Positions 1-64,000 of a DNA stretch of 64,000 nt are shown in pieces. Each line of letters opens with the position of its first letter. Position 1 is the stretch's first letter. Origin of the DNA: Candidatus Gastranaerophilales bacterium. Lineage in GTDB: Bacteria; Cyanobacteriota; Vampirovibrionia; Gastranaerophilales; Gastranaerophilaceae. The notes beneath the pieces were generated by a model. The model was not told the origin of the DNA. It saw only the letters and a list, made by a program, of their open reading frames with translations, and did no database searches. The stretch lies in assembly GCA_944325515.1 (NCBI GenBank), contig CALVAO010000003.1:1-64000 (forward strand). The letters are read 5' to 3'. Made by a program: the position numbers and the translations under genes.

Positions 1-471
1 CGCAATTTTGATGATAAGTATATAATATTAATCAATTAGAATACGAATAAAACCGATACATGTGTAGGGTGCAAATTTTTGCACCAATATTTTTTATAAA
101 CAAATACACGAGGGTGATTTTTAATCCAATAATGGTGCAATGAATTGCACCCTACTCTACTACAGACTCGCAAGCACCACGGGCGTGTTATGCGTAAGCA
201 TAATGATAGCCCGTGAAAGAGAGCAGGCTTTGCCTGCAGCATTCATTCAATCCACACCCGATAGGGTGTAGAAAACAATTGCGTTTTTCTCTTTCTTTGT
301 TAACGTTTCTTTCTCTTTTTTCCGCAACAAAAGAGAAAGAAATGTTAGAAATTTTTTTATATGCCGTCTACATACTTAATACAAAGGATATTTTTTACAC
401 TTTGTGTTAAACTATTAAACATGCACAGCGTTTCTTTCGAGGGTTGTCGATTGAAACAGAAAGGATAGAAA
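1..471. other. Intergenic region upstream of thrS with a cluster of hairpins
   Basis: No credible gene is seen. The stretch contains at least six short perfect inverted repeats: 64-85 (ggtgcaa / ttgcacc type), 134-155 (same stem family, inverted relative to the first), 178-215 (cacgggc / gcccgtg with an inner ttatgc / gcataa stem), 223-237 (gcaggc / gcctgc), 255-268 (caccc / gggtg) and 306-342 (14-bp stem of tttctttctctttt and its complement). The sequences flanking the first two share GTAGGGTGCAA in opposite orientation, so 64-155 as a whole is an inverted repeat. The last hairpin may act as a terminator or leader for thrS; this is inference. Confidence 0.55.
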
Positions 472-2244
472 ATGGAAAAGAACAACGAAACATTGCATGT
501 TTTAAGACACTCATGCTCACACATCATGGCACAGGCTGTACAGAAGCTGTTTCCACAGGCAAAGTTGGCTATCGGACCGGCAACTGATACAGGATTTTAT
601 TACGACTTTGATTTGACGGACGGTTATGCTTTTACTCAAGATGACTTAACCAAAATCGAAGAAGAAATGAAAAACATTATCAAACAGAATTTGACGTTTG
701 AACGTTATGAAATTCCGGATGTAGATGCTCAGATTGCCGAATTTAAGGCAGAAGGCGAAATCTACAAAGCAGAATTACTGGAAGAGCACAGAAATGATAA
801 GCCGACCTTGTATTTAACAAAAGATAAAGACGGCAATATTTTGTTTAATGATTTATGTGCAGGACCGCACATCCCGAATACATCTTATATAAAAGGTAAT
901 GCCATAAAGCTTCTTAAAGTTGCAGGAGCTTACTGGCGCGGTGATGAGAATAAAAAAATGCTTCAGAGAATTTATGCAACTGCATACTGGAACAAAGAGG
1001 ATTTGCAGGCATACATGACATTCCTTGAAGAAGCAGAAAAACGTGATCATAGAAAATTGGGCACCCAGCTTGATTTATTCTCTGTAAGAGAAGAAATCGG
1101 CGGCGGTCTGGTTTTATGGCACCCAAATCTTGCTATTGTAAGAGAAGAAATCGAAAACTATTGGAGAAGTGAACACAGAAAACGCGGTTACGTAATTGTT
1201 AATACTCCTCAAATTGCAAAATCTAAACTGTGGGAAATCTCCGGTCATATGGATCACTACAAAGAAAATATGTTCTTTATTCAAAAGGATGAAGATTCCG
1301 AAGAACAATATGTTGTAAAACCGATGAACTGCCCGTTCCATATTCTTATATATCAAGCAAACAGATATTCATATCGTTCGCTTCCGCTAAGAATGGCAGA
1401 GTTAGGAACAGTTTACAGAAAAGAAAAATCCGGTGCACTTTCCGGTTTAACCCGCGTACAGGGATTTACTCAAGACGATGCTCATATTTTCTGTACGCCG
1501 GAGCAGCTGGTAGGTGAAATTAATGAGATTATTGATTTTGTAGCTGATACAATGGCTATCTTTAATATGAGTTTTGAAGTAGAACTTTCAACCCGTCCGG
1601 AAAGCTTTGTGGGTGACATTGAAAACTGGAACAGAGCAGAAGCCGGACTGAAAGAAGCTATGGATAGACGCGGTATGAAGTATGATATCAATGAAGGCGA
1701 TGGAGCTTTCTATGGTCCTAAAATAGACTTTAAAGTCAAAGATGCTCTTGGCAGAACATGGCAATGCGCAACAATCCAGCTAGATTTTAATTTGCCGGAA
1801 AGATTCGGAATTAAATATCAAGACAAAGATGGCAGCATGAAAACGCCGGTTATGCTTCACAGAGTAATTTTTGGTTCAATGGAAAGATTCCACGGTATTC
1901 TTATCGAACACTATGCAGGTGCATTCCCGACCTGGCTTGCTCCTACACAGGTTGCAATTGTACCTATCAGCAACGAAAAACATATTGATTATGCAGAAGA
2001 AGTTTACAAAAAAATGCGTGCTGCAGGTATTAGAGTCAGACTGGACGACCGCTCCGAATCTATGAATTACAAGATAAGGGAATGTCTGCAGGATAAGAAA
2101 ATTCCTTATGTTTGCGTAATCGGAGATAAAGAAATCGAAGCCGGTGCTGTAGCCGTAAGAAAACGCGGCGTAGGTCAGGTGGGTACGCTTCCGGTTGATG
2201 AATTCATTGAAAATATAGAAAAAGAAATAAAAGAACGTAAATAA
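472..2244 (+). CDS. thrS: Threonyl-tRNA synthetase (TGS-less)
   Basis: Charges tRNA-Thr with threonine. The 590-residue protein starts directly in the N2 editing (SAD) domain, with HxxxH at His13-His17 and a later C-x3-H near residues 129-133. The class II catalytic core follows, with zinc-site MNCPFH near residue 285 and HRVIFGSMERF near 463, then an anticodon-binding domain from about 490. The usual N-terminal TGS domain of about 60 residues is missing, and no upstream start in frame restores it. AAAGGA stands 8 nt before the ATG. The gene stands alone, with a terminator-like hairpin after it. Identification is secure; the short N-terminus is the only oddity. Confidence 0.97.
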   Translation: MEKNNETLHVLRHSCSHIMAQAVQKLFPQAKLAIGPATDTGFYYDFDLTDGYAFTQDDLTKIEEEMKNIIKQNLTFERYEIPDVDAQIAEFKAEGEIYKAELLEEHRNDKPTLYLTKDKDGNILFNDLCAGPHIPNTSYIKGNAIKLLKVAGAYWRGDENKKMLQRIYATAYWNKEDLQAYMTFLEEAEKRDHRKLGTQLDLFSVREEIGGGLVLWHPNLAIVREEIENYWRSEHRKRGYVIVNTPQIAKSKLWEISGHMDHYKENMFFIQKDEDSEEQYVVKPMNCPFHILIYQANRYSYRSLPLRMAELGTVYRKEKSGALSGLTRVQGFTQDDAHIFCTPEQLVGEINEIIDFVADTMAIFNMSFEVELSTRPESFVGDIENWNRAEAGLKEAMDRRGMKYDINEGDGAFYGPKIDFKVKDALGRTWQCATIQLDFNLPERFGIKYQDKDGSMKTPVMLHRVIFGSMERFHGILIEHYAGAFPTWLAPTQVAIVPISNEKHIDYAEEVYKKMRAAGIRVRLDDRSESMNYKIRECLQDKKIPYVCVIGDKEIEAGAVAVRKRGVGQVGTLPVDEFIENIEKEIKERK

Positions 2245-2268
2245 TAATACTAATTGATACTATTCATG

Positions 2269-2304
2269 CGGCGGAAGTTAATTAAATTTTCGCCGTTTTT
2301 TTTA
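2269..2304 (+). terminator. Terminator after thrS
   Basis: A stem CGGCG / CGCCG with additional A-T pairs around an AT-rich loop is followed by eight T residues, 25 nt after the thrS stop codon. This is a good intrinsic terminator. Confidence 0.7.
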
Positions 2305-2620
2305 TTTAGTGTATTAAATTACTTGGCATGCCAACATCGTTACAAAACTTAACCGGAAATAAAGGACATGCAAACATGCTAAGCGCATGGGTTTCCATGT
2401 TTTTAAACGCTGAAAGCATGCAGGCATGGGAGGTTGGCATGTCCGAATAAAGCTAACAGCAAGAGATTTGGGAGTTTTCAAGCTTTGTTAGAAATCTTTA
2501 CAATTCCCTTTTAATGGGTTGTAAATGCATTCTTAATCCTTATAATTAAAGATAGGTTAAGGATTTTTGGGGAAAACCTTAACAGAGTAATTAACATATA
2601 AATAATTTTTGGAGGAATAA
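2305..2620. other. Intergenic region with CATG-rich palindromes and a structured leader
   Basis: No gene is seen. From 2323 to 2444 there are eight CATG tetranucleotides in about 120 bp. They include the perfect 12-bp palindrome TTGGCATGCCAA (2323-2334), a CATGG-gttt-CCATG hairpin near 2386-2399, and outer arms GGACATGC (2364-2371) and GCATGTCC (2437-2444). From 2497 to 2583 two more stems occur (TTTACAA / TTGTAAA at 2497-2525, GTTAAGG / CCTTAAC near 2553-2583) just before the Cys-rich small protein. The second part could be a structured 5' leader; this is inference. Confidence 0.45.
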
Positions 2621-2836
2621 GTGTTTAAGAGTCGTGATATGGGAAGAGCTATTGCTGTAAAGAGATGGACTCCAACAGCATTAGAGTGTTATAAACGCGG
2701 TTGTGTGTGTGACGGGTGTTTTTACAGTGACTTTTTTAGTACAACAGCGCAAAAATGCCAGATGAAGGCTGCTGTTCTGGAATTAGTACGTACAATTGGT
2801 ACACCGGGGGTAGAATTACCTCAAATTTTAGAATAA
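2621..2836 (+). CDS. Small cysteine-rich protein of unknown function
   Basis: A 71-residue protein with a GTG start, chosen because GGAGG lies 7 nt upstream. The middle carries the cluster ECYKRGCVCDGCFY, a C-x4-C-x-C-x2-C arrangement suited to binding zinc or an iron-sulfur cluster, with another Cys at the QKCQMK segment. The C-terminal third (MKAAVLELVRTIGTPG) looks like an amphipathic helix. No signal peptide or membrane segment is visible. It lies just upstream of the ribosome hibernation factor on the same strand, after a region of possible RNA structure. I do not recognise the family with certainty; a metal-binding regulator is one possibility. Confidence 0.65.
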   Translation: MFKSRDMGRAIAVKRWTPTALECYKRGCVCDGCFYSDFFSTTAQKCQMKAAVLELVRTIGTPGVELPQILE

Positions 2837-2898
2837 TCCCCCTTTAAAAATACTCTGAAATGTTGTACAATAGAAAGGTAGTACATTAGGAGGTGTAA

Positions 2899-3261
2899 AT
2901 GCATATACACGTAAACGGTAAAAACATTGAAATTACAGACGCTATTAAGGCTTATGTAAAGGAAAAAATTGGAAGAGTTGCTAATCACTACGACCAGATT
3001 ACCGGTATTGATGTCATCCTTTCGGTTATTAAAAATCCAGCAGCGACAGGCAAACATGTTGCCGAGGTTTCATGCAAAATGAATACCGGCGCAGTACATT
3101 GTGAAGAATCGGCAGAATCTATGTATGCAAGTATTGATTTGCTTGCTGACAAACTGGACAGACAGGTTAAGAAATTCAAAGACAAGGCACTGGCTTCCGG
3201 CGGCAAGGACACTATCAGAAATGCTGAAATCAGAGAGTCCGAAGAAGTAGCAGAAAGTTAA
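2899..3261 (+). CDS. hpf: Ribosome hibernation-promoting factor, short form (HPF/YfiA family)
   Basis: Binds the 30S decoding centre and stabilises inactive ribosomes in non-growing cells. The 120-residue protein has the beta-alpha-beta-beta-beta-alpha pattern of the family, beginning MHIHVNGKNIEITDAIKAYV and continuing with the conserved helix EKIGRV. It lacks the C-terminal dimerisation domain of long HPF (cyanobacterial LrtA is long), so this organism has at least one short homologue. AGGAGG lies 6 nt before the ATG, and a TGTACAAT -10-like box stands about 30 nt upstream. The call is firm at family level. Confidence 0.93.
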   Translation: MHIHVNGKNIEITDAIKAYVKEKIGRVANHYDQITGIDVILSVIKNPAATGKHVAEVSCKMNTGAVHCEESAESMYASIDLLADKLDRQVKKFKDKALASGGKDTIRNAEIRESEEVAES

Positions 3262-3316
3262 GGTTTTGATTTTAGAGCGGTTAAGTTAGGCAAATTCTAT
3301 TGAAGGTAAAGTTAAG

Positions 3317-4111
3317 ATGATTAACGACAAAAAAGTTGTAGTAATTATGCCTGCTTATAACGCAGAAAAGACTTTAGAGAAAACATATAATGAGATTTAT
3401 CAAAATTTCGTCGATGAGATTATTCTCGTCGACGATTTCTCTTCTGATGAAACCAAGGAGATTGCCAAGCGCTTAAATATTACAACTATAGTGCATGAAA
3501 AGAATAAAGGTTATGGCGCGAATCAGAAATCGTGCTACAAAGCCGCTTTAAAAGCCGGTGCGGATATTGTTATTATGCTGCATCCGGATTATCAATATAC
3601 GCCTAAATTAATCCCTGCAATCGCATCGATGATGGCTTTTGAAGAGTATGACGCGGTTATTGCGTCCAGAATGCTGGGCAATTCGGCGTTAAAAGGCGGA
3701 ATGCCTTTGTACAAATATGTTTCTAATAGATTTTTAACAGAATTTGAAAATCTTGTTATTGGAGAAAAGCTTTCAGAATATCATACCGGATTTAGGGGAT
3801 TTACAAGGCAAATTCTTGAGAAATTACCGCTTGAGGATTGCAGTGATGATTTTATTTTTGATAATCAAATGCTTGCGCTTATCCTATATAACGGGTATAA
3901 AATTGGAGAAATATCCTGTCCGACAAAATATTTTGCAGAAGCTTCATCAATCAATTTTGCACGCTCTTGCAAATACGGTCTTGAGGTTTTGCTTGTCAGC
4001 ATTAAGTACAGGCTTGCCAAAACCGGATTCAAGATAAAATTGTTTAATCGCGGGGGCAGGGTTCTGGATATGGATAAAGAATTAAACTATTATAACAAGA
4101 GGGTAGTATGA
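3317..4111 (+). CDS. Family 2 glycosyltransferase (DPM1/DPG synthase-like)
   Basis: A 264-residue GT-A fold enzyme. The start [21 protein letters not shown], the nucleotide-binding [15 protein letters not shown] and the donor-site segment [13 protein letters not shown] mark a GT2 of the dolichyl-phosphate mannose/glucose synthase type, probably transferring a sugar to a lipid carrier on the cytoplasmic side. A later [10 protein letters not shown] segment fits the acceptor region of these enzymes. No membrane helices follow the domain. The stop overlaps the rdgB start by 4 nt, so the two are cotranscribed. Donor and acceptor cannot be read from sequence. Confidence 0.88.
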
Positions 4112-4692
4112 AAATCGTTTTAGCATCTTCAAATGAGCATAAAGTTAAAGAGATTAATGAGATAGTGGCAGGTTCCGGACTGGAATTTATATTGCCTCCG
4201 GTGGGTTTTGACCCTGTAGAAAATGGAACCACCTTCGAGGAAAATTCTCTTATTAAAGCAAAGGAAGCGTGGAAGCTGGCACGTACCTGGACGCTTGCGG
4301 ATGATTCAGGACTTTGTATAGAGGCTTTAGGCGGTAAACCAGGGATTTATTCTGCAAGGTATGCAGAAACCCCTCAAAAACGAATTGAGCGTGTATTGAA
4401 AGAGATGGATGGGATAAATAACAGAAAAGCTTACTTTGCCTGTGCTATGACGCTTATTAATCCGGAAGGAAGTGTGGAATTTACTCATACTGGTATTTGT
4501 GACGGGTTTATTACGACTGAAGCACGCGGTCAACACGGGTTCGGTTATGACCCGATTTTTCTGGTTAAAAATTCAGACAGAACTATGGCAGAATTAGATG
4601 ATGATGAGAAAAACCGGATTTCTCACCGCTCGATAGCATTAAGAGCTGTTTTGGATTATATTAATGCAGCTCGTTTGGCTGAAAACGTGTAA
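4108..4692 (+). CDS. rdgB: XTP/dITP diphosphatase (RdgB/HAM1 family)
   Basis: Hydrolyses non-canonical purine triphosphates (XTP, dITP, ITP) to monophosphates and keeps them out of nucleic acids. The 194-residue protein carries all the family blocks: SSNEHKVKE near the N-terminus, [13 protein letters not shown], the acidic loop [28 protein letters not shown]-like HGFGYDPIF, and SHRSIALRA near the C-terminus. Its ATGA overlap with the glycosyltransferase indicates translational coupling. The last 32 bp overlap the convergent secreted-protein gene on the other strand. Confidence 0.96.
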
Positions 4693-5095
4693 AGTTGTTT
4701 AAATAATTGCCGATAGGAAGCATAGTATCGGTTCTGTCATACATTTCCTGCGGACCGCGTCCTGCCATTTCCTGTGCTTCAATTTTGGCATTGTATTCAC
4801 TGTTTTTCTGGTATTGTTTTACCTTTACTTCTTGATAACAGCTAAATTTAGCATCGCTGTCTTCCATATCTCTGCATTCTTTAATAGAACTTTCAAAATC
4901 AGTTTTTCTCTGGTACCAGTAAGAAGCTGTTTCGTTTAATTTTCCAAGTCCTTTAGGTTCTTGAACATCAACGAAAGCCGGAGGAGCAAAGTCTTGCCAT
5001 TGAGGTTCAGTCATACCGTCAAGTGTTACTACTTCATCATCTGCAAATACAGGTACACTGACTAATATAGCTAACAGAAATAAAAACTTTTTCAT
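4661..5095 (-). CDS. Secreted protein of unknown function
   Basis: A 144-residue protein with a clear Sec signal peptide (MKKFLFLLAILVSVPVFA, cleavage before DDE). The mature part is hydrophilic, has two Cys residues close together (KECRDMEDSDAKFSCYQE, possibly a disulfide), and ends in [25 protein letters not shown] extended -10 box and a GAGG Shine-Dalgarno precede the ATG. The 3' end overlaps the convergent rdgB gene by 32 bp. I recognise no family; a periplasmic role is inferred from the signal peptide only. Confidence 0.8.
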   Translation of the reverse strand: MKKFLFLLAILVSVPVFADDEVVTLDGMTEPQWQDFAPPAFVDVQEPKGLGKLNETASYWYQRKTDFESSIKECRDMEDSDAKFSCYQEVKVKQYQKNSEYNAKIEAQEMAGRGPQEMYDRTDTMLPIGNYLNNFTRFQPNELH

Positions 5096-5183
5096 AAATT
5101 TAACATCCTCTTTTTATGATTATATCATTCATTTGGGCTTTCAACAAGCTTAGTACAGAAAATGTTACAAAATAGAGAATACG

Positions 5184-7049
5184 TTAACCTTCACTCTCTG
5201 CAGGAAGGGCATTCTTTGGGATGTATTCCTCTTCTTCCTCTTGAGGTAAATTGATAGGCAGTCTAAAGCCGAATGTAGAGCCCTCACCTTCTTTGGAGTT
5301 AACAAAAACCTGTCCATGATGATGTTTTTCTACCGTAACTTTAACCAGATGCAGTCCCAGTCCTGTACCTTTGACGGTATGTGTTGCATTTTCGACTCTG
5401 TAAAATCTGTCAAAGACTTTTTTCTGGTCTTTTTCTGAAAGTCCCGGTCCTTGATCCTCAACGCTTACTTCTACATACTCGCCGTCACGTGAACGTTCAA
5501 CACGTATTTTTATACGCTTGCCATCCGGTGAATATTTTATGGCATTAGACAAAATATTCATAAATGCGCGGGAAATGCTGTCAATATTAACATAAATCTC
5601 CGGCAAATCCGGTTCTTTCATAATGGATATTGTTAAGTCATGTTCTTTTGCAAGAACCTGTACTTGATTAACAGCGTCTTCAACAATTTCAATAATATCT
5701 GTCTTAGTTTTTTCAAGACGTACATTCTGAGCTTCATATCGCGAAAAATCAAGAATATCATTAACCATACGATTGAGTCTTATAATCTCTTGATTCATTA
5801 CCCCGATAAATTCCCGCTGGGTATTAAAATCAAAATCATTACCGAAATTATAAAGTGTATCAATGTAGCTTCTCAAAACAGTCACAGGCGTTCTCAATTC
5901 GTGTGAAACATTTGATATGAAATTGGATCTCAATTGATCCATTTCTACATCTTTAGTAACATCAATTAATACTATAATATATCCTACATAGGAATTTGAA
6001 CGTGTGAACATAGGTGAAATCAAACATTTGAGAATACGGCTGTCTATTTCTATATTAAATGGCACCGGTGTTCCGTCATCATCAAGCGGTGTATCTTTGA
6101 ATTGTGTAATTTTATCCGCAAAGCAAAGTTCTCCGCTTGAATCGCAGAATTGCTGAATCTGGGTATTAAGAATATCTTCGTCATTAACTTCCAGTAGTTT
6201 TTTTGCATAGTTATTAACCATTATAACCTTATCATGGTTATCGCAGACCACAACGCCGTTAACAATACTCATCAAAACAGATTCAAGTTTATTTCTTTCA
6301 AAAGTCAAACTTTCTATTGTTTGTTCGTTATATCTGCTGAGTCTTTCCGACATGTCGTTGAAAGCAGAATACAGTTCCTTAACTTCTTTATCAACGCCTT
6401 TTTCATCAATCATATATCCAAATTCGCCGGAAGAAATCTTTTTTACGCCTTGATAAAGTTTTCTGAGCTCACGTGTAATAATGGAAGAATTCATATAAAT
6501 GATTCCGATAATTACAAGCCATGCAATAACAAAAACTATCGCAATAGAAACATTGGAAGCTGCGGACACCCTGTCCATAATATTCCCGCTCAAACCTACA
6601 GTTACGGAGCCGGCATTAACTGTATCCGCAAGATTTTTTATAAGCATTGGCGAACTCACTGTAATTCTTGCTTTTTCAGCCTGTTCAGGATAATCATCCT
6701 TGCTGGAATATATAATTTTTGAGTTATTATCTTTAAAAATAATGTATGCTATATCATCATTACTTTTTAGTATTGATGCAGAATTTGAACGTAGGGCATC
6801 GTATTTGGCAAGTTCCGGAATGTTTTTGGTAACTTCAACGCCTTCAATTGCAAGTGTCTTTGACAGAACCTGTGCAAAGTTTTTGTATGCAGTATTCATA
6901 TTGTTACTGATGCTATATGTTGCAAAGCCTGCAGACAGCAAAATAAAAACAGTACTGACGCCAAGCCCTGCAAGGATAAGCCTTGTTTGTGCAGTCATAC
7001 CGCTCTTCTTATTTTTACTCTTATTTTTTAATTCGGCACCGCTTTCCAT
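5184..7049 (-). CDS. Transmembrane sensor histidine kinase (PhoR/WalK type)
   Basis: The 621-residue protein has TM1 at about 23-45, an extracytoplasmic sensor of about 120 residues, TM2 at about 167-189, HAMP (190-242), PAS (258-365), a HisKA box SNVSHELRTPVT with His383 as the phosphorylation site, and a HATPase_c domain with N-box NILSNAIKYSPDG, DQGPGLS and GTGLGLHL. The order matches PhoR/WalK kinases. No response regulator is adjacent, so it is an orphan in this window. An extended -10 box, TGATATAAT, ends exactly 6 nt before the ATG and there is no Shine-Dalgarno, which suggests a leaderless mRNA. The signal sensed is unknown. Confidence 0.93.
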   Translation of the reverse strand: MESGAELKNKSKNKKSGMTAQTRLILAGLGVSTVFILLSAGFATYSISNNMNTAYKNFAQVLSKTLAIEGVEVTKNIPELAKYDALRSNSASILKSNDDIAYIIFKDNNSKIIYSSKDDYPEQAEKARITVSSPMLIKNLADTVNAGSVTVGLSGNIMDRVSAASNVSIAIVFVIAWLVIIGIIYMNSSIITRELRKLYQGVKKISSGEFGYMIDEKGVDKEVKELYSAFNDMSERLSRYNEQTIESLTFERNKLESVLMSIVNGVVVCDNHDKVIMVNNYAKKLLEVNDEDILNTQIQQFCDSSGELCFADKITQFKDTPLDDDGTPVPFNIEIDSRILKCLISPMFTRSNSYVGYIIVLIDVTKDVEMDQLRSNFISNVSHELRTPVTVLRSYIDTLYNFGNDFDFNTQREFIGVMNQEIIRLNRMVNDILDFSRYEAQNVRLEKTKTDIIEIVEDAVNQVQVLAKEHDLTISIMKEPDLPEIYVNIDSISRAFMNILSNAIKYSPDGKRIKIRVERSRDGEYVEVSVEDQGPGLSEKDQKKVFDRFYRVENATHTVKGTGLGLHLVKVTVEKHHHGQVFVNSKEGEGSTFGFRLPINLPQEEEEEYIPKNALPAESEG

Positions 7050-7064
7050 AACGAAATTATATCA
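7050..7064 (-). promoter_or_regulatory. Extended -10 promoter of the sensor kinase, likely leaderless
   Basis: On the minus strand TGATATAAT is followed by TTCGTT and then the ATG at 7049. Transcription would begin at or beside the start codon. Confidence 0.6.
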
Positions 7065-7098
7065 TGTAAACTTTTCTTAAGCAATGAAGATAATAAAA

Positions 7099-7250
7099 CT
7101 GTCCGGTAAAAATGAACAAAAATCTTACACCGTAATATAACAGTACTTTTTAGATTAGTAATATCCAAAAAGTAAATCCTTTTTCGGCGGCTTGTTCAGC
7201 ATGACAGTTAAATTAATGTCATATCTTTATAGGCAGTTGTGCCCTTGGAT
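7099..7250. repeat. Degenerate copy of the TGTCCGGT-ended repeat
   Basis: CTGTCCGGTAAAAA at 7099-7112 matches the left end of the copy at 38697. TTCAGCATGACAGTTA at 7195-7210 recurs exactly at 38857-38872, and both are followed by a TTAATGTC. The right terminal ACCGGACA of the other copies is not preserved here. The rest of the interval upstream of ribE shows no gene and no FMN riboswitch. Confidence 0.55.
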
Positions 7251-7281
7251 GGGACAAAAGCTATACTTTTTGCCTTTAATA

Positions 7282-7296
7282 TGCTACAATCGTTCT
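7282..7296 (+). promoter_or_regulatory. Extended -10 promoter of ribE, likely leaderless
   Basis: TGCTACAAT (7282-7290) is followed by six bases and then the ATG of ribE at 7297. No Shine-Dalgarno is present. Confidence 0.6.
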
Positions 7297-7926
7297 ATGT
7301 TTACAGGTATTGTAGAGGAAGTAGGAACTGTCAAAGCTGTCACAGATAGAAATATTACTGTTAAATGCTCAAGTGTTCTGAATGGTACTAAGATTGGCGA
7401 TAGTATCGCTGTCAACGGTATTTGCCTAACTGTTACAGAAATTTCCGAAAATGCTTTTACAGCAGATGTTTCTGAAGAAACTTTTAAAGTTTCGGCGCTG
7501 AACTGTTTAAAAACCGGCAGTTATGTTAATCTGGAACGGGCGTTAAAAGCTGATGGACGTTTCGGAGGGCATATTGTGTCCGGTCATATTGACGGAGTTG
7601 CAAAAATAAAAACTATTACACCTCAAAACGGATTTTTTAATCTGGAGATTGAGCTTCAAGAAAATGAAAGCAGATATGTTATCCGTAAAGGATCAATTGC
7701 AATAAACGGGATAAGCTTAACAATTGCAGATGTGATGAATAATATTGTTATGATAGCTGTTATCCCCCATACATATGAAAATACTTGTTTAAAATATCTT
7801 AAAAACGGAGATTATGTAAACATTGAGGTGGATATTTTCGCTAAATATGTTGAAAAATTTTTATCAACGAGTGATAATAGGTCAAGAATAAATCTTGATT
7901 TTCTACAGAGGAATGGTTTTTGTTAA
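7297..7926 (+). CDS. ribE: Riboflavin synthase alpha subunit
   Basis: Dismutates two 6,7-dimethyl-8-ribityllumazine molecules to riboflavin plus the pyrimidinedione. The start at 7297 is chosen because the protein then begins MFTGIVEEVG, the invariant family N-terminus; upstream residues in the open frame are not conserved. The 209 residues hold two repeated lumazine-binding barrels, each with the SVNGICLTV-type motif (VNGICLTVTE and INGISLTIAD) and a GGHIVSGHIDG loop. It overlaps ribBA by 7 nt, so the two are coupled. No RFN riboswitch is seen upstream; the promoter appears leaderless. ribD and ribH are not in the window. Confidence 0.95.
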   Translation: MFTGIVEEVGTVKAVTDRNITVKCSSVLNGTKIGDSIAVNGICLTVTEISENAFTADVSEETFKVSALNCLKTGSYVNLERALKADGRFGGHIVSGHIDGVAKIKTITPQNGFFNLEIELQENESRYVIRKGSIAINGISLTIADVMNNIVMIAVIPHTYENTCLKYLKNGDYVNIEVDIFAKYVEKFLSTSDNRSRINLDFLQRNGFC

Positions 7927-9134
7927 ATATGACAAATCAATTTAATACAATAGAAGAAGCTATAGAAGATTTTAAGGCAGGAAAACCGCTTATTGTTGCT
8001 GATGATGAAGACAGAGAAAATGAAGGCGATTTAATTTGTTCTGCACAATTTGTAACACCGGAACTTGTTAACTTTATAACCAAAGAATGCCGCGGTATTG
8101 TCTGTCTTGCCATCTCGCAGGAGATTGCTAAACAGCTTGACCTTCCTCAAATGGTAGAAAAAAATACGGAAAGCATGCAGACGGCTTTCTCATTAAGTAT
8201 TGATGCTCACCCTAAATATGGAGTAACAACCGGAGTTTCCGCCTTCGATAGAGCCAAAACCATAGAAGTAGCAATTGCACCGGATGCCCAGCCTTCTGAT
8301 TTAAGAAAACCCGGTCATCTTTTCCCGTGCGTTGCAAGAAAGGGCGGAGTTCTTAAAAGATGCGGACATACGGAGGCAGTTGTTGATTTAGCACATATAT
8401 GCGGACACAGAGAAGCCGGAATTATGTGTGAAATTATGAAAGACAACGGTGAAATGGCACGCAGAGAAGACTTACATGCTTTTGCGGAAAAACACGGAAT
8501 AAAATTTATTACGGTTGCAGACTTGATAGCATACAGGCTTAAGCGTGAAACATTTGTCAAACGTGAAATAGAAGTATTTTTACCGACACAATTCGGAGAT
8601 TTTAACATTATAGGCTACACTGACACAATTACCGGATGCGAGCATGTTGCACTTGTGAAAGATGACGGTTCAGATAAAATTCCGTTAATAAGAGTTCACA
8701 GCGAGTGTTTGACAGGCGATATTTTCCATAGTCTAAAATGTGACTGCAACTGGCAGCTGCACAATGCTCTGCATATGATAAATGATTATGGCAAAGGTGC
8801 ATTAATCTACCTGCGTGACCATGAAGGGCGCGGTATAGGACTGATTAATAAACTTAAAACATATAAGCTTCAAGAAGAAGGACAGGATACGGTTGAAGCA
8901 AATGTTTCATTAGGCTTTGCGCCGGATTTAAGGAACTATGGTGTAGGGGCGCAGATTATCCTTGATTTGGGATTTAATAATTTTAATTTGATTACCAATA
9001 ACCCCAAGAAAATTGTGGGGTTAAAAGGGTATGGCTTGACCATACACGAAAATATTAATCTGAAATCGGAAGTGAATAAATACAATGAGCGTTATATTAA
9101 TACAAAACGCGAAAAGATGCATCATCTAATGTAA
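7920..9134 (+). CDS. ribBA: Bifunctional DHBP synthase / GTP cyclohydrolase II
   Basis: Supplies both precursors of riboflavin: the N-terminal half makes 3,4-dihydroxy-2-butanone 4-phosphate from ribulose 5-phosphate, and the C-terminal half opens GTP. The RibB part (about 1-205) shows ADDEDRENEGDLI and the GHTEAVVDLA loop; the RibA part (about 206-400) shows the zinc site CLTGDIFHSLKCDC and DHEGRGIGL. The TTG at 7920 is preferred because AGAGGAA lies 6 nt upstream; an ATG at 7929 is the alternative. It overlaps ribE. Length (about 404) is normal. Confidence 0.96.
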   Translation: MLNMTNQFNTIEEAIEDFKAGKPLIVADDEDRENEGDLICSAQFVTPELVNFITKECRGIVCLAISQEIAKQLDLPQMVEKNTESMQTAFSLSIDAHPKYGVTTGVSAFDRAKTIEVAIAPDAQPSDLRKPGHLFPCVARKGGVLKRCGHTEAVVDLAHICGHREAGIMCEIMKDNGEMARREDLHAFAEKHGIKFITVADLIAYRLKRETFVKREIEVFLPTQFGDFNIIGYTDTITGCEHVALVKDDGSDKIPLIRVHSECLTGDIFHSLKCDCNWQLHNALHMINDYGKGALIYLRDHEGRGIGLINKLKTYKLQEEGQDTVEANVSLGFAPDLRNYGVGAQIILDLGFNNFNLITNNPKKIVGLKGYGLTIHENINLKSEVNKYNERYINTKREKMHHLM

Positions 9135-9144
9135 AGGAATTTTT

Positions 9145-10140
9145 ATGGCAGAAACGGCGTATGAAGTAGAATTATTAAACGGAAGTCTGTATAAAATTTT
9201 TGCAGGCGTTTACAATGATTTTAAAGCAAAAGCTGTAAGCGATTACAAGTTTGAACTTGAGCCGCTTGCTTATGAAGAATTTATTGATGCTGTTGAAAAA
9301 AATTATATGCAATGTATTGTTCTTAAGGAAAATGATATTCCTACTGCATTTTTGGTTTATACAACTTCTATTTCGGAATCAATTGAACTAAACCTTATTC
9401 ACTGCCTTGGAACAGAAGATGAAATTGTAAAAGTTAAATTGCTGATTGAAAAATTTCTTGAACTTACAGAGGGCGAACGTGTTACAAAAGTAGTTTCTTA
9501 TCCGATGATAGGACACCAGTCTGTCTTTACTGCTGATATTGCAAAATACGGCTTCAAATATATCGGGCTTGCAGTCTTGAGGTTTTTTATGGGAAATGCT
9601 TCTTCAGAAAGAATTCTGGAGAATATGAAACTTTCGGAAAAACCGGAAGGATACAAAATTGTAGGTTATACAGACGCATATAAAGATGATGCTATAAGAA
9701 TTATACATGAATCTTTCCGTGACACATCTGATGCAATGTATGATACAAGGTTTAAGTCAATAGAGGGTACAACTGATATTATCAATAAAATTGTGGAGAA
9801 TATTTATGGCGAGTTTTTGCCGGATGTTACATCGGTGCTTCTTTATAATGATGCTCCGGTTGGTTTTGCCTTTGCAAACGTGACCGGCGGAAAGATTGCA
9901 AATATTCCGCTTGTAGCTATTGAAAAAGAACATAGAGGGCACGGTTTTTCAGAACATTTACTCAATCGTTCAATTAAAACGATAGTTGATTGGACAAAAC
10001 TTGGAAAAAGGGTTTTCAGCGAAGTTAATGTGACTACGGAAACTAATAATTATAAAGCATTAAAAATGTATAGAAGAATTGGCTTCAGAGAAGATTACTG
10101 TTATCCGCAGGCATATTTAATAAAAAACAAGAAAAAGTAG
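9145..10140 (+). CDS. Tandem GNAT-family acetyltransferase
   Basis: A 331-residue protein with two GNAT-like halves. The C-terminal half (about 170-330) has the acyl-CoA loop EKEHRGHGFSEHLLNRSI and the closing NYKALKMYRRIGFRED typical of an active domain. The N-terminal half keeps the fold pattern but not the R/Q-x-x-G-x-G/A loop, so it is probably non-catalytic. It starts 10 nt after ribBA with AAAGGA upstream and is likely the last gene of that operon. The substrate is unknown; nothing ties it chemically to riboflavin synthesis. Confidence 0.85.
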   Translation: MAETAYEVELLNGSLYKIFAGVYNDFKAKAVSDYKFELEPLAYEEFIDAVEKNYMQCIVLKENDIPTAFLVYTTSISESIELNLIHCLGTEDEIVKVKLLIEKFLELTEGERVTKVVSYPMIGHQSVFTADIAKYGFKYIGLAVLRFFMGNASSERILENMKLSEKPEGYKIVGYTDAYKDDAIRIIHESFRDTSDAMYDTRFKSIEGTTDIINKIVENIYGEFLPDVTSVLLYNDAPVGFAFANVTGGKIANIPLVAIEKEHRGHGFSEHLLNRSIKTIVDWTKLGKRVFSEVNVTTETNNYKALKMYRRIGFREDYCYPQAYLIKNKKK

Positions 10141-10197
10141 ACAAATACGAGGTACTGCTTTTTGTGTATGCAAAAAGTAAATTATGAAAGGAGAAGT

Positions 10198-11616
10198 ATG
10201 AGATTATCCAAAGAAATTCTGACAGCAGTAAGCGTTGTATGTCTTACATCTTGCGTTGCAATGGCAGGAGAAAAGACTCCAATACAGGCTTATGCACACC
10301 CGACATTATTTGGTTCTCAAGGTCATTCACTTGTAACTACTCAAAATGATGTCATTATCGGGGGAAAAATCTGCAAACCTTGTCAGGTGAAAACTATTGA
10401 CAAGAAACAGAATGTAATTGTAGAACGTTTTGCCAAAAACATGCTTAACGATATGAAGGGCAAAATGGATGCAAGAAGAGCTGGATTATTTAATCCGAAA
10501 ATGCCTGTTTTACGTTCTGAATTGGCATACATTCTGTCAGACGGTCTGGATTTGAAAGATGTAAAGGGTAACACATACTCAGATGTTACTGCTGACTATT
10601 GGGCAAAAGACCAAATCGACAGAGCTTTAAGTGCAGATGTTATGATTGGTTATCCGGATTCTACATTTAAACCGGATCAGCCGATTACAAAAGCAGAAGT
10701 TTTCGCAACATTTGCAAAAATGATGAATTCTGCTGCAGGCGCTGCAACTGCTCCTACTTTTGACGGACAAACCGTTAAATATGTACCGGCATGGGCATAC
10801 AGTGCTACAAATGAAGTTATTGCATCCGGTATTTTAGACAAAATCGCTGATAAAGATAAAGTTGTTAATGATGAATTTTTATCAAAAGAACAGGTTGCAT
10901 ATATGCTTGGTGCAATGAAAGCTAACTACAACATTGATACTTCAAACGGTGCTGTAAACTGTGCAACTAAATATGAAAATATGGCTGTAAAAATCAAGTT
11001 GAGCGAAAGATTAAGCGCACGTACATCTAATGTCGGCGATACTTTTACAGCAAAAACAACTGAGGATGTAACAGTAGCAGGCGTTTGCTATCCTGCAGGT
11101 TCTACAGTTAAGGGTGTAGTTTCTTCTATTGCAAGACCTGGAGTTAAAAAACCTGGCTTTATAGAAGTTAAGTTCTTAAGCATTAGTAACGGTGATAACT
11201 GTGCAGAATTGCCGAAAAAACTTTCTTGTGCACAAGTTGATGTAATGAAAAATCCTAATATTGTATCAAGAATCTTAGGCGCACCGTTCTCAATGGCTGG
11301 TAGAATTGTTGGTGTAGCAGGAAGAACAGCTTCTTCCGGTGTCGAAGTTGTTGCTAATGGTTTAGAAGAATACGGTGACAACTGGTCAGATGCTTTCTGC
11401 GATACAGCATCTCTTCACCCGCTGAAAGGGCTTAAGAGCGTTGGCAGCAGCTTTATTACTATAGGTAAAGGTGTTTACAATGTAGTTAAACTTGCAGCAA
11501 GCGGTGTGTTTGGTGTATGTTATGAATTTGTTGATGAAGTTAAGTATATAATTGTACCTAGCACAACTAACGATTCAAGCTTGAATCCGGATGAAGAACT
11601 AACAATCTTCTACTAA
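10198..11616 (+). CDS. SLH-domain exported protein
   Basis: A 472-residue exported protein. The start at 10198 is chosen because AAAGGAG lies 7 nt upstream and the protein then begins with a signal peptide (MRLSKEILTAVSVVCLTSCVAMA); the LTSC could alternatively be a lipobox. Residues about 95-165 form an SLH domain (YSDVTADYWAKDQIDRALSADVMIGYPDSTFKPDQPITKAEVFA as its recognisable core), with a second weaker repeat after it. The C-terminal half has a small beta-rich region (YPAGSTVKGVVSSI) and Gly-rich hydrophobic stretches. In this lineage SLH proteins anchor envelope layers; the exact role is inference. A strong terminator follows. Confidence 0.85.
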   Translation: MRLSKEILTAVSVVCLTSCVAMAGEKTPIQAYAHPTLFGSQGHSLVTTQNDVIIGGKICKPCQVKTIDKKQNVIVERFAKNMLNDMKGKMDARRAGLFNPKMPVLRSELAYILSDGLDLKDVKGNTYSDVTADYWAKDQIDRALSADVMIGYPDSTFKPDQPITKAEVFATFAKMMNSAAGAATAPTFDGQTVKYVPAWAYSATNEVIASGILDKIADKDKVVNDEFLSKEQVAYMLGAMKANYNIDTSNGAVNCATKYENMAVKIKLSERLSARTSNVGDTFTAKTTEDVTVAGVCYPAGSTVKGVVSSIARPGVKKPGFIEVKFLSISNGDNCAELPKKLSCAQVDVMKNPNIVSRILGAPFSMAGRIVGVAGRTASSGVEVVANGLEEYGDNWSDAFCDTASLHPLKGLKSVGSSFITIGKGVYNVVKLAASGVFGVCYEFVDEVKYIIVPSTTNDSSLNPDEELTIFY

Positions 11617-11636
11617 GGATTACGCCGAAAAAGGCT

Positions 11637-11675
11637 AAAAGCATTCCCGGTAATACTATCGGGAATGCTTTTTTA
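11637..11675 (+). terminator. Terminator after the SLH gene
   Basis: AAAAGCATTCCCG and CGGGAATGCTTTTTT form a perfect 13-bp stem with a 10-nt loop and end in a T run, 20 nt after the stop codon. Confidence 0.9.
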
Positions 11676-11786
11676 TTGTTAATTAATTTAAACTGCCCAG
11701 TCACCCCATCCCGACCTTGCCTTGTATTTGCTCCACATTACTGTTTGCAGATAATAACAAAATTGTGTGCGGGAATTTCGGTTTTA

Positions 11787-12302
11787 CTATATATTTTTTA
11801 TTTTGGGTCCTTTTAGCCGGTTGTATAATTGCATGATATAATTGTCATAAGTTTTTCCTTTAACAAGACCTTTAAAAACTTCTGCTACAAATTCTCTGCC
11901 GTCTTTTGCGCTTACTGCATAATTGGAAACATCACGCTTAATTTTTTCAATATCAGCACTGTACCATATCCGCCTGCGTTCATCAAGTTTGGGCATATCT
12001 TGAAAATGAAGCCAGTGACCTATTTCATGAAAAAGAGCATCAAACTTTTCTGATGCGGGCTTTTTAAGATTAGCTTTAGAAATAAAAAGATATAGTTTAT
12101 CAAAAACCTTTACACAGCTTGATTGTTTGATAAATCGTGGACGAAAAGCTATCTCCTCGGGGAGTTTGTCAACTTTCCCTGCCAGTAATTTCAGCCCTTC
12201 TTCTTTGTATTGTCTGGTTTTAGAGTTATTTCTGTTTATATAGAGGAGTGCTTTATATGTATATTTATATTTTAGAGCAGAGAAATCGGGAATAATTTTC
12301 AT
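11787..12302 (-). CDS. Putative zinc-dependent metallopeptidase-like protein (HEIGH motif)
   Basis: A 171-residue protein with FHEIGHWLHF, an HExxH zinc-binding motif in a helical setting, followed by REFVAEVFKGL, where the Glu could be the third metal ligand of a gluzincin-like site. No signal peptide or membrane segment is seen, so it is probably cytoplasmic unless exported by a non-Sec route. It overlaps the upstream acyltransferase gene by 4 nt and is therefore translationally coupled. The N-terminal PDFSALK only weakly resembles the F-x-A-K tag of neighbouring proteins. I do not recognise the exact family. Confidence 0.65.
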   Translation of the reverse strand: MKIIPDFSALKYKYTYKALLYINRNNSKTRQYKEEGLKLLAGKVDKLPEEIAFRPRFIKQSSCVKVFDKLYLFISKANLKKPASEKFDALFHEIGHWLHFQDMPKLDERRRIWYSADIEKIKRDVSNYAVSAKDGREFVAEVFKGLVKGKTYDNYIMQLYNRLKGPKIKNI

Positions 12303-13246
12303 ATTTCAAATACCCTTCCGCTGCTGGTTTGTAAATCCTTTTGCGCCTCTTTTGAGCAACATTCCAAATTCTTTGCCAGAATTCCGGAGATATAAGGAAC
12401 AGCATTTGCCTGCTTAACCGGTCTGCCGTTTTCGGTCAATAAGAGTTCTTTGCTGTCAGAGTACATGTCTGCCAGTTTTTTGTCAAAAAAATCAGAATCT
12501 ATATTTCCGCGCCCTGCCGTATAAGTTTCTCCGGTTTTAGTGAATAATACCGGCTTTCCAATATGAATTGCTGAAAGTTTTTTATTGTGAGCAAAACCGA
12601 GCGGAAAAACATTAATTCTATCTTTAAATTCCAGAACTTTTTTAATAATAGCAGAAACCCCGGGCTGGAATTTGTATTTGAGAGGAAGAAATGTTAAGCC
12701 TGCAAGTGAACCTTCCGGAAAAATAAAGAAGTTAATTTTGTTTTCAGCAATTTCTTTTACAACATTTCTTATAATATTAGCATTTTCGGTTTTGCCTTTG
12801 CTTTTTATTCCGGCGTTTATCGGAATAACTCCGAGCCATTTATATTGTTCACCGCCGTCCGGCTGCTTTTTCAGAATATTCTTATTGGCAAAAATTTTGC
12901 TGCGGGGACAGCCGGCAGCTCTTTTATGATAAATATATTCACGATAAAGCAGTGCGTTAAAGAATTTTGCAGCATTAATATCTTTCACCTGCTGTGCGGT
13001 GTGATTCATAATAAAAATTGCAGGTTCTTTTAAATCAGCAATTTCTTGTAGCAAACCTGTTTCAACATTAATCTCTGCTGTTTGTCTGCACATTTGTTTT
13101 AACAAATAATAAACGTATTCAATATATTCAGCAGAATTTTTATCAATGCTTTTATAATTCAATGCACTGAATGCTTTTTTAGAAACAGGGACAGAACTTT
13201 TAAAGCTCTGCCCCCTGTTATAATGTTGTTTTACCGGTAATATCAT
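12299..13246 (-). CDS. PlsC-like 1-acyl-glycerol-phosphate acyltransferase family protein
   Basis: A 315-residue protein with the acyltransferase blocks in order: IFIMNHTAQQVKD (block I-like, with spacing longer than the usual H-x4-D), GVIPINAG (block II region), FFIFPEGSLAG (block III) and INVFPLGFAHN (block IV). It probably transfers an acyl group to a lipid precursor at the membrane. The variant block I and absence of strong membrane helices make the substrate uncertain. The N-terminus contains GQSFKSS (Phe15), resembling the tag on nearby proteins. It is flanked by tagged small genes and overlaps the HEIGH protein by 4 nt. Confidence 0.72.
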   Translation of the reverse strand: MILPVKQHYNRGQSFKSSVPVSKKAFSALNYKSIDKNSAEYIEYVYYLLKQMCRQTAEINVETGLLQEIADLKEPAIFIMNHTAQQVKDINAAKFFNALLYREYIYHKRAAGCPRSKIFANKNILKKQPDGGEQYKWLGVIPINAGIKSKGKTENANIIRNVVKEIAENKINFFIFPEGSLAGLTFLPLKYKFQPGVSAIIKKVLEFKDRINVFPLGFAHNKKLSAIHIGKPVLFTKTGETYTAGRGNIDSDFFDKKLADMYSDSKELLLTENGRPVKQANAVPYISGILAKNLECCSKEAQKDLQTSSGRVFEI

Positions 13247-13252
13247 AATTGA

Positions 13253-13480
13253 TTAGCAATCGCAGTCATCACCGAAGCAAATACTATCGCAAGGATTCCA
13301 TCCTTCATCATTGCCTCTTATGATATTTTCTTCAACAGATTTTTCCGGTTTAGATAAACCTTTTACGAATGTATCTGCAGCAAGTCCTGCACCGGCAGCT
13401 GTCATTAAGCCTGCAGCAGCTTTTTTAGCAATCTGAGATTTGTTTCCGAATGTTGTTACACCAATAGCATTGATTTTCAT
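13253..13480 (-). CDS. Small tagged protein with Cys-rich tail
   Basis: A 75-residue protein beginning MKINAIGVTTFGNKSQIAKK, with the F-x-x-K tag at Phe11. A Gly/Ala-rich hydrophobic segment (AAAGLMTAAGAGLAADTF) follows, and the tail ends NPCDSICFGDDCDC with four Cys residues. AAGGA repeats lie upstream of the ATG. The stop is 6 nt before the acyltransferase gene, so they form an operon. The function is unknown; the tail could bind a metal or form disulfides. Confidence 0.7.
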   Translation of the reverse strand: MKINAIGVTTFGNKSQIAKKAAAGLMTAAGAGLAADTFVKGLSKPEKSVEENIIRGNDEGWNPCDSICFGDDCDC

Positions 13481-13511
13481 AATTTCCTTTTTTCCTTTCT
13501 TTCTTACCCCT

Positions 13512-13742
13512 TTAGGATGGTACCCTTACACTATTTTTAATATGTTTGACCTTTGTTATTAATGCTGAAATGCTTATTGCAAATATGAATGCTTTTTTTG
13601 TATATTTTACGGCGCTTCTACTGATACCGGAACATAACTGAGTATAATCCTGTTTTTGGCTGCTCTGTTTTGATGCCGTGTGATTAAAACGTATCTTTGC
13701 ACCAAAATTCATGCCGTAATAATTATTTATTATATTATTCAT
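13512..13742 (-). CDS. Small tagged protein of unknown function
   Basis: A 76-residue protein whose N-terminus, MNNIINNYYGMNFGAKIRF, carries the NFGAK tag at Phe13. The middle is polar, and a short hydrophobic stretch (KAFIFAISISALI) near residues 50-62 may be a membrane-associated helix. TGATACAAT is a good extended -10 box 12 nt upstream of the ATG. It probably heads the minus-strand operon that runs to 11787. No family is recognised. Confidence 0.6.
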   Translation of the reverse strand: MNNIINNYYGMNFGAKIRFNHTASKQSSQKQDYTQLCSGISRSAVKYTKKAFIFAISISALITKVKHIKNSVRVPS

Positions 13743-13815
13743 ATCTTAAGCATGATTGTATCATAGCTTTCATTTTTTGAAACAAAAGTATATACGATTT
13801 TTATAAAAATTTACA

Positions 13816-14604
13816 TTATGTATGTTTTTGCTTATAATACTTGTCCAGCGACTTGTTTGTTATAAGAGTTCCGCCTGCAACAGAAGCAAACACTAACGGA
13901 ATTCTATGCCACGGTTTCATTTTTTTTGTTAAAGCGCCGGAAACAGAGAGAAATAAAAGCGGAATGAGCGTATCATTAACTAGATATTCTGTTGTATGTT
14001 TGAGTCTTTTATCAAATTCCTTGTCTTTGACGAGTTCTATTGCCTGTGCTCCGACCATACTGCTTGAAACAAACTTCATTGCAGGCATATCAGTAAAACT
14101 TGTATATAAAGCATTTCTGGTATCTGCGTCGGCAAAACGTTCCAGCTTCAATCTGGTGTAATTTGCCAGTCTGCCTTGTTGAGATTGAGAAAGAGTATCA
14201 TATTTCGGCTGTTTAAATTTTGTTTGAGAAAGAACATAATCTGCCCCCAGAGCTCCGAGAACACCTGATGCAACTGACATAAAGCCGGAAAAAAGTTCTT
14301 TAACTATATCTTTTGTGTATCTGAGCGTAACTTCATATTTTCTTCTATTTATTTTTGTGGAAATTTTAGTAACAGCTTTTTCATAGAAAGGAGCTTTGGA
14401 AATTCTGCCGGACAAAGTTTTGTTTGCAAGCATTCCCAAGCCCGCACCGGAGAGAACAACAGAATCTTTTATCAAAAATCTGTTTTTGTATTTCGGGCTT
14501 GATTCCGTATAATCTTTGTATGTTTTATAAACTCCGCTTGCCAGAAATATTGAAGCTGCAAGCGTAGATGAGTTTAAAAATCTGTCTAATTTGTGGTATT
14601 TCAT
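13816..14604 (-). CDS. Multi-helix protein of unknown function
   Basis: A 262-residue basic protein with several moderately hydrophobic helices: near 13-25, 47-60, 105-125, and the C-terminal segments TLIPLLFLSVSGAL and IPLVFASVAGGTLI. This suggests membrane association. No catalytic motif, signal peptide or tag is seen. It is divergent from the ABC permease gene at 14667, sharing a 62-bp AT-rich spacer. No family is recognised. Confidence 0.65.
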   Translation of the reverse strand: MKYHKLDRFLNSSTLAASIFLASGVYKTYKDYTESSPKYKNRFLIKDSVVLSGAGLGMLANKTLSGRISKAPFYEKAVTKISTKINRRKYEVTLRYTKDIVKELFSGFMSVASGVLGALGADYVLSQTKFKQPKYDTLSQSQQGRLANYTRLKLERFADADTRNALYTSFTDMPAMKFVSSSMVGAQAIELVKDKEFDKRLKHTTEYLVNDTLIPLLFLSVSGALTKKMKPWHRIPLVFASVAGGTLITNKSLDKYYKQKHT

Positions 14605-14666
14605 ACATTACTATGTAACCATAAAAAAATATTTTTTTTATTATCTTAGTGTAATAAAATAGTTTT

Positions 14667-15473
14667 ATGAAAAAACTGCTTTTACATTTAATTCTTATTT
14701 TAACCGCGTTATCAATGCTTATACCTTTTTTAGCAATGTTTTTGATATCATTGAGCGGTAATGAAAATATTTTTACTGACTATAAAAATATAAATCTTTC
14801 TTTTTGTGCGTATAAAAATGTTTTTGCTTCAATTCCTGTAGTTAAATATTTTCTGAACAGCTTGATAGTAGCACTTGCTGCAACAGCAGGACAGGTTCTG
14901 GTATCAGCGCTTGCCGGTTATGGATTTGCAAGGTTGAAGTTTAGAGGAAGTAATATTTTGTTTTTTATAATAATACTGAGCATGATGGTTCCTCCGCAGG
15001 TTAATATTGTACCGTTATTCTACTTGATGAGCAGACTCGGATGGATAGATACTTATCAAGCGTTAATTATACCTGCAATATTCGGAGGTTTCGGGGTCTT
15101 TATGATGAGGCAGTATTTTTTGAGTTTTTCAAAAGAACTCGAAGAGGCTTCCAGACTTGATGGATGCAATTGTTTCCAAACATTTTTCAAAATTGCTCTT
15201 CCGTGCGCAGCGCCTGCCCTTGCTTCCTTATCTATTTATACCTTTGTAATGACATGGAATAGTTTTATATGGCCTTTGATAGCTGTTAATTCTGAAAGTA
15301 TGAGAACGATTGCGGTCGGACTTACTATTTTTAAGGGTTCTTTTAGAGAAATTACTCTCTGGGGGGAATTGATGGCTTGTGCCTGCATTTGTTCCATACC
15401 TGTTCTTGCAATTTTTATTCTGGGTAAACGGTATTTGATTAATAATCCGGCAGAAGGAGCTGTTAAAGGCTAA
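14667..15473 (+). CDS. Carbohydrate ABC transporter permease (MalG/UgpE type, CUT1)
   Basis: A 268-residue inner-membrane protein with six predicted helices, beginning with a helix at about 5-27. The EAA loop EEASRLDGCNCFQTFFKIALPC, which docks to the ATPase, lies near residues 158-180, and WNSFIWPLIAV marks the MalG-like class. It probably moves a sugar or glycerol-phosphate compound. The partner permease, binding protein and ATPase are not nearby, so it is an orphan here. TAAAAT ends 6 nt before the ATG, with no Shine-Dalgarno, consistent with a leaderless transcript. Confidence 0.9.
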   Translation: MKKLLLHLILILTALSMLIPFLAMFLISLSGNENIFTDYKNINLSFCAYKNVFASIPVVKYFLNSLIVALAATAGQVLVSALAGYGFARLKFRGSNILFFIIILSMMVPPQVNIVPLFYLMSRLGWIDTYQALIIPAIFGGFGVFMMRQYFLSFSKELEEASRLDGCNCFQTFFKIALPCAAPALASLSIYTFVMTWNSFIWPLIAVNSESMRTIAVGLTIFKGSFREITLWGELMACACICSIPVLAIFILGKRYLINNPAEGAVKG

Positions 15474-15588
15474 ATCCCCGCAAAAATTCAAAATACAGGC
15501 ATTGAAATGTAAAGTTTTTTTACAAATAGGCAATTTTTTATTAAAAAATTACTTTATATACATGTGTAAAAAATGGAGTGTGTATTAA

Positions 15589-16269
15589 ATGACTTACGCT
15601 AATGGTATGACAGCGCCTTATATTCAGCAGCAGTACCAGCCTCAAACAGCCGGAAAATCTAACGGAGGTCCTTCGGTTTTCGGTATGATGACTCTGGGTG
15701 CTTTAGGCGGGGGAACGGTCGGATATCTGAAAGCTTTAAGACAGCAGAAAAACGGAAATTTGCCCGATACTTTTGCCAAAGAAGTATATGAAAAAGTTAC
15801 CAAATTAGACTCAGACGATAATATTCTTTATAAGCAGTCGAATAAAATTTTGAAAAAATTAGATTCCATAAAAGATACTGACGGATTAAAAAAACTCTTC
15901 AACAAAAATAAAGAGGCTGCAGAAGCTCTTTGCAAAAGCATGGGTTCGACGATTGAAGGAGTGGTTAATATGATATCGGCAGATAATCTTAAATCGACAA
16001 AAGAAACAATAAAGAATCACATAAAAGCTTCTAATGAAATGATGTTCAGACAGACCAAAAACGTTATAGAAAAATGCTGGAATAAAGAAAAGAAGCAGTT
16101 TGTCAAACCGGACTCAGTTAATGCCAAAATTTTCAAGATTATAACCAGTACCAAAACTAATTCTCAATGGAAAAAAGCATTAAAATACGGCGGTATAACT
16201 GCCGGCATTATGGGCGCATTAACTCTGGGCTACAAAATGCTCTCTGCCCGAAACGTAAATGTACGTTAG
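15589..16269 (+). CDS. Hypothetical protein with two small hydrophobic segments
   Basis: A 226-residue protein. The first 30 residues are rich in Gln, Pro and Gly; a Gly-rich hydrophobic segment (SVFGMMTLGALGGGTVGYL) follows at about 28-46, then a Lys-rich helical middle, and a C-terminal hydrophobic helix (GGITAGIMGALTLGYKML) near 201-218. This is compatible with a hairpin or two-pass membrane anchor. TGGAG stands 10 nt before the ATG. No family is recognised. A partial copy of the TGTCCGGT repeat begins right after the stop codon. Confidence 0.65.
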   Translation: MTYANGMTAPYIQQQYQPQTAGKSNGGPSVFGMMTLGALGGGTVGYLKALRQQKNGNLPDTFAKEVYEKVTKLDSDDNILYKQSNKILKKLDSIKDTDGLKKLFNKNKEAAEALCKSMGSTIEGVVNMISADNLKSTKETIKNHIKASNEMMFRQTKNVIEKCWNKEKKQFVKPDSVNAKIFKIITSTKTNSQWKKALKYGGITAGIMGALTLGYKMLSARNVNVR

Positions 16270-16270
16270 T

Positions 16271-16311
16271 AAATAAAAGATATTCCCCGTGTAATAAAGT
16301 AGACCGGACAA
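16271..16311. repeat. Partial copy of the TGTCCGGT-ended repeat
   Basis: AAATAAAAG, TATTCCCCGTGTAATA and GACCGGACAA occur here in the same order and spacing as in the reverse complement of the complete copy at 28772-28851. Only this half is present; the other end is missing where the preceding gene stops. Confidence 0.65.
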
Positions 16312-16373
16312 CAGTACGGTGACATTCAGAGGCTAAAATAGCAATTTAATAAGTCTAAATAATCTCTACTAAC

Positions 16374-16404
16374 AAGGGCTTTCAAGAATTTCTTGAAAGC
16401 CCTT
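16374..16404. other. Strong hairpin downstream of tRNA-Pro
   Basis: AAGGGCTTTCAAGA and its exact complement form a 14-bp perfect stem with a 3-nt loop, 8 bp beyond the 3' end of tRNA-Pro. It lacks a long T run on either strand, so it may be a processing or weak termination signal. Confidence 0.6.
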
Positions 16405-16411
16405 ATTTAAA

Positions 16412-16488
16412 TGGTCGGGATGACACGATTTGAACGTGCGACCCCCTCGTCCCAAGCGAGGTGCGCTACCAAGCTGCGCTACATCCCG
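16412..16488 (-). tRNA. tRNA-Pro (UGG anticodon), CCA encoded
   Basis: The minus strand reads CGGGATG as the acceptor 5' arm and ends CATCCCG-A-CCA. The D arm is AGCGCAGCTTGGTAGCGC, the anticodon arm is CCTCG-CTTGGGA-CGAGG with TGG at positions 34-36, and the T loop is GTTCAAATC. All stems pair. The CCA is encoded in the gene. Confidence 0.95.
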
Positions 16489-16690
16489 TGGTATTTTTTC
16501 AAGATTTCGCGCACCAGCGGTGCTACCTCTCGAAAAACGTGACATTTAGTCACCTTTTTCTCGGCACAGTCAAGCTGCGCTACATCCCGAATGGATTTTT
16601 ATAAGGATTTTGCGCATTTATGTTGCTACTTCTTGAAAAATACGGTGTTTAGTCCTTTTCCCAATACAGTCAAGCTGCGCTACATCCTGA
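16489..16690 (-). repeat. Two decayed tandem repeats containing the 5' end of tRNA-Pro
   Basis: The 19-base tRNA-Pro 5' segment (plus-strand CAAGCTGCGCTACATCCCG at 16470-16488) recurs at 16571-16589 exactly and at 16671-16689 with one change, so the period is 100-101 bp. The sequence between the copies also aligns in both units. Neither unit has an anticodon or T arm, so they are not functional tRNAs. In the first unit a GTGAC-taaat-GTCAC hairpin followed by GTTTTT on the minus strand resembles a terminator. Confidence 0.7.
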
Positions 16691-16933
16691 TATTTAATTT
16701 TCAATTCTAAAATACAGCCCAATGAACCGTATATCGCTATAATGAATTCTATATTAAACATTATTTACGGTCAAGCGGGAATTTACATTTAGGAATTTTC
16801 ATAACTTTAAATAATGATTTTTAGTGGTTAGTTCTATATTATATGTTATATAGTCTATATTAAACAACGAATACCCGCAACATATAACATTAAAAATAGT
16901 TTAATTCCCGAAATATCAAGTTATTATAAATAA
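16691..16933. promoter_or_regulatory. AT-rich region with inverted repeats upstream of the XRE regulator
   Basis: TCTATATTAAACA occurs twice (16748-16760 and 16854-16866). CGGGAATT (16776-16783) is mirrored by AATTCCCG (16903-16910), and ATGTTATAT (16843-16851) by ATATAACAT (16882-16890). These are plausible operators for the adjacent HTH protein; no gene is seen. Confidence 0.45.
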
Positions 16934-17260
16934 ATGGGCATAAAAGAAATTTTGGGAAAACGGATAAAATCTTTACGGATAAAAAACAATCTTACTCAAG
17001 CTGAACTTGCAGAAAAAGTTAATATTGCGGCTAAGCATCAGAGCTGCATAGAAACCGGTAAAAATTTTCCTTCCGCAGAACTTATTGAAAAATATGCAAA
17101 TGTGTTTAATATTGATGCTTGCGAATTTTTATCCATCACTCCTTTTAAAATACCGGATTCCCGCCAAAATATAATTAAAAATATTAATATGCAGCTAGAT
17201 AAAGCAACTGATTACGAATTGTTTCTTATAAATAAAATAGTTAACGATATAATTGTGTAA
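16934..17260 (+). CDS. XRE-family HTH transcriptional regulator
   Basis: A 108-residue DNA-binding protein. The HTH at about 8-62 reads GKRIKSLRIKNNLTQAELAEK, then the recognition-helix region IAAKHQSCIETGKNFPS, a Cro/CI-like fold. The C-terminal 45 residues probably dimerise. TATTAT ends 6 nt before the ATG and no Shine-Dalgarno is present, suggesting a leaderless mRNA. Upstream inverted repeats may be its own operators. It is close to ilvB on the same strand but ilvB seems to have its own promoter. Confidence 0.88.
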   Translation: MGIKEILGKRIKSLRIKNNLTQAELAEKVNIAAKHQSCIETGKNFPSAELIEKYANVFNIDACEFLSITPFKIPDSRQNIIKNINMQLDKATDYELFLINKIVNDIIV

Positions 17261-17300
17261 CTTATTTTTACTTTCTTTTTTGATGTATAATAACCATGCT

Positions 17301-18929
17301 ATGACAAATCTTATGCAAGTTCAGAAAAAAAATTGCACAGATAATACAAGTTCTGCATCAATACTTGTTAAAACTTTAATAAAACTCGGAGTCGAAAATA
17401 TATTTGGCTATCCCGGTGCAGCGGTGCTTAGTATTTACAATGAACTTGCTAAAACAAATGAAATAAAGCATTATCTTGTAAGACACGAGCAAGCTGCTGT
17501 ACATGCTGCAGAAGGCTATGCACGGGTGAGCGGAAAATGCGGTGTTGTGCTTGTTACTTCCGGTCCTGGTTTTACTAATACTATTACAGGAATCGCCAAT
17601 GCTTATGCTGATTCTACGCCGCTGGTTATTCTGGCAGGTGATGTGACAGGTGACGGTAATAAAATATTCCAGAATGTGGATATTATAGGATTATCTCAAA
17701 AATGCTGTAAAAAAGCTTATAAGCTTGCAGATGGTGATGACATTGAACAGGTTATAGAGGAAGCTTTTAGTATCGCTAATAGCGGAGTGAAAGGTCCTGT
17801 TGTTGTCGCTTTACCGAGAAATATTCTGGAAAGTGAATATGCGCCGGAACCTTCTTCGCAAATAAGTCATATTGCGGCGGATACAGTTTTGCCGCTTGCA
17901 AAAGTAAATGATTTTCTGCATCTTTTAAGACAGGCTCAAAGACCTCTGGTTTTAATTGGCGGAGGATGTATAAATGCTTCTGAAGAACTTGAAAGCTTTA
18001 TCGCAAAAGTCCGGTGTCCTGTTGTTTCTACTCTGATGGGAATAGGTACATATCCGTCTGAAAATAATTTATATCTTGGAATGATTGGTTTGAACGGCTG
18101 TGATTCTGCAAATGAACTTCTTAATCAATGTGACCTGTTAATAGCAATGGGAGTGTCATTTTCAGATCGTTCTACCTGTAAAAACGAAGATTTCTTCAAA
18201 AAATTTAAAATTGTCAATATAAACATAGATTTTACTTCTGAAAAGTTTATTCTTAATATAAAATCAGATATTAAAGATTTTTTAAGTCAAGTGCTAAGGA
18301 CCGATTTTAATTTTACTCCAAATGAAAAATGGCTGATGCTGGTTGATTCTATAAAGGATGAATATATCTTGCCGGAAAACGGTAGTAAAAAACTTCATTC
18401 ATCAGATGTACTTGCAACACTCTCCGAGTTTACAAAATATTATGAGCCGATTGTTGTAACAGATGTAGGACAGCATCAGATGCTGACAGCTCAATATTTT
18501 AATTTTAATAAACCGCGTCAGTTTATTACTTCCGGAGGGCTCGGCACAATGGGCTTCGGGCTGCCGGCAGCAATCGGAGCGCATATTGCTAATCCTAACA
18601 CACTGGTTTTGAATATTACGGGTGACGGCTCTTTCCAGATGAATCTGCAGGAACTTGCCACATGTAGAGAACACAGTATTCCGGTAAAAATTATTATTAT
18701 GAATAACAGCTACTTAGGAATGGTAAGACAGCTGCAGGAAAGAATATATAATACACGCTATCAAGTTGAGATGATTAATCCGGATTTTACCAAAATTGCC
18801 GAAGCATATGATTTGTTTGCAGTACGTGTAACCCGTGAAGAAGAACTTATTCCGGCACTGGAAACTGCGATTAATCACAATGGAACTGCTATTATAGATA
18901 TTGTAATAGATTCTTTTGAAAACATATAA
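17301..18929 (+). CDS. ilvB: Acetolactate synthase large subunit
   Basis: Condenses two pyruvates (or pyruvate and 2-oxobutyrate) in branched-chain amino acid synthesis, using ThDP, FAD and Mg. The start at 17301 is preferred: a TATAAT box at 17285-17290 overlaps any earlier start. The 542-residue protein shows the N-terminal ThDP domain with GYPGAAVL and the catalytic Glu in VRHEQAAVHAAEGYAR, a central FAD-binding domain, and the C-terminal ThDP motif GDGSFQMNLQELAT ending near IIIMNNSYLGM. The regulatory subunit gene ilvN is not adjacent. The short spacing from -10 to ATG implies little or no leader. A catabolic ALS (alsS) is less likely but not excluded. Confidence 0.9.
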   Translation: MTNLMQVQKKNCTDNTSSASILVKTLIKLGVENIFGYPGAAVLSIYNELAKTNEIKHYLVRHEQAAVHAAEGYARVSGKCGVVLVTSGPGFTNTITGIANAYADSTPLVILAGDVTGDGNKIFQNVDIIGLSQKCCKKAYKLADGDDIEQVIEEAFSIANSGVKGPVVVALPRNILESEYAPEPSSQISHIAADTVLPLAKVNDFLHLLRQAQRPLVLIGGGCINASEELESFIAKVRCPVVSTLMGIGTYPSENNLYLGMIGLNGCDSANELLNQCDLLIAMGVSFSDRSTCKNEDFFKKFKIVNINIDFTSEKFILNIKSDIKDFLSQVLRTDFNFTPNEKWLMLVDSIKDEYILPENGSKKLHSSDVLATLSEFTKYYEPIVVTDVGQHQMLTAQYFNFNKPRQFITSGGLGTMGFGLPAAIGAHIANPNTLVLNITGDGSFQMNLQELATCREHSIPVKIIIMNNSYLGMVRQLQERIYNTRYQVEMINPDFTKIAEAYDLFAVRVTREEELIPALETAINHNGTAIIDIVIDSFENI

Positions 18930-18930
18930 T

Positions 18931-18957
18931 AAAACCTCCAAATTTGGAGGTTTTATT
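18931..18957 (+). terminator. Terminator after ilvB
   Basis: AAAACCTCCAAA and TTTGGAGGTTTT form a perfect stem immediately after the stop codon, followed by a short AT run. It can work in both directions. Confidence 0.85.
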
Positions 18958-19069
18958 AAATTTCCCTAATTTTCCTTTTCCTTTTTCCGCTTTCATTTCT
19001 GTAAAATCTATACCGGAAAATTCCTGTAAGATTAAACAAGATATTTTTCAGCCAATATCGCGAGATGCA

Positions 19070-19258
19070 CTAATCAAGCAATGCTTCCAGAATAGCTGCA
19101 TTTTTACCGGCGATTGTATTAGATTTGATTCTGCTTTTATACATATAGCTTCTCAAAGCTTCTCTAATCAATTCTGAACGTGTTCTGTTTTCGCCTTCTG
19201 CTACTTGGTCTATTCTGTCCAAAAACTCTTCGGGCATTGAAATTAATACTCTTGCCAT
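19070..19258 (-). CDS. Ribbon-helix-helix (CopG/Arc-type) regulator
   Basis: A 62-residue protein beginning MARVLISMPEEFLDRIDQVAEGENRTRSELIREALRSYM as its core: a beta strand followed by two helices, the MetJ/Arc/CopG DNA-binding fold. The start at 19258 is chosen because CTCCT (AGGAG on the minus strand) lies 6 nt upstream; the longer open frame is not needed. Such proteins are often antitoxins, but no toxin gene is adjacent, so an autonomous regulator is as likely. The downstream plus-strand sequence is noncoding. Confidence 0.85.
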   Translation of the reverse strand: MARVLISMPEEFLDRIDQVAEGENRTRSELIREALRSYMYKSRIKSNTIAGKNAAILEALLD

Positions 19259-19388
19259 ATATTTCTCCTTTACATTTTCATGAATATTGATATCTTGTAT
19301 ATATATAAAGTCATGAATATAAAAAAAATTGCTTTTTTTTATTAAAATATTAAGATTTGTAAAGAAGGCATTTTTAGTGAAGAGCAAT

Positions 19389-19694
19389 TTACACTTTTAT
19401 TAACATAAATTTGCTGTCTTTCAATGCCAGAACCTTATGTTCCTGCTCTTTTTTAAACATTAAGATTTCACCCTTATCAACCTTAAATTTTTCAGCCTCA
19501 AAATGGATTTCTATCTCGCCGTCCAGTACAAAAACTGCAGCATCAGATTCCGAAGAATGTGTGTCTATAATCTCTTCTTTCTTAAGTGCAATCATAGAAA
19601 GGCAGCTTTTTCCGTTTTCAAGCAAAACTTTGCGCTCCATTTTGCCGCCATCTAAATTCACAATATCTTTAGCTTTTAAAATTTCATAAAACAT
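19389..19694 (-). CDS. Cupin-domain protein
   Basis: A 101-residue single-domain beta barrel. The pattern IDTHSSESDAAVFVLDGEIEIHFEAEKFKVDKGEILMFKKEQEHKVLAL-like core covers both cupin motifs, with His near residues 46 and 86 as possible metal ligands; the canonical second His and Glu are partly replaced. It is probably a small-molecule or metal-binding protein in the cytoplasm. AGGAG precedes the ATG. It lies 130 bp upstream of the RHH gene on the same strand and may be cotranscribed. Confidence 0.85.
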   Translation of the reverse strand: MFYEILKAKDIVNLDGGKMERKVLLENGKSCLSMIALKKEEIIDTHSSESDAAVFVLDGEIEIHFEAEKFKVDKGEILMFKKEQEHKVLALKDSKFMLIKV

Positions 19695-19835
19695 AATTTT
19701 CTCCTTTCACCTCCATTGAATCAATAAATAAAACTTATCTCATCCAACAATAAGATATAATTTAAGGATAAGCTACTTGACTGAGAGCTGCTCTAAGATT
19801 GTATTATAATAAATAATAAGTAGAAAGGAGCAAAA

Positions 19836-21599
19836 ATGGAACAAACACTGGAAATTATTGATAAGGTTAATACACCGGAAGACGTAAAAAAGCTTAATGT
19901 TTCTGAAATGAATAAACTGGCAGAAGAAATCAGATATTATATATTAAAGAAAGTCAACACAACCGGAGGACACCTCGGACCAAATTTAGGTATGGTTGAA
20001 GCAACCATTGCGCTTCATTATGTATTCAATTCACCGGTTGATAAGATTGTTTTTGATGTTTCTCATCAATGTTATCCGCATAAGTTTTTGACCGGCAGAA
20101 AAGAAGGATTTACTAATCCGGATAAGTACTATACTTACACCGGTTATACAGCACCGGAAGAAAGTGAACATGACTGGTTTAAAATAGGACACACCGCAAC
20201 ATCCGTAAGTTTAGCAACAGGGCTTGCAAAAGCAAGAGATTTAAAGGGCGGTAAAGAAAATATAGTTGCTGTTATAGGCGATGGTTCTCTAAGCGGCGGA
20301 GAAGCATATGAAGGCTTGAATAATGCAGCAGTTCTCGGAAGCAATATTATAATTGTTGTTAATGATAATGACATGTCTATAGCAGAAAATCATGGCGGTC
20401 TTTATCAAAATCTTAAACTTTTGAGAGAAACTAAAGGACAGGCTGAATGCAATTTCTTCAAATCTCTGGGATTTGATTACTATTATATAGAAGAAGGTCA
20501 CGATATTGAAAAATTGATTGCCCTGTTTAAGCAAGTTAAAGATTCAAACCACCCTGTTGTGATTCACATGCATACAATAAAAGGAAAAGGTCTTTATGCC
20601 GCAGAACACGACAAAGAACATTATCACTGGATTCTTCCCGGAGAATTGGATGAAGGATATACGCCTGCATCACCAGCTGAAGACTACGGTTCAATAACAG
20701 CGTCTTTTATTGAAAATAAAGTAAAAGAAGATTCTTCAGTTATTGCTATATCTCCGGCAACTCCAGGGGTTAGCGGTTTTTCACCGGAGTTCAGAAAGAA
20801 AATCGGAGCAAATTATACAGATGTCGGTATTGCAGAAGAGCATGCAGTAGCGTTCGCATCCGGTATCGCAAAGAATGGAGGCAAACCGGTATTAGCGATG
20901 ATGAGTTCTTTTGTACAGAGAACATATGATCAGCTCTCTCAAGATTTAGCATTAAATAACAACCCTGCAACACTTTTAATATTCTGGGGTGGAATTTCCG
21001 GAGCCGATGCAACACACCTCACAGGATTTGACATCCCGCTTATAAGCAATATTCCGAATATAGTTTATCTGGCACCTGCGTGCAAAGAAGAATACTTGAG
21101 CATGCTTGACTGGTCAGTTGAACAGAACGAACATCCGGTTGCGATTCGTGTTCCTTCGGGTGCAGTTGTTTCATGCGGAACAAAAGACGATACTGACTAT
21201 TCTGTTTTGAACAAATATAAGCTTGAAGAATCCGGTTCCAAAGTCGCAATTTTAGGGTTAGGTACATTCTTAGGGCTTGGCAGAGAACTCAAAACGCTTC
21301 TAAATAAAAATTTTGGAATAAACGCAACATTAATTAATCCCAGATTTATTACGGGATTGGATATAGAGATGCTGGAGGGACTGAAAAAAGACCACAGCAT
21401 TGTTGTAACACTTGAAGACGGAGTGTTAGACGGTGGATTCGGTGAAAAAATATCACGCTTCTATGGCTCCTCTGATATGAAAGTTTTAAACTACGGCGCT
21501 AAAAAAGAGTTCACTGACAGAATTCCTCTTGAACAGCTCTATGAAAGATATCGTTTAACTCCTGATTTAATAGCTGAAGATATTAAAGCCTGTCTGTAA
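19836..21599 (+). CDS. dxs: 1-deoxy-D-xylulose-5-phosphate synthase-like transketolase
   Basis: A 587-residue ThDP enzyme of the DXS family. Visible blocks are TTGGHLGPNLGMVEATIALHY-type N-terminus, FDVSHQCYPHKFLTGR (classical DXS has DVGHQAYPHK), the ThDP/Mg motif GDGSLSGGEAYEGLNN with VNDNDMSIAENHGGLY, and the Glu-containing GIAEEHAVAFASG. It would condense pyruvate and glyceraldehyde 3-phosphate at the head of the MEP isoprenoid route. It is about 30 residues shorter than classical DXS and belongs to a variant seen in anaerobes, so a different acceptor aldehyde cannot be excluded. AAAGGAG lies 6 nt before the ATG; TTGACT at 19777 and an AT-rich -10 are upstream. Confidence 0.82.
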   Translation: MEQTLEIIDKVNTPEDVKKLNVSEMNKLAEEIRYYILKKVNTTGGHLGPNLGMVEATIALHYVFNSPVDKIVFDVSHQCYPHKFLTGRKEGFTNPDKYYTYTGYTAPEESEHDWFKIGHTATSVSLATGLAKARDLKGGKENIVAVIGDGSLSGGEAYEGLNNAAVLGSNIIIVVNDNDMSIAENHGGLYQNLKLLRETKGQAECNFFKSLGFDYYYIEEGHDIEKLIALFKQVKDSNHPVVIHMHTIKGKGLYAAEHDKEHYHWILPGELDEGYTPASPAEDYGSITASFIENKVKEDSSVIAISPATPGVSGFSPEFRKKIGANYTDVGIAEEHAVAFASGIAKNGGKPVLAMMSSFVQRTYDQLSQDLALNNNPATLLIFWGGISGADATHLTGFDIPLISNIPNIVYLAPACKEEYLSMLDWSVEQNEHPVAIRVPSGAVVSCGTKDDTDYSVLNKYKLEESGSKVAILGLGTFLGLGRELKTLLNKNFGINATLINPRFITGLDIEMLEGLKKDHSIVVTLEDGVLDGGFGEKISRFYGSSDMKVLNYGAKKEFTDRIPLEQLYERYRLTPDLIAEDIKACL

Positions 21600-21623
21600 A
21601 AGTAAGACGGTTTTACACCATGA

Positions 21624-21657
21624 TGAGTCGTGCGGAATTTATTCCGCACGACTCATT
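21624..21657 (+). terminator. Terminator after the DXS-like gene
   Basis: ATGAGTCGTGCGGAA and its exact complement form a 15-bp stem with a TTTA loop, 25 nt after the stop codon. The T run is poor, so it may be a weak terminator. Confidence 0.7.
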
Positions 21658-21715
21658 TATGTTTGCAAATTTTTTAGAGTTAAATTAAAATTAAAATATT
21701 AAAAGGAGTCGTAAT

Positions 21716-22171
21716 TTGGTCGAGCATTATACAAAAAGCCTTGTGTATGAGCTTGCATTGACATCACGTGTATTGCACGAATCAATGCTGTGTTATTTTA
21801 AACAAAATAATTTTGCTGTTACTCCGGATGAATATATAATATTAGATTGTTTGTATATGAATCCGAACATTATACAAATGGAACTTGCCAAAATGACACT
21901 AAAAGGCAGGGCGCATACAGGTAAATTTCTAAAATCGCTGGAAGGCAAAGGTTTTATTACAAGGACTCCAATCCAGAGAGGTTCATCTATTGTAATGCGG
22001 CTAGAGATTACACCTGCCGGGCTTGATTTGTATAAAACAATCAGCAATGAAATTGTGAAGTATATAGAACATACCAGCGTAATCCCTGAAGCTAAAATAA
22101 ATGACACTATAAATATGCTGAGAGCTATACGTGAAGATGCCCTAAACAGGTTTGAAATAAAATTTAATTAA
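21716..22171 (+). CDS. MarR-family transcriptional regulator
   Basis: A 151-residue winged-helix protein. The TTG start is chosen because AAAGGAG lies 7 nt upstream. The core reads DEYIILDCLYMNPNIIQMELAKM, then a recognition helix and the wing ITRTPIQRGSSIVMRLEITPAGL. It lies directly upstream of a drug-efflux-type MFS gene on the same strand. The 28-bp perfect palindrome between them is the likely operator. Regulation by a toxic compound exported by the pump is the usual logic of such pairs and is inferred. Confidence 0.92.
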   Translation: MVEHYTKSLVYELALTSRVLHESMLCYFKQNNFAVTPDEYIILDCLYMNPNIIQMELAKMTLKGRAHTGKFLKSLEGKGFITRTPIQRGSSIVMRLEITPAGLDLYKTISNEIVKYIEHTSVIPEAKINDTINMLRAIREDALNRFEIKFN

Positions 22172-22203
22172 GTACTTGTAATTTTTATAAGTGTGTGGTT
22201 AAA

Positions 22204-22231
22204 TTTACGTGTAGAAATTTCTACACGTAAA
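22204..22231. promoter_or_regulatory. 28-bp perfect palindrome, probable MarR operator
   Basis: Every base from 22204 to 22231 pairs with its mirror (arms TTTACGTGTAGAAA and the complement), ending 12 nt before the MFS start codon. Its size and place between marR and its target suit a MarR dimer site, but the same RNA would be a strong hairpin next to the Shine-Dalgarno. Confidence 0.75.
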
Positions 22232-22243
22232 GGGGAAAATAAC

Positions 22244-23821
22244 ATGGAAAACACCGCAGCTCAACCGGAATGGAAATTTAAACTGAATCCATGGGTAACA
22301 ATGATTCCTTTGATGCTTTCTATTTTTATGTTTGCATTGGATGAAACCATTTCTAATGTAGCTTTACCATATATGGCAGGGACTTTTTCAATAAGTCATA
22401 ACGAATCTACATGGATTATAACAAGCTATCTGGTTGCAAGCGGTATTGTTATTCCTACTGTTGATTTTTTCAGTAAACTTATCGGGCGTAAACAATACTT
22501 TATTTTAAGTCTTATAATTTTTACGATTGCCTCTTTATTGTGCGGTCTTTCAAATTCCATGGCAATGATACTATTTTCAAGAATTCTGCAGGGTGCAGGC
22601 GGAGGCGGCATACTTCCTGTAGTACAGGCTATGATTTTTGAAATATTTCCGAAAGAAAAACTTCCTGCTGCTATGGCAGTATTTGGTTTAGGTGTAATTA
22701 TGGCGCCTATTATGGGACCGGCATTAGGCGGCTGGATTACTGAGAACTGGTCATGGCCGTTTATATATTATATTAATATTCCATTCGGTATAATTGCAGT
22801 TATACTTTCTAAGCAATATATAGAAGAACCGCCTTATTCAAGAAAACAAAAACATGTTACAATGGATTATTCCGGTTTCTTTTTCCTTCTTTTGTGGCTT
22901 TTGACCTTACAGATAGTTCTGGATAAAGGTAATGATGCAGATTGGTTTGGTGCAGCATGGATTTGTAAATTATTCACTGTTTCTATGATTTCGTTTTGTA
23001 TATTTGTTTTTATTCAGATAAAGAAGAGCAAAACAGATACAGGACTTATTAATCTGGCAATATTAAAAAACCATAACTTCTTGATAGGTACAATGGGGCA
23101 AATAATTCTAATGGGAGTTATGATGGCATCAGCTTCGATTTTGCCTTCAATGCTTCAATCATTAATGGGTTATACAGCGTTTTTAAGCGGTCTGTCTATG
23201 GTTCCGCGAGGAGCAGGGTGTTTCTTAGCCTCAATATTATGCGGAATTTTTGTAGCAAAACTCGGGATAAAATTCATGACAATATGCGGGCTTTTAATCC
23301 TTACGGCTGCCGGTCTTATGTTTGGAGAAATAAATACTTCAATTGCTCTGGCAAATATTGGTATTCCAAACTTTACATTCGGGCTTGGCATGGTAATGGC
23401 GATGGTTCCTTTATCAAATATTTCCTGTGCGACACTGCCTAACGAAGCGCAGACAAATGCTGCAGGGGTTCAAAATCTTTTGAAAAATACAGGTGCTGCA
23501 ATCGGAACTTCTATTGCAACTACTATGATTACAAGATTTTCTCAAGCTCACCAGCATATGCTGACAAAATTCTTGACAGATACAAACCAGGTTTATTCTG
23601 AAAGAGTACAGGCTATGGCATCTTCTTTTATGACAACTGTAGACTGGGGTACAGCTACTCATATGGCGCAGGCGCAAATTCATAATATTCTAAGACAACA
23701 GGCAACCTTATGGGGTTATGTAGAAACATTCAGATACTTTGCAGTTGCTGCGGTTATTATAATTCCGTTTGTATTCTTCCTAAACGAAAACCAGCATTCA
23801 GATAAGTCAAAGGAAGCGTAA
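22244..23821 (+). CDS. MFS drug:proton antiporter, DHA2 (EmrB/QacA) family
   Basis: A 525-residue inner-membrane protein with about 14 predicted helices, the DHA2 topology. The start at 22244 follows AGGGGA and gives MENTAAQPEW; the open frame extends further upstream only across the palindrome. Motif D1-like LDETISNVALPYMAG in helix 1, motif A DFFSKLIGRKQY after helix 2, and motif C-like GVIMAPIMGPALGGWI are present. It would expel hydrophobic toxic compounds using proton motive force. No EmrA-type membrane fusion protein is adjacent. The pairing with MarR supports induced expression. Confidence 0.92.
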   Translation: MENTAAQPEWKFKLNPWVTMIPLMLSIFMFALDETISNVALPYMAGTFSISHNESTWIITSYLVASGIVIPTVDFFSKLIGRKQYFILSLIIFTIASLLCGLSNSMAMILFSRILQGAGGGGILPVVQAMIFEIFPKEKLPAAMAVFGLGVIMAPIMGPALGGWITENWSWPFIYYINIPFGIIAVILSKQYIEEPPYSRKQKHVTMDYSGFFFLLLWLLTLQIVLDKGNDADWFGAAWICKLFTVSMISFCIFVFIQIKKSKTDTGLINLAILKNHNFLIGTMGQIILMGVMMASASILPSMLQSLMGYTAFLSGLSMVPRGAGCFLASILCGIFVAKLGIKFMTICGLLILTAAGLMFGEINTSIALANIGIPNFTFGLGMVMAMVPLSNISCATLPNEAQTNAAGVQNLLKNTGAAIGTSIATTMITRFSQAHQHMLTKFLTDTNQVYSERVQAMASSFMTTVDWGTATHMAQAQIHNILRQQATLWGYVETFRYFAVAAVIIIPFVFFLNENQHSDKSKEA

Positions 23822-23846
23822 CAGAATTATAGCGATATAATTATAT

Positions 23847-24033
23847 AATTTATCATAATATTAATTATGATAAATTCCTAATTTAAACTGTACTCCTCAA
23901 AACCTTATGCTTAAGTTTAATGTCCATGTGTAATAAATTCCAGATGATAGCACTTGACATTATTAGTTTAATATGGTATAAATTTAGTGGGGTAAATGTA
24001 TATTTTTGAGTCTTGCACACACTGCAAGACTTT
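23847..24033. other. Intergenic hairpins after the efflux pump gene
   Basis: AATTTATCATAAT and its complement form a long AT stem near 23847-23876. AGTCTTGCA / TGCAAGACT form a second hairpin at about 24009-24031, followed on the plus strand by TTCCTTTCT, a possible terminator for the pump gene. No gene is seen in 23822-24067. Confidence 0.5.
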
Positions 24034-24067
24034 CCTTTCTCTGGATTAATAAGAAGTATATAGGGTA

Positions 24068-25045
24068 TCAAAAAAATACTCTTTTGTAGTTTGTTTTGAA
24101 TATTTTTCTGAGAATATGCGCGGTTTCAATAAATAATCCGCCGATATACGGTGTAATACAGAATTTTGTCCATAAACAGCCGGCATTTTCATCAATAGCT
24201 TTTTGTATAAACTCGTTTAAACTAAGTGTATTATCGCGTCCCCAGACATAAGCACATTTGAGCTGTTTATAATTTATCAGGTTATACATAAATTTAGAAT
24301 AAAGTGTTTTATTCATAAATGGTTTAAAGAATCTGTTAAATGCAATAATTTCTTCGTAATAAGGACCTGCAGAAGCTGTATCCTGTCCGGGGTGGACTCT
24401 GTAGCGCAAAAGTTTTTTACTTCTAAAAATCACTGCACCGTCATTTTCCTGCATTGCGTTAACAACAATCGGTTTATCACCCATTTTGCCGAATTGTGCA
24501 TAATATTCTCTGTCAAAGCTGCAATTTTTCAGATTTTGCGTTTTGTAAATTGCTGCAGGATAAGCAAATCTCTGCATACGGTACAAATAATTTGCAAAAG
24601 TTTGTTTATCTTTACAGTAGTCAAACCTTGCGGAAGCTTTTGCCCAGTTTTCGTTGTTGGGGTGAGTCCATTCTTTGTAATTTGTGGATATTATGGCAGT
24701 GTTTGGATATTTGTTAATTGCACGAATTGCATATTTAATGTAATCCGGATGGAGAATATCATCATCGTGGAACATTATAAGATAGTCCTTTTCAGCAATA
24801 TGAACAGCGTCTGCAAAATTGTCTATTTGCAGACCGTTAACTTCACGTTTATGATAAAAAAGATTCTCATGCCCTTTTTGCATTTCTTTTACCAGATTTT
24901 CGGTTCCGTCTGTACTTCCGTTATCCATAACCGTTATTTTAATATTACCGGCACTCTGGTTCAAAAGACCTGTAATTGAATCTTTAAGCATATCTTTTCT
25001 GTTATAAGTAAGAATAAATGCTTCTATATTTCTTTCAGTAATCAT
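24068..25045 (-). CDS. Family 2 glycosyltransferase
   Basis: A 325-residue GT2 enzyme. Visible motifs are IEAFILTYNRKDMLKDSI at the N-terminus, VMDNGSTDGTENLV for the nucleotide, and IMFHDDDILHPDY as the DxD-type metal site. It probably extends a surface glycan. The ATG at 25045 is preferred since GGAG lies 6 nt upstream; a TTG six bases earlier is the alternative. It overlaps the end of the PHP gene by 11 bp and is therefore coupled to it. No other glycan genes are adjacent, so the product is unknown. Confidence 0.88.
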   Translation of the reverse strand: MITERNIEAFILTYNRKDMLKDSITGLLNQSAGNIKITVMDNGSTDGTENLVKEMQKGHENLFYHKREVNGLQIDNFADAVHIAEKDYLIMFHDDDILHPDYIKYAIRAINKYPNTAIISTNYKEWTHPNNENWAKASARFDYCKDKQTFANYLYRMQRFAYPAAIYKTQNLKNCSFDREYYAQFGKMGDKPIVVNAMQENDGAVIFRSKKLLRYRVHPGQDTASAGPYYEEIIAFNRFFKPFMNKTLYSKFMYNLINYKQLKCAYVWGRDNTLSLNEFIQKAIDENAGCLWTKFCITPYIGGLFIETAHILRKIFKTNYKRVFF

Positions 25046-25886
25046 ATTCAACTCCGTGTCTAAGATATTTTAACACAGATAACAATCCCGCATCAATAGG
25101 AATATCATCCGAGTTAAGCCTTGCAAGAGGAATATTTTTGTTGGTTCCATGGTAATCACTTCCTCCGGAGATAAAAAGATTATTTTCATTTGCGCATTGT
25201 ATCAGAAACTCTATTTCTTGGTGATTGTAACGCGAATAATAACATTCCAGCCCTTGAATTCCAAAATTTTTCATTATCTCAAGCCGCTTTAAGAATTCTT
25301 CTTTCTGCAGGTGTATTTCTCCCTCACCGCCAAGAGGATGTGCCCATACCGCAATCCCTCCGGCTTTTTTTATTGTATCAATTGCTTCTCTGCCGTCAAA
25401 ACGAGTATTTCCTGTCTTGCATCCGTCAAGGTATTTTTTCATTGCTTCAATATTATTATCCGCAAGTCCTCTGTTTACGATGATATTTGCAAGATGAGTC
25501 TTTACAACGCTCTTTCTTGAATAAAGCCAATCCAGCTCCGGGGCAGTTAATTCAATATTCCAAATATCTTTCAAGTATTTTATTCTAGTTTCGAGTTTTT
25601 TCCGCCTTAAAACTTTACCTTTTTCGATAAGAGCTTCAAGTTCCGGATTCTCGATATCAATACCATAGCCTAAAATATGGCATTTAATTTCACCGCAAAG
25701 ACAGGTGAGTTCAACCGCAGGTATAAACTGCGCAATTTCTCTCATTTTTCTGCAGCCCTCTACTGTATCGTGATCTGAAAGGGCGAAAATATCTATTCCT
25801 GCCGGTTTAATCTTATGCGCTAATTCTTCAACGCTGTCGCTTCCGTCAGAACAATTGCTATGTATATGTAAATCGGCTTTAATCAT
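25035..25886 (-). CDS. PHP-domain phosphoesterase (YciV/RNase AM-like)
   Basis: A 283-residue PHP protein. Metal-binding segments are ADLHIHSNCSDGS, FALSDHDTVEG, AVELTC, VKTHLANIIVNRGLA, WAHPLGG and SGGSDYHG. The family includes 3',5'-nucleoside bisphosphate phosphatase and 5'-3' RNases acting on short RNA; which of these applies here is not decided by sequence. It starts 15 nt after the EndoQ-UvrD gene on the same strand, with a TATAAA-like box just after that stop codon and no Shine-Dalgarno, hinting at its own leaderless promoter. The downstream GT2 gene overlaps it. Confidence 0.87.
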   Translation of the reverse strand: MIKADLHIHSNCSDGSDSVEELAHKIKPAGIDIFALSDHDTVEGCRKMREIAQFIPAVELTCLCGEIKCHILGYGIDIENPELEALIEKGKVLRRKKLETRIKYLKDIWNIELTAPELDWLYSRKSVVKTHLANIIVNRGLADNNIEAMKKYLDGCKTGNTRFDGREAIDTIKKAGGIAVWAHPLGGEGEIHLQKEEFLKRLEIMKNFGIQGLECYYSRYNHQEIEFLIQCANENNLFISGGSDYHGTNKNIPLARLNSDDIPIDAGLLSVLKYLRHGVEYDY

Positions 25887-25901
25887 AATTTATATTTTAT
25901 A

Positions 25902-28727
25902 CTAAAATAAACTTAGCTGCTTAGAATTATCTTTGTGCACGCTTTCAAATCTTGAACGCGTTAACAAATCCTCTTCAATCTTTGCAAGAAAAGGAGAAAT
26001 TTCAAGATTTTTAACTGTTCCCTGCCAATTTCTTTTCAATGCGCGTGACAAAAAGAGTCTTTGTTTTGCTCTCGTCATTCCGACATACAAAAGACGTCTT
26101 TCCTCTTCAATTTCTTCGGGAGTGACAGCACGATAAAAAGGTATGATTCCGGACTCTAAACCTGCAATAAAAACACATTTAAATTCCAGTCCCTTAGAGG
26201 CATGAACTGTCATAACCGAAATTCTGTCCGCACGGCTGTCAAATGCATCGGACTCTCTTAAAAGCGAAACTTCATGGATAAATTCTTGTCTTGTTTTACA
26301 CTTTTTGGCAGTTTTTATAAGCAGCTGTATAATACAATCTTCAATCCCCTCTGCCTCTGAAATCTGTACATCAATCGGAATATTATCTTTAAGTTCTTTT
26401 AAAAAACTCCTTACTGTTTTTTTATCACACAATAAATCGTCAGAAAGTTTTGCGTAAGGCATTCCCGAACGTTCAAGAGCTTCTATAATAGGCTTAAGCT
26501 GTGCTGATGTACGGTATAAGATGGCAAAATCCGAGAAAGATAGATTCTCGTTATAACCTTCCGAACGGGCAGAATCAAGTGAGAATAAGCTGTTTCCGCC
26601 GATAAGGCTTTCTATTGTGCTTACTATAAATTCTGCTTCCGCATTTTCAGATGGTGCTGTGTGTATCGTAATTTTTTCATATGCGTTTTTATCATAAGCG
26701 CATGATGCAAACGAATCTACCATCTGATTTGAAGCATTTACAATACCTTCTGTAGAGCGGTAATTATTTGCAAGCGTTATTGTCTGCACACCGGTATAAT
26801 CTTCCGTGAAATTCTTGAAAAATTTTGAATTTCCGCCCCTAAACCCGTAAATAGCTTGATTTACATCCCCGATTACACATACATTTCCGTCTTGAGGAAC
26901 CAGCAGTTTTATCAGATTGTACTGATTATTATCAATATCTTGATATTCGTCTACTGAAATATAATCATACTGCTTGATACTTTCCGGATAATCTTCAAAA
27001 AGTTTGACCGTAAGTTTGATTAAATCATCAAATTCAATGGTGTTTTCAGGAGGGTCTTTGTATAAAGCTCTTTCCTGTGCGCTTATGACATTAAAATCTT
27101 CGTTCAGACCGGCTTTTTCATAGTTTTCTTTTAACACAGCAAAGCAAAACGAGTGGAAAGTATGAATATTCACATTATAAACACCAAGCTTTTCCAATCT
27201 TTCACGCATCTCTTCAGAGGCACGGCGGGTAAAGGTTATTGCAAGACATTTTTCCGGTAAAATCCCTTTTTTCTTAATCATATAGGCAAGTCGTTCTGTC
27301 AGAACCGTCGTTTTGCCGGAACCCGGTCCTGCAGTTATTAAAAGTTTTTTACATTCATTCTCAACGGCATTTTGCTGGTATTCGTCAAGCCCTGTACTTT
27401 TCTTTATTTCTTTATTCTCAAAAGTCTTTGCATCAGCTGAAATCCGCTTATACTCCTTCTTTTTTGTTTCCGTTTTAGGAAGATTGATATTGAGCTTTAA
27501 GTTCATATATTTTTTTTGCTCAAGCTCATCTTTTTCAAAAAGTCTTATTACACCGTATTCGCCGTCATATCCTGCCTGCTTGATAACCCTGCCTTCCCTG
27601 AGCCTCAATATTCCTTCTCCTAAGAGCGGAGAACTTTTTGAAATATCTTCTACCGGCACGTCCTGCAATATAGCAAGTTCTGAGCCAAATTGATGTATAA
27701 GTTTGTCATACTCGAGAGATACAGATTTACTTGCGGTTCCTACCTGCATAATTTCTGATAAAATTTCCGCCAGTGGCACTAGACTAAAAACTTTACCCGC
27801 AGTAGAAGGTCTGTAATCACTATCCAGAGGACGGTCTGCAAGTTCACACACTCTGTTTAGAACTCCTATTGTTAGAGGTTTTCCGCAGACAGGGCAAATA
27901 TTGTTTAGTTTTTTTGATTCTTCCGGAGTTAAACAAACATTGCATTTTCTATGTCCGTCTTCATGATATTTGCCTTCTTCCGGAAAGAATTCTACAGTTC
28001 CTGTGTAACCTTTGCCTGTTTTGAGTGCATTCATTATGCCGAAGTAATCCAGCGGAGTATCAAAAACCGTGGCTTCTCTTGCTAGTTTAGCCGGAGAATG
28101 TGCATCAGAATTAGAAACAAGCCTGTATTTGTCCAGTTTAGATACTTTCCAGTTCATATCCGGATCAGAAGAAAGTCCTGTTTCTACAGCAAAAATATGT
28201 TCTGCCAGATCGCCGTAACAATCTTCTATAGAATCAAAGCCGGACTTTGAGCCAAGAACAGAGAACCATGGCGTCCAGATATGCGCCGGTATAAGTTCCA
28301 TTCCATCTCCGGATTCAAGTGCAATTTCAAGCAAATCCCTTGAGTCTAAACCGAGAATAGGTCTGCCGTCAGATACAATATTCCCTACTGCACCGAGTTT
28401 CTGCCTAAACTTCTCAGCACACTCAAAATTTGGTGCAAAAATTACATGGTGGACTTTTCGTGTTTTGTCCAGTTTTTTATAAATCGTAGAAATTTCGACC
28501 GAAAGTATAAATCTTACAGGGCTGTTCTTAAGCTTGAAAGTACCATCTCCAACAGGAGTTAGATTTTCTTTGATTTCGTTAAACCAGGCAGGGTGGGTAA
28601 AATCTCCGGTTGCTATTAGTCCGAGCCCTTTCTTTTCCGCCCAGAATGCCAGTTCATCCAGATTGCAGTTTTTACTGGTTGCGCGGGAATATCTTGAGTG
28701 TATATGTAAATCTGTATAAAATAACAC
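25902..28727 (-). CDS. Endonuclease Q-like PHP nuclease fused to UvrD-type helicase
   Basis: A 941-residue fusion. Residues 1-400 form an endonuclease Q-type PHP domain: YTDLHIHSRYSRATSK, TGDFTHPAW, VEISTIY, HHVIFAPNF and SNSDAHSP are metal-site segments, and C-x2-C pairs near 261 and 280 form a zinc ribbon. Residues about 455-930 are an SF1 helicase: AGPGSGKTT (I), AITFTRRASEEM (Ia), SVDEYQDID (II), GDVNQAIYGFRGG (III), NNYRST (IV), TVHASKGLEF (V), LLYVGMTRAKQRL (VI). EndoQ nicks 5' of deaminated bases; the helicase would unwind from the nick. The GTG start at 28727 is preferred because GGAGGA precedes it; an upstream TTG is possible. No frameshift is seen between the halves. Confidence 0.88.
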   Translation of the reverse strand: MLFYTDLHIHSRYSRATSKNCNLDELAFWAEKKGLGLIATGDFTHPAWFNEIKENLTPVGDGTFKLKNSPVRFILSVEISTIYKKLDKTRKVHHVIFAPNFECAEKFRQKLGAVGNIVSDGRPILGLDSRDLLEIALESGDGMELIPAHIWTPWFSVLGSKSGFDSIEDCYGDLAEHIFAVETGLSSDPDMNWKVSKLDKYRLVSNSDAHSPAKLAREATVFDTPLDYFGIMNALKTGKGYTGTVEFFPEEGKYHEDGHRKCNVCLTPEESKKLNNICPVCGKPLTIGVLNRVCELADRPLDSDYRPSTAGKVFSLVPLAEILSEIMQVGTASKSVSLEYDKLIHQFGSELAILQDVPVEDISKSSPLLGEGILRLREGRVIKQAGYDGEYGVIRLFEKDELEQKKYMNLKLNINLPKTETKKKEYKRISADAKTFENKEIKKSTGLDEYQQNAVENECKKLLITAGPGSGKTTVLTERLAYMIKKKGILPEKCLAITFTRRASEEMRERLEKLGVYNVNIHTFHSFCFAVLKENYEKAGLNEDFNVISAQERALYKDPPENTIEFDDLIKLTVKLFEDYPESIKQYDYISVDEYQDIDNNQYNLIKLLVPQDGNVCVIGDVNQAIYGFRGGNSKFFKNFTEDYTGVQTITLANNYRSTEGIVNASNQMVDSFASCAYDKNAYEKITIHTAPSENAEAEFIVSTIESLIGGNSLFSLDSARSEGYNENLSFSDFAILYRTSAQLKPIIEALERSGMPYAKLSDDLLCDKKTVRSFLKELKDNIPIDVQISEAEGIEDCIIQLLIKTAKKCKTRQEFIHEVSLLRESDAFDSRADRISVMTVHASKGLEFKCVFIAGLESGIIPFYRAVTPEEIEEERRLLYVGMTRAKQRLFLSRALKRNWQGTVKNLEISPFLAKIEEDLLTRSRFESVHKDNSKQLSLF

Positions 28728-28771
28728 ATATCCTCCGATTTTCAAGCTGTTCAAGATGACATCTCATTTTA

Positions 28772-28851
28772 TTGTCCGGTCAACTGTATTACACGGGGAA
28801 TAGCTTTTATTTGCTACGTCTTGCTTTTTTATGCTCTTTTTTACCGGACAG
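28772..28851. repeat. Complete MITE-like element with TGTCCGGT inverted ends
   Basis: An 80-bp element opens with TTGTCCGGT and closes with ACCGGACAG. Its reverse complement shares long blocks with the copies at 38697 (CTGTCCGGTAAAAAA, GCATAAAAA, GCAAATAAAAGCT) and 16271. It holds no gene and sits upstream of the EndoQ-UvrD start. Confidence 0.7.
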
Positions 28852-28890
28852 CAGTGCCAGAGAAGGAGTAGGCTAACTTTACACTCCCAC

Positions 28891-30243
28891 TTACGCTTTT
28901 CCCTTGCGTTTATAAAAATCTTCAATAAACCCTGTATTAAAGTTTCCGCTCATAAAGACTTCATCTTCAACAATTTCTTGATGGAAAGGTATTGTAGTTT
29001 TTATACCTGTTACCACGTATTCTTTAAGAGCTTGATACATTCTGCGGCGCGCTTCGTTTCTGTTTTCACCCCAGCATATCAATTTGCCTATCATTGAATC
29101 GTAATATGGCGGAATTGAATACCCCGGATAAACATGAGAATCAACTCTTATACCAAACCCTCCAGGAGCAAAATATCCGTCAATTTTCCCCGGACAAGGC
29201 ATAAAATCATGCTCCGGATCTTCTGCATTAATACGACACTCAATAGCGTGTCCTCTTAAAAGAACATCATCCTGTGTATAACCGAGTTTTCTACCGGAAG
29301 CTACAAGAATTTGTTCTCTAACAATATCTATCTGAGAAATCATTTCAGTTACACAATGCTCAACTTGAACACGTGTGTTCATTTCCATAAAATACCATTT
29401 TCCGTCGTGGTCGAGCAGAAATTCGCAGGTTCCCGCACCTTCATAACCAATGGCTTTGGCAGCTCTGACAGCAGCTGCGCCCATTTCTTTTCTGGTATTT
29501 TCATCTATTGCAGGAGAAGGTGCTTCTTCTAAAAGTTTTTGGTGGCGTCTTTGAATTGAACAATCTCTTTCACCTAAATGAATAACATTACCAAAAGAGT
29601 CGCCTAGAATCTGGACTTCAATATGTCTTGGATTTTCGAGATATTTTTCTGCATAAACCCCGGGGTTTCCAAAGAATTTTTCTGCTTCTTGCTGGCAAAG
29701 TGTCATATTAACTTCAAGCTCATCGTCGTTACGTACAATGCGCATGCCCTTGCCGCCTCCGCCTGCAGTTGCTTTCAGAATTATAGGATAACCTGCCTTA
29801 TGTGCAAACTCTCTTGCCTGTTCAACAGTTTCAAGGATACCCGTTCCTGGAGTAACCGGAACATTGTTTTCAATCATTGTTTTTCTGGCAGTAGCTTTGT
29901 CACCCATCTTACGCATAGAATCAGCAGACGGACCTATAAATTTGATACCGTGTTCTGTACAAATATCAACAAAATCAGCTCTTTCAGACATAAATCCATA
30001 GCCAGGATGAATCGCATCACAACCTGTCATTAATGCTGTTGAAATAATTGCAGGTATGCTAAGATAACTTTGTGAACTCGGAGCAGGACCTATGCAGAAA
30101 GAATCTGTTGCAAGTCTTACATGAAGAGATTGGGCATCTGCCTGTGAATAAATTGCTACAGTAGGTATTCCAAGCTCACGACAAGCCCTTATAACTCTAA
30201 CTGCTATTTCGCCTCTATTTGCTATTAATACTCGTTTAAACAT
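28891..30243 (-). CDS. accC: Biotin carboxylase subunit of acetyl-CoA carboxylase
   Basis: Carboxylates the biotin on AccB using ATP and bicarbonate, the first half-reaction of fatty acid synthesis. The 450-residue protein begins MFKRVLIANRGEIAVRVIRACRELGI. The ATP-grasp Gly loop KATAGGGGKGMRIV, EKYLENPRHIEVQILGD, and the catalytic MEMNTRVQVEHCVTEMISQID segment are all present. AAGGATG stands before the ATG. It follows accB on the same strand, with about 180 bp of repeat-bearing spacer between. The carboxyltransferase genes accA and accD are not in the window. Confidence 0.97.
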   Translation of the reverse strand: MFKRVLIANRGEIAVRVIRACRELGIPTVAIYSQADAQSLHVRLATDSFCIGPAPSSQSYLSIPAIISTALMTGCDAIHPGYGFMSERADFVDICTEHGIKFIGPSADSMRKMGDKATARKTMIENNVPVTPGTGILETVEQAREFAHKAGYPIILKATAGGGGKGMRIVRNDDELEVNMTLCQQEAEKFFGNPGVYAEKYLENPRHIEVQILGDSFGNVIHLGERDCSIQRRHQKLLEEAPSPAIDENTRKEMGAAAVRAAKAIGYEGAGTCEFLLDHDGKWYFMEMNTRVQVEHCVTEMISQIDIVREQILVASGRKLGYTQDDVLLRGHAIECRINAEDPEHDFMPCPGKIDGYFAPGGFGIRVDSHVYPGYSIPPYYDSMIGKLICWGENRNEARRRMYQALKEYVVTGIKTTIPFHQEIVEDEVFMSGNFNTGFIEDFYKRKGKA

Positions 30244-30262
30244 AGTTCATCCTTTAATATAT

Positions 30263-30416
30263 TAGTTTATAAGTTTAGGAGAATTTAATTCGCTTTCGCT
30301 CATAAAATTGGTTTATAAGTTTAGTAGTTGAGGAGTTTAAAAGAATTTATTTTCGCTTACGCTCAGAATCTTGTATATATCTTTTAACTTCTTCTAAACC
30401 TATAAACTCCTAAACC
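30263..30416. repeat. Palindromic repeat element between accB and accC
   Basis: A complete copy at 30310-30416 begins GGTTTATAAGTTTAGTAG and ends with the near-inverse arm, ATAAACTCCTAAACC, around a centre with CGCTTACGCTCA. A partial extra copy (TTTATAAGTTTAGGAG ... CGCTTTCGCTCA) lies just before it at 30263-30302. The full element could fold into one long hairpin in the accB-accC transcript. Confidence 0.7.
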
Positions 30417-30423
30417 TTATTTC

Positions 30424-30882
30424 CTATTCTACATACATCAAAACTTGTCCGAATTCAATCGGATCACCGTTTTTCACACATATCTGTACAATTTTTCCAG
30501 CCTGTTCTGATTTAATTTCATTCATCAGCTTCATTGCTTCAATAATACAAACAACATCACCGACTTCTACATTAGAACCAACTTCTACAAACGGGCTTGC
30601 ATCCGGTGACGGTGATGCATAAAATGTCCCTACCATTGGAGAAGTTATTGCTTTACCCTTAACTTCCGGTTCTTTAGCCTCTACGGAAACTGCAGATTGT
30701 GCAGCAGGCGCCGGTGTTGCTTGCGGAGCAGCAACTGCAACGGGTGCTGCAGCATAACTCACTTCCGGCAAATCTTTTCTTATTGTAATAGCCTGTTCGC
30801 CATCTTCTAACGAGATTTCGGTTAAACCGTTATCTGTAATAATTTTTGCTAATTTTTCTATATAATCTGTTTCAAACTTCAT
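30424..30882 (-). CDS. accB: Biotin carboxyl carrier protein of acetyl-CoA carboxylase
   Basis: A 152-residue biotin carrier. The N-terminal helix region (1-45) is followed by an Ala/Pro-rich linker (about 48-75) and a biotinyl domain whose attachment site is CIIEAMKLMNEI, with Lys in the EAMKL motif near residue 117. The thumb segment YASPSPDASPFVEVG is typical of AccB. AAAGGAG lies upstream of the ATG. It sits between two copies of a palindromic repeat, downstream of efp and upstream of accC, and is served by the nearby biotin genes bioA and bioD. Confidence 0.97.
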   Translation of the reverse strand: MKFETDYIEKLAKIITDNGLTEISLEDGEQAITIRKDLPEVSYAAAPVAVAAPQATPAPAAQSAVSVEAKEPEVKGKAITSPMVGTFYASPSPDASPFVEVGSNVEVGDVVCIIEAMKLMNEIKSEQAGKIVQICVKNGDPIEFGQVLMYVE

Positions 30883-30910
30883 CTTATTCTCCTTTGAAAG
30901 GTCTGGTATA

Positions 30911-31023
30911 ATGGTTTATAAGTTTAGTAGTTGAGGAGTTGAGAAGGATTTAAATTTGCTTACGCTCATATTTATATATTTTTTAACTTCTTCTAAACCT
31001 CTAAACTTATAAACTCCTAAACC
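30911..31023. repeat. Second copy of the palindromic repeat, between efp and accB
   Basis: GGTTTATAAGTTTAGTAG at the start, TTGCTTACGCTCA in the centre and ATAAACTCCTAAACC at the end match the copy at 30310. The right arm includes the stop codon of efp, so the repeat supplies the end of that gene. Confidence 0.7.
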
Positions 31024-31574
31024 CTATCTAAATATTCATTACTTCTGGTATCAACTCTAATTACATCACCGTTTGATACAAAGAATGGAACCTGTACTAC
31101 AGCGCCTGTTTCAAGAGTTGCAGGTTTTGTACCGCCTTGTGCAGTATTTCCTTTTTCTGCCGGCGGAGTATCCACAACTTCCAGTTCTACGTGTGCAGGA
31201 ATATCAATACCGATAATTCTTTTATCATGCATCAATACCTGTACCATCATATTTTCTTTAAGGTACTTTTTGCCGTCACCAACGTGATCTTCCGGAATTT
31301 GTATTTGTTCATAAGTTTCGTTATCCATCATAACGTAATCTTTTCCGTCTTTATATAAATATTGCATTTCTCTACGGTCAAGCATGGCTTTTGCAACTTT
31401 TTCACCGGCTCTGAAAGTTTTTTCAATAACGTTGCCGGATTCCACATTTTTTAGTTTAGTTCTTACAAACGCAGCACCTTTACCAGGTTTTACGTGTAGA
31501 AATTCGACAACAGACCACAAGCCGTTATCTAATTCTAGTGTTAAGCCATTCTTTAAATCGTTTACTGAAATCAT
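31017..31574 (-). CDS. efp: Translation elongation factor P
   Basis: Relieves ribosome stalling at polyproline. The 185-residue protein has three beta-barrel domains. The modified loop region is [17 protein letters not shown], with Lys at the KPGKGA tip, and the C-terminal segment [17 protein letters not shown] is characteristic. AAGGAG lies 5 nt before the ATG. No epmA/epmB/ymfI-type modification gene is adjacent. It precedes accB on the minus strand, a gene order common in Cyanobacteria. The last codon and stop overlap the palindromic repeat. Confidence 0.97.
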
Positions 31575-31690
31575 ACGTACTCCTTAACTATAGTATTACT
31601 CTTTTTTTTGATACTAACACAAACCTTTATCCGGTGCAAGTTCATTCAGATTTCTTCCAAAACCAAACGGCTGATTTTTTAAATTAACAC

Positions 31691-31718
31691 TTGGCAAAAA
31701 AAAATTTTTTATTATAAT
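31691..31718 (+). promoter_or_regulatory. Sigma-70-type promoter of the 55-residue ORF
   Basis: TTGGCA (31691-31696) and TATAAT (31713-31718) are separated by 16 bp, mostly an A/T tract. Confidence 0.6.
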
Positions 31719-31781
31719 AATAGAACACCCTTGTTTTATGGGGGAGGAAAGTTATATACATTACCCGAAAGGAAAAATAAA

Positions 31782-31949
31782 ATGATTAGCAATAATCTGA
31801 CTTTGCTATCTCACAATTTGAGACCCAAATATCCGGCAAAATATGCATCTAACCCGCAAAGAATTGCGATTAAACATAAATATCAATTAAAAATTAAACA
31901 ATCGCACGACAATTTGTTTAATTTTATAAATGATACTTTTAACGCATAA
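31782..31949 (+). CDS. Small basic protein of unknown function
   Basis: A 55-residue protein, MISNNLTLLSHNLRPKYPAK at the N-terminus, rich in Lys, Asn and aromatic residues (pI basic). AAAGGA lies 7 nt upstream of the ATG, and a good -35/-10 promoter with a 16-bp spacer stands 64 nt further upstream, which supports expression. No Cys, no signal peptide, no tag of the NFGAK type. It lies alone on the plus strand between efp and bioA, both on the minus strand. The function is unknown. Confidence 0.55.
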   Translation: MISNNLTLLSHNLRPKYPAKYASNPQRIAIKHKYQLKIKQSHDNLFNFINDTFNA

Positions 31950-32027
31950 GCGTCAGCATTGCTTTCTGGATAAGATTCAATTTATAAGAACAAAAGAGTA
32001 ATTTAACTTGAAATCATAAAGAAAGCA

Positions 32028-33422
32028 TCAGAGATGAAGTATTTCTTTAGTACACTCTAATGCAACATCTGTTACAAAATCCATGTCATCTTCTTTAATA
32101 ATAAGCGGCGGGTTAAAGTAAATAACATCACCCAGCGGACGCAGTAACACGCCTTTTTCAAGAGCTTTTTTATAAATCTGATAACCTGTGCGCTTTGTGT
32201 AATCCAACGGTTCTTTTGTACTCCTGTCTTTAACCAGTTCAATTGCATTAATAAGTCCTATTGAGCGCACCTCCCCCGTATTTTCTAATGGAAGAAATTT
32301 TTCCTTTATTATTTTGTTAAAATATACTGCCCTCCTGTTAGCTTTTTCAATAATATTTTCGTCTTTTAAAATCTTTAAAACTGCGATTGCTGCAGAACAG
32401 GCAAGCGGATTTCCGGCATAAGTGTGTGAGTGCATAAACGCTTTGCCTTTAAGATAATCGTCATAAAACGCGTCATATATTTCCTGTGTAGTTATGGCAA
32501 TGGACATAGGCATGTATCCGCCGGTTAAACCTTTTGAAAGACACATTATATCCGGACTTACTCCGGCATGGTCAAAGGCAAACATCTTACCTGTTCTTCC
32601 GTAACCGGTTGCGATTTCGTCTGCAATAAGATGGACATTGTATTTGTCACAGAGTTCTCTTAATTTTTTTAGATAAAGAGGCGGATAAATTTTCATTCCT
32701 GCAGAACCCTGTAAAAGAGGTTCTACTATAATTGCGGCAGTTTCTGCTCCATATTTTTGGAATGCTTCTTCAGCATTTTTAAAGCATTCACACCTGCATG
32801 ACTTGTCTTGAGGGGAACTGCAATTTAATTCGTCATCCTGTTCCCAATGTCCGGTACAATGTTTGCCGTAAGGGCAGCGATAGCAATCCGGACCATCAAT
32901 CCTTATTACGTCAAGAAGAATCGGCTTATAAAGTTCTGAATACAAATCTACGCCGCCGACAGAAAGAGCACCGATTGTTTCACCGTGATAAGCATCACTT
33001 AATGCCATAAAACGTTTTTTCTCCGGATGTCCTGTCTGCTGATGATACTGAAAACTCATCTTTAACGACATTTCAACAGCAGCGGAACCATTATCCGCAA
33101 AGTTAAATTTGCATAATCCTTCCGGTAAAACTTTCATTAATTCTTGACACAATGTAACGGCAGGTTTGTGGGTGAAATTTGCAAAAATCACATGTTCTAA
33201 GGAGTCAATCTGTTTTTTTACAGCATTATTTATTATAGGGTTAGAATGTCCTAAAAGGTTGCACCACCAGGAACTTATAACATCTTTATAGCATTTGCCG
33301 TTAATATCATATAAATTTATTCCTTCGCCGCGCTCAATAACAATTGGAGGCAATGTTTCATAGTCTTTCATCTGTGAACACGGATGCCATATATATTTTA
33401 AATCTTCCTTTTGCCAGTCCAT
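32028..33422 (-). CDS. bioA: Adenosylmethionine-8-amino-7-oxononanoate aminotransferase
   Basis: Converts KAPA to DAPA with S-adenosylmethionine as amino donor, in biotin synthesis. The 464-residue class III aminotransferase shows SSWWCNLLGHSNP near the N-terminus, ALSDAYHGETIGALSVGG, LIADEIATGYGRTGKMFAFDHAG, and the PLP lysine in CLSKGLTGGYMPM. An insertion with six or more Cys residues (CYRCPYGKHC ... CSSPQDKSCRCEC), near residues 175-215, is a feature also known in Gram-positive BioA. GGAGG precedes the ATG. It overlaps bioD by 25 bp. Confidence 0.96.
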   Translation of the reverse strand: MDWQKEDLKYIWHPCSQMKDYETLPPIVIERGEGINLYDINGKCYKDVISSWWCNLLGHSNPIINNAVKKQIDSLEHVIFANFTHKPAVTLCQELMKVLPEGLCKFNFADNGSAAVEMSLKMSFQYHQQTGHPEKKRFMALSDAYHGETIGALSVGGVDLYSELYKPILLDVIRIDGPDCYRCPYGKHCTGHWEQDDELNCSSPQDKSCRCECFKNAEEAFQKYGAETAAIIVEPLLQGSAGMKIYPPLYLKKLRELCDKYNVHLIADEIATGYGRTGKMFAFDHAGVSPDIMCLSKGLTGGYMPMSIAITTQEIYDAFYDDYLKGKAFMHSHTYAGNPLACSAAIAVLKILKDENIIEKANRRAVYFNKIIKEKFLPLENTGEVRSIGLINAIELVKDRSTKEPLDYTKRTGYQIYKKALEKGVLLRPLGDVIYFNPPLIIKEDDMDFVTDVALECTKEILHL

Positions 33423-34084
33423 AAGTCCTCCAATAATTCTATATCATTTTGATGCTTTTCAACGGCAGCTACAACTTTGATACCTGTTAAATATTCTGTC
33501 TGCTTTAAATTATCTTGATGCATAAAACTTTTCGGATCAAAATTGTTGAGCATAATTCCTCTGATTTCGATATTGTTATTTATCGCATATTCAACTGTCA
33601 AAAGTGTAGAGTTTATAGTGCCCAAGCCGGCGTCAGCAACAATTATAACGGGAACTTCAAGTTCTCTAATCAAATCTTTAAGCAAATACTTTTCACCATT
33701 TTGAAGCCTAAGCGGACAGGTGATTCCTCCTGCACCTTCTGTCAAAATATAGTCATAGTCAGCTTCAAGTCTTTTGTAATGGTTTAAAATTCTTTTTGTA
33801 TCAATATAATCGCCTGCTCTTTCTGCCGCAAGATGAGGAGATACTGCCTCTTTCCACCAATAAGCTACACAGTCGTCGGCGGATAGCGGAAGTTTTGCGG
33901 TGTTAACAACATAGTTAGCGTCGCTTTTAATTAACCTTCCATTCTGTTCTTCAACTCCGCTTAACACCGGTTTAAAGTAGCCGCAATTAAATCCTTCTTC
34001 GCGCATTTTTTTTACAATAAGCGCAGAAATATATGTCTTACCTATATCAGTACCCGTTGCGGTTATAAAAAGATTCTTTGCCAT
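33398..34084 (-). CDS. bioD: Dethiobiotin synthetase
   Basis: Closes the ureido ring of dethiobiotin from DAPA, CO2 and ATP. The 228-residue P-loop protein begins AKNLFITATGTDIGKTYIS, where GTDIGKT is the Walker A. YFKPVLSG carries the catalytic Lys, LTEGAGGITCPL is the conserved centre, and VPVIIVADAGLGTINSTLLT the next strand. GGTGGAG lies upstream of the ATG. It is upstream of and overlaps bioA, so both are translated from one message; bioB and bioF are not in the window. Confidence 0.96.
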   Translation of the reverse strand: MAKNLFITATGTDIGKTYISALIVKKMREEGFNCGYFKPVLSGVEEQNGRLIKSDANYVVNTAKLPLSADDCVAYWWKEAVSPHLAAERAGDYIDTKRILNHYKRLEADYDYILTEGAGGITCPLRLQNGEKYLLKDLIRELEVPVIIVADAGLGTINSTLLTVEYAINNNIEIRGIMLNNFDPKSFMHQDNLKQTEYLTGIKVVAAVEKHQNDIELLEDLWTGKRKI

Positions 34085-34150
34085 TTTTTCTCCACCTAAA
34101 GCCTAACACCAACGAGAGCAAAAGTACAGGTATAATATTTTGAATTATAC

Positions 34151-34193
34151 TAACTAAAAAATAGGCTTCTAACTGAAGCCTATTTTTTAGTTA
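34151..34193. terminator. Bidirectional terminator between pilin and bioD
   Basis: A perfect 19-bp stem (arms start TAACTAAAAAATAGG) with a 5-nt loop sits 12 nt beyond the pilin stop codon. A- and T-rich ends give T runs on both strands. Confidence 0.9.
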
Positions 34194-34205
34194 TGATTTA
34201 GCCTT

Positions 34206-34997
34206 TTAGTAATTCATCTGATAACCTTCTTCAATAACTCTTGCTGCGCATCCAATTCCTTTAAGATTTGCATCAGTTCCAAATCCATTTGCGGCAGTAC
34301 AGTTGTCACGTCCATTTTCTTCCCATGTTCCGCCATTTTCAATACGGTCAACATCTTTGCCGCCACAAGGATATAAAATACCATTTTCACCTAGCTGGAA
34401 CCAAAAAATATCTCTACCTAATGTATTAGGGGCACTTGTCCCATTAACATCAATCATAACATCTGCAGCATTTGTATAATATGTACAGCCTTGAGCAATA
34501 GCTGCTTCTCTGTTCTCGTTTAGTAGAGCTAATCGAGTATATGTTCTAATAAATATGGCAGCACCGCTTTTGGTTAATATTGTAAATGGTACACCGTCCC
34601 CCGCAAAACTTGCATTAGATATTGCATTATTTGGAGAACCGTCAGCTGTCATCGGATGGAATCCGCCAACATCTTGATAGAATTCTCTGTCAGAATCTTT
34701 ATACCCATTTAGAACCATGTATCTTCCTAATTCTCCTACAAACCTAGCCTTGTCACCTTCAGTGGAATTGACTCTACCTTGCGACCACATGCGAGTTCCG
34801 TATAAATTATCAGCGCCTTCTTGCGCAATAGCATTAGCAAAAGCATTTTCCAAATTAGAAACTACTACTGATAATTTTGCGGCATTAGATTGATTTCTGC
34901 TACTCAAAATTAATGCCGGAGCTGTTAGCGCAGCTACAACACCGATAATCCCGAGTGTAACAAGCACTTCCGCCAAGGTAAATCCAGATTTTTTCAT
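34206..34997 (-). CDS. Type IV pilin/pseudopilin-like protein
   Basis: A 263-residue exported protein with a class III signal: MKKSG | FTLAEVLVTLGIIGVV, cleaved after Gly5, with Glu at mature position 5. The hydrophobic helix runs to about residue 30. The globular part contains paired Cys residues (CTYYT, CGGKDVDRIENGG, NCTAANGFG, GIGCAARVIEEGYQMNY) that resemble the paralogue at 35377. It would be inserted in the membrane and assembled by a type IV pilus or type II secretion machine located elsewhere. GGAG precedes the ATG. It is divergent from its paralogue. Confidence 0.88.
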   Translation of the reverse strand: MKKSGFTLAEVLVTLGIIGVVAALTAPALILSSRNQSNAAKLSVVVSNLENAFANAIAQEGADNLYGTRMWSQGRVNSTEGDKARFVGELGRYMVLNGYKDSDREFYQDVGGFHPMTADGSPNNAISNASFAGDGVPFTILTKSGAAIFIRTYTRLALLNENREAAIAQGCTYYTNAADVMIDVNGTSAPNTLGRDIFWFQLGENGILYPCGGKDVDRIENGGTWEENGRDNCTAANGFGTDANLKGIGCAARVIEEGYQMNY

Positions 34998-35376
34998 ACA
35001 AATCGCTCTCCTATAGAAATTAAATTATGTTACATTGAATGTAACTCAATACATATTGTGTTACATAAGAACAGTATTATTTACCTAAGAATTAGTAAAA
35101 ATGCGTAAAAAAAGAGGTTGAAGATTTTTAAAATTATTTTGATGTTCATATCGGACAATAGAAAGTCGTAAAATGTTTATTACAAGAGGAATACAGGTTA
35201 TTTGGTTATATCTTTTACAACATTGCTCAAATTGTCTGACATACTTGCCAACACTAGATTTAAACCACTTTTTTATTGAATTTCTAAATTAAGGTTGCAA
35301 AAGTACTGTAAAATGTGGTATCATGAGCTTATGTAACACAATATGTATTATGTTACTTTAAAAGAGAGGAATGTTT
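34998..35376. promoter_or_regulatory. Divergent promoter region shared by two pilin genes
   Basis: GTAACT-N12-TGTTAC (35041-35064) and GTAACA-N12-TGTTAC (35333-35356) are related operator-like sites. In the orientation of each gene both read CTTATGTAACACAATATGTATT-like (20 bases shared). A separate 17-bp palindrome, GTTACATT-g-AATGTAAC, lies at 35029-35045. For the plus gene, TTGCAA (35295) and TATCAT (35319) have an 18-bp spacer and place the operator just after the start site, as for a repressor. The interval otherwise shows no gene. Confidence 0.65.
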
Positions 35377-36225
35377 ATGAAAAAATTTGGATTTACCTTG
35401 GCAGAAGTGCTTATTACGCTCGGTATTATCGGTGTGGTTGCTGCATTGACAGCTCCGGCTCTTGTTTTGAGCAGTAGAAATGAAGCTAATGCCGCAAAAT
35501 TATCAGTAGTAGTTTCTAATTTAGAAAATGCTTTTACAACTATGATAGCTAAAGAAAACACATCAAATTTATATGGAACGAAAGCTTGGGGCGTTGTTCA
35601 AGGCGCTGATTGGGCTGATAATGGAAATGCGAATGATTTAAATAATAGGAGGCAATTAAATGCTACCTCAAGTGATGATGACATTGCAGGGTTCGTAGGT
35701 TGGCTCGGACAATATATGCATGTAAATGGATATAAAAGACAAAATGCCAGCACATATTATAATGGTAGTGGTCCATATGCTTTAACTAATGAAGGTGGAG
35801 CAGGAAATATTGTAGAAGGCAGTCCTGGTTTTGCTCTTGAATTGAAAAATGGTGCAACAATATTTATGAGAGTTTTTGCAAACGGTGATGGCAATACAAG
35901 ACGCACTCAAGAAGAGATAAGTGATGTTATTCAGCAAGGGGGCTCTTTAATGTCTGATGCTGCAGATATATTAATTGATGTAAATGGAAAAAATCCTCCA
36001 AATACACTGGGAAGAGATTTATTTGGCGGATATTTAGGTTCAAATGGTATATTTTATCCCTCTGGAGGCATGGATGTTTCTATTTATGATCGTGGTGGAA
36101 GAGATAATACATGGAATAATATAAATTCCGGCTGGGCTTGTTTACCCGATCAGAATAAAGTTGCGAATGAGGGTCATGGATGTACTGCTAGAATTATATC
36201 AGAAGGGTATAAGATGAATTACTAA
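35377..36225 (+). CDS. Type IV pilin/pseudopilin-like protein
   Basis: A 282-residue paralogue of the protein at 34206. The start at 35377 is preferred over the ATG at 35371 because it is 7 nt from GAGAGG and gives MKKFG | FTLAEVLITLGIIGVV, with Glu at mature position 5. The C-terminal half has DAADILIDVNGKNPPNTLGRD, close to DAADVMIDVNG.SAPNTLGRD in the other pilin, and ends GCTARIISEGYKMNY. The central region differs in sequence. Export by a type IV pilus or T2SS system is inferred. A bidirectional terminator follows. Confidence 0.88.
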   Translation: MKKFGFTLAEVLITLGIIGVVAALTAPALVLSSRNEANAAKLSVVVSNLENAFTTMIAKENTSNLYGTKAWGVVQGADWADNGNANDLNNRRQLNATSSDDDIAGFVGWLGQYMHVNGYKRQNASTYYNGSGPYALTNEGGAGNIVEGSPGFALELKNGATIFMRVFANGDGNTRRTQEEISDVIQQGGSLMSDAADILIDVNGKNPPNTLGRDLFGGYLGSNGIFYPSGGMDVSIYDRGGRDNTWNNINSGWACLPDQNKVANEGHGCTARIISEGYKMNY

Positions 36226-36265
36226 AATTATAAAAGACCGGCTTTTAAACCGGTCTTTTATAATT
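36226..36265. terminator. Bidirectional terminator between convergent genes
   Basis: A perfect 16-bp stem (AATTATAAAAGACCGG and complement) around an 8-nt loop begins at the pilin stop codon and includes the stop codon of the gene on the other strand. Confidence 0.9.
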
Positions 36266-36803
36266 CAAAATATTCTGCCTTATCTAAAATCCGCTCATCA
36301 CGATAATAACTGTTATACAATTTTGCTTTTTTTATTATGTTATACCACTGAGAATAATTCGTCATAAAATCATCTTTATTTTTATTCATATAATGAATTG
36401 TAACAATTCCTTCATACCCTCTTGTTACCCGCAAAAACTCACATTGTGCTTCTACTTTTCCGTATGTTTCCGTGCAGCGTCCAGCAATTGCGTCATTGGA
36501 GGTTAATCTCAAGGTTTTATATTGAGCAGTAGGATTTATTTTGCGCATTCTTGCGAGATTATTGGTAAGAAATATGTTAATCGGATAGGTTGAACCATTA
36601 TAAGAATGAACTACAACCGTGCGTGTCCAGTTATTACTGCTCTGTCCGTTAGGGACATATTGAAGTATTGCTTCTGCGCCGGATTTTTTATAGTAAGCTT
36701 TGACCCACAATTCTTTGTCCGGAAATTTTATTATTATTGTTTCATATGCTAAAGCACTTAATGTACAAAGCATAAAAACACTAAATAAAAGGACTTTTTT
36801 CAT
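36258..36803 (-). CDS. Secreted protein of unknown function
   Basis: A 181-residue exported protein with signal peptide MKKVLLFSVFMLCTLSALA, cleavage before YET. The start at 36803 is chosen because AAAGGAG lies 9 nt upstream; the longer open frame runs into the nif3-like gene. The mature part is beta-rich and basic, with one Cys pair (GRCTETYGKVEAQCEFL) probably forming a disulfide. It overlaps the nif3-like gene by 23 bp, so it is coupled to it. No family is recognised. Confidence 0.78.
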   Translation of the reverse strand: MKKVLLFSVFMLCTLSALAYETIIIKFPDKELWVKAYYKKSGAEAILQYVPNGQSSNNWTRTVVVHSYNGSTYPINIFLTNNLARMRKINPTAQYKTLRLTSNDAIAGRCTETYGKVEAQCEFLRVTRGYEGIVTIHYMNKNKDDFMTNYSQWYNIIKKAKLYNSYYRDERILDKAEYFEL

Positions 36804-37449
36804 ATGCCAAAACTCCTTTTTCATTTTCCAGACCACAGATTTTGCGTAAAAGTTTCGGGGCAAATATTTCACTTTCAAAATGACCTATATCAAAAACTAC
36901 TGTTTTTGCATCAAGTGCCGTATGAAATTTCAAATCTCCTGTTACAAATGCGTCTGTTTTACCTATGAATTCAGAGCCGGAGCCTGCGCAAAAGCCTATT
37001 GTTTTTATTTCATTAATACTATAATTATTGACATAACGAAGTTTAGGAGAAATTTTTAACAGTTTTTGTTTTAACTCCTCGGTTGTAATAGGTTTATCTA
37101 ATTCTACAATTCTTACAAAATCGTCATTTGCAGTTTTTTCAAATCCGAGTTCTTTTATTAAAGTATCTGTCGTTCCGCCTTCTGCTCTGTCCAAATTTGT
37201 ATGTGCACTGTAGATGTTAATATCTTTGTATTTAAAAGGGACAAAAAACAAAGGATGATGAGAAATTATCATGTCGCAACCGGCTTTATGCGCCTGTTCT
37301 ACAACATCATCAGTAACTGTTAGTGCAAACATGATTTTATTAATATCTTCATCTTGAAGATTTACTACCCAGCCGCTTGCATCCCAGCTTTCCTGTGTTT
37401 CCGGAGGTGCAAACTCTTCAATTTTTCTGACAAGCTCATACTTATTCAA
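36781..37449 (-). CDS. Nif3-like dinuclear metal-centre protein
   Basis: A 222-residue NIF3/DUF34 protein. The metal ligands are in ISHHPLFF (His pair), the NIYSAHTNLDRAEGG segment (His and Asp) and the C-terminal VVFDIGHFESE (His, Glu). The TTG at 37449 is preferred because GGAGG lies 6 nt upstream and family members start near KYELVRKIEEFAPP. It overlaps coaBC by 8 nt. The biochemical role of the family is unsettled. The longer central insert of some homologues is absent. Confidence 0.92.
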   Translation of the reverse strand: MNKYELVRKIEEFAPPETQESWDASGWVVNLQDEDINKIMFALTVTDDVVEQAHKAGCDMIISHHPLFFVPFKYKDINIYSAHTNLDRAEGGTTDTLIKELGFEKTANDDFVRIVELDKPITTEELKQKLLKISPKLRYVNNYSINEIKTIGFCAGSGSEFIGKTDAFVTGDLKFHTALDAKTVVFDIGHFESEIFAPKLLRKICGLENEKGVLAYEKSPFI

Positions 37450-38638
37450 AAATTTCCTCCAGAATTTTTTTAGCAATATTTGATTTTGTATCTTTTTCAA
37501 AATGTTTGATATTCAGTTTTTTATCAAGAATATAAATCTCATTTTCATCACTGTTAAATCCGATGTCTTTTCTGGAAATATCGTTTGCAACAAGATAATC
37601 ACATCCTTTATTTTGAATTTTAGTTTTAGCATTTTCAAGCAGATTTTCACTCTCTGCACAAAATCCAATAATAATCGGGCGTCTTTTGTCTGTCTTTTCA
37701 GAATCATATATATTTAAATCTTTACAAATTTCTTTTAATATATCCGGATTTTTAACCAGTTCAATTGTTAAATTATCTTCTTTCTCTTTCTTTATTTTTT
37801 GTTCAGAAATGTTTTTCACTCTGTAATCTGCAACAGCGGCTGACATAATAACACAATCCTGTTCCGGCAGGTTTTCTTTTACGGCTTTTTCCATCTCAAG
37901 TGCAGTTGGAGCTACGACATTGCGATAGTTTCGATTAACGCTGAATGTTGAAATTAATGTCACATCTGCTCCCATAGAATAAGCAGTGTCTGCAAGGGCT
38001 AGCCCCATTTTGCCGGAAGAAGAATTAGAAATATATCTTACAGGGTCAATTTGTTCTTTAGTTCCGCCGGCTGTAATAAGAATTTTTTTGCCTTTTAGTC
38101 TGCCTGCAAGAATTTCAACAGTCCTTTCAAAAATCTCTTGAACTTCTCTCATTCTTCCTACCCCGTTTGTTCCGCAGGCAAGAAATCCTGTTGCAGGTTC
38201 AAGAATATGGTAACCGTTTGTCTTAAGCTTTTTGATATTTTCTTGTACAAAAGGGTTGTTCCACATGTTATTATTCATTGCAGGAACTATTAAAATCGGA
38301 TTGGAAAATGCGCAGGCTGTTGAGAGCAAAAGATTATCACAGATTCCGTTTGTAATTTTGCCTATGGTATTTGCTGTTGCCGGTGCTATTACGAAAATAT
38401 CTGATTCAGTAAGTGCGATGTGTTCCGGTTTATAATTATCTATTTCAAAGTTTTCTATATAAACTTCATTATTTGAAAGAGTTTGAAGCGTAAGTTTTGA
38501 GACCAGATGCTGTGCGTTAGGAGTTAAAACTACCCTGACATTTGCACCTGCTTTTTTATACAACCTTACAAGTTCACAAATTTTATATGCAGCAATACCT
38601 GCTGTAATTCCGATTAATATATTTTTATTTTCTAACAT
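37442..38638 (-). CDS. coaBC: Bifunctional phosphopantothenoylcysteine decarboxylase/ligase
   Basis: Two consecutive steps of coenzyme A synthesis. The start at 38638 gives MLENKNILIGITAGIAAYK, the CoaC N-terminus. CoaC (1-180) shows the MNNNMWNNP active-site segment and the catalytic Cys in GFLACGTNGVGRM. CoaB (190-398) shows ILITAGGTKEQIDPVRYISN and the NSSSGKMG loop. TATAAT ends exactly 6 nt before this ATG, and there is no Shine-Dalgarno, so the mRNA is probably leaderless and the upstream in-frame ATG would lie inside the promoter. It overlaps the nif3-like gene. Confidence 0.95.
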   Translation of the reverse strand: MLENKNILIGITAGIAAYKICELVRLYKKAGANVRVVLTPNAQHLVSKLTLQTLSNNEVYIENFEIDNYKPEHIALTESDIFVIAPATANTIGKITNGICDNLLLSTACAFSNPILIVPAMNNNMWNNPFVQENIKKLKTNGYHILEPATGFLACGTNGVGRMREVQEIFERTVEILAGRLKGKKILITAGGTKEQIDPVRYISNSSSGKMGLALADTAYSMGADVTLISTFSVNRNYRNVVAPTALEMEKAVKENLPEQDCVIMSAAVADYRVKNISEQKIKKEKEDNLTIELVKNPDILKEICKDLNIYDSEKTDKRRPIIIGFCAESENLLENAKTKIQNKGCDYLVANDISRKDIGFNSDENEIYILDKKLNIKHFEKDTKSNIAKKILEEIFE

Positions 38639-38652
38639 ACAGATATTATACA
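38639..38652 (-). promoter_or_regulatory. -10 promoter of coaBC, likely leaderless
   Basis: On the minus strand TGTATAAT is followed by ATCTGT and then ATG at 38638. Confidence 0.6.
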
Positions 38653-38696
38653 TCAATATTAAACTAAAAAAACAGTTTTAACGTGGAGAGCCGCAA

Positions 38697-38919
38697 CTGT
38701 CCGGTAAAAAATAAGCATAAAAACAAACAGGGCGTCGCAAATAAAAGCTGTTCACGTGCTTACAAATCAAAAGGTATAATTCCCAGCTTGTAAGATGCTG
38801 AAAATACGCCTGTATTCATAAACACATGTTTTATCTTTTTTTATTTTTGACGGCTATTCAGCATGACAGTTATTGTCGGGTTAATGTCTAACTTACAAAT
38901 CTTGTTTTTTACCGGACAA
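38697..38919. repeat. Large copy of the TGTCCGGT-ended repeat
   Basis: The element starts CTGTCCGGTAAAAAA and ends TTTTTTACCGGACAA, giving 15-bp-scale imperfect inverted ends over 223 bp. It shares GCATAAAAA and GCAAATAAAAGCT with the copy at 28772 and TTCAGCATGACAGTTA (38857-38872) with the copy at 7195. No ORF of note is inside, so it is non-autonomous. The rest of the interval to 39110 holds only the AT-rich promoter region of the next gene. Confidence 0.75.
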
Positions 38920-39110
38920 TTGTGAAGATTTAGGATAGGGGGCGTTGGAAAAATTAGATTAGTGTTATATTTTAGTGTGAGTTTTTATTAATTTTACAGG
39001 GTTATTGTGATTCTGTAACGATAGATTAAAGATTTGTTACAAATAGTGGAAATAATTTTTTGTATTGATTAGAATATCTATTGAGTGTAGAAAGAGGGGA
39101 ATTTTTTAAA

Positions 39111-39728
39111 ATGAATGCTAATCCAAATAAAGTACTTTTACCTAATGATGTAAGAAAGCTTTTAAATGCAGATAATAAAGAGATAGTTGAATTATGTAAA
39201 AAAACTTCTGTCACCCCGAAAAGAGATCAGAAGGGGCAGATTTATTTCTCAGTAGATGAAGTAAAAAAATTGAGAAATGCAAAATCTTCTGTAGTATCAG
39301 AAATGAATGTAAGAGGAGGAAGCGCAGCTGGAAGAATGACCCTCCCGAATAGTCAGAACAATGAAAAAGGAGTAAGAATTTTGGAATCAATAAGACCAAA
39401 TGGTTCTAATGCCGAAAAGAAAGCTACATTGCCCGCAATGACGAAGCCCAATTCACAAAATGTTGTAAACGGATTATTAGAAACCCTCAACAAAATGGAA
39501 AATAATATAACAACATCAATGACCAAGCTTATTGACGAAAAGCTTGAAGGCATGGATGATGTAGTTCTTGAACTTGTAAGATGCAAGACAGAAAACGAAA
39601 ATTTAAAGAATAAAGTTAACGAATTAAATAAAGAAAACTTTAAGCTAAAAAATGTATTGAATAGTTTCAAACCACTTATATGCGGTTTTTATATTAAGAA
39701 AGAAGAAGATACAAATTTCATGCTCTAA
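39111..39728 (+). CDS. MerR-like HTH plus coiled-coil protein upstream of recA
   Basis: A 205-residue protein. The start at 39111 follows GAGGGGA and gives MNANPNKVLLPNDVRKLL. Residues about 8-62 look like a winged-helix/MerR-like unit (VRKLLNADNKEIVELCKK ... GQIYFSVDEVKKLRNAKS). A polar linker with two PNSQN repeats follows, and a coiled coil runs from about 128 to 190 (VLELVRCKTENENLKNKVNELNK core). It lies 100 bp before recA on the same strand. A role in chromosome or DNA handling is possible from this architecture but is inference. Confidence 0.7.
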   Translation: MNANPNKVLLPNDVRKLLNADNKEIVELCKKTSVTPKRDQKGQIYFSVDEVKKLRNAKSSVVSEMNVRGGSAAGRMTLPNSQNNEKGVRILESIRPNGSNAEKKATLPAMTKPNSQNVVNGLLETLNKMENNITTSMTKLIDEKLEGMDDVVLELVRCKTENENLKNKVNELNKENFKLKNVLNSFKPLICGFYIKKEEDTNFML

Positions 39729-39828
39729 GCCGGGCATAAAGTCGGGAGTCTGGCTAAAAAGGGCTTCCAGTAGAATCAAAACAGGTTAGTAGTAAAGCGG
39801 GATGAAGCCCGCCAGAAGGATGAAAAAA

Positions 39829-40854
39829 ATGGCAGTGAAGGAAGAAACAGGAGTAAGTACAACAACGGATGAGAGAAGCAAGGCATTAAAGCTTGCTATA
39901 GATAAGATTGAAAAGGATTTTGGCAAAGGTGCGATTATGCGTCTTGGTGACAAGCCTGCTGTTAGTGTGGAAACTATTCCGACCGGAGCTTTAGCTCTGG
40001 ATGTTGCTTTAGGTGTAGGCGGCATACCGCGTGGACGTATTATAGAGATATATGGTCCGGAGTCTTCCGGTAAAACAACTCTTGCACAGCACATTGTTGC
40101 AGAATGTCAGAAGAAGGGCGGTATTGCGGCTTTTGTTGATGCTGAGCATGCTTTGGACCCGGAATATGCGAGAAATTTGGGTGTTAATGTAGATGAATTA
40201 TTAATTTCGCAGCCGGATACAGGAGAGCAGGCGCTTGATATAACAGAAGAGCTTGTGCGTTCCGGTGCTGTAGATGTTATCGTAGTGGACTCTGTTGCGG
40301 CATTAGTTCCGAAGGCAGAAATTGAAGGCTCTATGGAAGACCAGCAGATGGGTTTGCAGGCAAGATTGATGTCTAAGGCATTGAGAAAATTAACAGGTAT
40401 TATTGGTAAAACAAATACAACAGTTATTTTTATTAACCAGTTAAGACAGAAAATCGGGGTTATGTACGGTAATCCGGAGACAACAACCGGCGGTAATGCG
40501 TTGAAGTATTATGCTTCTGTTCGTTTAGAGATTAAACGTGTAGAAGGCTTGAAGGGTGATGGAGAGGATATCGGCAACCATGTAAGAGTACGTATTTTAA
40601 AGAACAAGGTTGCTCCGCCATTTAGGACTGCTGAATTTGATATCATATTTGGCAAGGGAATTTGTAAGATTGGTAACATTCTTGATGTTGCTGTTGATTT
40701 GGATATTGTAAAAAAAGCCGGTTCCTGGTTCAGTTTTAATGATGATAAATTAGGACAGGGCAGAGATAAGGCAAAAGAATTTTTGGCAGCAAATCCGGAG
40801 ATATTGAATCAAGTAGAAACTCTTGTCCGTGAAAAGCTTGCAAGTAATGTGTAA
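39829..40854 (+). CDS. recA: RecA recombinase
   Basis: Forms filaments on single-stranded DNA, catalyses strand exchange and triggers the SOS response. The 341-residue protein has Walker [11 protein letters not shown], the motif [15 protein letters not shown], Walker [13 protein letters not shown], the L1 loop region [20 protein letters not shown]-type and L2 [31 protein letters not shown]. The start at 39829 is preferred because AGAAGGA lies 8 nt upstream. A GCGGG/CCCGC hairpin precedes the start. No LexA box was identified by eye. Confidence 0.98.
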
Positions 40855-40897
40855 TTGACTTGCTGCTGAAATTTTGATTTTTCAAAAATTTCATTTT

Positions 40898-40936
40898 AAA
40901 CAAAGTTATCTTTACAATAAAAGATAACTTTGTTTA
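40898..40936 (+). terminator. Terminator after recA
   Basis: AAACAAAGTTATCTTT and its exact complement form a 16-bp stem with a 7-nt loop, ending in TTTATT. Confidence 0.88.
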
Positions 40937-40980
40937 TTATTTATGTAAATTAATCCGCGGGTTTGGACATTTTCCTTTGA

Positions 40981-41493
40981 TTATAGAAAACGTGTAACGA
41001 GATTTTCAAAAAACTTTCTTCTCGGTGATGAAGCAATCGGTTTATCAGCATTATCACCAAGAACACTTTTTAGGTTCTCATTGTACAATGCATTTATCAG
41101 TTCATCTGTTTTTGAATTGTCAATATGGCTGCCTTCTCGTATTTTTAATAATTCGCCGTTATCTAAAAACTTTGCACCGCATGTATTGCAAACATCAATC
41201 TGAACTCCGCCTTTTCCGGAGCCCATTTTAACCATCGGCACATGGCAGAGCGGGCAGGTACGTATTTCTGTTTCATCAGTTTTTTTGAATTCACGCCCTT
41301 CAAGCATTTTTAGAATTTCATCTGCGTTTTCGTGAGGCTCATCAAATTTGTTTAATTCTCTGTTATCAAATAATATTCCGCCGCATCCGTCAAGGCATAT
41401 ATCAATATTAATTCCGGATTCCGGTACAAAAATTTTCTTCATGGTTTTGCCGCAGGCAGGGCATATCAAATCAAAGTTCTGGTTATCTGTCAT
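40981..41493 (-). CDS. TFIIB-type zinc-ribbon protein
   Basis: A 170-residue protein with two zinc ribbons of the zf-TFIIB type: ICPACGKTM ... ICLDGCGGILFDNREL (about 10-50) and RTCPLCHVPM ... VCNTCGAKFLDNGEL (about 80-125). Each has C-x2-C pairs followed by a conserved F/L-D-N-x-E-L. The C-terminal tail is basic and ends ENLVTRFL. Functions of this family are poorly defined. AGGAG precedes the ATG. It lies 10 nt after leuD on the same strand and is cotranscribed. Confidence 0.88.
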   Translation of the reverse strand: MTDNQNFDLICPACGKTMKKIFVPESGINIDICLDGCGGILFDNRELNKFDEPHENADEILKMLEGREFKKTDETEIRTCPLCHVPMVKMGSGKGGVQIDVCNTCGAKFLDNGELLKIREGSHIDNSKTDELINALYNENLKSVLGDNADKPIASSPRRKFFENLVTRFL

Positions 41494-41503
41494 ATGTATT
41501 CTC

Positions 41504-41998
41504 CTATCCTAACACTAAATCACCGTGTTTTTTTATATGTTCAATTAATCCGCCGTCTTCAAGAAGTTTTATCATAACATCCGGAAGCGGTTCAATAGCC
41601 GTAATTGTTCCTTTGGTTAGATTCTTTAATGTTCCGGCTTTTATATCCAACTCCAATTCATCGCCGGCATCAATTCCGTCGGTATCGCATTCTATAGCCA
41701 AAAGTCCTATATTTATTGCATTACGGTAAAAAATTCTCGCAAAAGATTTGGCAATAACAGCACCCACACCGGCTATTTTTATAATTTGAGGCGCATGTTC
41801 TCTGGAGGAGCCCAGTCCAAAATTGTTTCCGGCTACAACAAAATCTCCTTTAGACATATTTTTAGCAAAGTTTTCATCAGCATCTTCCAGTACATGCTTT
41901 GCAAACTCCTGCAGGTCTGAGCGAAGATGAAATAACCGCCCTGGTGCGATATGGTCTGTCGATATATTATCACCGAATTTAAAAGCTTTTCCTCTCAT
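41504..41998 (-). CDS. leuD: 3-isopropylmalate dehydratase small subunit (LeuD-type)
   Basis: The 164-residue swivel subunit of an IPM isomerase-class aconitase-fold enzyme. Family motifs are FGDNISTDHIAPGR at the N-terminus, VVAGNNFGLGSSREHAP (the substrate-binding loop) and AKSFARIFYRNAINIGLL. It is needed with LeuC to isomerise isopropylmalate in leucine synthesis. LeuC is not adjacent, so a related role (methylmalate or homoaconitate isomerase) is possible. AAGGG precedes the ATG. ilvB in the same window fits branched-chain synthesis. Confidence 0.9.
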   Translation of the reverse strand: MRGKAFKFGDNISTDHIAPGRLFHLRSDLQEFAKHVLEDADENFAKNMSKGDFVVAGNNFGLGSSREHAPQIIKIAGVGAVIAKSFARIFYRNAINIGLLAIECDTDGIDAGDELELDIKAGTLKNLTKGTITAIEPLPDVMIKLLEDGGLIEHIKKHGDLVLG

Positions 41999-42086
41999 AG
42001 TTATTCCCTTCTGTTTTTGTTTTGATAAACTCTATTTTATCATTAATATTAAAAACCGTATACAGAAGCCGGAAATAAAATTTCTT

Positions 42087-45000
42087 TTACTCGCCGTCAA
42101 TCTTCTGGTCTTCTTTTTTAAACATATGTTTTATTTTATATTTTAGTGTTTTCTTTTCAGCTTCAGCTTCCTGTACAACTTCTTCAATTGTTGTTGCTTC
42201 ACTTCCTTCAACAGGCTCCGGTATGGAGTTTACATAATCAACTGCATTCTGGTACTCTGTTTCAGTTGCAAGCCATTTGAACGATTTGATTAAGGTTAGA
42301 GGTTTAGCTGCGTCACCTCTTACAACAAGCTGGAATTTTGTTGCCGCATTATCAACGTAGCTATTGGCAAAGCTAGGTATTACAGCCATTTCGTTTTCCG
42401 GTATCATTTCGCAGAAGATGGAAAATGCTTTTGCTGTTACAATATTCAAGCTTGCCGCACTGTTAATAAGATTAGCCGGATTGATTGCACCGATTGGTCC
42501 AAGGAGGTTTGAAATAAGAGATGCCATTCTTGCACGTACTTTCATATCAGCATAGTTTCTCAAGATATCAAAATCGCCGAAGATATGCAGGCTTAAGATA
42601 TCGCCCAGAGAAGTAATCGGGTCTATATGACAAACTCCGTCAAGGAAGTTTAATTCTCCACTCAAGTCAGAAAAATGAGTAGTATCAATTGTTGTCAGTC
42701 CGCTTATTATTCCGCCGAGAGCTGTCTGGAAGAATTGTGATTCGCGGATATTTTCTGCAATAATAAGGTTTTCTATTTTTCCGAAAGGTCCGAATTGACC
42801 GTTTTTGATATCAAAATTTACTTTACCTTTAAGACTTTTGACCTGTTCTTGATATGTTGAGCCGCTTAGTGAAATATCCGTATTGAAGCTTGCTGTACCG
42901 GAAAGTGTATCTTTCATATTAACAGCATCATTCAATGCTTGATTTACGTCTATTCCCCGTCCATTGACATTGATATTCAAGAGCATTGTAATTAGGTTTA
43001 TTGAAATATTTCCATTAACTCTGCCTTTAAAGATATTGGCTCTCATATTTCTTATAAAGAAAACATTTCTTGCCATAGAAATTCTTGCCATTATGTTTTT
43101 TATATCAATTTTTCCGGAGATAATTCTGGATAAATTAATTGTACCGTTTTGAACAACTATCGGAATATCTGCCGGCGCAGAAGATGAAGCGTTTGAATTA
43201 GAAGTTTTAGGAACATAATTCATTGCTTTTTCAACAACTTTCATTAATTTATCAACATTCAAGTACCTTGAAGAAACATCAAGTTTTGTAATATTCAAAA
43301 CAGATGAAGGCAGCAGACTCACTGTTCCTTGAGTTTGAATATCTGATTCATTAAGGATTAAGTCTTTAACTTCAAAATCCGCGTGGTGCCCTCTTAATTG
43401 CAGGTTAGCTTGACGCAATGTGAGCAAAAGTTCCGGTATTGCAAGATTTCTTACTTCAAAACCTCCGCGCATCCTCGGAGAAACAGCTTCTCCAAAAATA
43501 AATGCACGTCCGTTAATTGTTAAATCAGAGTTCGGGAATGCATATATTTTACCTTGCAGGGCTTTTGGCATTGTGATTTTAATTAAATTAATTGTCTTTC
43601 CTGCAATCGTACCGTCAATTCCGAAAACTTCATTCAAATTAACAACTTCATTGCCTTTTTCATCAACTGTTACGGTTCTTGTGTACAAGCCTGTTTTTTT
43701 GATTTTTATTCTGTTTTCTTTAAAGTCAATAACTGACTGCAGAGAAGTGTTAAGGTTTGCTAAGTTATTAAAATCAACCGGAGTAATAAAGTTTGCCTTA
43801 TCTGCAAGTGCTTGAACAAAAAGAGTTTGCTTCCTTTTGTCACCATCAAGTGTAAGTTTCACGGGAATTGAGCCTTGAGAATGAATAAACGGCTTGAATT
43901 CGCGTCCGATAAGCTGTACTAAATCGTCAGTATTAACGCTGCCCTGTGCAGTAAAATTAATTGACTCTAATTGTTTATAATCAATAACTCCGCCGGAGTA
44001 TTTGATTTGTGATTTATTATTCAATAATATTGAATTTTCTTTGATATTGATATTATCATCAGCCAGTTCTATATTAAGAAGCGGAATTGATATTGTTGAA
44101 TTCGTTTTAGGCATTGTAATTTCAAATCCGCTGTTATCAATTTTGCCTCTCAAATCTTTTTTGTCTTGGACAAATTCAGCGACTAATTTTGTGTTATTAA
44201 CTACAAAATTTTTGTTGCCAATTTTTAAATTATTTAATCCGAATTTTAATCCAGCCTGCGCATCTTTCAATTTCCCTTTGAGGCTCAAGTCTATAGCTGC
44301 CATTCCGGAAGATAGTTTATATGTATTGCGTAGATTTTGCGGTGCAAAAGCATTAAATAAAATCGGCAAAGGAATTTTGTTTGCTTTTATATTAATATCC
44401 GCCACGGATTTTTCATCTATTTTACCGTCAATATTAACAGGATAGCCGCCTGCATTTATACTGGAATTTCTTATATCAAGAATATTATTATCAAGTTTTA
44501 TGTTGATATTTGCATCGGATAATACTCTGCCTAGATTACGTACGCTTACGCCTCCGTTTTTAACAATAACCGAGCCGCTGGAATTAATCTTTTTAAAATT
44601 GGTTTTGATATAGCAGTCAGCATTAAGAGAACCTTCAGCTTTAATTTGTGCCAGTTCGTTTCTTATTGAGAGTGAATCCAGAAAAGCTTTGGATAAAATT
44701 AAGATATCATTGAACTTGATTGTACCTGTTTTGATATTTATATCAAGTTTCGGGTTGTGTCCGTAGCGAAGCTTTCCTGAGAGCATAATGTTCTGGTTTT
44801 CAACAGGGTAAATATTTGTATCAAGTGTGACATTTGTGCCGAAAGTTTCTGCTCTCAGATAACTTGACGGCAGCCGGAGCTGTGAAACTTTCAGAGTAAT
44901 ATCATTAATATTAAAGTGACCGTAAGAGGTTATCTTTCCTCTGTGGTTTCGTATTCTCAGTTTTGTATCAAGATTAGCTTTCAAATCATAATTTCTGTAC

Positions 45001-45773
45001 ATTGTAACAGGGTTTATAAACGGCACATCAAGTCTTTGTGCCGGATCGTCTTCTTCATCCAGCTCTGTTCCGAATTCCGGAAGGAATGTGTTGATATCTA
45101 TATTTGCCGTAATGTTTTTGTTTTTATCGCTGAAGAGTTCTGCATATGTTTTAATTTTTGCGGTTTTGCCGTTAAAATAACCAAATCTTAATTCTTCACC
45201 CTTCAGTTCCAGAAAATGTTCTGACTTAAGGTCATTTACAAGAATTCTGTAATTATCAAGTTTTACGTTTGGCACCTTAATTCTTATCCATTTAGGATTA
45301 AAATGAAAAGCGCCTGTTTCTGCGGTTTGCCTTACTTCTTCCAATTCTTGTTCTTTCTGCGGGTTGACAAGAGTTTCGATAAGTTTAACTATTTTGAAAT
45401 TTTCATTGTTAGCTATTTCAAGGTTTACAAAAGGATTTTCTGCTTCAAAGCAGGATACTTTTACTGTCAAAAGCAGTAAACTCGGGAGTGAAATTCTGGT
45501 TTTTATACTTTCTGCAGAAAATAAAAGCGAGCCGTCCGGAAGGTTAATATATATGTTATCAGCTTTCAACCCTGCACCCAGAAGGGGCGTTGTAATTATC
45601 TTAGGATTTTCATAACTAATGTTTATCTTGGCATAATCCTTTGCGAGTTTTTTAACTTCAGTTTCATATTTGTTTAAATTTATTGCGTTTGGAAGAACAA
45701 ATAAAAAACATAAATAAGCTAAAACTAAAAAGCTTGCAATAACAACTCCTAAATATTTAAAAAAAACTTTCAT
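42087..45773 (-). CDS. AsmA-like envelope protein, very large
   Basis: A 1228-residue protein with one N-terminal TM helix (about 6-30, KYLGVVIASFLVLAYLCFLFVL) and a long beta-rich body with repeated short strands such as LKADNIYINLPDGS and DINIKTGTIKFND. The C-terminal part resembles the AsmA C-domain (LKGKVNFDIKNGQFGPFGKIENLIIAEN, SGELNFLDGVCHIDPIT). AsmA/TamB-type proteins span the periplasm and are thought to carry phospholipids to the outer membrane, which supports a diderm cell. The start at 45773 follows GGGAG. A charged tail ends the protein. It stands alone as a transcription unit. Confidence 0.85.
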   Translation of the reverse strand: MKVFFKYLGVVIASFLVLAYLCFLFVLPNAINLNKYETEVKKLAKDYAKINISYENPKIITTPLLGAGLKADNIYINLPDGSLLFSAESIKTRISLPSLLLLTVKVSCFEAENPFVNLEIANNENFKIVKLIETLVNPQKEQELEEVRQTAETGAFHFNPKWIRIKVPNVKLDNYRILVNDLKSEHFLELKGEELRFGYFNGKTAKIKTYAELFSDKNKNITANIDINTFLPEFGTELDEEDDPAQRLDVPFINPVTMYRNYDLKANLDTKLRIRNHRGKITSYGHFNINDITLKVSQLRLPSSYLRAETFGTNVTLDTNIYPVENQNIMLSGKLRYGHNPKLDINIKTGTIKFNDILILSKAFLDSLSIRNELAQIKAEGSLNADCYIKTNFKKINSSGSVIVKNGGVSVRNLGRVLSDANINIKLDNNILDIRNSSINAGGYPVNIDGKIDEKSVADINIKANKIPLPILFNAFAPQNLRNTYKLSSGMAAIDLSLKGKLKDAQAGLKFGLNNLKIGNKNFVVNNTKLVAEFVQDKKDLRGKIDNSGFEITMPKTNSTISIPLLNIELADDNINIKENSILLNNKSQIKYSGGVIDYKQLESINFTAQGSVNTDDLVQLIGREFKPFIHSQGSIPVKLTLDGDKRKQTLFVQALADKANFITPVDFNNLANLNTSLQSVIDFKENRIKIKKTGLYTRTVTVDEKGNEVVNLNEVFGIDGTIAGKTINLIKITMPKALQGKIYAFPNSDLTINGRAFIFGEAVSPRMRGGFEVRNLAIPELLLTLRQANLQLRGHHADFEVKDLILNESDIQTQGTVSLLPSSVLNITKLDVSSRYLNVDKLMKVVEKAMNYVPKTSNSNASSSAPADIPIVVQNGTINLSRIISGKIDIKNIMARISMARNVFFIRNMRANIFKGRVNGNISINLITMLLNINVNGRGIDVNQALNDAVNMKDTLSGTASFNTDISLSGSTYQEQVKSLKGKVNFDIKNGQFGPFGKIENLIIAENIRESQFFQTALGGIISGLTTIDTTHFSDLSGELNFLDGVCHIDPITSLGDILSLHIFGDFDILRNYADMKVRARMASLISNLLGPIGAINPANLINSAASLNIVTAKAFSIFCEMIPENEMAVIPSFANSYVDNAATKFQLVVRGDAAKPLTLIKSFKWLATETEYQNAVDYVNSIPEPVEGSEATTIEEVVQEAEAEKKTLKYKIKHMFKKEDQKIDGE

Positions 45774-45990
45774 CACATACTCCCGTAATTCATATCCATA
45801 CAAGAGATTATACCACAAAAAGCCGCCAATTTTTAAAACATTTTAAATAAAAAGTTTAAAAAGCAGCGGATTTCAGAATCTGCTTAAATGTAACATTTGC
45901 TTTCAATTGTAAAGATTTTGTAAGAACTTGACATGTTTTTGGTAAAATTAAAAAAGTTGGATATTATAGCCGAATTAAGGAAAAGAGATT

Positions 45991-47493
45991 ATGAAGAAAT
46001 TTTTGTTTACTTTATTTTGTATGTTTATGACTTTAACTTCTGCACAGGCAATGAGTGTTGATGCTTTTATGGATAAACATATAGCTCCGATTTCGGATGC
46101 TGTCGCCCGTCTTATATTTTTCCCGATAAAGATATGCGGCTATGATGTTCCGATAATTATTTTCTGGATTCTTATTGCAGGATTCTTCTTTACTATATAT
46201 TTTAAAGGAATTTCTGTATGGGGATTTAAACATGCAATAGATATAATCAGAAAACCTGCAGAAAAAAATCATGACGGCTGCGGAGAAGTTTCATCATTCC
46301 AGGCACTTGCAACAGCTCTTTCCGGAACAATCGGTATCGGAAGTATTGCAGGTGTTGCAATTTCGATTTCAATTGGCGGTCCGGGTGCTGCATTCTGGAT
46401 TTTTGCCGGAGCATTACTCGGTATGTCAATCAAGTTTGTTGAAGCAACGCTTGCAGTAAAATACAGAAGATTTAATCTTGACGGTTCTGTATCGGGCGGT
46501 CCGATGCACTATATTGCACACGGACTTACCAGAAAGAAAATGCGCTGGTTAGGTCAGCCTTTATCTGTTGTGTATGCGATTCTTTGTATAGGCGGCGGTA
46601 TCACAGGCGGAAATATGATTCAAATTAACCAGACTGCACACCAGATGGTATTTATTACAGGCGGTGAACATAGTTTTCTGCAAGGCTTTACGTGGGTTGT
46701 AGGACTTGTCGTTGCCGTACTTATCGGAATGGTTATAGTAGGCGGTATTAAGAGCATAGCAAAAGTTACAACAATCTTAACTCCTACAATGTGTGTTATG
46801 TACATCGTATCCGGTTTAATTGTTATTTTTGCCAATTTTGTAAATATACCTCACGCTATTATGCTTATTTTAAAAGAAGCATTCCATCCTACAGCAGTTG
46901 CAGGCGGTATATTTGGAACTATTATTATAGGTTTAAGACGTTCTGTTCAGTGTAACGAAGCCGGTACCGGTGCTGCTGCAATTGTTTATGCTACAGCACA
47001 AACAAAAGAACCTGTTTCTCAAGGGTTTGTAGCTTTAATTGAAACCTTCTTAACAGGTGTTTTATGTTTATTTACATCTTTTGCAATTGTATTTTCCGGT
47101 GCCTGCACACAGGCAACAAAAGAAATTTCCGGTATTGAACTTGCATCTAATGCATTCCAATCTGTAATTCCGTTCTTTCCGGTTATACTTTCCGCAATTG
47201 CTATTATGTTTGCTTTATCAACATTAATTTCATGGGCTTATTACGGTCAGAAAGCCTGGACATTCTTGTTCGGTGAAGGTAAAAAACGTGTTCTTGCGTT
47301 TAACCTTATATATTGTCTGTTTATTATTATAGGCTCTGCAATGAATGTTAAATCAGTAATTGATATTACAGACGCTATGATGATTGCGCTTTGTGTTCCT
47401 AATATTATTGTTCTATATATTTTATGTCCGGAAATTAAACGCGATTTGAAATCTTATCTTGAAAGACATAAGATGAATTTTATGAAATTCTAA
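45991..47493 (+). CDS. Alanine/glycine:cation symporter (AGCS family)
   Basis: A 500-residue inner-membrane symporter for alanine or glycine with sodium. The first 20 residues (MKKFLFTLFCMFMTLTSAQA) look like a cleavable signal peptide, seen in some family members. Core motifs are FQALATALSGTIGIGSIAGVA, GPGAAFWIFAGALLGMSIKFVEATLAV, VSGGPMHYIAHG, NEAGTGAAAIVYATA and TLISWAYYGQKAW, and about 11 helices are predicted. AAGGAAAAGAG precedes the ATG. It stands alone; a role in amino acid uptake in the gut is inferred. Confidence 0.93.
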   Translation: MKKFLFTLFCMFMTLTSAQAMSVDAFMDKHIAPISDAVARLIFFPIKICGYDVPIIIFWILIAGFFFTIYFKGISVWGFKHAIDIIRKPAEKNHDGCGEVSSFQALATALSGTIGIGSIAGVAISISIGGPGAAFWIFAGALLGMSIKFVEATLAVKYRRFNLDGSVSGGPMHYIAHGLTRKKMRWLGQPLSVVYAILCIGGGITGGNMIQINQTAHQMVFITGGEHSFLQGFTWVVGLVVAVLIGMVIVGGIKSIAKVTTILTPTMCVMYIVSGLIVIFANFVNIPHAIMLILKEAFHPTAVAGGIFGTIIIGLRRSVQCNEAGTGAAAIVYATAQTKEPVSQGFVALIETFLTGVLCLFTSFAIVFSGACTQATKEISGIELASNAFQSVIPFFPVILSAIAIMFALSTLISWAYYGQKAWTFLFGEGKKRVLAFNLIYCLFIIIGSAMNVKSVIDITDAMMIALCVPNIIVLYILCPEIKRDLKSYLERHKMNFMKF

Positions 47494-47527
47494 TAAATCC
47501 TAATATAAAAGCTAAACAGCTCTCTGA

Positions 47528-47761
47528 TTAGACATTATCTTTATTAAGGTGGTGTCTAATTGCTTTATTAAAATTCTCACTGAATTTTTTTATGCCCTCC
47601 GGAGTCTGAAAAACAGCAAGTTTGTTGCCTTCAGTATCAACGGCATAGCGCATTATCGGATCATATTTGTTGGAAGGCTTGACGTAAACATAACTTATGC
47701 CGTATTTGCTTTGGGGAGATATTTTAACCAGACCGTCAGCTGTTTTATCTTTTATTGTCAT
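47528..47761 (-). CDS. Small protein of unknown function
   Basis: A 77-residue protein, MTIKDKTADGLVKISPQSKY at the N-terminus, with a beta-rich first half (YGISYVYVKPSNKYDPIMRYAVDTEGN type) and a helical basic tail (FSENFNKAIRHHLNK). No signal peptide or tag. It overlaps the upstream tagged gene by 17 bp, and GGAG lies just before the ATG, so the two are coupled. No family is recognised; the pair may act together. Confidence 0.6.
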   Translation of the reverse strand: MTIKDKTADGLVKISPQSKYGISYVYVKPSNKYDPIMRYAVDTEGNKLAVFQTPEGIKKFSENFNKAIRHHLNKDNV

Positions 47762-48224
47762 AACTCCGCGTGAATCTTTCTGTTTTGTACCTTGAACTTA
47801 TCATAAGCTTTTCGCATATTTTGTCATAAATATTCTTGTGTGAATTTTTTACGGCTTTATTTTTTGTGCGATTACCGGCTATAAAATCCATTAACTCGCG
47901 TGTTTTTGTTATGACTCTCGGCTTGTTTTTCGCAATGTATTCTTCTGCAGCTTCCGGATGATAACTGTCAAAACGGAGTTTTGTGTCGATTTCCGGCATA
48001 TATTTAAATCTCATGCCATTTGCTTTGATATAATTAGCTGCATTATAGTCCTTGCTGTTTTTTAACACATATAAAATATTATCTTTTCTGCCAAAATTTT
48101 CCATAATAATTCTGCCGTTTCCGCCTACGGTTTTTTCAAAACCCTCACGCATTTCCGGACCGAATTTACTGAAATTTAATATAAAAGCTCCGCGAAAATT
48201 TGTAGAAGATACATTATTATTCAT
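47745..48224 (-). CDS. Tagged protein of unknown function
   Basis: A 159-residue basic protein. The N-terminus MNNNVSSTNFRGAFILN carries the N-F-x-G tag at Phe10. The rest has no signal peptide or membrane helix; a helical Lys-rich C-terminus (KNKAVKNSHKNIYDKICEKL) follows. AAAGGCGG lies before the ATG. The downstream 77-residue gene overlaps it. No family is recognised. Confidence 0.65.
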   Translation of the reverse strand: MNNNVSSTNFRGAFILNFSKFGPEMREGFEKTVGGNGRIIMENFGRKDNILYVLKNSKDYNAANYIKANGMRFKYMPEIDTKLRFDSYHPEAAEEYIAKNKPRVITKTRELMDFIAGNRTKNKAVKNSHKNIYDKICEKLMISSRYKTERFTRSYDNKR

Positions 48225-48269
48225 ATTACCGCCTTTCTAAAGGTTTAAAAAAACGTAAAATTTTTTTTG

Positions 48270-48644
48270 CTAGATACAATTTTTAATATGCTGTTCTAAC
48301 TTATTCAAAATCTCATCATCAATAATATGTTCAATCTTACAGGCAGCTTCTTCTGCCAAATTGTGATTTACCCCCAGAACTTTTTCAAAAAACACGGATA
48401 AAGTTTCGTGTTTCTTTATCACTTCTTTTGCCTTTTTTACCCCTTCATCAGTTATTGAAATAGTGCCGTACCTTCCGTAGTTAATCAGTCCGGACTGTTC
48501 AAGTTTTTGCAATGCTTCTGTTACTGATGCCCTTGAAACATTAAGACGTCTGGATACATCAATAGCTTTAACCTTTTTTTCTTTATTATAAATGGTGTAA
48601 ACAGCTTCAATATAATCTTCTAAGCTTGAAGAGATTTGAGCCAT
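48270..48644 (-). CDS. DtxR/MntR-family metal-dependent regulator
   Basis: A 124-residue regulator with an N-terminal winged helix (SSLEDYIEAVYTIYNKEKKVKAIDVSRRLNVSRASVTEAL core) and a dimerisation/metal domain (ETLSVFFEKVLGVNHNLAEEAACKIEHIIDDEILNKL core) with His and Glu ligands of the MntR type. There is no C-terminal SH3-like domain, so it resembles MntR more than DtxR. The start at 48644 follows AGGAGG. It overlaps the folC stop by 25 bp. Manganese or iron sensing is inferred; the targets are not visible here. Confidence 0.9.
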   Translation of the reverse strand: MAQISSSLEDYIEAVYTIYNKEKKVKAIDVSRRLNVSRASVTEALQKLEQSGLINYGRYGTISITDEGVKKAKEVIKKHETLSVFFEKVLGVNHNLAEEAACKIEHIIDDEILNKLEQHIKNCI

Positions 48645-49774
48645 TTCATGCCTCCTATCATATAAAAAGACCCGCATATTATATTTAATTTGTCCGGTGT
48701 AAGTACTGTTTCGTTTCTGTACGGTTCTGCACCTGCCGGACAATTTTTTAAAAGTATATCATAATCACATGCATTTGGATAGTCAAAGCTGTTTAGATAA
48801 ACTTCGTCGTCTGCTCTAAATAATGCGTTCATCATTTTTGGAAAATCTTTGTTCTTTAAACATCCGAAAACAAACCTGCGTTTTTCATTCGGGAAATAAT
48901 AATCAAGATTATCTCTCAATGCTTTTATGCTGTTCGGATTATGTGAAGCGTCAACTATAAGATTTTGTTCCGGAAAATACTGAAATCTGCATGGGTTTTT
49001 AACTTTTTTCAAAGCTTCGGCAATAGTTTCGCTGCTGATATTTTTGAATAAATAATTAACAGCATTGATAACAAGAGCCAGATTTTCTTGCTGGTGCAAG
49101 CCTTTAAGCGAAAGAGCTTCAGTAAATTCTGGATTGACAAAAGGTGCAGCAAGAATAAAGAGAGAATCCATTTCATCTGCTTTATCTTTTATGGCTTCAT
49201 AACCTTCCGATGTAATAACGGGACAGCCTTTTTTTATTATTCCCGCCTTTTCAAAGGCTATTTCATCTTTAGTTTTTCCGAGCCTTTCTGTGTGATCTAA
49301 ATCGATATGCGTAATTATTGAACAGAGATTATCTTTTATAACGTTTGTTGCGTCAAATCTCCCTCCCAGTCCTGTTTCCAGAATAACTATATCAACATTG
49401 TTACGGGCGAAATACAGAAACATCATAACAGTAAGGATTTCAAATTCCGTAAGGTGAATACCGCATCCGCATATTTCGTTTATATATTTTTCAAACTCAT
49501 CTTGTGGAATTTCTTTGCCGTTAATTTTTATTCTCTCTGTATAATCCCAAATATGCGGGCTTGTGTAGAGTCCGGTTTTGTATCCGGCTTCTCTTAGAAT
49601 AGCATCAAGCATTGTACAAACAGAGCCTTTGCCGTTTGTTCCCGCAACATGAATATATTTGAGTTTATACTGCGGGTTTCTGAATTTTTCCAGAGCGGAA
49701 GATATTCTGTCCAGCCCCAGATTAATATAGAACTTGCCTTTGCTTGTTAAAAGTTTTACCGCATCGTTGTACAT
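48620..49774 (-). CDS. folC: Folylpolyglutamate/dihydrofolate synthase
   Basis: Adds glutamate to folates and, in many bacteria, to dihydropteroate. The 384-residue protein has the ATP loop IHVAGTNGKGSVCTMLDAILREAG near residue 45, the LYTSPHIWDYTERIKING segment, ETGLGGRFDATNV, DHTERLGKTKDEIAFEKAGI and the C-domain DASHNPNSIKAL. The start at 49774 fits the family (M-x-Y-x-x-A) and has AAAGAG nearby; an in-frame ATG at 49792 is the alternative. The C-terminal sequence overlaps the MntR-like start, so the two are coupled. It is about 40 residues shorter than E. coli FolC. Confidence 0.93.
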   Translation of the reverse strand: MYNDAVKLLTSKGKFYINLGLDRISSALEKFRNPQYKLKYIHVAGTNGKGSVCTMLDAILREAGYKTGLYTSPHIWDYTERIKINGKEIPQDEFEKYINEICGCGIHLTEFEILTVMMFLYFARNNVDIVILETGLGGRFDATNVIKDNLCSIITHIDLDHTERLGKTKDEIAFEKAGIIKKGCPVITSEGYEAIKDKADEMDSLFILAAPFVNPEFTEALSLKGLHQQENLALVINAVNYLFKNISSETIAEALKKVKNPCRFQYFPEQNLIVDASHNPNSIKALRDNLDYYFPNEKRRFVFGCLKNKDFPKMMNALFRADDEVYLNSFDYPNACDYDILLKNCPAGAEPYRNETVLTPDKLNIICGSFYMIGGMKWLKSLQA

Positions 49775-49908
49775 AGTTATTCTCTTTGTCATTTTGCCGG
49801 AAACAATACCGGTTTTTCTTCATTTGCAGTTTTCACTTATACTATACATTAGAAAAACTTTGCTGTACACTCTGCTAAATAAGTAATAATAGTTTCTAGG
49901 AGTTAACA

Positions 49909-50035
49909 AAAATACTAATTTTCTAATTTTTGTGTAAAGTTTTATTAACATACTCATAATATTAGTCAAAAAATAATCTTTTGATGTTTTAATAGTCATG
50001 TGTAGTATAAAAATTACTATATAAAAGGTTAGGGC
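49909..50035 (+). promoter_or_regulatory. Duplicated promoter region of the first M16-like gene
   Basis: This interval is nearly identical to 57646-57772 in front of the second M16-like gene, including ATTAGTCAAAAAATAAT, GATGTTTTAATAGTCATGTG and TAGTATAAAAATTACTATAT. TTGATG with TATAAA (spacing about 19) is a candidate promoter; TATATAAAAGG lies next to the start. A weak AAGG/AGGG precedes the ATG. Confidence 0.6.
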
Positions 50036-51460
50036 ATGATAAATCCAATCAGCATTAGTACAAATCCTATTTTTTATCAAAGCAAGCAGGCAAAAGAAAC
50101 GAAGCCCGCAAATGTTTCAGCCTCAAATTTTGAACTTTCCGATTACAAAATAGGGCAGGCAATTTTAGCTAGAAACAATATTTCCTTCCGCAACCTTGTA
50201 GTCCCAATTGAAGTTACAGACAAATACAACAAAAAAATTGAAGGCAAAGACCATCTGGATTTACCTAATGTGCATATTTATGAGTATCCGGATACGAATT
50301 TAACATTAGTACTTAACTTGGCAGATAAAATCAAAAACCCTATTGTATCAATGACTTTAAATAACCAAGAACAATCAGAATATAACCCAATTATGTCAAA
50401 TCTTTTAAAAATAATAATTAATAAACGTTTTTTACAAACCTTTGGAGCTGATACATATTATGAAAATGAGGGTAATGTTATTTCATATTTTCAATTAAAT
50501 AATCAGGATGCAGTAAAAAATATTTCCCAATTAAATAAAATCATTTTTAATACAAAGTTTAATAAAATAGAACTTGAAATGGCAAAAAAAAATCTAATTA
50601 AATATATTAATTCTGATGAATATAATAATACAAATATAGATATGAAATATTTATATAAATCTTCTGATTTTAAATCTAATAATGAATTAACAAAAGAAAT
50701 TAACTCTGTTACTCTCTATAACATACAAAACTATCAAGATAATTGTTTAAAGAATTCAGAAGGAATGGCACAGGTTGTCATTCCTAAAAATTCTTTTGTA
50801 AAAGATCAAAATAAAATTTTACAATCAATTAACAAAAATATACCTATAAAACTTAAACCTCAAAATAGTACAGAAGATATGCAAAAATTTATTCCCAATA
50901 CTCAATTGGTTTGTATAAGAGATCTACCTGACAGTTATCCATTAAATTTTAACTACAAAATTTCTTTTAATAATACTAAAGAGAGTCTTATTGGCGAAAT
51001 TGCAGAACTTATTTTAACAGGTGATAATTATATTGTATTAGAAAAATATTATAAAGATCCCATAGAAATAAGAAATCCTAAACAAACTAATACATGTTTG
51101 TATTGGAAAATAAATACTGATATAGCGCCAAATCAAGATATAAATGAAAAAGAAGAATATAAAAAATTCCAAAAATATGTCAACAACATTTATCAATCAG
51201 ATTTTGCTAATGAATTAGAAGAATATAAAAATTTACTAAAAGATGATTATAAATATGATTTACAAGAAAATGAAAATGCCCTGGAAAGGTGTAAGCCTTT
51301 TCTTATAGATGAATATTTCCAAATTTATGAATTAATAAATTCTATAACAGAACAGGATATAAAAAATTTTATAAGAAAATTTATTATAGAGCAAAAACCT
51401 GTTATTCACATAAATGATACAAAAAAATATGAGGAATATAATCATGATAAAACCAATTAG
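50036..51460 (+). CDS. M16 peptidase-like protein, probably catalytically inactive
   Basis: A 474-residue protein. The first 52 residues are a polar N-terminal module ending NNISFRN (tag-like, Phe51). From about residue 60 it resembles M16 (pitrilysin/insulinase) halves: the strand LPNVHIYEYPDTNLTLVLN, then the ALDIFNKII-like helix pattern with KIELEMAKKNLIKYINSDEYN and the repeated LYNIQNYQDNCLKNSE helix-strand. The HxxEH zinc motif of active M16 enzymes is absent, so it is likely a scaffold or binding homologue. It is coupled to the AAA gene that follows (17-bp overlap). Its N-terminal 88 residues match the paralogue at 57773 closely, after which they diverge. Confidence 0.7.
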   Translation: MINPISISTNPIFYQSKQAKETKPANVSASNFELSDYKIGQAILARNNISFRNLVVPIEVTDKYNKKIEGKDHLDLPNVHIYEYPDTNLTLVLNLADKIKNPIVSMTLNNQEQSEYNPIMSNLLKIIINKRFLQTFGADTYYENEGNVISYFQLNNQDAVKNISQLNKIIFNTKFNKIELEMAKKNLIKYINSDEYNNTNIDMKYLYKSSDFKSNNELTKEINSVTLYNIQNYQDNCLKNSEGMAQVVIPKNSFVKDQNKILQSINKNIPIKLKPQNSTEDMQKFIPNTQLVCIRDLPDSYPLNFNYKISFNNTKESLIGEIAELILTGDNYIVLEKYYKDPIEIRNPKQTNTCLYWKINTDIAPNQDINEKEEYKKFQKYVNNIYQSDFANELEEYKNLLKDDYKYDLQENENALERCKPFLIDEYFQIYELINSITEQDIKNFIRKFIIEQKPVIHINDTKKYEEYNHDKTN

Positions 51461-53582
51461 CTCTGCAATACATAGGACGCAATGTAAAAATATTTTTCAA
51501 AAATTAACTAATAATATTTTACGTACAAAAAAAAATCAAAGTATTGCTAACTTAAAGTATGTTGTGCCATATGTTGCAGTACCAATTGTTGCATATAATA
51601 CTAAGACAGATGCTAATGAACGTAAGTTAGCTCAAAATTTAGAAAAAGGGAAAGCACATACTCCTGTAACTGATAATACAGAAACAAATACCAAAGCATT
51701 ACGCAAAGCTGGAATTAGAAAAAAGGATATCAATAAAGAGCTTGATAAAGATGGAAACTTAAAAAATGAATCAACAAAAAAAGATTTAGATTCAAAGAAG
51801 ATTTCTCATAAAGGTGCCCCAGACGACCAGCACTTTGAACCTGCAGACGCTTCATATAATGGCGAAACATATGGAGATATGCCAAAGGTATATGAGCCGG
51901 AAACTGGTATACAAGGAATTTCCCAGCACGCAGAAATTCCAAATTTTGATGATGCTATAAGCGGAACTCCTATTTCTGCATCGCTTGCAGAGGTTGCAGA
52001 TATGCTTGATAATCCAATTTTAACGGGCGTTGCTGCCGAATTACTTCCGGGTACAAAATTCTTAAAACCCGCTAAAGACCTCTTTGACGGAGACTTTGAA
52101 AAAGCAGCAGTAGGAACAGCAACGAGAGCCGGAGAGATTCTTGTTTCTCCGTTTAAGCTTGGCTGGGCTGCGTTTGGAGCGTTTTCCGGCACTGTATCGT
52201 GGCTTGCGGGTAATAGGGGCGAAGGTACAGGTTTCTTTGGCGGTGCTAAAAGAGCTTCTCTTATGTGGGCAAAACAGAGGAATAAAGCAGAAAATGCAGT
52301 ACTAGGCAGAGAAGAAGCGGATCCAGATAAAGGTCAAAAAGAAAAGAAACAAATTTATGAAGAAGCAACTCAAAAAGATGTGGATAATATAAGAACAAGT
52401 ACCCGAAAGGCAATAGAAAGAGAAAATGAGATAAGAAAAAAGGACGCTGAGCAATCTTCAAAAGAGCTGGAGGCTTTAAAAGGAACAGCAAGAAGAAAAG
52501 CTCAAGAAGCCGATAGGATATCTGCAAGAGCAAATTCCCGAATTCAAGAGAATAATGCTCAAGTTACTAATGCACGGCAATATTATCAACAACTTATCAT
52601 TGAAAAAAATAATTCTTTTAAATATATGCAAGACACTATGGCGCAAATAGATTCAGAAATTAGCAATGCACGAGCGCATTATGATAAAAAATTGCAACAA
52701 GAATTGACTAAGCAAAAAGCTATATTAGAAAGACAAATGAAACAAGTTTCTGATGAGGTGCTTGCAAATGCAAATTACATAATTGAAACTGTTAGAAAAT
52801 ATGAAGCCCTGTATCAAAAAACTAATCATAAAGGCTTTGGTAAAATTGCAGGGTATGATAATATCAAACAAGAATTAACAAAAATGTTTGGTGTGCCGCT
52901 ATTAAAAAAACAAAATGTTCCAAATGCAATACTATTATACGGGCAGAAAGGAAGTGGTAAAAATCTTTTTGGAGCAGCAATGGCTACACAATTCGATTGC
53001 TATGATGGAGGCAGTATGTTGCTAAAAATCGGAGATGATCTGAATTTTGATAAATTGATGGAAATAGCAGAAGATGCCCGGGCGAAATTTGTAAAAACAG
53101 GTAAAAGAACTATTATACAAATAAATGAAGTTGAATATTTCGGTAATAATCAAACTACATCATTCTTCAAAAGACTAAAAGGTAGACCGAAAAATTTTGC
53201 GGAATTTTTGTCTAATTGTGCAGATAAATATGGTTGCACAATCATGGCATCAACAAATTCGCCGGAAGAAATTGATAAACCGGTATTAGAACAAATGAAA
53301 CCCCTATATGTTCCACCGGCAAACCGTGACGACATAGCTAAGATTCTTAAACATCATGTAGATGGCAAAGAAACCGGTAAAATTGATTATGAAAAATTGG
53401 CAGATAAATTAATAGAAAAAGCCGGTAATGGTGCATTTAGCAATGCACGTTTAGAAAATATAGTTTACAAAGTCAAAACCACTTATAAAATGATTACACA
53501 AGAATTATTAGAAGATGAAATTAACCAGAGAATGCCTGACATATCTCGAGAAGATATAGAAGTGTATGCTAAAAGGATTTAA
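51444..53582 (+). CDS. Coiled-coil AAA ATPase-like protein with altered Walker motifs
   Basis: A 712-residue protein; the start at 51444 follows GAGG. It has a hydrophobic segment near 47-62, an acidic/polar linker, a Gly-rich hydrophobic region (FKLGWAAFGAFSGTVSWLAG) near 233-252, a long coiled coil (about 290-455) and a C-terminal AAA domain. The Walker A is GQKGSGKN (about 500), the Walker B is QINEVEYF (Asn in place of the Asp before Glu, about 560), and sensor 1 is ASTNSPEEID. The changes suggest weak or absent hydrolysis. It sits directly before a second, intact AAA protein (4-nt gap); together they may form a hetero-oligomer. Confidence 0.78.
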   Translation: MIKPISSAIHRTQCKNIFQKLTNNILRTKKNQSIANLKYVVPYVAVPIVAYNTKTDANERKLAQNLEKGKAHTPVTDNTETNTKALRKAGIRKKDINKELDKDGNLKNESTKKDLDSKKISHKGAPDDQHFEPADASYNGETYGDMPKVYEPETGIQGISQHAEIPNFDDAISGTPISASLAEVADMLDNPILTGVAAELLPGTKFLKPAKDLFDGDFEKAAVGTATRAGEILVSPFKLGWAAFGAFSGTVSWLAGNRGEGTGFFGGAKRASLMWAKQRNKAENAVLGREEADPDKGQKEKKQIYEEATQKDVDNIRTSTRKAIERENEIRKKDAEQSSKELEALKGTARRKAQEADRISARANSRIQENNAQVTNARQYYQQLIIEKNNSFKYMQDTMAQIDSEISNARAHYDKKLQQELTKQKAILERQMKQVSDEVLANANYIIETVRKYEALYQKTNHKGFGKIAGYDNIKQELTKMFGVPLLKKQNVPNAILLYGQKGSGKNLFGAAMATQFDCYDGGSMLLKIGDDLNFDKLMEIAEDARAKFVKTGKRTIIQINEVEYFGNNQTTSFFKRLKGRPKNFAEFLSNCADKYGCTIMASTNSPEEIDKPVLEQMKPLYVPPANRDDIAKILKHHVDGKETGKIDYEKLADKLIEKAGNGAFSNARLENIVYKVKTTYKMITQELLEDEINQRMPDISREDIEVYAKRI

Positions 53583-53585
53583 ACT

Positions 53586-54992
53586 ATGAGAATAACTTCT
53601 ATATCAACAATACAAATAACTAATTTTAAAGCAAAAAGTATTTCCAGCCGGATGAGGGACATGAGAGATGAATATGGTTGGTGGAAGTGGAATACCGGAG
53701 GCGGAAAAAGTGAAGCCAGACGACGTGCGGAATCACAACTAAACGATGAATGTAACAATTCTGAACGAGATGCAAGAATTGCAGAGGAAAAGGCTCAATC
53801 TTTTTATCAATACTCAAAAACAAAGTTAGAAGCGCAGGAAACAAAAATCCGAGAAAAACAAAATACTTTAAGTGAGTTGCAGTATATAACTTATCAAAAT
53901 AATAGAACAATTGATAGGTTAAAAGCAGAGACCTCAAGTAATGCACGCACCATTTCCAGAAATTATCAAGAAGCTGCAAGATTAATACAAGAACATAATG
54001 ATTTAAATAATAAACTGCTCCATTCAATTAGGGAGTATTCCGATTTAAAAGATGATGCAAGAAAAAGCAAAAATAAATCTAATAACTATATAAATCAGAA
54101 AGTGAAAGAAGTAAAAAATAATTTTAAAATAAAACAAGACGCTAATATTACTGAAACAGAAACAAGAATGCGGAATGCAGATGCATTAGCAGAACAACTT
54201 TTCAAAGTGTCAGTATCTTTACAAAGAACAGGTCTTTCTCAAATACAGGGATATGATTATGCTAAGGCTATTTTAAGCCGCTTATTTATAGAACCTTCTC
54301 AGTATAATAATGAAACAAGTGTACCCAATGGAGTGTTGTTGTATGGACCACAGGGCTGTGGCAAAACAACGCTGGCGCAGGCTTTTGCTGAAAGTACCGA
54401 TAATAAGATTGTATACTTTAGACCTACAATGAATAATGATAAAGCATACAATCAACTGGTAGATATTGTTAACTTTGCTAAAGAAACATTTAATAATGAT
54501 AAAAAACGAACTTTTGTTATAGTCGATGAATTTGACTCTTTTGCACCCAAAAATAATATGAGAAGTAAGAGAATGAAAAATCTTACTGATTTTATTTCAG
54601 AAGAATATCATTGTTCAATCTTAGCAACAACAAATTTTCCAGAGAACATTGATCCTACCTTATTGCGAGATGGACGTTTTGAAAAAATTGCAATTGGACC
54701 TGCCGAAGAAGAAGATTTAAAGCAAATTATTTATCGTTATCTAAATGGTTGTTTTAATAATAAAGCTGAAATTGATAAATTAATTTCTATAATTTTAAAT
54801 AATAAAAACGGAAAATATAGTAATTCCTTAATTAGAGATATTATTGATAATTGTATTGCACGGGCTAACATCATGAAACTTGACTTAGAAGCAACGCAAT
54901 TATTTGAGACCTTTAATAATACTATTCCAGATATTACGAATAAATTTTTGAAACATTTTAAACAACAGATTCAATATATGCAAAAGATTTAG
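53586..54992 (+). CDS. Tagged coiled-coil AAA ATPase (intact active site)
   Basis: A 468-residue protein. The N-terminus MRITSISTIQITNFKAKSIS carries the NFKAK tag at Phe14, followed by a DEYGWWKWNTGGGKSEARRRAES motif and a coiled coil (about 60-215). The AAA domain (about 220-440) has Walker A GPQGCGKT (Gly254-Thr261), Walker B IVDEFDSF (Asp313-Glu314), sensor 1 ATTNFPENID and an Arg-finger-type LLRDGRFEKI. These are all the elements needed for hydrolysis. It is the only clearly active ATPase of the three and lies between the two altered ones. Confidence 0.85.
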   Translation: MRITSISTIQITNFKAKSISSRMRDMRDEYGWWKWNTGGGKSEARRRAESQLNDECNNSERDARIAEEKAQSFYQYSKTKLEAQETKIREKQNTLSELQYITYQNNRTIDRLKAETSSNARTISRNYQEAARLIQEHNDLNNKLLHSIREYSDLKDDARKSKNKSNNYINQKVKEVKNNFKIKQDANITETETRMRNADALAEQLFKVSVSLQRTGLSQIQGYDYAKAILSRLFIEPSQYNNETSVPNGVLLYGPQGCGKTTLAQAFAESTDNKIVYFRPTMNNDKAYNQLVDIVNFAKETFNNDKKRTFVIVDEFDSFAPKNNMRSKRMKNLTDFISEEYHCSILATTNFPENIDPTLLRDGRFEKIAIGPAEEEDLKQIIYRYLNGCFNNKAEIDKLISIILNNKNGKYSNSLIRDIIDNCIARANIMKLDLEATQLFETFNNTIPDITNKFLKHFKQQIQYMQKI

Positions 54993-55000
54993 AGGTTAAA

Positions 55001-56749
55001 ATGAAAATAAACAGTTATATAAACATGCCAGTCAATCAATATGGATTTAAGGCTAAAACATATTCCGAAAGAGTCCAAGAGCGACTTAGCGGGTCAGACT
55101 GGTGGGACAAGAACTTTGGAGGAGATGAAGAACGTGCCCGTAATTCCGCCGAACGAGAGATGCTGGACGAAATAGATAATAACACGAGCAGAAAGCGTCA
55201 TGCAGAGAGTGAGTATGAACGTTATGTTGATAATTATAATTATCAAAGTAGTAGAAATACAAGTCGGTTAAATAAGTTAGAAAATGAGATTCAAAGGGAA
55301 CATAATTTACACACATCACAGGAGTCAAAAATTAAATCTCTAAATTCCAAAATTGCCGCGCAAACAGATAAGGTTATAGCAAGCAGCAGAACTTTAGATA
55401 ATATAACGGAGAAAACTAATACCACAAGGGACAAAGTTTCTAGTTTAAAACTAGAAACTATAAAGTTAAAGAGAGAAGTTAGTAATATAAAATTTCAAAC
55501 CGAAATTAAAATTCAAGAAGAAACAGAAAAAATAAGAAAACAAAGTTTTGAAAAATATAATCAAAAAGTAGAAGCACTAACTAAAAAACCATTACTATAT
55601 TTAAATCAAAATATAATTTTACCGCTTAAAATAAAACAGTCCGGAAAAGCTTTTACAATACCCAACGGGTTATTAATTGAAACACCTTCAAAATTATTTT
55701 CTAAAATTATTCTATCTTGGATTACGAAGAAAACAAATTCTAACTATGCAATACTAAATGCAAAAAAATATAAAACCGAAAGTGATTTCTTTGACGCATT
55801 AAGTGACATTTCAGAGCAAGCTAGAAATTATAACAAACAAACTAACTGCCATACATTTACATTAATTAATAACATAGAGAAATTTACCAGAAAAAAAAAC
55901 TCACAAATCATACCATATTTGAAAAGTTTTATGGATACAACATCAAGAGATTATAGTAATACAATAATTCTTTCTACAAAAGATAGTACAAAACTGGATC
56001 CAATATTAATAGCAAAACATAGATTCCCTCTAAAAATGGACTTGACATGGAATTTTGTATTTATGAAAAAATATGGATTTAGGACAATGTTATCTAATTT
56101 ATTAAAAATAAAGGCTAAGCGTACAAAATTCAAAGCTAGATTGGACAAAAAAAATAGTAAATCATTAAGTGTAACAGGAAATATTATTAGACAAAATAAT
56201 ATTAATAAAAGTAATACACTTCAAAATTTAGAAAAAAATAATAAAAATAATGTAATTACAAATAATACCCCTGTAAAAAAAGTTCCAAATGCACAACCGC
56301 TAATGCCGATAAAATCTGAGCCATCTAATTTAAAGATAATAGAACCGTCATTAGATAACTTAAGGCTTTACCTTAATGAGTTAGTTAAACAAAACAAAAC
56401 AATTATTGTTGAAAATTTGCAAAGAGTCATCTCTGAGTTTTCTATATCCGATATGATAAATTTATTGAAAATAATTGATGCAATAGACCCAACAGACAAG
56501 ATTATACCTATATCAGATATTAATATACCCGAAGAAAATAATTATGATGATATAGTATCATTTATAAAGAAAAATATTGGTCATCTCACCCAAAAAGAAA
56601 TTATAGAAATAATACAAATTATAGAACTATTCATAGAATTTATGGAAAATAAGCAGCCTTATAATGATAAACTATATTCTTATTTAAAAAATGCTGATTT
56701 TATGAAAATTATTGTTAATTCGTCAATTTTAAAGAAGTGTTTACACTAA
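55001..56749 (+). CDS. Tagged coiled-coil pseudo-AAA protein
   Basis: A 582-residue paralogue of the preceding protein. The N-terminus MKINSYINMPVNQYGFKAKT has the FKAK tag (Phe16) and a matching motif SDWWDKNFGGDEERARNSAERE. A coiled coil runs from about 55 to 200. The AAA region begins IPNGLLIETPSKLFSK, which replaces GVLLYGPQGCGKTT, so the P-loop is lost; Walker B reads TLINNIEKF instead of VIVDEFDSF, so both acidic residues are gone. Sensor 1 and Arg finger are also altered (LSTKDSTKLD, LIAKHRFPLK). A new C-terminal helical domain of about 190 residues follows. This is a pseudo-ATPase, probably regulatory or structural. Confidence 0.78.
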   Translation: MKINSYINMPVNQYGFKAKTYSERVQERLSGSDWWDKNFGGDEERARNSAEREMLDEIDNNTSRKRHAESEYERYVDNYNYQSSRNTSRLNKLENEIQREHNLHTSQESKIKSLNSKIAAQTDKVIASSRTLDNITEKTNTTRDKVSSLKLETIKLKREVSNIKFQTEIKIQEETEKIRKQSFEKYNQKVEALTKKPLLYLNQNIILPLKIKQSGKAFTIPNGLLIETPSKLFSKIILSWITKKTNSNYAILNAKKYKTESDFFDALSDISEQARNYNKQTNCHTFTLINNIEKFTRKKNSQIIPYLKSFMDTTSRDYSNTIILSTKDSTKLDPILIAKHRFPLKMDLTWNFVFMKKYGFRTMLSNLLKIKAKRTKFKARLDKKNSKSLSVTGNIIRQNNINKSNTLQNLEKNNKNNVITNNTPVKKVPNAQPLMPIKSEPSNLKIIEPSLDNLRLYLNELVKQNKTIIVENLQRVISEFSISDMINLLKIIDAIDPTDKIIPISDINIPEENNYDDIVSFIKKNIGHLTQKEIIEIIQIIELFIEFMENKQPYNDKLYSYLKNADFMKIIVNSSILKKCLH

Positions 56750-56759
56750 ATTCCTTCTA

Positions 56760-57599
56760 TTATTCCATCTTTCCATTCCAGAAATGGTGTAGAGTTTGGG
56801 TAATTTTGGAATCTGGTTTGTGGATTAGGAACCGTTTGAACAAGCTTTGCTTTTTATAAGGACTTTGGGAAACAAAGTCGATGCAGGGTAATAATACATT
56901 TTTGTCAATATTTTCTATTGTTCTTTTAGAAAAATCACAGGCTACAGCTTCAAAGGGATTTTCTGAAGCATAGACGCAAATTTTTTCAAGCATATTTTGG
57001 TATTTTGCCCTAAAAATTTCAAGTTTTGGAAAAGTTAATGTTTCCTCAAGCAGTTTTACGAGTTTTTTTCCGCCTAGTTTTTGGATTAGATTCTGTTCGT
57101 GTACAGCGTGTAAAAATTCGTGCAAAATCGGTTCCAGAAAGAAATCCGTAGAAGAAAAATGACGGTCAAAATTCTCATCTGCCATGCAGTCTATTCTCTC
57201 CCAATACTCGTTTCCGTCAGAATGATTAAAATCCTTAAACTCATTAAAAAATATGGTTTTTTCCGGAGTTATTTTACTATCTTTTTTGTGCAGTTTAACA
57301 GGAGCGAAATTTAAAAATCCTATTGAACTTTTATCTTGAATATTTAAATTTTGAAAATCTTCTACAAAAATTCCGTTTGGCAGCCCTAGATTTAAATGAT
57401 AATTTTCATTTAAATATTTAATAATTTCCAGACATTTAAGCGAACACCACGCAATAACTTTATTTTCTTTAAAGTCAGTTTGGATTCCGTTTTTTGCAAA
57501 TTCTTGCGCAATTCTCTTTATATCAGAAGAAGCGATTTCTTTCTGCATTTTCTGCGTAAGACCCGCTTGAAAATTGATATTTGTATTTTGAACTTTCAT
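56760..57599 (-). CDS. Tagged putative zinc metallopeptidase (HEFLH)
   Basis: A 279-residue protein with MKVQNTNINFQAGLTQ at the N-terminus (tag NFQAG, Phe10). EPILHEFLHAVHEQ (about 157-170) is an HExxH zinc motif, and NPFEAVACDFSKR (about 215-225) supplies a Glu that could be the third ligand; the pattern resembles gluzincin-type peptidases. No signal peptide. It is transcribed divergently from the second M16-like gene, with which it shares the duplicated promoter region, and convergently to the pseudo-AAA gene (10 bp apart). The family is not named with certainty. Confidence 0.7.
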   Translation of the reverse strand: MKVQNTNINFQAGLTQKMQKEIASSDIKRIAQEFAKNGIQTDFKENKVIAWCSLKCLEIIKYLNENYHLNLGLPNGIFVEDFQNLNIQDKSSIGFLNFAPVKLHKKDSKITPEKTIFFNEFKDFNHSDGNEYWERIDCMADENFDRHFSSTDFFLEPILHEFLHAVHEQNLIQKLGGKKLVKLLEETLTFPKLEIFRAKYQNMLEKICVYASENPFEAVACDFSKRTIENIDKNVLLPCIDFVSQSPYKKQSLFKRFLIHKPDSKITQTLHHFWNGKME

Positions 57600-57645
57600 A
57601 ACAATAACAAAACATAAACAAAAAAAATTTTGCTTATATTTTGTG

Positions 57646-57772
57646 AAAAATACTAATTTTCAAATTTTGTGTAAAGTTTTATTAACATACTTAAAATATT
57701 AGTCAAAAAATAATTTTTTGATGTTTTAATAGTCATGTGTAGTATAAAAATTACTATATAAAAGGTTAGGGA
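57646..57772 (+). promoter_or_regulatory. Duplicated promoter region of the second M16-like gene
   Basis: Nearly identical to 49909-50035, see that entry. The identity continues into the coding sequence for about 90 codons. It also lies upstream of the divergent zinc-protein gene. Confidence 0.6.
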
Positions 57773-59236
57773 ATGATTAATCCAATCAACATTAGTACAA
57801 ATCAGATTTATTATACAAACAGGCAGGCAAAAGAAACGAAGCCCGTTAATGTTTCAGTCCCAAATTTTGAGCTTTTTGATTATAAGACTGGACAGGCTAT
57901 TCTTGCGCGCAATAATATCTCATTCCGGAATCTTGCAACGCCAATCGAAGTAACTGATAAATACAACAAAAAAGTCGAAGGCAAAGACCATCTGGATTTA
58001 CCCAATGTTCATATTTATAAGTATCCGGATACGAATTTGCAGGTTTTTATAAATGAACACCCTAATATGGGTAAATATTCTGATATTATACAAGCAAACT
58101 TGTATGTAAAAAAGTTCGGTTCAGAAGAAAATCTAATCAAAAAAGAGATTAGCATACGTTTATTGTCAAAACTTGTCAATAATAAACATGAAAAAACTAA
58201 TGTAACAAAAAATAATCGCGGATTTTTCACCTTAACAACAGTACTTCCAAAGAATGAGTATAAAAATTTAGAAACTTTTAATAAAATAATAAGCGAGCCT
58301 AATTTTACACAAAAAGATTTAGATAATGTTAAAAAAGATTTGATTGAAGAAATAAAGTCTACAGAACATAAAAAATCTCTAAAACTTTATGCTTCTTTAT
58401 ATGGTGAAGATAGTTTAAAATCTGAAGAAGAAACAATAAATGAAATAAACAATACATCACTTAGCGAAATTCAGAAATATTATTCAGACAGCATAAAGAA
58501 TTCAGAAGCCCAGTATTTTATAACTGCAGATAAAATATTCTTACAAAACAACAAAAAAGAGATACAAAAAAGCCTCAATTCAAACATTAGCCGTCCATAC
58601 TTATCTCACAACGAAGAACCGGAAAAAAGTCCTGTATTTTTGCCTAACTTAAAAGATATCAGAATCGTAGATAATGATAACAAAGCTTATGTAGAAATGT
58701 ACTACCCGTGCAGTTCCAATACGTTGAGAGATTATTTGGCAAATTTATATTTAAGCTTCATATGTTTATTTTATAGGGATCCATACATTTTAGAAACTTC
58801 TGGTCCCAAAGCAATACAACCACCAATAGAGTCTAAATTATCTAATAACCTATCATTAAATACGTTAGATATTCAATTTAATCCAATTGATACTATACAT
58901 AATAAAGATAAAGAAATTATTGTACAGCAAGGAATGTTATATGATTTGTATGATAGAGATTTTGCTCAAATGCTAAAGGCAATAAAAGATTATGAAAATG
59001 AACTTTTGGACAAAAAACTAAATAAGAAATTTAATATTAAATCATCAAATAATACGTTATGTAATTATGCTTATGATATTTTCAAAACATATGAGATAAA
59101 TGAATCTATAAAACCAGACGATATAAGACATATTATCTGGTACAATATCGTTTGCCAAAGACCGATTTTGATTATAAATAATGAACACAAAATAAGAGAA
59201 GTCATAAAAAATGCCAGTAAACCGAATTATGCCTGA
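57773..59236 (+). CDS. M16 peptidase-like protein, paralogue of 50036
   Basis: A 487-residue paralogue. Residues 1-90 match the protein at 50036 at about 80 % by eye (MINPINISTNQIYYTNRQAK, then RNNISFRN, EVTDKYNKK.EGKDHLDLPNVHIY), while the rest has diverged. The M16-like pattern is clear here: NVHIYKYPDTNLQVFIN, the helix KEISIRLLSKLV, then FNKIISEPNFTQKDLDNVKKDL, LYGEDSLKSEEETINEINNTSLSEIQKYY. The HxxEH motif is missing. It stands without an AAA partner downstream. A binding or inhibitory role is inferred. Confidence 0.7.
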   Translation: MINPINISTNQIYYTNRQAKETKPVNVSVPNFELFDYKTGQAILARNNISFRNLATPIEVTDKYNKKVEGKDHLDLPNVHIYKYPDTNLQVFINEHPNMGKYSDIIQANLYVKKFGSEENLIKKEISIRLLSKLVNNKHEKTNVTKNNRGFFTLTTVLPKNEYKNLETFNKIISEPNFTQKDLDNVKKDLIEEIKSTEHKKSLKLYASLYGEDSLKSEEETINEINNTSLSEIQKYYSDSIKNSEAQYFITADKIFLQNNKKEIQKSLNSNISRPYLSHNEEPEKSPVFLPNLKDIRIVDNDNKAYVEMYYPCSSNTLRDYLANLYLSFICLFYRDPYILETSGPKAIQPPIESKLSNNLSLNTLDIQFNPIDTIHNKDKEIIVQQGMLYDLYDRDFAQMLKAIKDYENELLDKKLNKKFNIKSSNNTLCNYAYDIFKTYEINESIKPDDIRHIIWYNIVCQRPILIINNEHKIREVIKNASKPNYA

Positions 59237-59281
59237 TAAGATTATGGCAAAAGTACAAAACTTTATGATGTAATTTATGTT

Positions 59282-60034
59282 TTATACCGCTTTTTCAAGT
59301 GCTTGATATACTTCTTGAGAGATTAAGCCGGAATTTACATCTTCATGTATGACGTTTAGAGCTTCTTCGCGGCTCATTGAATCTTTATAGCTCCTCTTTT
59401 CTCTTAAAGCGGTGTATTTATCTGCGGCTGTAAGTATCTGCGATGTAATATCCGGTGTGTAATCATCGGTTATTGCAGGATAGCCGTCACCGTTAGGCGT
59501 CTGATGATGGTATTTTACAAGATTTAAGACATTTTGATTAACGCCCTGCTGTTTTAAAAGTGAATAACCAAGCTCTGAATGCAAATCCATAACTTTCTTT
59601 TCTTCCGGCGTTAAGCTGCCGTTCTTGTTCAAAATCTTTTCCGGAATTAGGATTTTACCATAATCGTGAAGCATGGCTGCCTGCTGTAAATCTGAAAGGT
59701 TTATTTCGTTCTTCATCTCCTGCGGAAGCGATGAATATATTTTAGCTGCTGTAACACGTGTATCCATTAAATGCCCGCGCTTAAGTTTCTCCAGCTCTTC
59801 TGTATTTACTTTTAGCGGAATACCGTTTTCTTTAAGGATTTTAATTATTTCCGGATTTGATTTCGCAAGTCTTGCTACTGTATTTTTATCCCAATAATTT
59901 TCATACAAAGGATTTGTATTAAAAGAATCATTCGCCGGCAAAAATGTTTCCGGATAAGCAGTCTGATTAGACCGGAACTGAATCCGCGGGAATGTAATAT
60001 TGTTTAGTATCGGGTTGTTATATATCGGGTTCAT
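59282..60034 (-). CDS. HD-GYP-like phosphodiesterase domain protein
   Basis: A 250-residue protein. The start at 60034 gives MNPIYNNPILNNITFPRIQF, with a tag-like QFRSN at Phe20. The catalytic domain (about 75-250) shows HDYGKILIPEKIL (HD), the YHHQTPNGDGYPA segment of HD-GYP enzymes and TAADKYTALREKRSYK. It may cleave cyclic di-GMP, but the exact HD-GYP residues vary and no GGDEF or EAL gene lies in the window. No signal peptide is visible. It is minus strand and starts about 40 bp upstream of a promoter with TATAAC. Confidence 0.82.
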   Translation of the reverse strand: MNPIYNNPILNNITFPRIQFRSNQTAYPETFLPANDSFNTNPLYENYWDKNTVARLAKSNPEIIKILKENGIPLKVNTEELEKLKRGHLMDTRVTAAKIYSSLPQEMKNEINLSDLQQAAMLHDYGKILIPEKILNKNGSLTPEEKKVMDLHSELGYSLLKQQGVNQNVLNLVKYHHQTPNGDGYPAITDDYTPDITSQILTAADKYTALREKRSYKDSMSREEALNVIHEDVNSGLISQEVYQALEKAV

Positions 60035-60175
60035 TCTTTTCTTCAACTTCACACTAACTTGTTATAGTCATGTAAAGTATTTTTTTAATGAAAATTTGAC
60101 TAAAAAACACAGTTTGTTAACAAACTGTTACATTTGTACATAAAAATGCTGATTTCCCGAAGACGTTTTATCTCC

Positions 60176-60769
60176 CTAAAACTTACCCTTTATTTTTGCA
60201 GGACGCCATATATAGCGCGATTTATCCGTATCGATTAATTCAAATCCGTTTTTTTCATAAAAATTTGTTGCGGAATAGACAGAACTCAGCGTAATTGCTT
60301 TGTTATATATCTTTTTCAAAACATTAATAAAACCGGTTCCTATTTGTTTGTATTGACGTGTATCAGAGGCATATGCCGTTTCGGGATTTACCTGCAGATA
60401 CGCAAGCTCGGCAGGCTGGTGTTTTTCCAGCTCTATCTGCGCCAGACCAAGGATTTTATGCTCATTAAGCTTTTCGTAATTCTCATCCTGGCGTGTCAAG
60501 GCATATATTTTAAAATTCTCTGCCGGCAGGAAATCTCCCGCAATTCCGCTTGCTGTTGAGGCAATATCAGTTGCATAAGTATGATTTTTCCCCCAGCCCT
60601 TAGCTACATTTACAAGAGTTCTTAAATCATCATTACTGGCAGGTTCAATCTCTACCAGAGAGACATTTAAAGGCTGGTAAGTTTTCTTTTTGGGGTTATA
60701 TTTTGAGATTTCGGTATTTGTCAGAAATTTTGCACCGAAATTTACTGAATTTAATTTATTTATTTGCAT
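60176..60769 (-). CDS. Tagged GNAT-like acetyltransferase
   Basis: A 197-residue protein. The start at 60769 gives MQINKLNSVNFGAKFLTN, with the NFGAK tag at Phe11. The C-terminal part has IGTGFINVLKKIYNKAITLSSVY and NFYEKNGFELIDTDKSRYIW, the typical close of a GNAT domain; the acyl-CoA loop (Q-x-x-G-x-G) reads YKQIGTGF. The substrate is unknown. It lies 36 bp after the cyclase gene on the same strand. Confidence 0.78.
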   Translation of the reverse strand: MQINKLNSVNFGAKFLTNTEISKYNPKKKTYQPLNVSLVEIEPASNDDLRTLVNVAKGWGKNHTYATDIASTASGIAGDFLPAENFKIYALTRQDENYEKLNEHKILGLAQIELEKHQPAELAYLQVNPETAYASDTRQYKQIGTGFINVLKKIYNKAITLSSVYSATNFYEKNGFELIDTDKSRYIWRPAKIKGKF

Positions 60770-60804
60770 AGTATTCTTTTTAAAACCGGACAAAAAATTT
60801 TTTG

Positions 60805-62787
60805 CTAGCAGATAACTTTCAGCACTTCATAAATATCCATTTTATGCGATTTGCCTCTGATTTCAACATCCGAAATCCTGATAACATCAAGAATGCTCTT
60901 GGTTTGTTCGTATGTTGAAGAGCTGATAAGCATTTTTGTTTTATAAACCTTATTGTAGCTTTCGAGTCTGCTTGCAAGGTTAACTGTATCGCCGATTACC
61001 GTGTATTCCATACGATTGACCGAGCCGATATTGCCGACAAAAACCTCGCCTGTATTAATTCCTATCCCGATATCAATTTTCGGCTTTCCTTCTTCTGCCC
61101 ATTTTTTCTGGAGTTCTTTGACTTTCATAAGCATTTCGTAACCGCATTTAACCGCATTAAGTGCGTGGTTTTTATCTTGAATAGGCTCGCCGAAAATCGC
61201 CATTACAGCGTCGCCGATAAATTTATTGATTATGCCGTTATATTTAGTAATAATCGGCTCCATTTCGGTAAAGTATTCGTTTAAAATCTGTGAAACCTGT
61301 TCTGCGGGCATTGTTTCAGACATGGAAGTAAACCCTCTTATATCCGAAAATAAAACTGTTACAACAGCCTTTTTACCGCCGAGCCCGAGATTATCAATAT
61401 TCATCACAACGCGTTTCATAACATCTTCGGACATATATTTGCCCATCGCGGATTTAACTTTTTCTTTGCTTCTGTTTTCCAGTACGAATTTGTGAATATA
61501 CGCGATAATCATTGTGACAATGTACATCACAACGGGCGTAATGACATTCACTACACATCCGAAATAAAAACATACAGTGCTGAATAATAAATATCCGGCA
61601 ATCAATGCAAAAGCAAGAGTAATTGATTTAAAAAGCGTATGTATGCGGATAACCGCATAAACGGCAATCATTCCTAAAATCGTAATCAAAATATTAAAAG
61701 CTTTTGGCAGAACTTTTAGAAAATCATTATGCAGAATATTGTCAATTACGGTTGCCTGTATGTCAGCACCGGGGTGAGCTGAATAAACAGGTGTATTTTT
61801 TGTATCGTTTAAACCTCCGCCGGCAGGAACATTTGCGCCGATTACTACAATTTTATCCTTAAATATATCCGGATTAATAACCGCTTTTTTTCCTTTTTGC
61901 AGATTGTCATAAGAGTTCATGATATCAATGGCAGAGATAGCCGGATGGGAATAGCCGTTCCATAATTTATAATATTTTATCGGAACAAACATCTGATGTT
62001 TGGTTACACTGTGCTTAATTCTGTAATTTAAATCCGGAAACTCTATATAAGAGTCCGTGACTTTTATTTTCGGGAAATTATTCGCAATAAGAAAAGCTTC
62101 CAGAGCAAGCGACGGATAGAAATTCTCTTTATATGCAAGCATATACTCATAGTTTCTTTGAACCTCATCCAATGCATTAGAAGAAAGACGTCCGTCGATA
62201 AAACCGGAAAGGAATGACACCGAGCCGATATGTTTTATTGCGTTAAAATATTCCTGCGGAAACGGCATTAGACCGGGGTAAAAAGACGGAATTTCAGTAA
62301 GTTCATTATCAATCTTTAATGCAAATTTTTCTTTAAACTGTCTATCGTATTTTTCTCCAAAATTTTTATCTCCCCAGGATTCATTTATAAGAGGCATAAA
62401 GCCGGATACAAGGTTGTCAAATTTATTAATTGTTTCAAAGAATTTTTTATCAGATTCGGGATTATCCTTATCAAGAGATCCAATAATGGAATCATGTACA
62501 ACAACTTTGGGCTGTGCATATTTATGGAAATATTCAAAAAGCTTGCAGTAAAGTTCTCTTTTCCAGGGCCATCTGTATTTATCAACAGTTATGGTATCAA
62601 TCATAACGAGAACAACATCACCGCTTCCATAAACTTGTTTGTTATGAAACGGCAGTTTTTCGGTTAAAACATGTCTTACCATAAAATCGTATGCTTTAGG
62701 TTCTGCAAAATTATATGTTACAGAGTAGACAAAAATCAGTATCAGTAAGACAATAATACTAAGTAATGCAAATTTAATTTTGTTCAT
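60805..62787 (-). CDS. CHASE2-domain adenylate/guanylate cyclase
   Basis: A 660-residue membrane cyclase. TM1 (about 6-26) precedes a CHASE2 sensor in the periplasm, three TM helices follow near 355-430 (ILITILGMIAVYAVI, LAFALIAGYLLFSTVCFYF, VITPVVMYIVTMIIAYI), and the class III catalytic domain runs from about 470. Metal-binding Asp residues are in LFSDIRGFTS and KFIGDAVMAIFG, and TVIGDTVNLASRLES closes the site. It makes cAMP (or cGMP) in response to an unknown signal. The start at 62787 follows TATCAT by 6 nt, suggesting a leaderless mRNA. It is divergent from eda, with about 40 bp between. Confidence 0.9.
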   Translation of the reverse strand: MNKIKFALLSIIVLLILIFVYSVTYNFAEPKAYDFMVRHVLTEKLPFHNKQVYGSGDVVLVMIDTITVDKYRWPWKRELYCKLFEYFHKYAQPKVVVHDSIIGSLDKDNPESDKKFFETINKFDNLVSGFMPLINESWGDKNFGEKYDRQFKEKFALKIDNELTEIPSFYPGLMPFPQEYFNAIKHIGSVSFLSGFIDGRLSSNALDEVQRNYEYMLAYKENFYPSLALEAFLIANNFPKIKVTDSYIEFPDLNYRIKHSVTKHQMFVPIKYYKLWNGYSHPAISAIDIMNSYDNLQKGKKAVINPDIFKDKIVVIGANVPAGGGLNDTKNTPVYSAHPGADIQATVIDNILHNDFLKVLPKAFNILITILGMIAVYAVIRIHTLFKSITLAFALIAGYLLFSTVCFYFGCVVNVITPVVMYIVTMIIAYIHKFVLENRSKEKVKSAMGKYMSEDVMKRVVMNIDNLGLGGKKAVVTVLFSDIRGFTSMSETMPAEQVSQILNEYFTEMEPIITKYNGIINKFIGDAVMAIFGEPIQDKNHALNAVKCGYEMLMKVKELQKKWAEEGKPKIDIGIGINTGEVFVGNIGSVNRMEYTVIGDTVNLASRLESYNKVYKTKMLISSSTYEQTKSILDVIRISDVEIRGKSHKMDIYEVLKVIC

Positions 62788-62829
62788 AGTATTATGATAT
62801 AATAAATCAGGGGAAAAGGATAGATATTT

Positions 62830-63465
62830 ATGAGTGAAAATTATATACAAATGATTAGGGAAGACAAGGTTTATCCCATAGTAAGATGCAAAGACGCCGA
62901 ACAGACAATTGAAATAGCAAAAGCGCTTGTAGAAGGCGGAATAAGGGTGCTGGAAATTAATGTTGAAAATCCTTCAATATATCCGGCAATAGCGGAAGTT
63001 TCAAAGTTTGCAAAAGTCTGCGCGGGCGGTATAATAACCTCTCTGCAGGCGGACGCTGCATTTGAAAGCGGGGCGCAGTTGATTTCTTCGCCGATTTTCC
63101 AGATGAATATGGTTAAGATTTCCAAAAACAAACGCGTACCGTTTATTGCAGGCGCATCTACGGCAAATGAGGCTTATAATGCGTGGAAATCCAGAATACC
63201 GCTGATTAAGCTTTATCCGACAGATGCAATGGGCGGAGTTAAATATATTGAAGATATTTTAAGACAGATGCCGTTTTTAAGCTTAATGCCGATGGGCAAT
63301 ATAAAACTCAATGAAGTTGTAACATATATAAGAGCAGGCGCATCTGCCGTAGGTGTCGGACGTGATTTTTATTTAGGCTTTACGCCGAAAGAAATTACAA
63401 ACAGAACAAAAGAAATTTTGAAAGAAATAAAGGATTTCACTGAATGGACTCAAAAGCAGATATAG
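62830..63465 (+). CDS. eda: KDPG/KHG aldolase (bifunctional 2-keto-3-deoxygluconate-6-P aldolase)
   Basis: Cleaves 2-keto-3-deoxy-6-phosphogluconate to pyruvate and glyceraldehyde 3-phosphate, the last Entner-Doudoroff step. The 211-residue class I aldolase has IRVLEINVENP (catalytic Glu), CAGGIITS, FIAGASTANEA and the Schiff-base Lys in LIKLYPTDAMGG, then MPMGNI. TGATATAAT and GGAAAAGGA lie upstream. It overlaps the sugar kinase by 22 bp, and the two form the KDG-to-KDPG-to-triose route. The promoter abuts that of the cyclase, hinting at joint control. Confidence 0.95.
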   Translation: MSENYIQMIREDKVYPIVRCKDAEQTIEIAKALVEGGIRVLEINVENPSIYPAIAEVSKFAKVCAGGIITSLQADAAFESGAQLISSPIFQMNMVKISKNKRVPFIAGASTANEAYNAWKSRIPLIKLYPTDAMGGVKYIEDILRQMPFLSLMPMGNIKLNEVVTYIRAGASAVGVGRDFYLGFTPKEITNRTKEILKEIKDFTEWTQKQI

Positions 63466-64000
63466 CAGTAATAGGCGAGTGTTTAATTGAACTTTCTGCA
63501 AACGGAACTTTAGCAGATACTTCAACATTAAACAAATATTTCGGCGGTGATACTGTCACAACGGCGGTTACTATAGCACGCCTCGGAGGACATGTAAGTT
63601 ATATTACAAAAGTCGGCAACGACGGTTTCAGCGAATTTATCTTATCAAGCCTGCAGAAAGAAAACATTGATACATCATTGATTAAAACAAATGACGAACA
63701 AAACGGGATGTACATTGTTTCTAAGACGCAGGACAAAAAAGAGGTTTTATACTACAAACGCAAAACCGCCGCATCAAAACTTTCTATTGAAGATTTAAAC
63801 GAAGACTGTATTAAAAACTTAAAACTTGTGTATTCAACAGGCGTAATCCAGTCTTTAGGCGCAGGGGCAAGAGAGCTTGTGAGAGAAGCATTTAAGCTTG
63901 CAAAACAAAACGATGTTATGACGGCTTATGATCCTAACTATACATCCTGCTTTATGAATTCAACAGATACAAAAGAGTGTTTTGAAGAGATTATTGACTA
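63444..64000 (+). CDS. PfkB-family sugar kinase, truncated by the window end (probable KDG kinase)
   Basis: The frame from the ATG at 63444 is open to the last base (185 codons and two bases). It reads MDSKADIAVIGECLIELSAN, then FGGDTVTTAVTIARLGGHVSYITKVGNDGFSEFI and YSTGVIQSLGAGARELV. The GG-D-x3-T-A-V-x3-R-L-G block is the PfkB N-terminal signature; the C-terminal DTTGAGD motif lies outside the window. It is probably 2-keto-3-deoxygluconate kinase (kdgK) because it overlaps eda by 22 bp. AAAGGA precedes the ATG. Confidence 0.85.
   Translation, partial: MDSKADIAVIGECLIELSANGTLADTSTLNKYFGGDTVTTAVTIARLGGHVSYITKVGNDGFSEFILSSLQKENIDTSLIKTNDEQNGMYIVSKTQDKKEVLYYKRKTAASKLSIEDLNEDCIKNLKLVYSTGVIQSLGAGARELVREAFKLAKQNDVMTAYDPNYTSCFMNSTDTKECFEEIID

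Follow-up and report, generated by a model that had tools for sequence, protein, structure and literature searches.

Results

Three consecutive AAA genes in the window

The DNA analysed here, referred to as the window, is a stretch of 64,000 nucleotides comprising the first 64 kb of contig C3 in a 2.1-Mb Gastranaerophilales genome of 34 contigs. Its open reading frame list includes three consecutive AAA genes, A1, A2 and A3, all on the + strand (Table 1). A sequence-only reading had described them as coiled-coil AAA proteins with graded loss of the ATPase site, and the observation is real: the three frames lie on the same strand, and the proteins are AAA by Pfam in the case of A1 (E=8.3e-6) and A2 (E=1.6e-17) or, for A3, which gave no Pfam AAA match by sequence, by structural model.

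Table 1. Positions in the window of the AAA genes, their diagnostic segments and the flanking genes.
Feature	Coordinates	Strand	Description
M16-peptidase-like protein	50036..51460	+	474 aa; N-terminal leader; overlaps A1 gene
A1 (class L)	51414..53582	+	722 aa; alternative start 51444
A1 layout			N-terminal helical region; coiled coil aa 322-471; AAA aa 475-722
A1 P-loop GQKGSGKN	52941..52964	+	aa 510-517; Asn in place of Thr/Ser
A1 Walker B QINEVE	53118..53135	+	aa 569-574; Asn in place of Asp
A1 lost arginine-finger position VLEQMK	53283..53300	+	aa 624-629
A2 (class C)	53586..54992	+	468 aa; leader MRITSISTIQITNFKAK, W-rich segment, coiled coil, intact AAA
A2 Walker A GPQGCGKT	54345..54368	+	aa 254-261
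A2 Walker B IVDEFD	54519..54536	+	aa 312-317
A2 arginine-finger segment LLRDGRFE	54660..54683	+	R361, R364
A3 (class D)	55001..56749	+	582 aa; leader ending YGFKAK, WW..GG segment
A3 layout			coiled coil aa 43-194; dead AAA domain aa 196-354; C-terminal extension aa ~391-582
A3 P-loop position TPSKLFSK	55682..55705	+	aa 228-235; P-loop gone
A3 Walker B position LINNIE	55862..55879	+	aa 288-293; neither acid left
A3 R341 in LIAKHRFP	56021..56023	+	retained arginine-finger residue
Zincin-like protein	56760..57599	-	279 aa; HEFLH (HExxH); leader MKVQNTNINFQAG
Second M16-like paralogue	57773..59236	+	487 aa; leader-bearing

The individual motif states largely agree with that reading. A2 is intact, with both GPQGCGKT and IVDEFD confirmed, and it possesses every feature of PF00004 (Walker A and B, the sensor-1 Asn, the second region of homology and R-x-G-R); sequence alignment places its LLRDGRFE segment on the R-x-G-R of VCP-like ATPases. 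The Asn before the Walker B Glu of A1 was found as described (QINEVE); GKN for GKT in the P-loop is an additional departure that had escaped the reading, and in the related genome G044 the Walker B Asp position of A1 is occupied by His. The N-terminal region of A1 carries a degenerate FKG-like leader remnant, and its coiled coil and AAA module are also seen in a structure model. A3 has lost the P-loop and both acids (LINNIE) and keeps the AAA frame, as had been proposed: its AlphaFold model consists of a helix (residues 43-194) followed by a well-modelled AAA large subdomain (~196-354) that matches p97 D1 with Z 15.7 and rmsd 2.4 over 152 residues. A1, which has no fingers, and A3, which has no site, are thus classical AAA members by fold and homology only. 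The C-terminal helical extension ascribed to A3 is real as an open frame, but it is modelled with low confidence and is missing in the G044 orthologue (378 aa). The WW..GG segment is indeed common to A2 and A3. The best sequence and fold matches of both A2 and A3 are of the p97/Vps4 type, and Torsin and LAP1 are absent among the matches listed.

The feature that the sequence-only reading overlooked is the arginine finger. A1 has none, A2 has one, and A3 retains the second finger Arg, R341, despite the loss of the rest of its ATPase site. Judged from the model, R341 would lie at or adjoining p97 R362, provided that the end of the alignment is ungapped.

Recurrence of mixed arrays across the order

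Co-conservation in related genomes was one of the two tests of the three-gene grouping named by the sequence-only reading. G044 contains A1, A2 and A3 in the same order, with the same motif states and the same flanks, and mixed sets of live and dead members recur across the order. Within the genus, few relatives of the window A1 and A2 were detected at E<=1e-30, and the distribution of the clusters is patchy. Profile matches at E<=1e-22 were obtained in 143 of 383 genomes of the order and 27 of 52 genera; the genome count is an estimate, and the profile may also catch some other AAA proteins. The regions around ~60 of the matches were inspected and are multi-gene AAA arrays.

These arrays differ in composition. 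Five-gene arrays with the content A1, B, A2, A3 and A4 are present in G025, G055, G177, G188 and G324. In another common layout, a large fingerless P-loop subunit is accompanied by a second P-loop subunit, which has a finger, and by one dead subunit. In a further one, a single fingerless P-loop subunit is found with one to three dead subunits, many of which carry the motif QPHRV. Long extra regions occur in some dead subunits. The B subunit of G025 (L039, 11025-13493) consists of two tandem AAA domains, which gives six AAA domains in a five-gene cluster. Proteins resembling the A1 N-terminal region and having no recognisable AAA domain adjoin M16-like genes in L044 (2143-4344), L045 (6420-7835) and L094 (6210-6845). 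AAA relatives from other phyla have the P-loop, Walker B and finger intact, stand mostly alone in their loci and are mostly IetA-like. A literature search for Gastranaerophilales AAA arrays or leader motifs found none.

Retention of the finger arginine in domains without a site

Motif states were scored in 167 domains from 63 loci, with seven proteins left out as other AAA types or fragments. At the position of A2 R364, the 78 P-loop-less domains have Arg in 67 cases, Lys in 1, another residue in 6 and a gap in 4; the corresponding numbers in the 89 P-loop domains are 31, 11, 45 and 2. The finger Arg is the top conserved column in the P-loop-less domains (67/74, or 90.5% of those with a residue), and the next columns are K331 (88%) and P247 (84%). 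The same domains keep the Walker A Lys in 6/78, the Walker B Asp in 7/78, the Walker B Glu in 2/78 and the sensor-1 Asn in 12/78; the first finger Arg (R361-equivalent) is kept in 7/78, and most keep the second Arg only. The association between site and finger states is strong when relatedness is ignored (Fisher P ~2e-13), the counts being of related sequences and not of independent events.

At the level of clusters, 42 of the 47 that lie >1.5 kb from contig ends combine a P-loop subunit with a dead subunit that has the Arg; the loci were chosen by a profile that mixes live and dead members, which may favour mixed clusters. The other five (L203, L205, L208, L213 and L216) contain no such donor as read, and a more divergent donor may lie nearby. 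In 20 of the 42 clusters, the finger is absent from every P-loop subunit, so that complete sites are possible there only with the dead subunits. Transmembrane segments, predicted by a hydropathy threshold, were found in 24 of 73 dead and 7 of 88 P-loop-bearing proteins (P=9e-5); none of the window A1, A2 and A3 exceeds this threshold.

Site and finger states were further traced by parsimony on a FastTree phylogeny of 162 domains. At least 5 site-state changes (~54 with shuffled labels) and at least 9 finger-state changes are needed; because the backbone supports are mixed, the number of losses is approximate. Every one of the 54 domains in the main dead clade (support 0.77) has the Arg. The A4 clade, which contains a further dead subunit of the five-gene clusters, different from A3, comprises 5 domains, all with Arg, and groups with A2 (support 0.97). 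The A3-type clade (support 0.95) has 7 domains, members of seven clusters, and is the weakest dead class, Arg being scored in 3/7; the window and G044 both keep it. The three clades are separate from one another, and separate dead clades thus retain the Arg. The A3-type clade is not sister to A2, and A2 and A3 can therefore be called tandem duplicates, as claimed, only in the sense of old paralogues: since the two types of AAA domain lie apart in the tree, a duplication, if there was one, is old.

Neighbouring genes and a shared leader

The M16-like proteins that flank the cluster show a weak profile match to the solved protease 5euf (E=0.005) and align with a genuine M16 protein by hhalign with a probability of 59% (E 9.4e-5); in the window, their sequences gave no Pfam M16 match and contain no HxxEH zinc motif. 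In G000, G044 and G188 alike, M16-like proteins are encoded close to the clusters. The HExxH family is found near 11 of the loci, and H-E-x-x-H is invariant in 8 aligned members. Compared with solved structures, the profile of this family gave matches at chance level only, so the motif is the sole basis for the zincin assignment.

Many of these proteins begin with an N-terminal leader of the approximate form M-[KR]-[IV] ... [ST]-F-[KRGQT]-[AGS]. With a loose regular expression, the signal over the whole genome was weak (46 vs 29.6 expected), and a stricter pattern separated the leader. The strict pattern is present in 60/159 AAA proteins; among the other proteins it occurs in 34/420 of those within 4 kb and 3/132 of those farther away, against 6/354 in 20 other stretches of the genome of the window and 3/288 in other phyla. 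The contrast is descriptive, because the pattern had been adjusted by eye to these very sequences. In the window (47745-60793) and in loci L038-L231, the leader was seen on otherwise unrelated proteins (AAA, zincin, M16-like, HD, GNAT-like and ankyrin). It is possible that the leader is a sorting or recruitment tag. Leader-bearing ankyrin-repeat or ankyrin-like proteins adjoin AAA clusters in L077 (12070-14781), L088 (4152-6347), L089 (10114-11634) and L209 (3761-5950), and the L077 protein is fused to two intact AAA domains.

Prophage genes lie beside several clusters, namely terminase and endolysin genes in L074 and a neck protein gene in L081, L089, L210 and L219, and a Mu-type transposase gene is located beside the L039 cluster; L075 and L092 are also among the AAA clusters beside prophage or Mu-like genes. 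A tblastn search of a phage collection with A2 returned nothing, and IMG/VR scans returned mostly generic AAA proteins and one contig with a clear member of the system (L092); phages as the main habitat were rejected on these grounds. The L092 contig has short-frame L- and D-type AAA members and an apparent reverse transcriptase gene.

Discussion

In AAA rings, the finger of a neighbouring subunit completes each ATPase site. We consider it probable that A1, A2 and A3 belong to a single obligate AAA hetero-oligomer, with the arginine given in trans by dead subunits. The motif states, their conservation, their co-occurrence and their recurrence are observed directly in the clusters; physical assembly, catalysis in trans, ring order, membrane placement and substrate are what we infer from them. 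In this model, the two halves of each ATPase site would reside on different proteins. A3 would bind no nucleotide and would act as an arginine-finger donor, the intact pocket of A2 receiving its trigger arginine from A3 R341, and the finger of A2 itself would be directed to the weakened site of A1. As A1 has no finger, it could be placed only behind a subunit without a site, that is, A3, and the A3-A1 contact would then be a catalytically dead seam. An arrangement in which no usable finger lacks a usable site would thus have the order A1-A2-A3, with this contact catalytically empty. The complex carrying the seam may be a two-fold hexamer, (A1-A2-A3)2, or an open spiral with the seam at its gap; the term ring is borrowed from AAA family membership, and a split ring or spiral would fit equally well. 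The subunits would be kept in contact by their coiled coils. Since many relatives have a dead subunit with a predicted transmembrane helix, this subunit would in addition bring the motor to a membrane. Kinship to classical AAA proteins (Cdc48, Vps4 and IetA-like) suggests that the complex most likely uses ATP to remodel or unfold a protein substrate, perhaps in connection with the neighbouring zincin. The hetero-oligomer of active, weakened and dead subunits suggested by the sequence-only reading is backed by the comparative evidence; the dead subunit, to which that reading gave a structural position, is beyond that a candidate finger donor, and this arginine-finger division of labour is the new element over the earlier idea. 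A counter-point is that the five-gene clusters contain more fingerless active subunits than dead sites, which would leave some active sites without a canonical finger unless the Lys often seen at this position substitutes for it.

The dead copies might alternatively be adaptors or recruiting subunits that use the AAA fold as a docking module, with the Arg holding the fold or an interface and playing no catalytic part. Predicted membrane segments are frequent in the dead subunits, long extra regions occur in some of them, and conservation in the dead domains is high at the K331- and P247-equivalents too; yet the Arg is their top column, and 58/89 P-loop-bearing paralogues with this fold lack it. 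This pattern speaks against an Arg that is needed for the fold alone, and we regard the adaptor explanation as unlikely. It is less probable still that A1 and A3 are simply decaying tandem duplicates without a joint function. The graded motif loss, the patchy distribution within the genus and the variable C-terminus of A3 would agree with decay, but the dead subunits have kept long open frames and one specific catalytic residue over many genera, P-loop and dead members occur together in 42 of the 47 interior clusters, and the retention of the Arg disfavours plain decay.

The role of the clusters could also be that of accessory defence or prophage cargo, an AAA protein and a protease in the manner of IetAS, with the split site as a regulatory feature; to this we assign a small but appreciable chance, and it does not exclude the trans-finger mechanism, with which it is compatible. 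The best defence-model match of A2 is IetA (1.6e-12), a zincin is encoded near several clusters, several clusters lie beside prophage genes, one is on an IMG/VR contig, and the distribution is patchy. The IetA score is low, however, and generic AAA models score equally well or better; the IMG/VR scans yielded one clear member and the phage collection none, and the neighbours of the window cluster are of housekeeping type.

The trans-finger model invites comparison with several known systems. Cdc48/p97, Vps4 and CdvC share the fold and the second-region-of-homology layout with the proteins described here, but they are typically homomeric, with every site complete, whereas here the sites are divided among paralogues. 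IetA is the best PADLOC match of A2, and outgroup AAA proteins match it at 1e-30 to 1e-36; IetA-like proteins, however, are found intact and mostly alone, the A2 score is low, and a PADLOC search with the flanking M16-like and HExxH proteins gave nothing at E 0.01. Clamp loaders (RFC and the bacterial gamma complex) contain active and ATPase-incompetent AAA+ subunits at fixed positions in an open ring, with fingers acting in trans (PMC3331839). The combination of live and incompetent subunits in a hetero-oligomer, as proposed here, is similar; the present proteins differ in having long N-terminal coiled coils and a leader, and no clamp or collar domain was seen in them. The PHROG clamp-loader matches of A2 (6.7e-18) cover the AAA core only.

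Torsin, located in the animal ER and nuclear envelope, is a P-loop AAA+ protein without a conserved arginine finger, and its membrane-anchored AAA-like partners LAP1 and LULL1 lack nucleotide-binding motifs and have a strictly conserved Arg at the finger position; the authors of the 2014 Torsin-LAP1 paper described an alternating ring of active and nucleotide-free subunits as the first to their knowledge (PMC4358337). A live subunit without a finger together with a dead, Arg-bearing partner is likewise found in 20 of the 47 interior clusters, a motif match that supports a similar way of working, not membership. The window A2, unlike Torsin, keeps its own finger; the present subunits are bacterial and paralogous, are encoded in one cluster and often include several dead members and sometimes an intact one too. 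Moreover, Torsin was compared with ClpB-D2 (PMC4358337), whereas the domains here match classical AAA (p97/Vps4-like). Only tentatively, and with somewhat less than even confidence, do we propose that across the order a classical AAA family has repeatedly distributed its site over two kinds of subunit, one that binds nucleotide and others that are free of it, donate the Arg and are often anchored in the membrane. This would be a bacterial counterpart of Torsin-LAP1 of independent origin and, with the leader and the zincin, would constitute an undescribed machine for remodelling or proteolysis, placed at the membrane.

Few AAA rings have activator subunits that bind no nucleotide, and the same logic would be present here in dozens of bacterial clusters with many variations, which together represent one recurrent multi-gene family of a poorly understood order. 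The proteins are of modest size and could be expressed in pairs, and they may thereby reveal how a symmetric motor turns asymmetric and what a dead subunit must keep.

A natural variant of the window cluster is found in L094, which is 98.8% identical to the window over 4.8 kb. Of the 8 nucleotide differences in the A2 gene, 7 fall within ~40 bases at the finger segment (L094 1403-1444 vs window 54642-54683); these seven are nonsynonymous, resulting in E353K and the change of GRFE to EKLK, and all of them read A in L094. DGR-type mutagenesis was considered because of this uniform A, and was rejected, as no second copy of the segment was found in the genome of the window; the change may be an assembly artefact. 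The L094 A3 retains R341. If the change is real, the finger of A2 would be dispensable while the Arg of A3 is kept, a situation that fits the trans-finger model only if the A1 site is non-catalytic.
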